From Actinomycetota bacterium (GTDB taxonomy: Bacteria > Actinomycetota > Thermoleophilia > Gaiellales > Gaiellaceae): a stretch of 34,472 nucleotides of DNA. Below, one piece after another: positions 1 through 34,472 of the stretch. The stretch covers positions 1-34,472 of the forward strand of contig VAXM01000006.1 of the NCBI GenBank assembly GCA_005883335.1, in the 5' to 3' direction. Made by a program: the position numbers and the translations under genes. Each line of letters opens with the position of its first letter. Position 1 is the first letter of the stretch. The notes under the pieces were generated by a model. The model did no database searches. It saw nothing but the letters and a program-made list of their open reading frames with translations, and had not been told where the DNA came from.

Positions 1-148
1 TCGCGTACCGAACGAGCGCCGGGCCGGAGAGCGTGATCAGCTTCGAGAGGATCACCGCCGTCGCCGCACCGAAGTAGAGGCGCCGGACCGGCCGAACGAG
101 CGGCCGCGTCTCGCGCCAGACCTCGCGCGCAGAGGCGCGCTCCATCAT
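1..148 (-). CDS. ABC exporter subunit, N-terminal part only (cut by window edge)
   Basis: Only the first 49 codons are present. They begin MMERASAREVWRETRPLV and continue into a hydrophobic stretch (about residues 27-45) that looks like the first membrane helix of an ABC transporter membrane domain. The start ATG (146-148) overlaps the TGA of the upstream exporter gene in an ATGA arrangement, so the two are almost certainly co-transcribed and translationally coupled. Tandem half-transporters of this kind normally form a heterodimeric exporter. The partner has a degenerate Walker B, so I infer that this subunit carries the catalytically competent site, but its ATPase domain lies outside the window. 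A second ATG follows immediately at 143-145 and could be the real start. Substrate unknown. Confidence 0.8.
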   Translation of the reverse strand, partial: MMERASAREVWRETRPLVRPVRRLYFGAATAVILSKLITLSGPALVRYA

Positions 149-1884
149 GCAGCCTCCGTCTCGAGCGCGAGCAGCGCGCGATAGCGCGGGGAACGGGCGA
201 CCAACTCCGCGTGGGTGCCCTCCTCGACGATGCGGCCGCCCTCGAGCACGGCGACGCGGTGGGCGAGGGCGATCGTCGCCGGCCGATGGGCGATCACGAG
301 CGTCGTGCGGCCGCGCATCACCTCCGCGAGGGCGGCGCGGATCTCGTGTTCCTTGGTCGCGTCGACCGCCGAGGTCGCATCGTCGAGAACGAGGACGGCG
401 GGGTCGGCCACGATCGCCCGCGCGATTGCGATGCGCTGCCGCTGGCCGCCCGAGAGCGAGAAGCCGCGCTCGCCGAGGATCGTCTCGTAGCCGTCGGGGA
501 GCTCCTCGATGAAGGCCGTCGCCCCCGCCAGCTCGGCTGCGCGCCGCACGTCCTCGTCGTTCGCGTCCGGCCGGCCGACGCGGATGTTCTCGCGCACGCT
601 CTCGCTGAACAGGAAGGTCTCCTCGAACACGAGCGCCACGGCGCGGCGCACGTCCGCGAGCCTCAGGTCGCGGAGGTCGTGGCCGTCGAGCAGGACGCGG
701 CCTTCCTCGGGGTCGTAGAGGCGCGCGAGCAGACCCGCCACGGTGCTTTTCCCGGAGCCCGTCGCCCCGACGAGCGCGAGCGACTCGCCCGGCGCGACGT
801 GGAGGTCGAGACCGTCGAGCACGTGGCGATCGCCCTCGTGGCCGAAACGGACGCCGTCGAGCCGGATGTCGCCGTTCGCTTCGAGCTCGTGCGGGTGCCG
901 CGGCTCGACGAGCCGAGGCTCGGCCTCGAGCACCTCCGTGATCCGGCCGCTCGCGGCGAGCGCTTTCTGGACGGTCGTTACGCGCTGGCCCAGGACGCGC
1001 ATCGGCCAGACGAGCATCACGACATAGGCGTTGAAGGCCACGAAAGAGCCGATCGTCAGGCCGTGCCCGACGCGCCGGCCGCCGAGCCAGAGCACGGCCG
1101 CGATCCCGAGCAGCGGCAGCATCTCGAGCACCGGGATGAACACCGCGTCGAGCCGCGCGAGATGGAGCGCGCGGTCCATGATCTCGCTGCTCCGGCCCCG
1201 GAAGCGCGCCGAGAGCGCGTCGCCGGCGCCGAGCCCCTTGACGACGCGGATCCCACTGACCGTCTCCTCGACGAGGGTCGACGCCTGCGCCCAGGACTCC
1301 TGCAGCTCGCGCGTCCCACGCTCGTACTTACGCGAGTAGAGCCAGGCGCCCACGCTGATCAGCGGGACCGGGATCAGGACGACGAGGGCGAGCTCGGCGT
1401 CGAGCGTCAGCATCACGACCGCGACGGCGACGACCGTGAGCGCGTAGCCGATCGTGTGCCCGATCGCGTCCATCATCCGCGCGATGTGCTGCGAGTCCGA
1501 GGAGGCGCGACTGAGGAGCTCGCCGGGGCCGACGCGGTCGTGGTAGGCCGCGTCGAGCCGGAGCGCGTGGGCGAAGATCGCGTCGCGGACGCGCGCGTCG
1601 GAGTGCGACCGGTTGCGGATCGCGTACAGGTGGCGGAAGGCGCCGGCGCAGACCTCGAGCAGCCCGACGCCGAGCAGCACGAAGAGCCAGATCAGCAGCG
1701 CATGGTGGTCGCGCGTGACGATCCCGTGGTCGATCGCGTACTTGACGACCAGCGGTGCGCCGACCGCCCCGGTCTGCCAGAGCAGTCCCGAGACGACCGC
1801 ACCGGTCACGCCGTGCGCCTGGGAGCGCACGATCGCACGCATAAAAGGCCAGGCCGCGGCGCGGCGTCCCCCGCCTCCGTCCAT
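145..1884 (-). CDS. ABC exporter half-transporter (fused membrane and ATPase domains), degenerate site
   Basis: A 579-residue type IV ABC exporter: an N-terminal six-helix membrane domain (about residues 15-310) followed by a nucleotide-binding domain. Visible motifs are Walker A GATGSGKST (about 372-380), signature LSGGQRQRIAIARA (about 472-486), Walker B VLVLDDATSAVD (about 495-506) and the switch histidine in IAHRPATI. The residue after the Walker B aspartate is Asp rather than the catalytic Glu (LDDATS instead of LDEATS). In heterodimeric exporters such as BmrCD and TM287/288 this marks the subunit with the degenerate ATP site. The next gene overlaps by 4 bp and encodes the probable partner. 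No Shine-Dalgarno sequence precedes the ATG at 1884, but TACTTT ends six bases upstream, which fits a leaderless mRNA. Substrate cannot be told from sequence. Confidence 0.93.
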   Translation of the reverse strand: MDGGGGRRAAAWPFMRAIVRSQAHGVTGAVVSGLLWQTGAVGAPLVVKYAIDHGIVTRDHHALLIWLFVLLGVGLLEVCAGAFRHLYAIRNRSHSDARVRDAIFAHALRLDAAYHDRVGPGELLSRASSDSQHIARMMDAIGHTIGYALTVVAVAVVMLTLDAELALVVLIPVPLISVGAWLYSRKYERGTRELQESWAQASTLVEETVSGIRVVKGLGAGDALSARFRGRSSEIMDRALHLARLDAVFIPVLEMLPLLGIAAVLWLGGRRVGHGLTIGSFVAFNAYVVMLVWPMRVLGQRVTTVQKALAASGRITEVLEAEPRLVEPRHPHELEANGDIRLDGVRFGHEGDRHVLDGLDLHVAPGESLALVGATGSGKSTVAGLLARLYDPEEGRVLLDGHDLRDLRLADVRRAVALVFEETFLFSESVRENIRVGRPDANDEDVRRAAELAGATAFIEELPDGYETILGERGFSLSGGQRQRIAIARAIVADPAVLVLDDATSAVDATKEHEIRAALAEVMRGRTTLVIAHRPATIALAHRVAVLEGGRIVEEGTHAELVARSPRYRALLALETEAA

Positions 1885-1890
1885 TGGGGC

Positions 1891-1896
1891 AAAGTA
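1891..1896 (-). promoter_or_regulatory. Putative -10 hexamer, leaderless ABC exporter transcript
   Basis: TACTTT on the minus strand ends 6 nt before the ATG at 1884. A start site about 7 nt downstream of the hexamer would fall on the initiation codon. No good -35 is visible. Confidence 0.4.
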
Positions 1897-1901
1897 CCCA
1901 C

Positions 1902-2685
1902 GTGCCGAGACCGCCGCTAGAGCAGCGCTTTCCGCGGCCGTCCGTGATGGGCGTCGTCAACGTCACGCCCGACTCGTTCTCGGACGGCGGGGCGGATGCT
2001 CGACGAAGGGGCGGCGATCGTGGACGTCGGCGGCGAGTCGACGCGGCCCGGCGCCGAGCCGGTCGGCCCCGACGAGGAGCTTCGCCGCGTCATCCCGGTG
2101 CTGGAACGGCTCCAGGGCGACGTACCCGTCTCGATCGACACTTCGAAGGCCGAGGTCGCGCGCCGCGCGCTGGAGCTGGGCGCCGAGCTCGTCAACGACG
2201 TGACCGCCCTGCGTGCCGAACCCGACCTTGCCGGCGTCGTCGCCGACCACGGCGCCTACCTCTGCCTGATGCACATGCTCGGCGAGCCGCGGACGATGCA
2301 GCGCGACCCGCGCTACGACGACGTCGTCTCCGAGGTCGCGCGGTTCCTCGAGCAGCGTCTCGCAGTCGCCGTGCAGGGCGGCATCCCGGAGGAACGCATT
2401 TGCCTCGACCCCGGAATCGGCTTCGGCAAGAGTGTCGAGCACAACTTCGAGCTGATCCGCCGCCTCGACGAGCTGACCGCGCTCGGCCGGCCGATCGTCG
2501 TCGGCTTCTCGCGCAAGAGCTCGCTCGGCAGGCTGCTAGGCGACTCCGAGGCGACCATCGGCACGATCGCGGCAAGCGTCGGCGCCGCAGTCGCCGCCTA
2601 CGAGCGCGGCGCGACGATCCTCCGGGTCCACGACGTCCGCGACCACGTCGAGGCGCTGACCGCTGCGGCGGCGGCTCTCGGATGA
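1902..2685 (+). pseudogene. folP: Dihydropteroate synthase, broken by an out-of-frame internal loss
   Basis: Dihydropteroate synthase condenses p-aminobenzoate with dihydropterin pyrophosphate in folate synthesis. The first frame (GTG 1902, or TTG 1884) encodes the family's pterin-binding start VMGVVNVTPDSFSDGG. From about 1990 the homology continues one frame over with MLDEGAAIVDVGGESTRPG, then SIDTSKAEV, an asparagine-aspartate pair in LVNDVTAL, LDPGIGFGKS, PIVVGFSRKS and a terminal RVHDV. In intact enzymes some 18 residues separate SDGG from the GA-IVDVGG strand; here about 5 remain. Around 13 codons plus a frame change are therefore missing, not just one base. The downstream frame has its own ATG at 1996 (229 aa) but would lack the essential N-terminal loop. 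The gene ends in an ATGA overlap with folB. Because folP is usually essential, a sequencing or assembly error is a real alternative to genuine decay. Confidence 0.85.
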
Positions 2686-3035
2686 TCGTCCTCGTCGAGC
2701 TGGCCGGCCTCGAGGTGCGCGGGCGCCACGGCGCCATGCCCGAGGAGCACGAGCGCGACCAGCCGTTCCTCTTCGACCTCGAGCTCGAATTGCCCGAGCC
2801 GCCAGCCGACCGCCTGGAGGAGACCGTCGACTACCGCGAGGTCGTCGAGCTCGTGCGAGAGGTCTCCGCGAGCCGGGAGCTCCAGCTGCTCGAGACGCTT
2901 GCCGCCACCGTTGCCGACGCGCTCATGCAGCGCTTCCCGCTCGAACGTGCCCGCGTGCGTGTCCGCAAGCCGGAGGTCCGGCTCGACGTACCGGTCGAGT
3001 GGACGGCCGCTACCGCCGAGCGCTCACGACGCTGA
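2682..3035 (+). CDS. folB: Dihydroneopterin aldolase
   Basis: A 117-residue protein of normal length for dihydroneopterin aldolase, which cleaves 7,8-dihydroneopterin to the hydroxymethyl-dihydropterin used by FolK. Diagnostic stretches are LEVRGRHGAMPEEHERDQPFL (the family's short N-terminal beta strand and conserved glutamates), VDYREVVELV, the middle LLETLAATVADALM helix and the C-terminal VRVRKPEV strand carrying the conserved Lys-Pro. It starts at ATG 2682, overlapping the TGA of folP, so translation is probably coupled. Its frame is the same as that of the N-terminal folP fragment, so a ribosome staying in that frame would read into folB. The 3' end overlaps the convergent protease gene by 26 bp, leaving no room for a separate terminator. 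Confidence 0.92.
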   Translation: MIVLVELAGLEVRGRHGAMPEEHERDQPFLFDLELELPEPPADRLEETVDYREVVELVREVSASRELQLLETLAATVADALMQRFPLERARVRVRKPEVRLDVPVEWTAATAERSRR

Positions 3036-4623
3036 GCGTGTAGCCGGCGTCGCGAACGGTCTTCGCGAGAAACGCGTCGACGTACACGTACTGCCCGGCC
3101 CCGCCGCCGTGCACGATGACCCGCTCGGTGCGAGCCCCGCGATGCGCCGACATCCCGAGCAGGTCGCGCTTCGCGGCCGCCCCGCGCTCGAACACGGTTC
3201 GCGTTCGCGATCCCCACACCTCGAGGTTCACATTCGCGGACGGCCGCAGCGTCACGATCAGCCGGCCGTGAGCAGGCACGTAGGCGCGGTAGACGTCCTC
3301 GGGATCGTCGCCCTGCTCCAGGTGCGCTGCGAGCGCCCCGCGAACCCGCGGATGGCCGCCCTTGAAGATCCCGTTCGGCTTGACGAGGTAGACATCCTCG
3401 TTCGGCTCCTGCGGATCCGCCGCGGGAGCTTTGTGCGCGAGCGCCGCGTTGACGTCGAGGATCCCGTAGCCGGTGTTGCGGTTCCAGCCGCGGCCGCTGA
3501 CCTGATGGGCGGAGCGGCGCATCACCTCGAAGAGCTGGGTGTTCGTCAGCGTCGGCCGCAGCGTCCACACCGCCGCGCTGGCACCCGAGACGAGCGGTGC
3601 CGAGAAGCTCGTCCCGTCCAGAAGCTCGTAGCCGGACGCGTTCAGCGTCGTTGGCACGGCGACGATCATGTCCTGGCCCGGCGCGGCGAGGTCCATGTCC
3701 GGCGAGGAGCTCGAGAAGTACGTCGCGCGGTTGCTCTCGTCGGTCGCGCCGATCGTGAGCACGTGGGCGAAGGAGGCCGGGAAGGAGGGCGGGCTGTGTT
3801 GCTGGCGGTCGTTCCCCGCCGACGCGACGACCAGCGAGCCCGCGCCGAATGCGGCGAGGATCGCGTGCTCCTCGATCGCGATCCGGTCGAAGCCGCCGAG
3901 GCTGAGGTTGATCACACCGCGCCCGTGCCGGACCGCCGTGGAGAGACCGTCGATCTCGCCGCCGACGGTCAGCAGCCCCGCCGGACTCGCGTCCCAGATC
4001 TGGAGCTTCCCCTGCGGATAGATCCCTTCGATGCCGGTCGCGTTCTGCGGCGCGCCAACAACGGACGCGGTCGCGGTCCCATGCTCCTCATCCTCCCCGG
4101 TGAACGTCTGGGTGTTGAGGGTCGTCGTGTTCAGCCGCCCGGCGAATTCGGGATGCGACACGTCGACGCCCGAGTCGATCATCGTCACGGGGGCTCCGGG
4201 CCCCGGCGGCGTCCAGACGTCTGCACCGACCGCGTGGATCCACCATTCCTGCGTGCAGAGTGGATCGGTACAAAAGCTAAGCGACCTCGCCGCCCGCAGC
4301 GGACGCAGCGGCAGGTCGGGCGTGACGGAGCGGACGAGGCCTGCGGCCCTGAGACCGGGGAGCATCCGCGTGGTCGTGCGGCTCGGCACCGACCAGAGCT
4401 GGATCTGCGGATCGATCAGCCGGCCGCCGGCCTGGCGCATCGCGAAGGCTGCGCCGGGACCGCGCACGAGGTCGAGCCCGACCAGCGCATGCCGGTAGTC
4501 GAGGAGCCGCTGCGGCGTTCGGGTGTCGGGCACCACCGGCCGGCCGGCGTGCAACGGCAAGGCCGCGCGCGCAGGTGCTGCGCAGGCGACCAGGACGATC
4601 GCGATGACCAGGAGGCGGCGCAC
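3010..4623 (-). CDS. Secreted subtilisin-family serine protease (S8) with C-terminal PPC-like domain
   Basis: About 537 residues starting from GTG 4623, chosen because it gives a compact signal peptide (VRRLLVIAIVLVACAAPARA, cleavage after ARA) and because TACCTT lies 9 nt upstream. GTG 4632 is an alternative. A propeptide-like region (about 20-135) precedes the subtilisin domain. The catalytic triad is visible: Asp in MIDSGVDVSHPEF (about 149), His in EEHGTATASV (about 180) and Ser in DGTSFSAPLVSG (about 337). The oxyanion Asn lies in VVASAGND. The last 120 residues (EPNEDVYLV onward) look like a beta-sandwich pre-peptidase C-terminal domain. The gene is antisense to the folate genes, starting back to back with folK and overlapping the end of folB by 26 bp. 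It is likely an extracellular or cell-surface protease; its target is unknown. Confidence 0.93.
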   Translation of the reverse strand: MRRLLVIAIVLVACAAPARAALPLHAGRPVVPDTRTPQRLLDYRHALVGLDLVRGPGAAFAMRQAGGRLIDPQIQLWSVPSRTTTRMLPGLRAAGLVRSVTPDLPLRPLRAARSLSFCTDPLCTQEWWIHAVGADVWTPPGPGAPVTMIDSGVDVSHPEFAGRLNTTTLNTQTFTGEDEEHGTATASVVGAPQNATGIEGIYPQGKLQIWDASPAGLLTVGGEIDGLSTAVRHGRGVINLSLGGFDRIAIEEHAILAAFGAGSLVVASAGNDRQQHSPPSFPASFAHVLTIGATDESNRATYFSSSSPDMDLAAPGQDMIVAVPTTLNASGYELLDGTSFSAPLVSGASAAVWTLRPTLTNTQLFEVMRRSAHQVSGRGWNRNTGYGILDVNAALAHKAPAADPQEPNEDVYLVKPNGIFKGGHPRVRGALAAHLEQGDDPEDVYRAYVPAHGRLIVTLRPSANVNLEVWGSRTRTVFERGAAAKRDLLGMSAHRGARTERVIVHGGGAGQYVYVDAFLAKTVRDAGYTLSVVSARR

Positions 4624-4632
4624 CGACCGCAC

Positions 4633-4638
4633 AAGGTA
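4633..4638 (-). promoter_or_regulatory. Putative -10 hexamer of the subtilisin gene
   Basis: TACCTT on the minus strand ends 9 nt before GTG 4623, consistent with a nearly leaderless message. The start choice was partly guided by this hexamer, so the evidence is weaker than for the other genes. Confidence 0.3.
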
Positions 4639-4663
4639 GCGATGCCGAACGAGAATCGGAGGG

Positions 4664-5125
4664 GTGACCACGGCCTTTGTCGGCATCGGCTCCAATCTGG
4701 GAGAACCTGAGCGTCAGATCGCGGCCGCCCTGGAGGAGCTCGCGGCCGAAGACGGGATCGAGCTCGTGGCCGCCTCGACCCTGCGCGAGACGGAGCCGGT
4801 CGGTTACCTCGACCAGCCGAGCTTCCTCAACGGCGCCGCGCAGCTCGAGACCGCGCTGCCGCCGCGCGAGCTCCTCGAGCGTCTGCTCGAGATCGAGAGC
4901 CGGCTCGGCCGTGTCCGCGGGGAAGGCCCGCGCTTCGGCCCGCGCACGATCGACCTCGACCTGCTGCTCTACGGCGACGAGACGATCGACGAGCCGGGCC
5001 TGACGGTGCCGCATCCGCGCCTGGCGGAACGGCGGTTCGCGCTCGAGCCGCTTGCGGAGCTGGCTCCCGGGCTGGAGATTCCCGGTCTCGGGCCCGTCCA
5101 GGCCTTGTTGACAGAGCTAGAATGA
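4664..5125 (+). CDS. folK: 2-amino-4-hydroxy-6-hydroxymethyldihydropteridine pyrophosphokinase
   Basis: A 153-residue HPPK, the kinase that transfers pyrophosphate from ATP to hydroxymethyl-dihydropterin, the step before FolP. Motifs: GIGSNLG (7-13), the substrate loop ETEPVGYLDQPSFLNGA (about 43-58), and RFGPRTIDLDLLLYGDE (about 90-106) with the two magnesium-binding aspartates D97 and D99, then VPHPRLAERRFALEPL. GTG 4664 is the only start that keeps the first beta strand (TTAFVGIGSN). A GGAGG lies just one base ahead of it, which is unusually close. The gene is separated from folB by the antisense protease gene and was probably once contiguous with folP-folB. It is followed 7 bp later by the DUF2469 gene. 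Confidence 0.95.
   Translation: MTTAFVGIGSNLGEPERQIAAALEELAAEDGIELVAASTLRETEPVGYLDQPSFLNGAAQLETALPPRELLERLLEIESRLGRVRGEGPRFGPRTIDLDLLLYGDETIDEPGLTVPHPRLAERRFALEPLAELAPGLEIPGLGPVQALLTELE
5118..5123 (+). promoter_or_regulatory. Putative -10 hexamer of the DUF2469 gene
   Basis: TAGAAT ends 9 nt before ATG 5133. It overlaps the end of folK. A perfect TTGACA at 5108-5113 is only 4 nt away and cannot serve as its -35. Confidence 0.35.
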
Positions 5126-5132
5126 CCGTCCC

Positions 5133-5498
5133 ATGTCCCACCTCGACGAGCTGGACGAGTTCGAGGCCGAGCTCGAGCTCGCACTCAAGCGCGAATACTC
5201 GGCGGTCTTCAGCCTCTTCCGCTACTGCGTGCTGACGCAGGACGCGACCTACCTCTGCAACAGGCTCGACCTGCAGTACGTGCCGCAGCAGAGCTACCCG
5301 TTCTTCCAGCTGAAGATGGAGGACGTCTGGGTCTGGGACAAGAACCGCCCGACCCGGATCATCCCGCGAGCCGAGGTCTACACCTCGAGCGACGTCACGG
5401 TCGAGGAGCTGCGCGGCGACGGCGACGAGCCGACGCTGACGCCCGAGGCACTCGCCGAGCGGATCGGCGAGTCCCTCGCCTCCGACGACGAGCTCTAA
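5133..5498 (+). CDS. DUF2469-family protein
   Basis: A 121-residue soluble acidic protein. The core (about residues 6-92: EFEAELELALKREYSAVFSLF, then NRLDLQYVP, MEDVWVWDKNRPTRII and SSDVTVEEL) matches my recollection of DUF2469, a conserved small family of high-GC Gram-positive bacteria whose members share an acidic helix, an aromatic VWDxxRP strand and a DVxVEEL ending. Function is unknown. The last 30 residues are acidic and low in complexity. It follows folK by 7 bp and has no clear Shine-Dalgarno site; TAGAAT just upstream suggests a leaderless start. Its presence supports an actinobacterial origin. Confidence 0.8.
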   Translation: MSHLDELDEFEAELELALKREYSAVFSLFRYCVLTQDATYLCNRLDLQYVPQQSYPFFQLKMEDVWVWDKNRPTRIIPRAEVYTSSDVTVEELRGDGDEPTLTPEALAERIGESLASDDEL

Positions 5499-5530
5499 CT
5501 CCAGTCAGTCCCCTCGCGTCTAAGCAATCG

Positions 5531-7051
5531 ATGCCACGAAAGCTGTGGCTTTCGGCAGGGTTGCTGGCGACCGGCGCGGTACTCTTGGCCACCGCCCGGT
5601 TCGCCGGCGCCACGCCGCCGTCAGCCGGCATCCTCCGCGTGGGCATGACCGGCGCGTCGGTCCAGATCGACCCGCAGCTGAGCTACGTCACGACGGGCTG
5701 GTGGCTCGAGTACGCGACCGCGGCGAAGCTCTACAACTGGTCCGACCGCGGGACGAAGCTTGTACCGGAGGTCGCGTCGCGGGTTGTGATCTCCAACCGG
5801 GGCCGCACGTACACGTTCGTCCTCCGCATGGGGTTTCGGTTCAGCGACGGCTCCCCGGTGACGGCGAAGAGCTTCAAGTACGCGTTCGTGCGGGCAGCGA
5901 ACCGCGACCTCGCGTCGCCCGCACAGGGGTTCGTCATGAACGTGCGCCGTGTCGCGGCGAAGCGAAACCGGCTCGTCATCAGTCTGTCGAAGGCGGACCC
6001 GGCCTTCCTATCGAAGCTGACGATGCCGTTCTTCCAGGCGACTTCGTCCAAGCTCCCGCTGACGCGCGAGGTCACCGGCGGCTATCCATCGGCCGGCCCG
6101 TACTTCTTCACGGCCAACGACGTGAACAGGCTCACCTCGATTCGCCGGAACCCCTATTGGCGCGGGAATCGTCCGAGGCATCTCACTGGGGTCGACGTCC
6201 AGTGGAACCTGGACGAGGAGACAGCATTTCACCAGGTCGAGGCGAACCAGCTCGACGAGGCATACGTGCCCACGGCCGAGGCGCAGGGAGTCGCCCAGCG
6301 CTACGGCGTGAACAAGACGCGCTTCTGGGCGATGCCGCAGAACTGCCTCGGCCTCCTCGCGTTCAACAGGATGAATCCGTTGTTCGGGCACAGCCTCGCC
6401 CTGCGCAAGGCGGTCAACTGGGCCGTCGACCGGACTTCGTACGCGGGCTTGGCGGGGCCCTATGCTGGAACGCCTTGGACGCATCTGCTCCCGCCGCTCT
6501 TCCCGGGCTCGGTCACGAAGATGCGACTGCAGCCCTACTCCGCCCATGCGAACCTCGCGAAAGCGAAGAAGCTCGCCGGCGCCTATGTCGCCAATCGCAG
6601 GATCACGGTCGGCTACCGTTCTTCAGGGAGCATCAACCAGGCGCAGGGGCAACTCGTTCACGACGCACTGGTCCAACTCGGCTTCAAGCCGGAGAACATC
6701 ACGATGAAGGGCTATTCCGGCGGCGACCTCTACACGGCCATGGGAGTGCGCGGGAGCGATCTCGACATCGGGGTCTCGATGGGCTACTGCGGCGAATTCC
6801 CCGACTCCCATGCTCTGCTCAAGAGCTTGGCCGGCGATAACCAGAAGTACTCGAGAAAGCTCGAAGCGGCGCGCAAGCGGCCAAAGGTTCTCGGCAGGCT
6901 CGATCTCGAGATCACGCGAAACCTCGCACCCGCAGCGGTGATGCGCACCTACAACAACCGCTACTTCTTCTCTGACCGGGTCGCTCCGCGCAGCTTGACG
7001 TACAGCCGGGTCTACCAGGACTGGAGCATCCCGGCGCTGGCCCTCAAGTAG
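5531..7051 (+). CDS. Oligopeptide/dipeptide-type ABC transporter substrate-binding protein (SBP family 5)
   Basis: A 506-residue extracellular binding protein. A signal peptide (about residues 1-27, ending RFAGA) lacks a lipobox cysteine, so the protein appears to be secreted rather than lipid-anchored. Family 5 features include ILRVGMTGASVQIDPQLSY, the helix-strand LVPEVASRV followed by YTFVLRMGFRFSDGSPVTAKSF, YPSAGPYFF, RRNPYWRGNRP, LAFNRMNPLFG, ALRKAVNWAVDR and a closing YNNRYFFSDRV. The length is on the short side for the family (commonly 520-600). No permease or ATPase subunit lies nearby, so its transport partners are elsewhere or it acts alone. No clear ribosome-binding site precedes ATG 5531. 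Confidence 0.85.
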   Translation: MPRKLWLSAGLLATGAVLLATARFAGATPPSAGILRVGMTGASVQIDPQLSYVTTGWWLEYATAAKLYNWSDRGTKLVPEVASRVVISNRGRTYTFVLRMGFRFSDGSPVTAKSFKYAFVRAANRDLASPAQGFVMNVRRVAAKRNRLVISLSKADPAFLSKLTMPFFQATSSKLPLTREVTGGYPSAGPYFFTANDVNRLTSIRRNPYWRGNRPRHLTGVDVQWNLDEETAFHQVEANQLDEAYVPTAEAQGVAQRYGVNKTRFWAMPQNCLGLLAFNRMNPLFGHSLALRKAVNWAVDRTSYAGLAGPYAGTPWTHLLPPLFPGSVTKMRLQPYSAHANLAKAKKLAGAYVANRRITVGYRSSGSINQAQGQLVHDALVQLGFKPENITMKGYSGGDLYTAMGVRGSDLDIGVSMGYCGEFPDSHALLKSLAGDNQKYSRKLEAARKRPKVLGRLDLEITRNLAPAAVMRTYNNRYFFSDRVAPRSLTYSRVYQDWSIPALALK

Positions 7052-7054
7052 TCT
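7049..7054 (+). promoter_or_regulatory. Putative -10 hexamer of coaX
   Basis: TAGTCT ends 8 nt before ATG 7063 and overlaps the TAG stop codon of the preceding binding-protein gene. This fits a leaderless coaX message. Confidence 0.4.
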
Positions 7055-7062
7055 CGCTCGCC

Positions 7063-7818
7063 ATGGCGCTCCTGGCGATCGACGTCGGGAACACGCAGAC
7101 GGGCTTCGGGCTCTTCGAGGGGGCCGAGCTGCGCGAGCACTGGCGCGTGGCAACGGAGCGGAATCGCAGCGGCGACGAGCTCGGTGCGCTCTTCGGCAAC
7201 TTCCTCGACCTCTCGGCGGTCGAAGGAGTGGCTGTCGCCTCGACGGTGCCGCAGCTCCACCGCGCGTACGAGGACTTCGCCAAGGAGTACGCGAGGGCGG
7301 AGCTGCTCGAGGTCGGCCCGGGGGTGAAGACCGGCGTGCCGGTGCGCTACGACGACCCGCGAGAGGTCGGCCCGGATCGGATCGCGAACGCTGTCGGCGC
7401 GGTGGAGCGGTACGGGGCACCGTGCATCGTCGTCGACTTCGGAACGTCCACGAACTTCGACGTGGTCTCCCCGGCGGGCGAGTACGTCGGCGGTGTCCTC
7501 GCGCCGGGGATCGAGGTCTCGATGGAGGCCTTGGCGGCGCGGGCGGCACGGCTGTTCCGGATCGACTTCGCCGCGCCGGAGACGGTGATCGCGAAGAACA
7601 CGGCCCAGAGCCTGCAGTCGGGGCTCGTCTACGGCTTCGCGGGGCAGGTGGACGGGATCGTCGACCGGATCCGCGGTGAGCTCGGCGTCGAGGCGCCGAC
7701 GGTCGCGACGGGCGGACTGGCTGATCTGATCACTCCTCACGCCCGGACCCTCGAGCGGATCGACCCGTTCCTGACCCTCGAAGGCGTTCGCTTGATCTGG
7801 GAACGGAACCGGAGCTAG
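7063..7818 (+). CDS. coaX: Type III pantothenate kinase
   Basis: A 251-residue CoaX-type kinase, phosphorylating pantothenate in the first step of coenzyme A synthesis. Family signatures: AIDVGNTQTGFGLF at the N-terminus (phosphate-binding DxGNT), GVKTGVPVRYDDPREVGPDRIANAVGA in the middle, IVVDFGTSTNFDVV (second ASKHA phosphate loop with catalytic Asp), GGVLAPGIEVSMEAL, and VATGGLADLI near the end. Length is typical (about 255). Starts at ATG 7063 without a Shine-Dalgarno site but with TAGTCT 8 nt upstream. Its stop shares a CTAG with the stop of the convergent dusB gene. Confidence 0.95.
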   Translation: MALLAIDVGNTQTGFGLFEGAELREHWRVATERNRSGDELGALFGNFLDLSAVEGVAVASTVPQLHRAYEDFAKEYARAELLEVGPGVKTGVPVRYDDPREVGPDRIANAVGAVERYGAPCIVVDFGTSTNFDVVSPAGEYVGGVLAPGIEVSMEALAARAARLFRIDFAAPETVIAKNTAQSLQSGLVYGFAGQVDGIVDRIRGELGVEAPTVATGGLADLITPHARTLERIDPFLTLEGVRLIWERNRS

Positions 7819-8876
7819 CCGCCGCCGTAGATCGAAATCGGGAGATCGAGGACGACGTCATCTTCGCCCTCAGGGGCCTCGGCCTGCAAGCGCTCGAGGA
7901 GATCCGCGGCTCCAGGGGCTGCCGCGAGCAGGCGAGTCTCGACCTCTTCCAGGGTCTCGAGCTGCACGAGCTCCTGCTTGAACGGTCTCGGGAAGCGCCC
8001 GCGGCCCAGATACCAGCCGTAGAACTTCTTCAGGAAGCCCGTCGCGCGCTTGTCGCCGAGCTCGCGCACCGTCGCTCGCATGAACAGGATCAGTTCCGCG
8101 ACGACCTCCTCGCGCGCCGGCGGCTCGGCGTCGCCTTCGATGATCTCCCGCAGCGCCCAGGGATTGCCCTGCGCCGCGCGCCCCACCATCACCGCGGCCG
8201 CTCCGGTCGTCGCCAGGATCGCCTGCGCCCGCGCCCGCGAGGTCACGTCGCCAGACGCGACCACGGGCACATCGACGCGCGAGACCAGCTCCGTGGTCAG
8301 TGAGTGATCCGCCTCCCCGGTGTACATCTGCCGGGCCGAGCGGGGGTGCAGCGTCAAGGACTCCGCGCCCGCCTCGACGAGCCGCGGTCCCAGTTCGAGG
8401 CACGAGCGCGAGCCGTTCTGGAGCCCGCGCCGCATCTTCACGGTCACCGGCACCGAGACGGCCTCCGCCACAGCCGCGACGATCCCGCAGGCGCGCTCCG
8501 GATCCTCGAGCAGCGTCGCGCCGGCCCCGGTCTTCGTCACCTTCTTGACCGGACAGCCGAAGTTGACGTCCACGAGGTCGGCGCCCGCGTCCTCGACCAT
8601 CCGCGCCGCCTCGGCCATCACCTCGGGCTCGGAGCCGAAGATCTGGACCGCGAGCGGCCGCTCGTCCGTGGAAATCCGCAAATAGCCGAGAGTTCGCTCG
8701 TTCCCGTGCTGCAGGCCCGCGCAGCTGACCATCTCCGAGCAGACGAGCCCCGCGCCAAAGCGCCTCCCCTGCCGCCGGAAGGCCTGGACGCTCACCCCCG
8801 CCATCGGCGCGAGGACGAGGCGAGTCGGGATCTCAACATCCCGAATCCACCAGGAGCTCCGAAGATCTACCTGCAC
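7815..8876 (-). CDS. dusB: tRNA-dihydrouridine synthase
   Basis: A 353-residue FMN-dependent Dus enzyme that reduces uridines in the tRNA D-loop. The TIM barrel shows LAPMAGVSVQAFRRQ, the SEMVSCAGL loop, VQIFGSEPEVMAEAA, the active-site segment VDVNFGCPVKKVTKTGAGATL (catalytic Cys108), VTVKMRRG, LTLHPRSARQMYTGEADH and VVASGDVTSRA with the phosphate-binding VMVGRAAQGNPW. A C-terminal helical tRNA-binding domain follows. The first half resembles DusB-group enzymes most. The start is GTG 8876. It runs divergently from greA, with about 110 bp between, and converges on coaX with a 4-bp overlap. Confidence 0.94.
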   Translation of the reverse strand: MQVDLRSSWWIRDVEIPTRLVLAPMAGVSVQAFRRQGRRFGAGLVCSEMVSCAGLQHGNERTLGYLRISTDERPLAVQIFGSEPEVMAEAARMVEDAGADLVDVNFGCPVKKVTKTGAGATLLEDPERACGIVAAVAEAVSVPVTVKMRRGLQNGSRSCLELGPRLVEAGAESLTLHPRSARQMYTGEADHSLTTELVSRVDVPVVASGDVTSRARAQAILATTGAAAVMVGRAAQGNPWALREIIEGDAEPPAREEVVAELILFMRATVRELGDKRATGFLKKFYGWYLGRGRFPRPFKQELVQLETLEEVETRLLAAAPGAADLLERLQAEAPEGEDDVVLDLPISIYGGG

Positions 8877-8886
8877 AGAGCGGGAA

Positions 8887-8892
8887 ATCGTA
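8887..8892 (-). promoter_or_regulatory. Putative -10 hexamer of dusB
   Basis: TACGAT on the minus strand ends 10 nt before GTG 8876, which would give a leader of only a few bases. Confidence 0.35.
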
Positions 8893-8904
8893 GCCGAACA
8901 GGGG

Positions 8905-8934
8905 TTGACGTCCGTCCACCCTCGCAGGTAACAT
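8905..8934 (+). promoter_or_regulatory. Sigma-70-type promoter of greA
   Basis: TTGACG (8905-8910), an 18-bp spacer and TAACAT (8929-8934). This is the best two-box promoter in the window. It would give a roughly 47-nt leader ending in AGGAGG before GTG 8988. Confidence 0.65.
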
Positions 8935-8987
8935 CCCCGCCCGCGATGGCGCCCCTGCGCCGCGCGTTTTTTCTTTCAGGAGGCACG

Positions 8988-9461
8988 GTGAAGGACGTCA
9001 TTCTCACTCAGGAAGGCTACGAGAAGCTCAAGCAGGAGATCGAGCATCTCTCGACCACGAAGCGCCGCGAGGTCGCGGATCGGATCCGCGTCGCCCGCGA
9101 GTTCGGCGACATCGCCGAGAACGCCGAGTACGACGATGCCAAGAACGAGCAGGCGCTGCTCGAGCACCGCATCGCCACGCTCGAGGAGCGGCTGCGCAAC
9201 GCGCGCGTGCTCAGCAAGAAGGACGTCGCCAAGGACGTCGTCTCGGTCGGCTCCAAGGTGCGCCTGCGGGACATCGGGGCGAAGCAGACGTTTGAGTACC
9301 GCATCGTCGGCTCAGCCGAAGCGAACCCTGCGGAGAACAAGCTCTCGAACGAGTCGCCCGTCGGCAAGGCGATCATCGGCAAGAAGAAGGGCGAGACCGT
9401 CGAGGTCACAGCTCCGCGCGGCTCGATGAAGTTCAAGATCCTCGAGATCAAGGCCGCTTAG
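8988..9461 (+). CDS. greA: Transcription elongation factor GreA
   Basis: A 157-residue GreA, which rescues backtracked RNA polymerase by stimulating cleavage of the 3' end of the transcript. An N-terminal antiparallel coiled coil (about 1-75) bears the catalytic acidic pair at its tip (D41 and E44 in EFGDIAENAEYDDAK), and a C-terminal FKBP-like domain includes VGSKVRLRD, NKLSNESPVGKAIIGKKKGE and FKILEI. GTG 8988 is chosen because AGGAGG (8978-8983) sits 4 nt upstream and gives the standard length. An in-frame ATG at 8946 would add 14 residues but would lie almost on the transcription start. The gene has its own promoter and is followed by lysS. Confidence 0.96.
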   Translation: MKDVILTQEGYEKLKQEIEHLSTTKRREVADRIRVAREFGDIAENAEYDDAKNEQALLEHRIATLEERLRNARVLSKKDVAKDVVSVGSKVRLRDIGAKQTFEYRIVGSAEANPAENKLSNESPVGKAIIGKKKGETVEVTAPRGSMKFKILEIKAA

Positions 9462-9474
9462 TCGTACGGCCACT

Positions 9475-9480
9475 TAGACT
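9475..9480 (+). promoter_or_regulatory. Putative -10 hexamer of lysS
   Basis: TAGACT ends 8 nt before ATG 9489. It is identical in sequence and spacing to the hexamer in front of the acyltransferase gene at 12892. Confidence 0.45.
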
Positions 9481-9488
9481 CGGCGGCC

Positions 9489-10850
9489 ATGCTGCCGAAG
9501 CGGTTTGCGGAGCGGGAGGAGATCGCTGCGGTTCGGGCCGAGGCCGAGAAGGCCGAGCCGGGGGAGACGCTCGACGACGAGCATCGTGTTGCCGGGCGCA
9601 TCATGGGGCGGCGCGAGATGGGGAAGCTCACTTTCCTCGACCTCGTCGACCGCTCCGGCCGGATTCAGCTGATCTCCGATCAGAAGGTCGACCTCGACCT
9701 TGGCGACATCGTCGGCGTCACCGGCAGGCCGGGGCGGTCGCGGCGAGGCGAGCCGTCGCTGAGTGTCACCACGCTCGAGCTGCTCGCAAAGATCCGCCGC
9801 CCGCTGCCGGACACGTTCCACGGCGTCACCGACGTCGAGACGCGCTACCGCCAGCGCCATCTCGACCTGCTGATGAGCGAGGAGTCGCGCGGGCTGACCC
9901 AGACGCGCACGCGCATCGTCCAGGAGATCCGCGCATACCTGGACGGCGAGGGGTTCATCGAGGTCGAGACGCCGATCCTGCAGCCGCGCTACGGCGGCGG
10001 CTTCGCGGAGCCGTTCGTCACGCACTCGAACGAGCTCGACCAGGACCTCTACCTCCGCATTGCCGATGAGCTCTACCTCAAGCGCCTGATCGTCGGCGGG
10101 CTCGAGAAGGTCTACGAGCTCGCCAAGGACTTCCGCAACGAGAGCATCTCGTACAAGCACTCGCCCGAGTTCACCCAGGTCGAGTGGTACGAGGCCTACG
10201 CCGACTACCGCGACACGATGGCGCGCACCGAGGCGCTCGTCGAGCGCGCAGCGCAGGGCTCGATCGGCACGGTCAAGGTCACGTTCCGCGGGCACGAGGT
10301 CGATCTCGCCCCGCCCTGGCAGCGGGTCAAATTCGTCGAGGCGCTCCAGGAGAAGGGCGTCTGGTCGCGGGACGAGGCCGAACTCCGGGCCAAGCTGCAA
10401 GAAGCGGGCGTCGAGACCGAACGTGACCGGTCCTGGTCGCAGCTCGCGGATCACGCGTACTCGCACTTCGTCGAGCCGGAGCTGATACAGCCCACGATCG
10501 TCTACGACTGGCCGATCGAGCTCTCGCCGTTCGCGCGCACGACCGACGACGACGAGACGATCGTCGAGCGGTTCGAATGCGTCGTCGCCGGGATGGAGTT
10601 CGCGAACGCGTTCAGCGAGCTCAACGACGCCGAGGAGCAGGCGCAGCGTTTCGCGATGCAGGAGGCCGAGCGCGAGGCGGGCGCGGAGGAATCCGAGCCG
10701 GGTGACCCTGACTTCGTCGAGGCGCTCTCGTACGGGATGCCGCCGACGGGAGGCTGCGGGATCGGGATCGACCGGCTGACGATGGCCATTACCGGCAGCG
10801 ACGCGATCCGCGACGTGATCCTCTTCCCGGCTCTGCGCTCTCGCGAGTAA
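9489..10850 (+). CDS. lysS: Lysine--tRNA ligase, class II
   Basis: A 453-residue class II lysyl-tRNA synthetase. The N-terminal OB-fold anticodon domain (about 30-110) includes RVAGRIMGRREMGKLTFLDL. The catalytic domain begins around HGVTDVETRYRQRHLDLL and contains motif 1 (GEGFIEVETPILQP), motif 2 (VYELAKDFRNESISYKHSPEF) and motif 3 (GCGIGIDRLTMAITG). Motif 2 differs from the usual FRNEG...HNPEFT in two places (FRNES, HSPEFT). The N-terminal helix seen in many LysRS is short, giving about 40 residues less than the E. coli enzyme. It starts 28 bp after greA with no Shine-Dalgarno sequence but with TAGACT 8 nt upstream, and its TAA overlaps the ATG of the next gene by one base. Confidence 0.95.
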   Translation: MLPKRFAEREEIAAVRAEAEKAEPGETLDDEHRVAGRIMGRREMGKLTFLDLVDRSGRIQLISDQKVDLDLGDIVGVTGRPGRSRRGEPSLSVTTLELLAKIRRPLPDTFHGVTDVETRYRQRHLDLLMSEESRGLTQTRTRIVQEIRAYLDGEGFIEVETPILQPRYGGGFAEPFVTHSNELDQDLYLRIADELYLKRLIVGGLEKVYELAKDFRNESISYKHSPEFTQVEWYEAYADYRDTMARTEALVERAAQGSIGTVKVTFRGHEVDLAPPWQRVKFVEALQEKGVWSRDEAELRAKLQEAGVETERDRSWSQLADHAYSHFVEPELIQPTIVYDWPIELSPFARTTDDDETIVERFECVVAGMEFANAFSELNDAEEQAQRFAMQEAEREAGAEESEPGDPDFVEALSYGMPPTGGCGIGIDRLTMAITGSDAIRDVILFPALRSRE

Positions 10851-11938
10851 TGGAGCCCGAGCGGCGCTACGCCCTCGACGCGCTGCTCGACGCGCTCGGG
10901 CTGCCGTTCGACGAGGCTGCCCCAGCGACTCCCAACGAGCTGGACGAGGTCTTCGGCCTGCTGACGCTCGCGCACGAGCGCGACACAGGGCTCGACGAGC
11001 ACGGGCGGCCCCTTCCTCCGGAGGAGCCGCCGGGCCCGCGCGTCGCGGAGATCGCCGCGGAGCTCGGCTGGCGCATTGGTGTCGAACCGCGCCGCGACGG
11101 TTTTCTCGCCGCGCTGACACACGACGTCGACCTGCTCGGTGTCGGCGGCATGTCGTCGGCGCTGCGTCGTCTCGCGGGCGGCGTGGTCGTCCGCGACGTG
11201 CAGCGGCTGCGAGAGGGGACGGCATTCCTCCTCGACGCATTTGCGCGCCGCGACCCCGCGTTTCGCCTCGATCGAATGGGCCCACGCTCGACGTGCTTCT
11301 TCCTCGCGCGCCACGACGATCCGCACGACGGCTACCCGAAGCGGTACCAGCCGGCGCTCGCCCGCTCCATCCAGCGCGCAGCGGAGGACGGACGCGAGAT
11401 CGGCCCCCACGGGTCCTACCAGGCACGTGAGAGTCCGGGCCGCATCGCGGAAGAGGCTGCTCTCCTCGATTCGCCGCAGGGCTTGCGGCACCACTACCTG
11501 CGGAGCGCCCCGGAGCGGCTCGCGTCCGAGCTGCGCGCTGCGGAGCTGCGGTACGACTCGAGCATCGGCTGGCCCTCGCGTCCGGGCCTCCGCGCCGGAA
11601 CGCCGTACCCGTACCGCCTCTGGGACCCCGAGCGCCGCGAGCCCGGCGCGTGGGAGCTGCCGCTCGTCTTGATGGACGCTACCCTCGCCGAGGAGCGCTA
11701 CCTCGGCCTCGGGCCGGACGCCGCCTTCGACCTCGCGGTGGAGACGCTCGAGCCGGTCGTGGAGCATGGCGGCGCCGTAGCCATCCTTTGGCACCCTCCG
11801 TCGCACCACCCGATTCTCTCGAAGGGCTACGACCGCCTTTACCGCCGATTGCTGCGCTGGATCGAGGAACGCGGCGGCCGGACGGGCACGGCGGCCGAGA
11901 CGCTCGACCGCTGGGAAGCACGAAGAACATCGGCGTAG
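10850..11938 (+). CDS. Polysaccharide deacetylase-like protein
   Basis: A 362-residue protein translationally coupled to lysS (TAATG overlap). About 85 N-terminal residues of unknown fold are followed by a NodB-like region: LTHDVDLLG (H91, D92, D94; usually TFDDG/THDVD in metal-binding deacetylases), FFLARHDD, the metal-ligand-like EIGPHGSYQA (about 182-191), LRHHYLRS and a closing AILWHPPSHHP. The THDVD variant and the late His-rich motif resemble carbohydrate esterase 4 relatives annotated near polysaccharide genes. No signal peptide is seen, so the protein is probably cytoplasmic. A deacetylase role on a sugar or lipid-linked substrate is inferred; the substrate is unknown. It lies just ahead of the exopolysaccharide region but is linked to lysS. 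Confidence 0.75.
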   Translation: MEPERRYALDALLDALGLPFDEAAPATPNELDEVFGLLTLAHERDTGLDEHGRPLPPEEPPGPRVAEIAAELGWRIGVEPRRDGFLAALTHDVDLLGVGGMSSALRRLAGGVVVRDVQRLREGTAFLLDAFARRDPAFRLDRMGPRSTCFFLARHDDPHDGYPKRYQPALARSIQRAAEDGREIGPHGSYQARESPGRIAEEAALLDSPQGLRHHYLRSAPERLASELRAAELRYDSSIGWPSRPGLRAGTPYPYRLWDPERREPGAWELPLVLMDATLAEERYLGLGPDAAFDLAVETLEPVVEHGGAVAILWHPPSHHPILSKGYDRLYRRLLRWIEERGGRTGTAAETLDRWEARRTSA

Positions 11939-11941
11939 GCT
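11936..11941 (+). promoter_or_regulatory. Putative -10 hexamer of the GYD-domain gene
   Basis: TAGGCT lies about 28 nt before ATG 11970, giving a short leader that includes AGGAGGT. No clear -35. Confidence 0.35.
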
Positions 11942-11969
11942 CGCCCGGTCGGCAACCAGGAGGTGCCAC

Positions 11970-12299
11970 ATGCCTCACTACCTGATGCGCTTCAGCTACA
12001 CGCCCGAGACGTGGTCACGGCTGATCGAGAGCCCTGAAGACCGGCGCGACGCGGCGCGCGCCTACATCGAACGAGTGGGCGGGTCGCTGCACGGGTTTTG
12101 GTACGGCTTTGGCGAATACGACGGCTACGCGCTCTTCGAGGCGCCAGACAACGTCTCGGTCACGGGCGTCGTCCTCGCTATCGCGGCGGGTGGCGCGCTG
12201 TCCTCCGTCGAGACGACGGTCCTGATGACCGTCGAGGAGACGCTCGAAGCGCTCGCCAAGAGCAAGACCATCGGCTATCGCAGGCCGGGCGACACCTAG
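11970..12299 (+). CDS. GYD domain protein
   Basis: A 109-residue small alpha/beta protein. MPHYLMRFSYTPETWSRLIE at the start, LHGFWYGFGEYDGYALFEAPD in the middle and LSSVETTVLMTVEETLEAL toward the end match the GYD domain family (the name comes from a conserved Gly-Tyr-Asp, here in EYDGYALF). These are dimeric ferredoxin-like folds with no settled function. It has a strong Shine-Dalgarno AGGAGGT about 6 nt before ATG 11970, unlike most neighbours. Its TAG stop shares a CTAG with the stop of the convergent phosphatase gene. Confidence 0.88.
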   Translation: MPHYLMRFSYTPETWSRLIESPEDRRDAARAYIERVGGSLHGFWYGFGEYDGYALFEAPDNVSVTGVVLAIAAGGALSSVETTVLMTVEETLEALAKSKTIGYRRPGDT

Positions 12300-12865
12300 G
12301 CGAAGAGCTTCGCAGCGAGCTCCCGCACGAGGGTCTCCAGCCGGGCTGCGATCTTCCGCTGCGCCCGCGCCGGACGACCGAGCGGATCGGGGAGCTCGAA
12401 CTCGGCCGCCGGAAAGGCCCGCAGGCGGTTCGCCTGTGCGATCCTCGCCCTGGCCCGCTCGGCGGGGGCGGCCCCGTCCACCGAGAGCGGAGCCTGGTCG
12501 AGCAGCGAGACGAGCTCCGCCAGCATGAACGTGTGTGTCTCGCGCGCTCCGGCGTCGACGACGGCGGTCGCGATGTGGGCCCGCTCGAAGCCGAGCACGA
12601 GGTCGAAGGGCTCAAGGTCGACGTCACGGATCGTTCTGGCCACGTGCGAGCCGAGATCGAGACCGTGTCGCTCGGCGACCTCGATCGCCTCGGGCAAAGC
12701 CGGGACCGGCCCCAGCTCGAGCGTCCCGAGCGAGACGATCCGCAGTGGCACGTCCTCCTCCGCGCGCGCCAGAAATGCAGCCGCGAGCGGACTGCGGAAC
12801 CGGTTCCCCGTGCAGATGAACGCGACCGAGAACTGATCTCTGGCCTCCGGCGCCATGTGGCGCAT
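12296..12865 (-). CDS. Low-molecular-weight protein tyrosine phosphatase-like protein
   Basis: A 189-residue protein of the LMW-PTP/arsenate reductase fold. The phosphate loop is ICTGNRFRSP (C18-x5-R24) and the general acid aspartate is likely D160 in ELPDPLGRP. Between them are LDLGSHVARTI and FDLVLGFERAHIATAV, which match the family's helix-strand core. The serine after the loop arginine, typical of the active enzyme, is present. In polysaccharide loci such enzymes (Wzb, Etp, YwlE-like) remove phosphate from the tyrosine autokinase, and a Wzz-kinase gene lies 10 kb downstream; that pairing is inferred. ATG 12865 is used; ATG 12856 is also possible. The gene is divergent from the acyltransferase gene with 26 bp between starts. 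Confidence 0.85.
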   Translation of the reverse strand: MRHMAPEARDQFSVAFICTGNRFRSPLAAAFLARAEEDVPLRIVSLGTLELGPVPALPEAIEVAERHGLDLGSHVARTIRDVDLEPFDLVLGFERAHIATAVVDAGARETHTFMLAELVSLLDQAPLSVDGAAPAERARARIAQANRLRAFPAAEFELPDPLGRPARAQRKIAARLETLVRELAAKLFA

Positions 12866-12877
12866 TGTGCGCCCAAC

Positions 12878-12883
12878 TAGACT
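12878..12883 (+). promoter_or_regulatory. Putative -10 hexamer of the FemAB/BioF2-like gene
   Basis: TAGACT ends 8 nt before GTG 12892, matching the lysS arrangement exactly. Confidence 0.45.
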
Positions 12884-12891
12884 CGCGCGCG

Positions 12892-13866
12892 GTGACGATC
12901 CTCGACGAGGTGGGCGCCGACTGGGATCGGCTCGCCGAGCAGAGCGCGAACGTCTTCGCGACGCGCGAGTGGCTGACGCTGTGGTGGGAGCGGTTCGGCG
13001 AGGGCCGGCGGCTGATCGTCGACGAGGTGATCGACGAAGGTCGGGTGGCGGCGATTCTCGCTCTCTACGCGTGGCGCGAGCGTCCGCTGCGCGTGCTCCG
13101 GTTTCTCGGCCACGGCGCTGGCGACGAGCTCGGCCCGATCTGCGCGCCTGCCGACCGCCCGGCTGCGATCGGCGCTCTCGGTCGGCTGCTGGAACGCGAG
13201 CGTTGGGACGTCTTCGTCGGCGAGCAGCTCCCCGGCGGCGACCACTGGCCCGATGCGTCCGTTCTCGCCCGCGAGGGAAGCCCGGTCATCCGCGCCGGCG
13301 GCTGGGAGGAGCTGCTCGCCACGCGGAGCGGCAACTTTCGCTACCAGGTGCGCTCGCTGGAGCGGAAGCTCTTCGAGCGGCATGACGCCGCCTACCGGCT
13401 GGCGGACGCCGCCACCCTGGAAACAGACCTCGACGCGCTCTTCCGGCTGCACGCGGCCAGATGGGGAGACCGCTCCGCGCTAGGCCTGGAGCAGGAGGCA
13501 TTCCTGCGGGAGTTCGCCACCGTGGCACTCGCGCGCGGCTGGCTTCGCCTCTGGCTGCTCGACGTCGACGGCGCGCCATGCGCGGCCTGGTGCGGCTTCC
13601 GTTTCGCGAACGTCGAGGCCTACTACCAGAGCGGGCGTGAGCCTGCCTGGGACGGCTCGTCCGTCGGCCTGGTGCTGCTCGCGCACTCGATCCGGGCCGC
13701 ACTCGCTGACGGCGTCGTCGAGTACCGGCTCCTGCGCGGCAGCGAGCCGTACAAGTACCGCTTCGCGACCGCCGATCCCGGTTTGCAGACGGTCGCCCGT
13801 CCACGCGGGGTTCTCGGCACCGTCGTGCTCGGCGGCGCGCGTTTCGTCCGCCGGCTGCGCCGCTAA
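12892..13866 (+). CDS. FemAB/BioF2-like (CelD-type) GNAT acyltransferase
   Basis: A 324-residue protein starting at GTG 12892. The N-terminal half (SANVFATREWLTLWWERFGEG, then FLGHGAGDELGPICAP) and the C-terminal GNAT core (LFRLHAARWGD, WLRLWLLDVDGAPCAAWCGFR, VEAYYQSGREPAWDGSSVGLVL, VEYRLLRGSEPYKYRFA) match the acetyltransferase-6/CelD group. Members are found in cellulose and exopolysaccharide operons and in exosortase-associated loci, where they are thought to transfer an acyl or aminoacyl group onto sugar or cell-wall precursors; the substrate here is unknown. It is soluble. It opens the exopolysaccharide region and converges with the kinase-like gene, sharing 4 bp. Confidence 0.85.
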   Translation: MTILDEVGADWDRLAEQSANVFATREWLTLWWERFGEGRRLIVDEVIDEGRVAAILALYAWRERPLRVLRFLGHGAGDELGPICAPADRPAAIGALGRLLERERWDVFVGEQLPGGDHWPDASVLAREGSPVIRAGGWEELLATRSGNFRYQVRSLERKLFERHDAAYRLADAATLETDLDALFRLHAARWGDRSALGLEQEAFLREFATVALARGWLRLWLLDVDGAPCAAWCGFRFANVEAYYQSGREPAWDGSSVGLVLLAHSIRAALADGVVEYRLLRGSEPYKYRFATADPGLQTVARPRGVLGTVVLGGARFVRRLRR

Positions 13867-15224
13867 CTCCCCAGCAGGCGGGACAGCTCGACCAGCGGCA
13901 GCAGGAAGTTCGTCTCAATCCAGGCGGGACGCCCGCGCTCCACGTAGCCCCCCAGCTGGTGCGCGCCGCGGTGGAGCCAGTATGCCGCGGCGACGGAGAG
14001 CAGTTGGTCGGAATCGGCCTCGAGCCCGAGGCGCTCACAGTAGGCCGCCGAGACACGGTCTCCGCCCTGCTCAGTCCAGGGCAGGAGCCACTCGACGAAC
14101 GCGCGGCCCCAGTTCAGCGCGCTCGGGCGGCGGGCCGCTACGAGCCGCAGGTGGAGCAGGTCGAGCAGTGCCGGGAAGCCTTGTCCTGCCACGTCCCAGT
14201 CGATCACTCCGGTCAGGCGCCCGCCTTCGGTCAGGAGGTTCCCGCTCCAGAAGTCGCCGTGCGCGAACCCTCGCGGGAAGCCGCTCAGCCGCTCCGCGAC
14301 GGTTCTTCCGAGGCGCAGCACCGTCTCCGCGTGCTCCGGCGGCCCGAGCCTCGCTACGAGCTCCGCGTCCGCGGGCGCCGCCTGCGGCTCGGCACCTCCC
14401 GCGCGATGCAGCTCGACCAGGAACTCGAGGCAGTCCTCGAGCAACGCTCCGTCGACGGCGGGAGAGCCCGATCTGCCGGGTAGCCGGCGTTCAAGCAACC
14501 AGTCGGCGAGACCCGTGCGGCCGTGCGCGACCGGCCACGGCACCCGCTCGCTCACCGCCGGCGGCGGACCGGCTTCGTGCAACGAATCGAGCACGGCGGC
14601 CGCCATCAGCAACTCTCCGCGTGCCGGGCCGACGGCGACCTTGAGCATTGTGCCGTTGGTGGCCGCCACGATGACGCCCTCGCGGACGAGCGGCGTATGC
14701 AGCACGAGCGGCGTGCCGAGCGCGCGTCCGGCCTCCTCGACGACCGCCTCGAACAGGCTCGTCCGCTCCTCCCGAAAGCCGAGCACGAGGGCGCGGCGCG
14801 GCAACCGCTCTGCGAACGACGTCCGCCGGCCGAGGCGCAGGTGAGGAAGCTGGAGCGGATGCGCCAGGTCGAAGCGGAGGACCTCCGTCCGCGGATAGAG
14901 CGGCGCGACCCGCCGGCGGGTTCGCTGCGTCTCGAGCGCGAGGCCGAGCCGGCGCCGCCCCCGGTCGAGCGCCCTGACGAGCTTGACGTCGCCTCCCTGC
15001 GGCGAGCGCCCGAGAGGGACGACCGCCACCTCGGCGTCGCCCCGCAGCTCCTCGGCCCGGCCGATCTCGACGTCCGGCTCGGCATCGACGAGGTCGGCGC
15101 CGGCCTCGGCGAGGGTCTCCCGGAGCTCGTCGTCGAGGACCCGGAAGCGTCGCGCCGAGGCCGGGATGACGGCGGCGAGCCAGCCGTGCGCGCTGCGGGC
15201 GGGCGCTGTGGCGCGGGCTACCAT
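13863..15224 (-). CDS. Aminoglycoside/choline-kinase-like phosphotransferase with extra N-terminal domain
   Basis: A 453-residue protein. The C-terminal two thirds is an APH-type kinase: a weak nucleotide-binding lobe (GTMLKVAVGPARGELLMAAAVL), the catalytic loop FAHGDFWSGNLL (about 318-329, HxDxxxxN with D replaced in the usual position by the family's common HGDFxxxN) and the metal-binding aspartate in VIDWDVAGQG (about 340). The N-terminal 150 residues (LDDELRETLAEAGADL onward) form a second domain I cannot name. In polysaccharide loci such kinases may phosphorylate a sugar or polyprenyl carrier; this is only inferred. Its start ATG lies inside a 20-bp palindrome shared with the divergent flippase gene. 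The reading frame stays open far upstream of 15224, across the flippase gene, but that part is antisense shadow. Confidence 0.8.
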   Translation of the reverse strand: MVARATAPARSAHGWLAAVIPASARRFRVLDDELRETLAEAGADLVDAEPDVEIGRAEELRGDAEVAVVPLGRSPQGGDVKLVRALDRGRRRLGLALETQRTRRRVAPLYPRTEVLRFDLAHPLQLPHLRLGRRTSFAERLPRRALVLGFREERTSLFEAVVEEAGRALGTPLVLHTPLVREGVIVAATNGTMLKVAVGPARGELLMAAAVLDSLHEAGPPPAVSERVPWPVAHGRTGLADWLLERRLPGRSGSPAVDGALLEDCLEFLVELHRAGGAEPQAAPADAELVARLGPPEHAETVLRLGRTVAERLSGFPRGFAHGDFWSGNLLTEGGRLTGVIDWDVAGQGFPALLDLLHLRLVAARRPSALNWGRAFVEWLLPWTEQGGDRVSAAYCERLGLEADSDQLLSVAAAYWLHRGAHQLGGYVERGRPAWIETNFLLPLVELSRLLGS

Positions 15225-15237
15225 GCGGGCATGGTAG
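15218..15237. promoter_or_regulatory. 20-bp palindrome holding two opposed start codons and two opposed -10-like hexamers
   Basis: Nine-base arms CTACCATGC and GCATGGTAG flank a central GG. On each strand the arm supplies TACCAT ending exactly 6 nt before the start codon supplied by the other arm (ATG 15231 plus; ATG 15224 minus). Each start codon is thus embedded in the opposite gene's putative -10. Confidence 0.6.
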
Positions 15238-16598
15238 AGAGCCGCGCCGGCCCTCCTCGCAGGGTGCACCGGCCCTCCACGAGCTCCTCTCTCATCATCA
15301 GCTACGGCACGAACGTCACCGTGGCCGTGCTCTCGCTCGTGAACGTCCTCGTCGTCGCGCGTGCGCTCGGCCCTTCCGGCCGAGGCGACGTGGCGCTGCT
15401 CACCACGATCTCGTTTCTCACGGCGAACGCCGCGCTCCTCGGCGTCAACGAGGCGAACGCGAACATCGCCGGTGCCAACGAGGAAACCAGGCCGGCGCTC
15501 GCCTCGAACTCGGTCGTGCTCGCCGTTCTGTTCGGCGCGGCGGCGGCCGGGATCATCGGCGGCCTGCGCATCGTCTTTCCGGGCATCGGAGGGGACGTGA
15601 GACCGCTGCTGTTCGCGATCGCGCTCGCGTTCCTGCCGGTGCTGGTGCTGCAGATGTATCTCGACTACCTCGTCCAGGCCGAGTACGGCTTCGTCGTCAG
15701 CAATCTCGCGTGGCTCCTTGCGCCGCTCACGAGCGTCGTCGCGAATGCCGCGCTCGCGCTCGCGGGTGCGCTCACCGTGGGCCGCGCGTTCGGGAACTGG
15801 CTCGTCGGACAGACGCTCGGGACGATCGTCCTGGCGGCGTTCGTGCTCTTCCGGTCCGCCGGCTTCGGCCGGCCTGACGCCCGGCTGGCCAGGGGCGCGC
15901 TCGGTTTCGGCCTGCGCACCCACCTCGGCCGGACGATGATGCTCGGGAATTACCGCCTCGACCAGTGGTTGCTTGGGGCGATCGCGGGCTCGCGCGAGCT
16001 GGGCCTCTACAGCGTCGCCGTTGCGTGGTCGGAGGCGCTCTTCTTCCTGCCTACCGTCCTCGGCCGCGTCCAGCGGCCGGACCTCGTGCGCGCCTCCCCG
16101 GCAGAGGCCGCGCGGCAGGCGGTGGTCGGCTTCCGGTTCGCCACGCTCGTGACGGCCGTGCTCGCGGCGGCCCTCGTCGTGCTCGCGCCCGTCCTCTGTG
16201 TCGACGTTTTCGGCGAGCGCTTCCACGGGTCGATCTCCCAGCTCCGCATCCTGGTGCTCGGCGCGTTCGGCATGACCGCGCTCAAGCTGCTCGTGAACGC
16301 GATGACCGCGCGGAACCTGCCGCTGCGCGGCGCGCTCGGCATCGGGTTCGCATTCGCCGCGACCGTCGCTCTAGACCTCGTGCTGATCCCGTCGCACGGC
16401 GGCCTAGGCGCCGCGATCGCGTCGACCCTCGCCTACTCTTCCGGTGGGATCGCCGTTGCGATCCTGTTCGTCCGTGCATTCCGCCTCTCGCCCGCCGAGC
16501 TCGTGCCGCGCCGCGGGGACGTTCGCTGGCTCTGGCAGAAGGCCCGCACCGTGCGCGCCACGCCGCCTCCGGCCGAGCCGGAGCGAACGCTCACCTGA
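15231..16598 (+). CDS. Wzx-type lipid-linked oligosaccharide flippase
   Basis: A 455-residue, highly hydrophobic polytopic protein of about 12-14 helices. The opening SLIISYGTNVTVAVLSLVNVLVVARALGPSGRGD is the hallmark of polysaccharide-biosynthesis/MATE-like flippases, in which the first helix is followed by an RxLGPxGRG turn. Later helices show RTMMLGNYRLDQWLLGAIAGSRELGLYSVAVAWSE, again typical of the family's second half. It would move undecaprenyl-linked repeat units across the membrane in the Wzx/Wzy route. The last 30 residues are a Pro/Arg-rich cytoplasmic tail. It starts within the shared palindrome. Its TGA stop begins the metallophosphoesterase relic found at 16596. Confidence 0.9.
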   Translation: MVESRAGPPRRVHRPSTSSSLIISYGTNVTVAVLSLVNVLVVARALGPSGRGDVALLTTISFLTANAALLGVNEANANIAGANEETRPALASNSVVLAVLFGAAAAGIIGGLRIVFPGIGGDVRPLLFAIALAFLPVLVLQMYLDYLVQAEYGFVVSNLAWLLAPLTSVVANAALALAGALTVGRAFGNWLVGQTLGTIVLAAFVLFRSAGFGRPDARLARGALGFGLRTHLGRTMMLGNYRLDQWLLGAIAGSRELGLYSVAVAWSEALFFLPTVLGRVQRPDLVRASPAEAARQAVVGFRFATLVTAVLAAALVVLAPVLCVDVFGERFHGSISQLRILVLGAFGMTALKLLVNAMTARNLPLRGALGIGFAFAATVALDLVLIPSHGGLGAAIASTLAYSSGGIAVAILFVRAFRLSPAELVPRRGDVRWLWQKARTVRATPPPAEPERTLT

Positions 16599-16633
16599 TC
16601 AGTGGCAGCTACTCGTCCCGGCGTCGGTGGACG
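16596..16633 (-). pseudogene. Relic of a metallophosphoesterase 3' end
   Basis: 33 of 38 bases match 17568-17605, the end of the intact metallophosphoesterase gene. Read on the minus strand in that gene's frame it still encodes STDAGTSSCH-stop, against FTDAGTGNCH-stop in the intact gene. The substitutions are a synonymous change plus G-to-S and N-to-S, which is how a coding sequence diverges. Today the methyltransferase gene reads through it in another frame and stops inside it. Confidence 0.65.
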
Positions 16634-17547
16634 GCGAAGAGGTTGCGCCTGCACGGATTCCCTCGCGGGTCGAATGCAGCGTGCACCCCGAGATGTTCGA
16701 CCCTTGAGCCCGCACACGTGCCCGCAAGGTAGTCCGCGAGCCAGGAGCGAGGATCCGGCGACATCGACGGAAGCCCGTAATCCGGTGTCATCTCCCTCTC
16801 CCCGGTATCGAAGAACATGACCTTCCGGGACCGCTCCCAAATCGCCGTCAGCATCGCCGTCGCCTGCTCCAGCCCGTGGGAGCGGACAAGGTGGTGCCAG
16901 ATGGAAAGGCAGAGGACGCAGTCGGCGAAGGGAAGCGTCGAGACGTTCTCGGGCGTCACTTCCATGACGAGGACGCCGACGTTACGGGTCCGGCTTCGCT
17001 TAACCGCGAAGAGCATCGTCCGGTAATTGATCGGTGCGCTCTCGACGGCGATGGTGGGAATCCCGGCCTCGGCGGCTTCGATGGCGAAATATCCCTCGCA
17101 CGCGCCGATGTCGAGGGCGCTCTCCACCCCCTGCGCCCGGATGATTGGCGCCATGGCTCCCCAGCGCGACTCGGAGCCGCGGCTCCTGGTGACCGCGCTC
17201 CGCGGAAGCGATCGCACGGGCTGGTAGAGCCCATTCGGGAACGTGTCGATCCGGAAGCGCAGGCGATCGAGGAGGTCGTCGAGGGCCTTGCGAGCCCGGA
17301 CTCGCCGGAGCAGGCGCTTGAACGGAAACGGCCGGTGAGCACGGGCGTCTCGCGGTGCTATTTCACGGGACAGCCACCACCGCCGTCTCCAACCCCAGGA
17401 AAGAGCAGCACCCCCGACGAGGGCTCCGGCCACTTCCAGCACGAGAAAGGACAAAGCATCGTCCTGGTCCAAGGCAACCCAAAGCGTGGCGATCGCGAGC
17501 GCGAAGCCAGCTGGGAGCAGCCATACCGGTATTCGAGCCGAACCCAT
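16609..17547 (-). CDS. Membrane-anchored SAM-dependent methyltransferase
   Basis: A 312-residue protein with two predicted N-terminal membrane helices (about 7-26 and 31-50) followed by an Arg-rich segment and a class I methyltransferase domain. The SAM site is SALDIGACEGYFAIEAAEAGIP (146-154 core), with the acidic ribose ligand in TIAVESAP, and LCLSIWHHLV is a motif IV-like strand. The substrate is unknown; in this locus it could be the glycan or its lipid carrier. ATG 17547 is preceded by AGGAG with 8 nt spacing, which fixes the start. The final codons (HRRRDE-stop) are read from the relic of a metallophosphoesterase tail, so the extreme C-terminus appears recently acquired. It lies between the flippase and the metallophosphoesterase genes. 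Confidence 0.82.
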   Translation of the reverse strand: MGSARIPVWLLPAGFALAIATLWVALDQDDALSFLVLEVAGALVGGAALSWGWRRRWWLSREIAPRDARAHRPFPFKRLLRRVRARKALDDLLDRLRFRIDTFPNGLYQPVRSLPRSAVTRSRGSESRWGAMAPIIRAQGVESALDIGACEGYFAIEAAEAGIPTIAVESAPINYRTMLFAVKRSRTRNVGVLVMEVTPENVSTLPFADCVLCLSIWHHLVRSHGLEQATAMLTAIWERSRKVMFFDTGEREMTPDYGLPSMSPDPRSWLADYLAGTCAGSRVEHLGVHAAFDPRGNPCRRNLFAVHRRRDE

Positions 17548-17567
17548 CCCGTCTACTCCTGCGCAGG

Positions 17568-17605
17568 TGATCAGTGGCAGTTGCCCGTGCCGGCGTCGGT
17601 GAACG
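17568..17605 (-). repeat. Second copy of the degenerate direct repeat (intact gene tail)
   Basis: The intact counterpart of the relic at 16596-16633. It is the last codons and stop of the metallophosphoesterase gene. The two copies bracket the methyltransferase gene, about 972 bp apart. Confidence 0.65.
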
Positions 17606-18476
17606 TGCCGCCGCCGGCCGGGAGGAACTTCCAAGAGTAGCTGCCGGGCCTCAGCTTCAGCCTGAGCACGCCGAAGCTGGTGTCGTTCCGGACCTGGCTG
17701 TTGGGCTGGAGCTTCCCCTTCGAGAAGAGGTAGTGGCTCCGGCCACCGGTGCCGACCACGAACTCACGGATCCCGCGCGGGTCGGGCTTGCCGTCGGGCG
17801 TCTGCGGGGCGAATCGCTCGTACGCGTGGTTGTGCCCGTTGAGCACAATCTCCGCGCCAGACTCGTACAGCGCCTGCCAGAAGAAGGCGCTCTCGGTTCG
17901 ATTGCCCTCGAATCCCGAGTTGAAGAGCGGGAAGTGCCAGTACGCGAGCGTGCAACGGGCGGGGTGCCGGGCGAGATCGGCGCTCAGCCAACGTCCCTCC
18001 GCCGAGGTCGCGTCGCAGCCGCCGATGCTGCCGCAATTGGAGTTCAGGACGACGACGTGCCACGTTCCGAGGTCGTAGCTGTAGTAGCCCCACTTGGCGG
18101 CCGTCGGACCGAACCGCTCGAGCACGCGATGGAAGTAGCCGAAGTAACCTGGCGCGTTCGGCTCGACGTAATCGTGGTCTCCAGGAGTCGGCCGGTCGCG
18201 CCCCGCGATGCGGCCCCACGTTTGCGCGTAGCAATCCCGGTAGAGGGCCGGCGATCCGGTTTGGTAGACGTGATCGCCCAGGGTCGCGACCAGTGCGCGC
18301 GGCTGCTTTGCGACGAGCTTGAACGTCTCCTCCGCGCCCGGCGAGTGGCAACCGACGAGGTCGCCGGCGGCGAACAGCACATGAGTCGGCGCCGCGCCGC
18401 CTCCCTTTGCGCTTCCGCAGGCGGCACAGAGGAGGAGCACGAGCGGAGCGAGCGCGAGCAGGAGGCGGAGACGCAC
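17571..18476 (-). CDS. Secreted purple-acid-phosphatase-like metallophosphoesterase
   Basis: A 301-residue exported protein. The signal peptide (1-19) ends in a possible lipobox LCAAC20, atypical because position -3 is Cys. Metal-site motifs are AAGDLVGC (D39), LGDHVYQTG (D68), PTPGDHDY (99-102), AYWHFPLFNS and NGHNHAYERF, in the order of calcineurin-like phosphoesterases. Relatives of this type normally have GNHE/GNHD at the third motif; here the metal-bridging Asn is Asp100. The Cys-rich loop SNCGSIGGCDATSAEG and the tail TDAGTGNCH-stop fit the actinobacterial secreted subgroup. GTG 18476 overlaps the TAG of the upstream glycosyltransferase by one base, so they form an operon. Substrate unknown; a phosphomonoester outside the cell is likely. 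Confidence 0.88.
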   Translation of the reverse strand: MRLRLLLALAPLVLLLCAACGSAKGGGAAPTHVLFAAGDLVGCHSPGAEETFKLVAKQPRALVATLGDHVYQTGSPALYRDCYAQTWGRIAGRDRPTPGDHDYVEPNAPGYFGYFHRVLERFGPTAAKWGYYSYDLGTWHVVVLNSNCGSIGGCDATSAEGRWLSADLARHPARCTLAYWHFPLFNSGFEGNRTESAFFWQALYESGAEIVLNGHNHAYERFAPQTPDGKPDPRGIREFVVGTGGRSHYLFSKGKLQPNSQVRNDTSFGVLRLKLRPGSYSWKFLPAGGGTFTDAGTGNCH

Positions 18477-19669
18477 TAGATGGCCGCCTCCGAGGGGCGT
18501 CGCGAGAGGATCCGCTCGTAGATCGCCTCGACGTCGCTTGCCGCCTGTTCCCAGCTGTGGCGCTCGATCACGCAGGCGCGTGCGCGCTCCCCGAGCTCCT
18601 GTGCGCGGGCAGGATCGCGCAGCAGCTCGACAACCGCGGCGGCGAACGTCTCCGCTCCCTCTGCGACGACGAGGTCGTGGCCGGGCTCAGCTCGGATGCT
18701 CCCCAGTCCCAACGGCGTCGTCACCACCGCGAGCCCGCATGCCATCGCCTCGAGCACCTTGTTCTGCATTCCCGCGCCGGAGAGCATCGGTGCCACCGCG
18801 ACCGAGGCGCGGTTCAGCGTGGCGGGCATCGACTCGACGAGGCCGGTCACCGTGATGTCGTCGCGGCGCCCGAGTTGGAGCAGATCCGCCGGCGGGCTCG
18901 AGCCGGCCAGCAAGAGCCGCGCGCTCGGAACGGTTTCGCGAACCGCCGGGAAGCAGCGCTCGGCGAACCAGCGCGCCGCTGCGACGTTCGGCGGGTAGCT
19001 CATGATCCCCGAGAAGACGATCGTGTTCGGTTCTCGCAGCGCCGGATCGGGCGCGAAGATCTCGGTGTCGACCCCGTTCGCGACCGCCGTCGAGGCCGCG
19101 CCGGGAAAGAACTCGGCGTCGAGGTCGGAGAGCACGATCAGGGCGTCGAGGGAAGGGCCGACCTTTCGCTCGTACGGCGTCACGCGCCGGAGCTCCTCAC
19201 GAAACAGCCAACGGCGCGGCGCGCGCTCGACGGCCACGTTCCTCTGCATGCGGAGCTGCATCGAGTCCATGGCGTCGAGAACGGAACGCGTCGGAACGAG
19301 CCGGAGGTACGGCGCCATGCGCAGCATGAACGCGTGCGCCACGTCGAAGCTGCGTTCCTGCGCCAGGTCCCGGACGCGCTGCTCGAACTTGGCCGACTGG
19401 TAGTAGAGGATCTGGAGCGGCGCTCCCGAGACGAGCCCGCGGCCGGCGACGCGGCCGAGGGCGCGCCATCGAGGCAGGCGGACGACGTCGACGGAGACAC
19501 AGCACTCGCGGACCTCGTCGAGTCGCGAGAGCTCCTCGTCCCGCTCGACGAGCGACACGAGCGAGATCTCGTGGCGTCGCCCCAGGACCCTCAGGCGATG
19601 GTACGCGACGAGCTGGTCGCCCTTGAGCGTGGGGCCCGGAAACCGCGGCGTCAGGTAGAGCAGCCGCAT
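18476..19669 (-). CDS. GT-B glycosyltransferase, resembling the exosortase-associated TIGR03087 group
   Basis: A 397-residue GT-B enzyme. The start RLLYLTPRFPGPTLKGDQLVAYHRL closely follows the TIGR03087 pattern (LYLxHRFPYPPxKGDxIRxxH), a group tied to exosortase/PEP-CTERM polysaccharide loci in Gram-negative bacteria. Further motifs are SVLDAMDSMQLRMQRN, IVLSDLDAEFF, VANGVDTEIFAP, VFSGIMSYPPNVAAARWF, the donor-site MLSGAGMQNKVLEAMACGLAVVTTP with its glutamate, and VIERHSWEQAASDVEAIY. It would add a sugar to the growing repeat unit on the cytoplasmic face. Donor and acceptor are unknown. ATG 19669 lies 7 nt after TACCGT with no Shine-Dalgarno. The assignment to the TIGR group is from memory of the pattern. 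Confidence 0.87.
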   Translation of the reverse strand: MRLLYLTPRFPGPTLKGDQLVAYHRLRVLGRRHEISLVSLVERDEELSRLDEVRECCVSVDVVRLPRWRALGRVAGRGLVSGAPLQILYYQSAKFEQRVRDLAQERSFDVAHAFMLRMAPYLRLVPTRSVLDAMDSMQLRMQRNVAVERAPRRWLFREELRRVTPYERKVGPSLDALIVLSDLDAEFFPGAASTAVANGVDTEIFAPDPALREPNTIVFSGIMSYPPNVAAARWFAERCFPAVRETVPSARLLLAGSSPPADLLQLGRRDDITVTGLVESMPATLNRASVAVAPMLSGAGMQNKVLEAMACGLAVVTTPLGLGSIRAEPGHDLVVAEGAETFAAAVVELLRDPARAQELGERARACVIERHSWEQAASDVEAIYERILSRRPSEAAI

Positions 19670-19676
19670 CGAGGTT

Positions 19677-19682
19677 ACGGTA
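19677..19682 (-). promoter_or_regulatory. Putative -10 hexamer of the TIGR03087-like glycosyltransferase operon
   Basis: TACCGT on the minus strand ends 7 nt before ATG 19669. It would drive both the glycosyltransferase and the coupled metallophosphoesterase. Confidence 0.4.
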
Positions 19683-19699
19683 TCTGCCGTCCGGGGCGG

Positions 19700-21170
19700 C
19701 TAGCTCAGGACAGCGCAGGGCGTCGGGACGAGGAACCCGTGCCACGGCGCCTGCGCGGGGAGCGTGAGCACCCGCATGTGGGAGAGGAGCGAGGTCGGCA
19801 GCTGCGGGTAGTCGGCATCGCCCCAGGGGTAGCCGACGGTGGTCGACTGTGGGTTCTGCGCGTAGAGGGAGGCGGTTCCGCCGCCGTCGGCGAGGAACAT
19901 CCCGTAGGTCTGCAGCGCGCGGGCGATCGTCTTCTGCCAGGCGTTGAGGCCGAGGCTGTCGAGGTTCAGGTTCGGGTCGAGCTGGATCCGGGCGCCTTCG
20001 GGGGTCGCTCCGGCAGCGTTGCTGCTCCCGTCGCTCGCCGTCGCCGGGGCGACCGGCCCGCCCGACTTCGTGTAGGGGTAGGCGAAGCTGAGCGCGTGCG
20101 GGATCGTGCCCGCCGCGAGCTCCTCAGGCCGGATCAGTCCGAGCCCGTTGGCGAAGCCTGCGGCGCGCGCCGCCAGCCCGCCCGCGTAGATGCCCGTGTC
20201 CGTCGCCAAGGTCGCGTTGCCCCAGCTCGCCGACCAGGAGCCGTCGCTGTGCTTCTGCGCCTGCCAGAAGTCGTACTCGCAGCCGGAGCTGGAATTCATC
20301 ACGACGAGGTGGCCGTCACCGGCCGGATCGGGCGCCGCCCCCGACGGGATCGGGACTCCGGACATGCTGTGCGCGGGAGCCCACGAGGCGGTCAGGGAGA
20401 CCGTGACGTGCGGGGTCGTCTGCGAGGCGTCGTAGACGGGGAAGGACCAGCGCTTCGCCGCGATTGCGAATCCGCCGGAAGGACGCGATCGGCTGGTTGA
20501 AGACGCTGTCGCTCGAGTACCAGCGTCCGTTCGAAGGCGGGGGAGGTGGAGGAGGAGGAGGCGGCGGCGGCGGGGGAGGCGGTGGCGGTGGTGGCGGCGG
20601 ACAGCGGCGATGTGGATTGCACCGTCCATAGAGCCTGCGGATCGAGACTCGCGCGACCTCGAACGAGCCCCGCCGTCTGAAGAGCGCAAGGCCCAGGTCG
20701 CTGCCGGAGCGACGCACCCGGTAGTGGACGCGAAGGTGAGCCCAGCGCCTACCGCCGCGGACGCATGACGTTCGCTTACCAAGGACGTGGCCTTGCGAAT
20801 GCTCGCTCAGCCGGAGGCAGACCCGTCGCCGCGCGGGCCGGCCGCGAACCCAGGCCGCGGCCGAGTAGAGCTGCCGCGCCGTCGTCGCAGGGACCGGACG
20901 AGGGGCGTGCAAGATCGCGGCCGGGCGATGCCGGCGGGCAATCACGCGAACGGCGCGCCCGTGGCGCGAGCGACCGACGATGCGGAGGCGCGCCCGCTTG
21001 CCCCGCCAGCCGTGCAGGCCCAGAGCGAAGTTGCCGTTGACGACGAGGTTCTGCGAGGCCGCAGCGGCCTTGGTCGAGCCCCGCTTTGCGGTAGCAGGCG
21101 AGATGCAGAGCACGAGCACGAAGAGCGCTGCGAGCGGGAGGGCAAGGGCGGCGCGGCGGAAAGCCTCCAT
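19700..21170 (-). pseudogene. Secreted protein with carbohydrate-binding-like and conserved C-terminal domains, frameshifted
   Basis: Two adjacent frames form one gene. The first (ATG 21170) encodes a signal peptide ending SPATA, a beta-sandwich region like CBM4/9 (NLVVNGNFALGLHGWRG to about residue 185), a cysteine pair, 22 consecutive prolines and RWYSSDSVFNQPIAS. Near 20474-20492 sense is lost and the other frame takes over with GGFAIAAKRWSFPVYDA and continues through GCEYDFWQAQK, SASWGNATLATDTGIYAGGLAARAAGF, LIRPEELAAGTIPHALSFAYPYT, GARIQLDPNLNLDSLGL and TIARALQTYGMFLADGGG to TAG 19702. I recall this C-terminal domain from secreted proteins of Thermoleophilia; function unknown. The FNQPI motif and the FAIA strand are probably closer together than in intact relatives, so sequence may be missing as well as frame. 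Full-length product would be about 490 residues. Confidence 0.75.
20535..20600 (-). repeat. 22-proline codon run
   Basis: Sixty-six bases of CCN codons (CCG, CCA, CCT, CCC mixed) encode 22 prolines in a row, linking the carbohydrate-binding-like and C-terminal domains. Mixed codons argue for selection on the protein rather than slippage of one triplet. Confidence 0.9.
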
Positions 21171-21228
21171 CGCCTCTCAGGTCGGAGGCTCGCGGCGACA
21201 CCTTCATCACTCGGATGAGGGACGGGTC

Positions 21229-22339
21229 TCAGCGCGGGAGCGTCTGGCGGAAGAACTCGGCGACCCGGTCGAGCTGGTCCTCGAGCGTTTCCCCGCGCAC
21301 GAGCTCGTGTCCGGCGGAAACGACGGCGCGCCGCAGCTCCGGCTCGAGCCGGAGGCGCTCGAGCGCCTCCACGGCGCCAGCTGGATCGTCCGGACGAACG
21401 AGCAGCCCGGCGCGGCCCTCGGCGAGCGCCGCCCGGACTCCCCCGACGTCGGTGGCTACGATCGGCAAGCAGGCCGCCTGGGCCTCGAAGAGCACTTGGG
21501 GTAGGCCTTCCGTGTGCGAGACATGAAGGAACGCGTGGCTGCGGCGGTACTCCTGCCAGAGGCGCGGCCCGTTCGGCACGTAGCCGAGCAGCTCCCAGGC
21601 GTCTTCGAGCCCGAGCTCCGCGATGCGGGCGGACAGCCTCTCAGCGAGCGGGCCCTCGCCGGCCACGGCGAGCCGCCAGGCGCCATGGCGCCGCCGCAGG
21701 CCCGCAAGCACCTCTGCGAGAAGCAGCGGGTTCTTTTCGGGATCGAGCCGGCCGACGCTGAGCACCCGCAGGCCGCCGTCCCACGACCGCGCCAGTGCGT
21801 TCTCGACCGGAACGATCTCGGAACGCGGCACCAGCGAGAACCCGGTGACGAGGACCCGGCCGCCCGAGCGCCGGTAGCGCTCGCCGAGCTCCGCTCCGAC
21901 CGCGACGGTCGGAGCGTCGCGCGCGAGGCGCCTGAAGGCGAGGTCGAGCGCGTGCGCCGCGGGGACGGCCCAGAGCCAGGCTCTGCTCGGGAGACGCCCC
22001 CCGATGTAGCGCCGGTAGTCCTGCCGGATGCCGAGGAAGAGCGGCGTCCCGCGCCGTCTCGCGATTCGGGCGAGCTCGAGCGCGAGGGGGTGGGGCCCGA
22101 ACATCCAGACGGCGTCGAGCCGCTCCAGCTCTGCCTCGAAGATCGACCGCGAGCGGGGAAGGGCTCGCAGCAGTGGGCCGATCGGGGCTCCGTCCCGTTC
22201 GTGGGTCGAGCCGTCCGAAGAGCACGACCTCGTCGACGCGCGGTGGCAGCGAGGTGACGAACTTGACGAACGAGCGGTCGGTCGAGAGCGTTTCTCCCTC
22301 GGCGCGGTAGACGAGGTCTGCGTAGACGCCTAGCCGCAA
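21229..22339 (-). pseudogene. GT4-type glycosyltransferase, broken by an out-of-frame internal loss
   Basis: The N-terminal frame (TTG 22339, after AGGTGAGG) encodes LRLGVYADLVYRAEGETLSTDRSFV, LPPRVDEVVLFGRLD and GRSP. Around 22174-22192 the homology switches frame and resumes with IGPLLRALPRSRSIF and LDAVWMFGPHPLALELARIA. It continues through a full GT4 donor domain (RVLSVGRLDPEKNPLLL, AVAGEGPLAERL, LGYVPNGPRLW, the acidic HVSHTEGLPQVLFEAQAACLPIVATDVGG) to TGA 21229. GT4 enzymes of this kind usually have 20-25 more residues between the FGR strand and the LLRALPRS helix, so a short segment seems missing. The fragments together would make about 370 residues. The gene is divergent from the Wzz-kinase gene. 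Real decay, phase variation or an assembly error all fit. Confidence 0.8.
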
Positions 22340-22395
22340 GCCGACAATCGCCTCACCTGGAGCTATCGTAAAGCGTCTACGAGATGCTTCCACTG

Positions 22396-22407
22396 GCACT
22401 ACAGTGC
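22396..22407. promoter_or_regulatory. 12-bp inverted repeat over the putative -10 of the Wzz-kinase gene
   Basis: GCACT-AC-AGTGC covers TACAGT (22400-22405), which ends 7 nt before ATG 22413. The hexamer is a candidate leaderless promoter, and the overlapping inverted repeat is a candidate operator. Confidence 0.4.
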
Positions 22408-22412
22408 GTGGC

Positions 22413-23933
22413 ATGACGGAGCCTGTCGAGCTCGAGCAGGGGAGCAGTGGCCTGCGCCGGTACGTCGGCGTCGTCCGCCGCAGGAAGTGGATCGTGCTCG
22501 CGGTGCTGGCGGCCGCCATCGGAGCGGCCGCGCTCTTCTCGGAGCTGCAGAAGCCGGTCTACCGCGCCGAGACGAAGATCGTCGTCGGCCAGGGGAACAG
22601 CCTCTTCCAGCCGACCGTCGCCAACGCGGTCCAGCCGTTCACGGCGACGATGAGCGACCTGGTCGAGAGCAACGTCGTCGCCACGCGCGTGATTGCGCGC
22701 CTCGGCCTGCACAGGAGCCCGGAGAAGCTGCTCAGCAAGGTGCACGTCTCCACGAACCCGCTGACGGCCGTGCTGAAGGTATCGGTGGACGACAGTAGCC
22801 GTGCGCGGGCGCAGCACATCGCCCGGGCGCTCGGGAACGTCTTCTCGCGGCTCGTCCACGAACGGTTCGGCCACCGTCAAGTGACGACGACCACGGGCCA
22901 GGTCGTGGAGGCGCCGCTGACGGCGACCGTCTGGGACTCGGCGCACGTCGACCGCCAGAAAGTCGCGCCCAAACCGGTGCGAAACGTCGCGATCGCCGCC
23001 GCGCTCGGGCTCGTGCTGGCGCTGCTGAGCGCCTTCCTGCGCGAGCATTTCGACCGGCGCCTGCGCAGCCGCGAGGCGGTCGAGGAGCATTTCGGCGTGC
23101 CCGTCATCGGTCAGATTCCGTTCGATCCCGCCAGCAAGCGCAACAAGGGCGCCCGCATCCTCGCAACGGGCGCCGGCGCCGAGGCGTTCCGGTCCCTGCG
23201 CGTGAACCTCGAGTATCTCGGCGTGCGCCGGCCGCTCGGGACGATCCTCGTCACCAGCGCCTCTCCGCAACAGGGGAAGACGACTGTCACGGCCAACCTC
23301 GCGGCGATGATCGCGCGTTCCGGCGCGACGACGATCGCAGTCGAGGGCGACCTGAGGCGTCCGCGGCTGCACGAGCTCTTCGGCGTGGGCGTGAGGCCGG
23401 TCGGGCTCACGGACGTGCTCGTCGGCTCGGCCGCGCTCAAGGACGCGATCGTCGAGGTGCCGTTCGCCGGCGACGGCCGCGAGGGCTTCGGCAAGGTCGT
23501 CCTCCTGCCCAGCGGCCAGCTGCCGCCAAACCCGGCGGAGCTGCTCTCCAGCAACCAGATGAAGGACCTGCTCGAGAAGCTCGCCGCGCAGTACAACTAC
23601 GTCCTGGTCGACTCCTCGCCCGTGCTGGCGGTCGCGGACGCCCTCGGCCTCGCGCGCGCGGTCGACGGCGTCATCCTCGTGGCGCGGAGCAACCGCACGA
23701 ATGCCGACGAGGCGAACGAGGTGCGCGCGCTCGTCGACCACCTCGATCTCCATTTCCTCGGGCTCGTGCTCACCGGCGTGCGTCCGGCGGCCGCGTACGG
23801 CTACGGCTACGACGCCTACGTCCAGCCGCCCACCTCGGAGCGCGGCGTAGCCGCGGCGGTGCCGGCCATCGACGGGGGCAAGGTCGCCGCGACCTTGCGC
23901 CGCCGAACGCGCTTGCGGGGCACGCCGCGTTGA
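22413..23933 (+). CDS. Chain-length determinant and tyrosine autokinase fusion (Wzz/BY-kinase)
   Basis: A 506-residue polysaccharide co-polymerase. A short cytoplasmic N-terminus is followed by a helix (about 28-45) after YVGVVRRRKWIVL, an extracytoplasmic Wzz domain, a second helix (about 193-208) and a cytoplasmic BY-kinase. Kinase motifs: Walker A SASPQQGKTTVTANLA (about 281-296), Walker A' AVEGDLRRPR (about 307-316) and Walker B YVLVDSSPVLAVADA (about 396-410). Walker A' has Glu where DxDxR families have the first Asp. The C-terminal tyrosine cluster is limited to YGYGYDAYV; the tail is basic. It would set polymer length and control export by cycles of autophosphorylation, possibly reversed by the phosphatase at 12296. 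Its TGA overlaps the TTG start of the polymerase-like gene. Confidence 0.92.
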   Translation: MTEPVELEQGSSGLRRYVGVVRRRKWIVLAVLAAAIGAAALFSELQKPVYRAETKIVVGQGNSLFQPTVANAVQPFTATMSDLVESNVVATRVIARLGLHRSPEKLLSKVHVSTNPLTAVLKVSVDDSSRARAQHIARALGNVFSRLVHERFGHRQVTTTTGQVVEAPLTATVWDSAHVDRQKVAPKPVRNVAIAAALGLVLALLSAFLREHFDRRLRSREAVEEHFGVPVIGQIPFDPASKRNKGARILATGAGAEAFRSLRVNLEYLGVRRPLGTILVTSASPQQGKTTVTANLAAMIARSGATTIAVEGDLRRPRLHELFGVGVRPVGLTDVLVGSAALKDAIVEVPFAGDGREGFGKVVLLPSGQLPPNPAELLSSNQMKDLLEKLAAQYNYVLVDSSPVLAVADALGLARAVDGVILVARSNRTNADEANEVRALVDHLDLHFLGLVLTGVRPAAAYGYGYDAYVQPPTSERGVAAAVPAIDGGKVAATLRRRTRLRGTPR

Positions 23934-25411
23934 TCCCGGCGCCGACCCCGCTCTCGGCGCGGAGGGACTGGGGGGTCGATGCGTCGCTCATGCTCGCGCT
24001 CCTTCTGCTCGCCGGCGCGGTCGGCGTGCTCGCGTCGGTGAAGCCGTTCTGGGCCGCGGCCGTCGTCCTGGGCGGCGCAATCGTCCTCCTGATCGGCGCG
24101 AACGTCACGGTGCTTCCGCTCTTCCTCGTCCTCACGATGTTCATCGAGTCGGTGTCGCTCGGGCCGGGCTTCCGGGTCGGGCGGCTTGCAGCCGTGCTCG
24201 CCATCGCGGTCGTCGCCTACCACGCGCTCGGCCGCCGCCGGCTCGACCTGAAGCCGACGCCGCTCGTGCTCGCGGTCGGCGGCTACGGCTTCTGGATCCT
24301 CCTCAGCGTCTACTGGGCCAGCGACTCGGGGCTCGTCTACCGCACGACCTTTCAGTTCCTGCTGGCTGCCGCCTACATGCTCGCGTTCGCCGTGCTCGTA
24401 CGGACGCGCGAGCAGGTCGTGGCGACGTTCGTCATGCTGGCGCTCGGCTCGCTCGTCTTCGGTCTCACCGCCTTCGTCGCCTACGCCACGTCTAGCGGGA
24501 GCTTCTTCGAGTCGAACCTGGGCGCGACCGGACTTCAGGGCGATCACGTGTACTTCGCCGTCTACCAGGTGCTCGCGCTCCCCGCCGCGCTCGCGCTCGC
24601 CGCGCTCGAGCGCAGCTCTGTCCGCCGCGGCTTCTACTACGGCGTCGTTGGGGTGATCGCGGTGTCGATCGTCGCGTCGCTCTCGCGGACGGGCCTGGTG
24701 ATGCTCGCCGCCGTGATCGCCGCCACCCTGCTACTTCCGTTCCGCATCTTCTTCCGCAGCGCGGCACAGAAGCTCGGCTACGCGTTCACGCTCGGCGGGG
24801 CAGCCGTGGTTGCGGCGATCGCGGGCTTGACGCCGTTCATCAACCGCGCCCAGACGATCTTCAACTTTTCGAGCTCGAGCGGCGACCGCGGCTCGGGGCG
24901 CATCGACCTGTGGCGAGCCGCTCTCCACGGCTTCCGCGACCACCCTTGGTTCGGGCTCGGAGCCGGCAACTTCCAGGCGAAGGCGCTGGATTTGCTCCAG
25001 ACCACGCCCGGCGTGAACACCGCGGCCTCGTACGTCGCGCCGGGGCGTGTCGTCCACAACGCCTATCTCGAGGCCCTGACGGAGCTCGGGGCGGTCGGGC
25101 TCGTCCTCTTCCTGCTCATCCTCTTCTTCACCGTCCGCTCCTACCTCGGCACGTTCCGCCGCGCCCGTGCCGCCGGTGACCGGGCGATCGAGAGCTTCTC
25201 GATCGCGCTCATCGTCGCGGTGTTCGGCTTCGCGATCTCGATGCTCTTCGCTTCCAACGAGCTCGGCAAGCCGCTCTGGATCTTCATCGGGCTGGCGCTC
25301 GCGCTCGAGCGGATTCCCGCGGTCGGCGTGGAGCCGAGGCCGAAGTCCGTCCCGAGGACGGCTCCGGCCGCGCCCGACCTGGCAGGCCTCATCCCCAGCA
25401 CCCTCGAGTGA
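23930..25411 (+). CDS. O-antigen ligase/polymerase-type membrane protein (Wzy/WaaL family)
   Basis: A 493-residue protein with about 11 membrane helices. The diagnostic periplasmic loop is RIDLWRAALHGFRDHPWFGLGAGNFQAK followed by RVVHNAYLEALTELGAVGLVLFL, the Wzy_C signature with the conserved HN and E. It either polymerises repeat units or ligates a finished glycan. It starts at TTG 23930, overlapping the TGA of the Wzz-kinase gene by four bases. Its own TGA overlaps the GTG of the deacetylase gene. The three therefore form a tight operon: length control, polymerisation, trimming. The last 40 residues are a Pro-rich cytoplasmic tail. Confidence 0.9.
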   Translation: MIPAPTPLSARRDWGVDASLMLALLLLAGAVGVLASVKPFWAAAVVLGGAIVLLIGANVTVLPLFLVLTMFIESVSLGPGFRVGRLAAVLAIAVVAYHALGRRRLDLKPTPLVLAVGGYGFWILLSVYWASDSGLVYRTTFQFLLAAAYMLAFAVLVRTREQVVATFVMLALGSLVFGLTAFVAYATSSGSFFESNLGATGLQGDHVYFAVYQVLALPAALALAALERSSVRRGFYYGVVGVIAVSIVASLSRTGLVMLAAVIAATLLLPFRIFFRSAAQKLGYAFTLGGAAVVAAIAGLTPFINRAQTIFNFSSSSGDRGSGRIDLWRAALHGFRDHPWFGLGAGNFQAKALDLLQTTPGVNTAASYVAPGRVVHNAYLEALTELGAVGLVLFLLILFFTVRSYLGTFRRARAAGDRAIESFSIALIVAVFGFAISMLFASNELGKPLWIFIGLALALERIPAVGVEPRPKSVPRTAPAAPDLAGLIPSTLE

Positions 25412-26121
25412 GCCGGCGCTTCCCGCTCGTCCTCTGCTACCACGCCGTCACCGCCTCTTGGCCGTCCGCGCTCGCGGTCGAACGGGAGACGCTTCTGCGA
25501 CAAGTGCGCAGCCTGCTCGCACGTGGCTACGAACCGGTCGGCGCCGAGCAGCTCCTGCGCTCGCCCGCGAACGCGCTGCACGTCACCTTCGACGACGCCT
25601 TTCGCGGGATCCTCGCCGTGCTGCCCGCGCTCGAGGAGCTCGGCGCCGGCGTGACGGTTTTCGCCTGCTCCGACTTCGCGGACGGTGGAAGGCCGCTCGA
25701 CGTTCCGGAGCTCGCCGCCGAGGCCGCGGCGCACCCGAACGATCTCGCGACCCTGACCTGGGCCGAGCTACGCGAGCTCGCGGAGACCGGCGTCGAGATC
25801 GGCTCCCACACGGTCTCGCATCCGCACCTCACGCGCCTCGGCGACGAGGAGCTCGGACGGGAGCTGCGCGAGTCGCGGGAGCGGATCGAGGCGGAGGTCG
25901 GGCGCCCTTGCCGCCTGCTCTCGTATCCGTTCGGCGAGCACGACCCACGGGTGCGCCAGGCGGCAAAGCGGACCGGGTACGAGGCGGCGTTTCTCGTCCG
26001 CGCCCGGGGCGGGCGGCGCGACGAGTACGCGCTCCCGCGCGTCAGCGTCTACAGCGGCGACGGGCCGCTGAGGCTGCGCGCCAAGACGTCTCGCTTCATG
26101 CGGGCTCTGCCGCGCCGCTGA
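25408..26121 (+). CDS. Polysaccharide deacetylase (NodB/CE4 family)
   Basis: A 237-residue NodB-type domain with all main motifs: VTFDDAF (catalytic base and metal Asp, D62-D63), GSHTVSHPHL (metal His134 and His138) and RLLSYPFGEHD (about 169-179). It removes N- or O-acetyl groups from a glycan. There is no signal peptide, so it acts in the cytoplasm on lipid-linked units or is exported by another route. GTG 25408 overlaps the upstream TGA by four bases. The 3' end overlaps that of the convergent epimerase gene by 26 bp. It probably acts with the Wzy-type gene just upstream. Confidence 0.92.
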   Translation: MSRRFPLVLCYHAVTASWPSALAVERETLLRQVRSLLARGYEPVGAEQLLRSPANALHVTFDDAFRGILAVLPALEELGAGVTVFACSDFADGGRPLDVPELAAEAAAHPNDLATLTWAELRELAETGVEIGSHTVSHPHLTRLGDEELGRELRESRERIEAEVGRPCRLLSYPFGEHDPRVRQAAKRTGYEAAFLVRARGGRRDEYALPRVSVYSGDGPLRLRAKTSRFMRALPRR

Positions 26122-27094
26122 TCGGCGCCGTGCGCGCGTGCTCGACCACGTCGCGGAGAATCTGGTTGAGGTCGCGCTCCGGCGCCCAGCCGATCGCCTC
26201 GCGGATCTTGCCCAGCGCCGGCTCGCGGTGGAGCGTGTCTTCGATGCCCTGGCCGTAGACCTGGTCATAAGGCACGAAGACGACCTCTGAGTCGCTGCGC
26301 GTCATTTCCCTGATGCGCGCTGCGAGGTCGATGATTCGGATCCGCTCCGACGAGCCGACGTTGAAGATCTCGCCAGAGATCCCGGTCGCGTCCATCAACC
26401 CGGCGAGTGCGCTGACCGTGTCGGAGACGTGGCAGAACGACCGCGTCTGCGTTCCGTCGCCGTGCACCTCGAGCGGCTCACCTGCAAGCGCCTTGTCGAC
26501 GAAGCGCGGGATCACCATCCCGTAGCGCCCGCTCTGGCGCGGACCGACGGTGTTGAAGAGCCGGACGACGACCGCGTCGAGGCCGCGCTCGAGGTGGTAC
26601 GAGAGCGCCAGGTGCTCGTCCATCGCCTTCGAGTCGGCGTAGAGCCAGCGCTTCTCGGTCGTCGGGCCGTAGACGCGGCGGTCGTTCTCGGCAAGCGGCC
26701 GCTCCTCGCGGTGGTCGCCGTATACCTCGGAGCTCGACGCGACGAGCACGCGCTTGCCGAACTTGCTGCAGTAGCCGAGCACGGTCTCGGTGCCCTGGAC
26801 GTTCGTGACCATCGTGTGCACAGGCTGCTCGACGATCAGGCGCACGCCGACCGCGGCCGCCAGGTGGTAGACGACGTCGCACTTGTGCACGACCTCGCTG
26901 ACTACGGACGGCGAGAGCACGGAGTCGACCACGAGGTGGTAGTCCGGCCGGCGGCGCAGGTGGGCGACGTTCTCCAGCGAGCCCGTCGAGACGTCATCGA
27001 GGGCGAACACCTCCCAGCCGTTCGCAAGCAGGAGGTCGGACAGGTGCGAGCCGATGAAGCCCGCCCCGCCGGTGACGAGGGCTCTCCGCGCCAT
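26096..27094 (-). CDS. NAD-dependent nucleotide-sugar epimerase/dehydratase/decarboxylase (extended SDR)
   Basis: A 332-residue extended SDR enzyme. The Rossmann motif is VTGGAGFIGSHL (7-18), the catalytic tyrosine and lysine are Y152 and K156 in RWLYADSKAMDE, with SSSEVYGDH before it and VVVRLFNTVGPRQSGRYGMVIPRFV after it. The latter is typical of nucleotide-sugar epimerases and UDP-glucuronate decarboxylases. The exact reaction (4-epimerase, 4,6-dehydratase or UXS-type decarboxylase) cannot be settled from sequence. ATG 27094 gives standard length, and TACGCT ends 7 nt upstream. It supplies an activated sugar to the locus. It converges on the deacetylase gene with a 26-bp overlap and is preceded by the polymerase-like gene at 27115. 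Confidence 0.88.
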   Translation of the reverse strand: MARRALVTGGAGFIGSHLSDLLLANGWEVFALDDVSTGSLENVAHLRRRPDYHLVVDSVLSPSVVSEVVHKCDVVYHLAAAVGVRLIVEQPVHTMVTNVQGTETVLGYCSKFGKRVLVASSSEVYGDHREERPLAENDRRVYGPTTEKRWLYADSKAMDEHLALSYHLERGLDAVVVRLFNTVGPRQSGRYGMVIPRFVDKALAGEPLEVHGDGTQTRSFCHVSDTVSALAGLMDATGISGEIFNVGSSERIRIIDLAARIREMTRSDSEVVFVPYDQVYGQGIEDTLHREPALGKIREAIGWAPERDLNQILRDVVEHARTAPISGAAEPA

Positions 27095-27101
27095 CACGAA
27101 A

Positions 27102-27107
27102 AGCGTA
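27102..27107 (-). promoter_or_regulatory. Putative -10 hexamer of the epimerase gene
   Basis: TACGCT on the minus strand ends 7 nt before ATG 27094, matching the leaderless pattern of neighbouring genes. Confidence 0.4.
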
Positions 27108-27114
27108 TCGGCCG

Positions 27115-28905
27115 CTACGGCGCGTTCTTCAACGCCTCGGCGATCCGAGGGTCGCGCGGGTCGAGGCGGTGAGCCTCCTCGAGGGCTGCGCGCGCCTTCG
27201 AACGCTTTCCCGCCCGAACGTAGGCCTGCCCCAGGTCGAAGCGCAGCTCGACCACGCGAGGCTCCTTCCGCACCGCCTCCTCGAGTGCCGCCACCGAGCC
27301 CTGGGAGACGTAGGGGTCGACGGAGAGCGGGTCGAGCCGCTCCGCCCAGTGGAAGTTGCCGTGGTCCGTGAGCCTCGCCGAGAGCCAGGGCGGCACGAAC
27401 GCGATCACCGCAATGACGACGGCGACAGCTGCCGCGGGCAGGGCGGCTCGCGACCCGAGCTGCCGCCGCTCGCCTCCGGAGCAGCCGACTCCGACCAGCA
27501 GCCAGAACGGCAGTCCGCAGGCAGGGACGGTCCAGATCCAATCCACCGAGGCGTGGACGAGCCAGTAGACGGCTCCCGCGAACGCCGCGGTCGCCGCGGC
27601 GTCGCGCCCGCGCAGCCGCCGGGCGAGTGTGACCAGCGGCACGACGAGCGCGCAGGCGAGGAGCGCAAAGCCGACGACGCCCAGCTCGCTCAGCGCGTCG
27701 AGCTCGACCGAGTGCGCCCGCGCCGGGGTGTCGGGGCTGCGCCGTTCCTGGAGGTAGGCCGGCCCGAAGCCGCGCGAGCCGATTCCCGCCAGGGGATGGT
27801 GCTCGAACTCGTGCACCGCGACGCGCCAGATGTCGTAGCGGTACGAGCCGAGCTGGAGAAGGTGGCTCGAGGCCGTCGTGCTCTGGTACCGCTTGAACGC
27901 CTGCCACTGGTCCCCGAACCAGCCCTGGTGATAGACACTTGTGAAGAACAGCGCCACACCTGCCACGACGGCCGCTACGAACATCACGAAGACCCCGACC
28001 CCTGCCTTTCGCACGGCACGCGGATCGAGTTCGAGACGCCGGTCGACGAGTGCGTACAGGAGCCCGGCAACGGCGCCTAACGCCGCCAGGAGGAGGATGG
28101 CCGAACCGGCGCGCTTCACCTCCGGGACGCTCTCGGAGCGAAAAGGGGCCGTCAGCGGGCTGTAGGCGGCCGCCGTCAGGCCCGCCGCGATCAGCGTCGG
28201 CGGCAGCAGGCGCAGGCGCAGCGGCGAGAGCGCGAAGACGACGGCGGCCGAGGCCGCGAGGGCGGCGATCCCACCTTTGCTCTGCGCCGTCAGCCAGCCC
28301 GAGGCGATCGCGGTAGCCGCGGCCACGGCGAGCGCTCGAACGAGGAGCCCGCGTTCTCGTTGCGCCGCGAGCACGAGCGCAGGCCAGAAGCCGATCAGGA
28401 AGACCGCGGCCTGGGCGTTCGGGTACGAGATCGGAAAGGAGAGCCTGCCCGAGTAGAAGTGGTCGGCCTGGTCCGAGCCGAAGCGGAGCACGATTCCGGC
28501 TCCGACGGCCAGGACCGCGGCCGCAGCCGCGATCGCGGCCAAGGCGAGCAGCCGCTCCGTGGCACTCCGGAGCGCCACGAGCGGAACGAGCAGCGCGATC
28601 GCGTAGAAGATCGTCAGGAGGGCCTCGTCGCGGGCCAGGTCCGGAACGGCGGACCAGACAATCGAAAGCGCCTCCCACCCCGCAAGGGCGACGAGCGCTC
28701 CGACCACGGCGAGCTCCCGCCGGCGTGGCCGGAGAGCCGTCCCGCCGATGAGCGCGGCCGCGAGGACCAGGGCCGTGAGGAACGCATATGGAAGCCAGTC
28801 CGGCGCCGCCGCGCTGCCTGTGGCGAGCCAGGCCAGCCCCCAGGAAACCGCCGCGAGCACGACGGTTTGCAGAACACGTGCCGCGTTTCCAGCATTGAAA
28901 ACCAT
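27115..28905 (-). CDS. Wzy/O-antigen-ligase-like membrane protein with C-terminal TPR-like repeats
   Basis: A 596-residue protein: about 12 membrane helices, an extracytoplasmic loop RYDIWRVAVHEFEHHPLAGIGSRGFG with the downstream HSVELDALSELGVVG (O-antigen ligase signature), then a final helix region and about 100 soluble residues. The soluble end shows EPRVVELRFDLGQAYVRAGKRSKARAALEEAHRLDPRDPRIAEAL, which is a TPR-like repeat pair. The C-terminal TPR arrangement is common in the ligase/pilin-glycosylase subgroup. It is the second such protein in the locus; one may be the polymerase and the other a ligase, but which is which is not shown. ATG 28905 lies opposite the LPFTG protein gene across a 207-bp AT-richer gap. 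Confidence 0.88.
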   Translation of the reverse strand: MVFNAGNAARVLQTVVLAAVSWGLAWLATGSAAAPDWLPYAFLTALVLAAALIGGTALRPRRRELAVVGALVALAGWEALSIVWSAVPDLARDEALLTIFYAIALLVPLVALRSATERLLALAAIAAAAAVLAVGAGIVLRFGSDQADHFYSGRLSFPISYPNAQAAVFLIGFWPALVLAAQRERGLLVRALAVAAATAIASGWLTAQSKGGIAALAASAAVVFALSPLRLRLLPPTLIAAGLTAAAYSPLTAPFRSESVPEVKRAGSAILLLAALGAVAGLLYALVDRRLELDPRAVRKAGVGVFVMFVAAVVAGVALFFTSVYHQGWFGDQWQAFKRYQSTTASSHLLQLGSYRYDIWRVAVHEFEHHPLAGIGSRGFGPAYLQERRSPDTPARAHSVELDALSELGVVGFALLACALVVPLVTLARRLRGRDAAATAAFAGAVYWLVHASVDWIWTVPACGLPFWLLVGVGCSGGERRQLGSRAALPAAAVAVVIAVIAFVPPWLSARLTDHGNFHWAERLDPLSVDPYVSQGSVAALEEAVRKEPRVVELRFDLGQAYVRAGKRSKARAALEEAHRLDPRDPRIAEALKNAP

Positions 28906-29112
28906 CGCGTTAGGACTTAATCACGAGAAAGCCGAATCCAATCTGGTGCAACTTCCGTTCTAACTCCAAATGGCCTTGCGCCAGGACGGAATCACAATTA
29001 CGTTGCGCCTGCGGGCAGGTGGGTTGAAATCCACAGTTTTGGGGAGTCTGTAGGTGAACAGCCAATCTGCGCGGCTCGCTCGGGGCGGCTACGAGGAGGA
29101 AGGGAGAACGTG
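28906..29112. promoter_or_regulatory. AT-richer divergent intergenic region
   Basis: This 207-bp gap, richer in A+T than its surroundings, separates the two divergent genes and is the likely control region for both. On the minus side TTAAGT (28915-28920) ends 9 nt before ATG 28905. TTGCGCC occurs twice as a direct repeat (28976-28982 and 29003-29009, 27 bp apart), possibly half-sites for a regulator. On the plus side TTGAAA (29024-29029) could be a -35, but I see no convincing -10. No gene is visible in it. Confidence 0.45.
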
Positions 29113-29469
29113 ATGCGTCGTCAGTTCTTGGTCTGGGGGCTGAGCGCCTGCGCGGCTGCTGCGCTGTGTGGGGCGCCAGCGGCACTGGGTGCGACCCCGC
29201 AGCAGATCTACAGGGATTACCAGCAGCACGGTCGGCTCACGCAGAGCTACTCGCGCGCCGACCTGCAGCGAGCCCAGCGAGATGTGGCACTCCAGGGCTA
29301 CCCGCACGTCGGCGTGCAAGGCGCGGTTCAGCAGGCGCTCGGCGCGCGAGCCGTCAAGAGCGGCGGCCTGCCGTTCACGGGGCTCGATCTCGCGCTGATG
29401 TCGGCCGGCGGCGCGCTGCTACTGGCAGCGGGTACCGGGTTGCGTCGGCTCGGTCGGGCAAAGAAGTAG
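29113..29469 (+). CDS. Small LPXTG-type cell-wall-anchored protein
   Basis: A 118-residue secreted protein. The signal peptide ends at ALGA27. A mature region of about 60 residues (IYRDYQQHGRLTQSYSRADL, then LQRAQRDVALQGY) precedes LPFTG (86-90). After the motif come a hydrophobic segment (about 91-110) and a basic end (RRLGRAKK). Sorting signal, helix and positive tail in this order define a sortase substrate. No sortase gene lies in the window. ATG 29113 has AGGAGGAAGGGAG just upstream; GTG 29110 is also in frame. It stands 41 bp before the priming sugar transferase, so a link to the polysaccharide (for example as its surface attachment partner) is plausible but unproven. Confidence 0.82.
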   Translation: MRRQFLVWGLSACAAAALCGAPAALGATPQQIYRDYQQHGRLTQSYSRADLQRAQRDVALQGYPHVGVQGAVQQALGARAVKSGGLPFTGLDLALMSAGGALLLAAGTGLRRLGRAKK

Positions 29470-29510
29470 CCGGCTAGGCCAAATCAACCGAAGCAGGCTC
29501 TAGGGGCGGC

Positions 29511-30986
29511 ATGGCCACGCGACCGTTGACGAACGTCGAGGTTCCGGCGCTCGAGCCGATCAGCCTCGAGGCGGAACCTCTTGCGCTGCGGCGGCTTCGC
29601 GCTGCGGGTTCCTGGGCGCGCGGGGCCCTGGCGCTCGACGCGGCGATGCTCCTCGCGGCCGTCCTCGCCGCCGAGCTCGGCGCTCCCGACGCCGGCATCG
29701 TCGAGATCGCGCCCGTCTGGCTGGTCGCCTACGCCGCATTAGTCCTGCTTCTGCTCCAGGTGCGGGGCCTGTACTCATGGCACGTCCGGCTCCAGGCGCT
29801 CGACGACGTGCGGGCGGTCGTGACCGCGTCGGGCCTTGCCGCGATGGGCATTCTGACCCTGCGGCTGTTCGTGCCGGGCGACGTCGACGACCTCGCCGCC
29901 CAGTCCATCCGTCTCGCGGCCTTCAGTGCCGTCTACCTCAGCGCAGGCCGGATCGCCTTCGACTGGGCGCAGGTCAAGGCGCGACGGCAGGGCGACACCG
30001 CGAAGCCGACCTTGATCGTCGGTGCCGGCCGCATCGGCCGCCTCACTGCCCGGCGCCTCCTCGAACACCCGGAGTTCGGGCTGCAGCCGGTCGGCTTCCT
30101 CGACAAGGAGCCGCTCGAGGAGCCAGGCCTGCCGGTCCCGGTGCTTGGCGCCAGCTGGGACCTCGAGCGCATCGTCGAGCAGCACGGGATCGAGCACGTG
30201 GTCGTCACCTTCTCCCGGGCGCCGAGCGAAGTCCTGCTGCGCGAGGTCAAGCACTGCGAGGAGCTCGGCATCGGCGTCTCGCTCGTCCCGCGGCTCTTCG
30301 AGAGCGTCACCGAGCGGCTCTCCGTCGAACACATCGGTGGGCTGCCGCTCCTCTCCACACGCCGCCCCGATCCGAAGGGCTGGCACTTTGCCCTCAAGTA
30401 CTCCGTCGACCGAGTGGTCGCCATGCTCATCCTCCTCGCCGCGGCCCCGCTGCTGCTCCTGCTCGCGCTCGGCACCCGCATCTCCGTCGGCCGCCCGATC
30501 TTCTTCCGCCAGCCGCGCGTCGGCCTGGACGGCCGCCGCTTCGAGATGCTCAAGTTCCGCTCAATGCGGGCGGCGGACGAGCCGGTCGTCCTGCCCGACC
30601 TTCCGGCCGATACGGCTCCCGGCGGCGTCGAGGGCGACGACCGGCGAACGGGCTTCGGCACCTTCCTCCGCCGCACCTCGCTGGACGAGCTGCCCCAGCT
30701 CCTGAACGTGCTCAAGGGCGACATGAGCCTGATCGGGCCGCGCCCCGAGCGGCCGGACTTCGTCGAGCTCTTCGAGCGCAACGTGCACCGCTACGGCGAC
30801 CGCCACCGCGTCAAGTCGGGCATCACCGGCTGGGCCCAGGTGAACGGACTCCGCGGCAAGACGTCCCTCAGCGACCGCGTGGAGTGGGACAACTACTACA
30901 TCGAGAACTGGTCGCTCTGGCTGGACTTCAAGATCCTGCTGATGACGATCTGGGCCGTCCGCCGCTACTTCGCGCTCGCGGAGTAG
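29511..30986 (+). CDS. Polyprenyl glycosylphosphotransferase (WbaP/CpsE-type priming enzyme)
   Basis: A 491-residue enzyme that transfers a sugar-phosphate onto undecaprenyl phosphate, the first committed step of polymer synthesis. About four N-terminal helices lead to a CoA-binding-like Rossmann domain (LIVGAGRIGRLTARRL, about 167-182). From about residue 290 the bacterial sugar transferase domain follows: YSVDRVVAMLILL (monotopic helix), RQPRVGLDGRRFEMLKFRSM, RRTSLDELPQLLNVLKGDMSL, IGPRPERPDF, SGITGWAQVNGLRGKTS and VEWDNYYIENWSLWLDFKIL. Motifs are complete. ATG 29511 is preceded by AGGGG with 5 nt spacing. It is the likely entry enzyme of the locus and closes it on the plus strand. Confidence 0.94.
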   Translation: MATRPLTNVEVPALEPISLEAEPLALRRLRAAGSWARGALALDAAMLLAAVLAAELGAPDAGIVEIAPVWLVAYAALVLLLLQVRGLYSWHVRLQALDDVRAVVTASGLAAMGILTLRLFVPGDVDDLAAQSIRLAAFSAVYLSAGRIAFDWAQVKARRQGDTAKPTLIVGAGRIGRLTARRLLEHPEFGLQPVGFLDKEPLEEPGLPVPVLGASWDLERIVEQHGIEHVVVTFSRAPSEVLLREVKHCEELGIGVSLVPRLFESVTERLSVEHIGGLPLLSTRRPDPKGWHFALKYSVDRVVAMLILLAAAPLLLLLALGTRISVGRPIFFRQPRVGLDGRRFEMLKFRSMRAADEPVVLPDLPADTAPGGVEGDDRRTGFGTFLRRTSLDELPQLLNVLKGDMSLIGPRPERPDFVELFERNVHRYGDRHRVKSGITGWAQVNGLRGKTSLSDRVEWDNYYIENWSLWLDFKILLMTIWAVRRYFALAE

Positions 30987-31211
30987 CAACTTAGGCACCA
31001 ACACGCCCTAATAGACATCCCTCGATTGTGGTGGCTCCGGGGAGGGAGTTTCCGCAAGGTCGGTGCGATTGCGGCCGATGAACTGGGCGAGCAGGAGTGC
31101 GGTTGCCGTCCGACCGTTCGCCGTACGCAAGAAACCGATCCATCGAGCCGGTCCGGGCAGAGACAGACCTCTTTCCGGCCGGCTCGGTGATCGAAAAGGA
31201 GGCAAACCGCA
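30987..31211 (+). promoter_or_regulatory. Structured leader region before the secreted repeat protein
   Basis: This 225-bp gap holds possible RNA structure. CCGCAA (31052-31057) can pair with TTGCGG (31069-31074). Inside that loop GGTCGG (31058-31063) can pair with CCGACC (31110-31115), which would make a pseudoknot or two alternative folds. A -10-like TAGACA occurs about 30 nt after the preceding stop. The region ends with a strong AAGGAGG before ATG 31212. No known riboswitch consensus was recognised and no gene is visible. Confidence 0.35.
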
Positions 31212-32576
31212 ATGAAGAAGTTTCTGCTGCTCGCTGCTGCAGGGATCGCCGCGCTGGCATTCGCGCTTCCGGCCACGGCCGGGACGGTGACCTTTCGGGG
31301 CGTCGTAGTCGCCAAGGATTCCGCCCGCAAGTCGATCGTCACGGTCTCCCGCAACGGGGTTGTCCGGACGATCCGCGCGCGTGGCGTGCTGAGGCGGGTC
31401 CGGATCGGCCGGGTCGTCGCGGTCCAGGCCGCGTCGCTTCCGGACGGGACGTTCGCCGCTTCGAAGATCCGGCCGCTCGGCCGGGCCGGAGGCGCGCACT
31501 TCCAGGCCACCGTCGCCGCGGTCAAGGGCGCGACACTGGCCGTCTCCGCCGGCGGCAGCGTCTTCGCGCTCCGCGTCCGCGGCAAGGCGGGCTCGGCAAC
31601 CGGAGGCGGTTTCCGCCCCGGCGACCGGATCGAGGCCAGCGCTCTCGTCAAGCGCGGCTCCCTCCAGGCCCGCCGCGAAGCGCTCAAGAAGATCGGCCAC
31701 GACGACCAGCTCGAGCTCGAGGGCATCTACCTCGCCACGGCTGACGACGGGACGATCGAGATGGCCGTGCTCCACCGCGGCCGCGTGCTCATCAGCGTCC
31801 CCGACGACGTCATGGTTCCGGACTTCGAGCCGGGCGACGAGATCGTCGCGGTCGTCACCGTCGCCGAGGACGGCAGCTTCACCCTCGTGAAGGCCGAGAA
31901 CGAGAGCTCGGGCGGGGACGACGAGGGCGGCGGCGTCAACGGCGACGGGACGTTCACCGTCGTGGGCGTCGTGAAGTCGCTGTCGGTCGACCGCATCTTC
32001 GTCAAGACCGGAGCCGACGACCCGGTGACCTGCGCAGTGCCGGAGGACTTCGACACGACCGGCTTCGCGGTCGGCCAGATGGTCCAGATGACGTGCAACT
32101 ACGGCGACGGGCACCCGGTGCTCCTCGAGCTGGAGCACTACGTCGAGCCCGAGCACCTGTACGCGATGGGCGCGATCACCGACCTCACCGACGAGTCGAT
32201 CACGATCCAGGGCGACGGCGACCCCGTCACCTGCGCAATCACGGACGAGGTCGACGTCTCGGACTTCGAGGTCGGTAACGCCGTGATCATGTACTGCGTC
32301 AAGGTCGACGACGTCTGGACGCTGCACGCGATCAAGCACAAGGAGGATCCGCCGCCTCCGCCCGACTACGTGCTGGCCAACGGGTCGATCGACACGCTGA
32401 CGGCGGCCGAGATCACCGTCACGACCGACGACGGCCCGGTGACGTGCGCCATCCCTGAGGGCGCCGACCTGAGCGCCTTCCACGCCGACGACGACGTAGA
32501 GATGAAGTGCGTCCACACGGACGCAGGGCTCAGGCTGAAGCGCCTGCAGTCGGACACGGCCCTCTGGGAGGGCTAA
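31212..32576 (+). CDS. Secreted repeat protein with DUF5666-like modules, three of them with C-x20-C
   Basis: A 454-residue exported protein: signal peptide cleaved near ATA23, then six consecutive modules of 65-70 residues with a beta-rich, OB-like pattern. I compare them to DUF5666, from memory. Modules 1-3 (to about residue 235) lack cysteine and are rich in Arg and Val. After an acidic Gly/Glu linker, modules 4-6 each carry a Cys pair with identical spacing: C274/C295, C341/C362 and C412/C433, each after a V-T and before A-(V/I). A PPPPP hinge precedes the last module. A strong AAGGAGG 9 nt upstream fixes ATG 31212. Function unknown; a structural or metal/ligand-binding role outside the cell fits. 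It follows the priming enzyme but has its own long leader. Confidence 0.75.
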   Translation: MKKFLLLAAAGIAALAFALPATAGTVTFRGVVVAKDSARKSIVTVSRNGVVRTIRARGVLRRVRIGRVVAVQAASLPDGTFAASKIRPLGRAGGAHFQATVAAVKGATLAVSAGGSVFALRVRGKAGSATGGGFRPGDRIEASALVKRGSLQARREALKKIGHDDQLELEGIYLATADDGTIEMAVLHRGRVLISVPDDVMVPDFEPGDEIVAVVTVAEDGSFTLVKAENESSGGDDEGGGVNGDGTFTVVGVVKSLSVDRIFVKTGADDPVTCAVPEDFDTTGFAVGQMVQMTCNYGDGHPVLLELEHYVEPEHLYAMGAITDLTDESITIQGDGDPVTCAITDEVDVSDFEVGNAVIMYCVKVDDVWTLHAIKHKEDPPPPPDYVLANGSIDTLTAAEITVTTDDGPVTCAIPEGADLSAFHADDDVEMKCVHTDAGLRLKRLQSDTALWEG

Positions 32577-32626
32577 GGAGCTGGACAGCTGGAGCCGGCC
32601 GCCTCGCCGCCCGGGGCGGACCCGCT

Positions 32627-32782
32627 CTATTCCGTCTCAGCGAGCCGCGGCTCGCGGATGAGCACGAGCACGCCCGCGAAGAAGCTGAGCAACGCCGGAG
32701 CAAGCGCCGTCAGCGGCGCCAGCGAGGCCATTGCCAGGTAACCGCCGACGAACAGCGACAGCGACACGAAACGTCGTCCCAT
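32627..32782 (-). CDS. Small 51-residue membrane protein
   Basis: A short minus-strand ORF beginning MGRRFVSLSLFVGGYLAMAS and ending IREPRLAETE. It has two hydrophobic segments (about residues 5-22 and 27-42) with a basic start and a charged end. AGGGGAGG lies about 6 nt before the ATG at 32782, one of the strongest ribosome sites in the window, which argues that it is translated. It lies between the secreted repeat gene and clpC, running away from clpC. I do not recognise a family. Confidence 0.55.
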   Translation of the reverse strand: MGRRFVSLSLFVGGYLAMASLAPLTALAPALLSFFAGVLVLIREPRLAETE

Positions 32783-32939
32783 AGGGCCCTCCCCTTCCCC
32801 GGAATCACACGCATTGAACTCGATTTCGGGTCAAAAGAAAAGCTCTTGTAAGGGGCCGCGCCGTGGGAAGCGCTACCCCCCGGGGCCTTCGCTACGATAG
32901 GCCCTCAGCTAGTTCGAGGACCCTGCCGAAAGAAGGAAC
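32783..32939. promoter_or_regulatory. Control region of clpC and the small membrane gene
   Basis: The clpC side has TACGAT (32893-32898), a good -10, overlapping TTCGCT (32888-32893), which matches one half of the ClgR operator as I recall it; the other half is poor. Further up, TTGA (32814-32817) and TCAA (32831-32834) form an inverted repeat with a 13-bp gap, too wide for the HspR HAIR element. On the minus side TTGACC may serve the 51-residue gene. Confidence 0.4.

Positions 32940-34472
<1,533 letters not shown>

Follow-up and report, generated by a model that had tools for sequence, protein, structure and literature searches.

A 20-bp interrupted palindrome holding the start codons of a divergent flippase gene and a kinase-like gene is probably a compact bidirectional promoter of two leaderless mRNAs

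A flippase gene and a kinase-like gene lie divergently in the Thermoleophilia genome of an uncultured actinobacterium, their ATGs separated by 6 bp only, and the 20-bp site that holds both start codons is probably a bidirectional promoter driving two leaderless mRNAs with interlocked start sites; we regard this as the likeliest reading because leaderless starts are common in the genome. Interlocking of this kind is an uncommon and extremely tight form of the bidirectional promoter already known, and not a new type of switch. Both genes (Table 1) belong to the stretch of 34,472 nucleotides analyzed as a whole, hereafter the window, and the region surrounding them is of surface-polysaccharide type, encoding glycosyltransferases, a Wzz-like protein, a Wzy ligase, an acetyltransferase and a polysaccharide deacetylase. 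The kinase-like protein has about 190 N-terminal residues without Pfam match ahead of its APH domain. Since kinase homologues follow a GT4 glycosyltransferase in two relatives (loci L196 and L203), a role of this protein in surface-glycan modification rather than in drug resistance is suggested.

Table 1. Positions in the window of the two divergent genes and of the elements between them.
Feature	Position	Strand	Basis
Flippase gene, Wzx-like polysaccharide transporter, 455 aa	15231-16598	+	Pfam Polysacc_synt_3 PF13440, E 1e-6
Kinase-like gene, C-terminal APH phosphotransferase domain, 453 aa	13863-15224	-	Pfam APH PF01636, E 2e-17
Interrupted palindrome CTACCATGC-GG-GCATGGTAG	15218-15237	none	Read from sequence
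TACCAT, predicted -10 element of the flippase gene	15219-15224	+	TANNNT-N6-ATG, inside the genome-wide leaderless peak
TACCAT, predicted -10 element of the kinase-like gene	15231-15236	-	Same TANNNT-N6-ATG geometry on the opposite strand
Six-bp gap GCGGGC between both start codons and both -10 elements	15225-15230		Read from sequence

The layout claimed in a preliminary description of this DNA was confirmed by reading the sequence: the 20-mer CTACCATGCGGGCATGGTAG has a GG centre flanked by complementary 9-bp arms, and on both strands TACCAT ends 6 nt before an ATG. On the plus strand TACCAT is followed by six nucleotides and then by the flippase ATG (15231-15233), and on the minus strand TACCAT, read from 15236 to 15231, is followed by the same six nucleotides and by the ATG of the kinase-like gene (codon 15224-15222). 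Each ATG is also, as claimed, the reverse complement of the CAT that ends the opposing box, the kinase ATG being the complement of the last three bases of the plus-strand box and the minus-strand box being the complement of the flippase ATG GTA, and the predicted -10 elements interlock in this way with the opposing start codons. The wording 'perfect mirror' goes slightly too far, the GG centre not being self-complementary.

Both ATG 15224 and ATG 15231, which the preliminary description had assumed to be used, are very probably real starts according to their homologues. The flippase of G029, a genome of another genus, is 56% identical and aligns from residue 1 (MVESRAG vs. MVEGPSS), with equal length up to the conserved Y25, and the N-termini of the kinase homologues lie no more than a few residues from the proposed ATG 15224. 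A Shine-Dalgarno (SD) site was sought upstream of both start codons and was absent on either side, the best anti-SD duplexes (-2.7 and -1.8 kcal/mol) being less stable than the median for random 25-mers drawn from the window (-3.0 kcal/mol). Moreover, any mRNA with a leader would, in both directions, carry an out-of-frame ATG 8 nt ahead of the correct one; this ATG opens a 4-codon ORF that overlaps the true start (plus strand, ATG CGG GCA TGG TAG; minus strand, ATG CCC GCA TGG TAG), and leaderless initiation is favored for this reason too.

Leaderless starts preceded by a TANNNT element account for about 19% of actinobacterial genes on average (PMC3160421); the element is also described in Mycobacterium tuberculosis promoters, in which no -35 element is conserved (PMC3898074). 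No -35 element was visible by eye on either side of our site. Over 263 kb of this genome, ATG was preceded by TANNNT at a distance of 6, 7, and 8 nt in 7, 19, and 9 cases, respectively, vs. a background of about 2. Leaderless-like starts made up about 20% of the called genes, and 24-26% in two family members, values that depend on crude, composition-based gene calls and on a fragmented metagenome assembly. When tested, both genes conformed to the actinobacterial leaderless pattern (TANNNT 6-8 nt before the start, no SD), with a spacing of 6 nt where the most frequent spacing in the genome is 7 nt. That both mRNAs are leaderless is thus plausible and, judging from these signals, likely in this Thermoleophilia genome, and the earlier proposal that transcripts begin at the AUG in both directions agrees with the appearance of both genes and of roughly a fifth of the genes of the genome.

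The palindrome alone is at chance level, because 0.75 palindromes with 9-bp arms and a 2-nt centre are expected per window, vs. two present (at 15218 and 21351). The pattern TA...T plus ATG on both strands fixes five of the nine arm positions, and for the other four pairs to match as well the joint probability is about 0.02, given the base preferences seen at the leaderless starts of the genome, so that two superimposed promoters suffice to explain the palindrome. Its coincidence with two real start codons exceeds chance: with the two ATGs 6 bp apart, base composition would place T-A at -12/-11 on both sides with a P of about 5e-4. Codon 2 is GTA in both genes, a codon that represents 2.2% of the Val codons and 0.19% of all codons in the genome. 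In the 2.3-Mb genome the 20-mer is single copy, even allowing 3 mismatches, and TANCAT-N6-ATGNTA occurs once.

Bidirectional promoters have been defined by transcription starts 7-25 bp apart with reciprocal overlap of -10 elements and start points (PMC10268837), and the predicted separation at our site, 7 bp, falls on the lower edge of this definition. RNA polymerase would recognize TACCAT in either orientation and transcribe rightward from A15231, the A of the flippase ATG, or leftward from 15224, the A of the kinase ATG; both mRNAs would start at AUG and would be translated without an SD site. Position -7 of each promoter would be +1 of the other, the T at -7 in one direction pairing with the A at +1 in the other. 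With start points so close and so superimposed, simultaneous opening would be excluded and one polymerase at a time would open the site. Mutual exclusion is therefore a plausible steric consequence of the arrangement, in keeping with the steric exclusion described for bidirectional promoters, in which polymerases cannot open both directions together (PMC12825309). The same study found that the Escherichia coli bidirectional promoters tested are too weak at basal level for polymerase competition to matter, and that activating one direction tends to repress the other (PMC12825309). Hence, of the earlier statement that only one gene can be initiated at a time, the steric part stands, joint initiation being implausible on this reasoning and on the literature, but given the little basal competition in E. 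coli it need not matter physiologically. A regulatory role for the exclusion is possible but not indicated.

The relatives named by a genome scan with an alignment were Thermoleophilia and other actinobacterial MAGs, and the kinase and the flippase were immediate divergent neighbors in no relative examined. In G029 the flippase start reads CTACCATGCCCCGCAGATGGTAGAG, with the same two half-sites 9 nt apart (CTACCAT-N9-ATGGTAG); TACCAT is kept upstream of the flippase, a Wzy-type ligase gene lies on the other side of its start, and the kinase has its own leaderless-like start elsewhere (TAGCCT-N7-ATG). At this locus (L195, about 2985-3010, minus strand) the mirror ATG opens a 15-codon ORF, MVDPGTVDGPSGREP, whose TGA overlaps the ATG with which the divergent Wzy ligase gene probably starts; it is possibly a leaderless coupled leader peptide. 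In G028 the flippase also faces a Wzy gene, the opposite -10 elements (TATGCT/TACGAT, 3 bp apart) overlap, and the predicted start points are 10 bp apart. At two further loci, L196 and the Acidimicrobiales contig L203, what lies opposite the flippase is a glycosyltransferase-kinase operon with the kinase as second gene, so that the divergent orientation of kinase and flippase is kept with a glycosyltransferase between them; the divergent starts are about 60 bp apart (by eye), with leaderless-like -10 elements on both sides and no palindrome. G115 has a kinase homologue ahead of the flippase in the same orientation. The half-sites were found at changed spacing only in G029, the palindrome being absent at the other orthologous loci, and the same-genus genomes G001 and G002 are uninformative on conservation, because their flippase matches are only distant paralogues (34-36%) and the kinase has one short weak match in G001 and none in G002. 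Two tandem flippase homologues, 54-55% identical to that of the window and with an acetyltransferase gene between them, were observed on one 5-kb contig of another genome (L051; G017, contig C144).

Divergent leaderless or near-leaderless flippase pairs thus appear to recur, as far as start signals can be read from sequence, with a varying partner (Wzy ligase or glycosyltransferase) and spacing, and the version in the window is the most compressed among them. Conservation of the palindrome together with both ATGs, considered in the preliminary description, does not hold, the partner and the spacing of the flippase changing from one relative to another. For the refuting case named there, a relative with the gene pair but no palindrome, the nearest counterparts are L196 and L203, and these fit it only loosely because of their intervening glycosyltransferase gene. 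The orthologous loci diverge too far to reveal selection at individual bases. The flippase is often found in divergent leaderless pairs in surface-polysaccharide clusters. The site probably originated by loss or relocation of an intervening gene, which would have brought the kinase start beside the flippase start; in this lineage the kinase would then have become the first divergent gene, and the flippase ATGGTA, which is TACCAT on the opposite strand, would have served as its -10 element.

The mirror motif was hardly or not enriched over its reversed control outside this genome. TANCAT-N6-ATGNTA gave 10 matches in 103 family genomes vs. 6 in the reversed control, the 7-nt version of the motif gave 0 vs. 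3 in the same genomes, and 396 phylum genomes gave 131 vs. 121 (hand-summed). Among 50 loci inspected from the phylum genomes none had two convincing genes at the motif; only at L145 did both ORFs reach 60 codons, the partner ORF there having 67. Locus L053 of G074 was considered as a second divergent pair and rejected, its rightward ORF having no Pfam match and overlapping in antisense a GAF/histidine-kinase gene. Several of the family matches were AT-rich tandem 8-bp TANCATGN boxes, such as TAGCATGATAGCATGATA, lying near position 1501 of their loci (L055, L056/L061, L057, L058, and L060, from G090, G093, G014, and G035); in three genomes they stand just before a gene with a HisA-looking N-terminus (VIPAIDVL, by eye), and they are possibly the operator of a regulator in the family. 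About 1.28 Mb of sequence from this genome and from relatives was examined, and the leaderless divergent pairs that came nearest to this spacing had 19-26 bp between starts and shared their -10 elements or had them abutting, as in G020, where the palindrome GGTACGGTACC (about 530822-530842) would serve as -10 element both ways for a leaderless-like pair with 19 bp between starts. By their sequence these pairs resemble ordinary bidirectional promoters, the G020 one being textbook-like. With the motif hardly enriched and no convincing second case among the loci inspected, the site in the window looks like a single event and not like a class.

Other explanations of the site were weighed against a bidirectional promoter. 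It is rather doubtful, if worth some consideration, that only one TACCAT box, more likely that of the flippase, is a working promoter and that the other is a side effect of the start codons of the first gene, the second gene being transcribed weakly or from a promoter further inside its neighbor. Any TACCAT box automatically gives ATGGTA on the opposite strand, the flippase of G029 keeps its box though the kinase lies elsewhere, and a kinase that is the second gene of an operon, as in L196 and L203, needs no promoter of its own. Such a reading is, however, at odds with the lack of an SD site for a leadered transcript of either gene, with the out-of-frame ATG and overlapping 4-codon ORF that this transcript would meet either way, with the leaderless-like start that the kinase possesses in G029, and with the low probability of finding TA at the right distance on both sides. 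It is far less probable that one start has been misassigned, for instance that the kinase begins at a GTG 45 nt upstream after a GGAGG-like SD, in which case the genes would overlap and the mirror would be incidental. The kinase frame is indeed open far upstream and the minus-strand GGAGGGCCGGTG could be read as SD plus start, but the apparent SD consists of flippase codons read on the complementary strand, a start at the GTG would lengthen the protein by 15 residues that are not conserved, and the homologous kinases begin near the ATG (MDVAVSAPG in G029, MDRALPP in G028, MISGLHQHAW in the Acidimicrobiales relative), as the flippase ATG aligns with residue 1 of its G029 orthologue.

We consider it equally improbable that the palindrome is an operator, with a dimeric regulator binding its two arms across the GG centre and controlling both genes. 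The perfection of the 9-bp arms and the resemblance of the tandem TANCATGN boxes to the half-site would suit this explanation; it is disfavored by the genome holding no second copy within 3 mismatches, by the arms drifting to 9-nt spacing in G029 and being absent in other relatives, by the number of such palindromes expected in the window, and by the P of about 0.02 for symmetry beyond the promoter bases. A last possibility, unlikely in our judgment, is a reciprocal leaderless promoter in which each start codon is essential to the neighbor's promoter and which has been selected as an either/or control of flippase and phosphotransferase. Selection on the arrangement is not demonstrable, because the exact arrangement is kept in no relative, and the special symmetrical switch suggested in the preliminary description is unsupported, the motif not being enriched across the phylum and the palindrome being at chance level given two promoters.

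Read as a bidirectional promoter, the site shares several traits with known systems. The bidirectional promoters of Warman et al. (2021), as represented in the articles that cite them (PMC12825309; PMC10268837), have, as is predicted for the site, divergent starts a few bp apart, -10 bases and start points that overlap reciprocally, and one polymerase orientation at once. Their preferred separations, in the same accounts, are 18, 10, and 23 bp with one shared -10 element, whereas the site has a predicted 7 bp and two facing -10 elements, each holding the predicted opposite start point, and both its RNAs are predicted to be leaderless, with start codons that are part of the promoters. Actinobacterial leaderless genes, with TANNNT about 12 bp upstream in the descriptions drawn on here (PMC3160421; PMC3898074), resemble the two genes in their TANNNT-N6-ATG layout and lack of SD; unlike the usual case, two such starts are here interlocked on opposite strands. 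In M. tuberculosis the adjacent divergent genes prpD and Rv1129c have transcription starts mapped to both start codons (PMC3898074), and are thus comparable, without regard to spacing, for being divergent with both transcripts leaderless (in the window by prediction); interlocking of a start codon with the opposing -10 element is not described in the parts of that article consulted. The EcoRV restriction-modification system has overlapping divergent core promoters that polymerase cannot occupy together, but is controlled by a C protein and has no leaderless feature (PMC5333194), while the site has no known regulator. A limited literature search found no description of start codons inside the opposing -10 element on both sides.

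As a regulatory system the site is probably unexceptional. If both starts are used, it would come close to the limit of how densely two divergent genes can be packed, 18 bp holding both -10 elements together with the transcription and translation starts of both genes, and a single base change in either start codon would also be a promoter mutation of the other gene. The site would show cleanly whether bidirectional promoters whose starts lie 7 bp apart function and interfere with each other, and how leaderless genes withstand the compaction and rearrangement of genomes.
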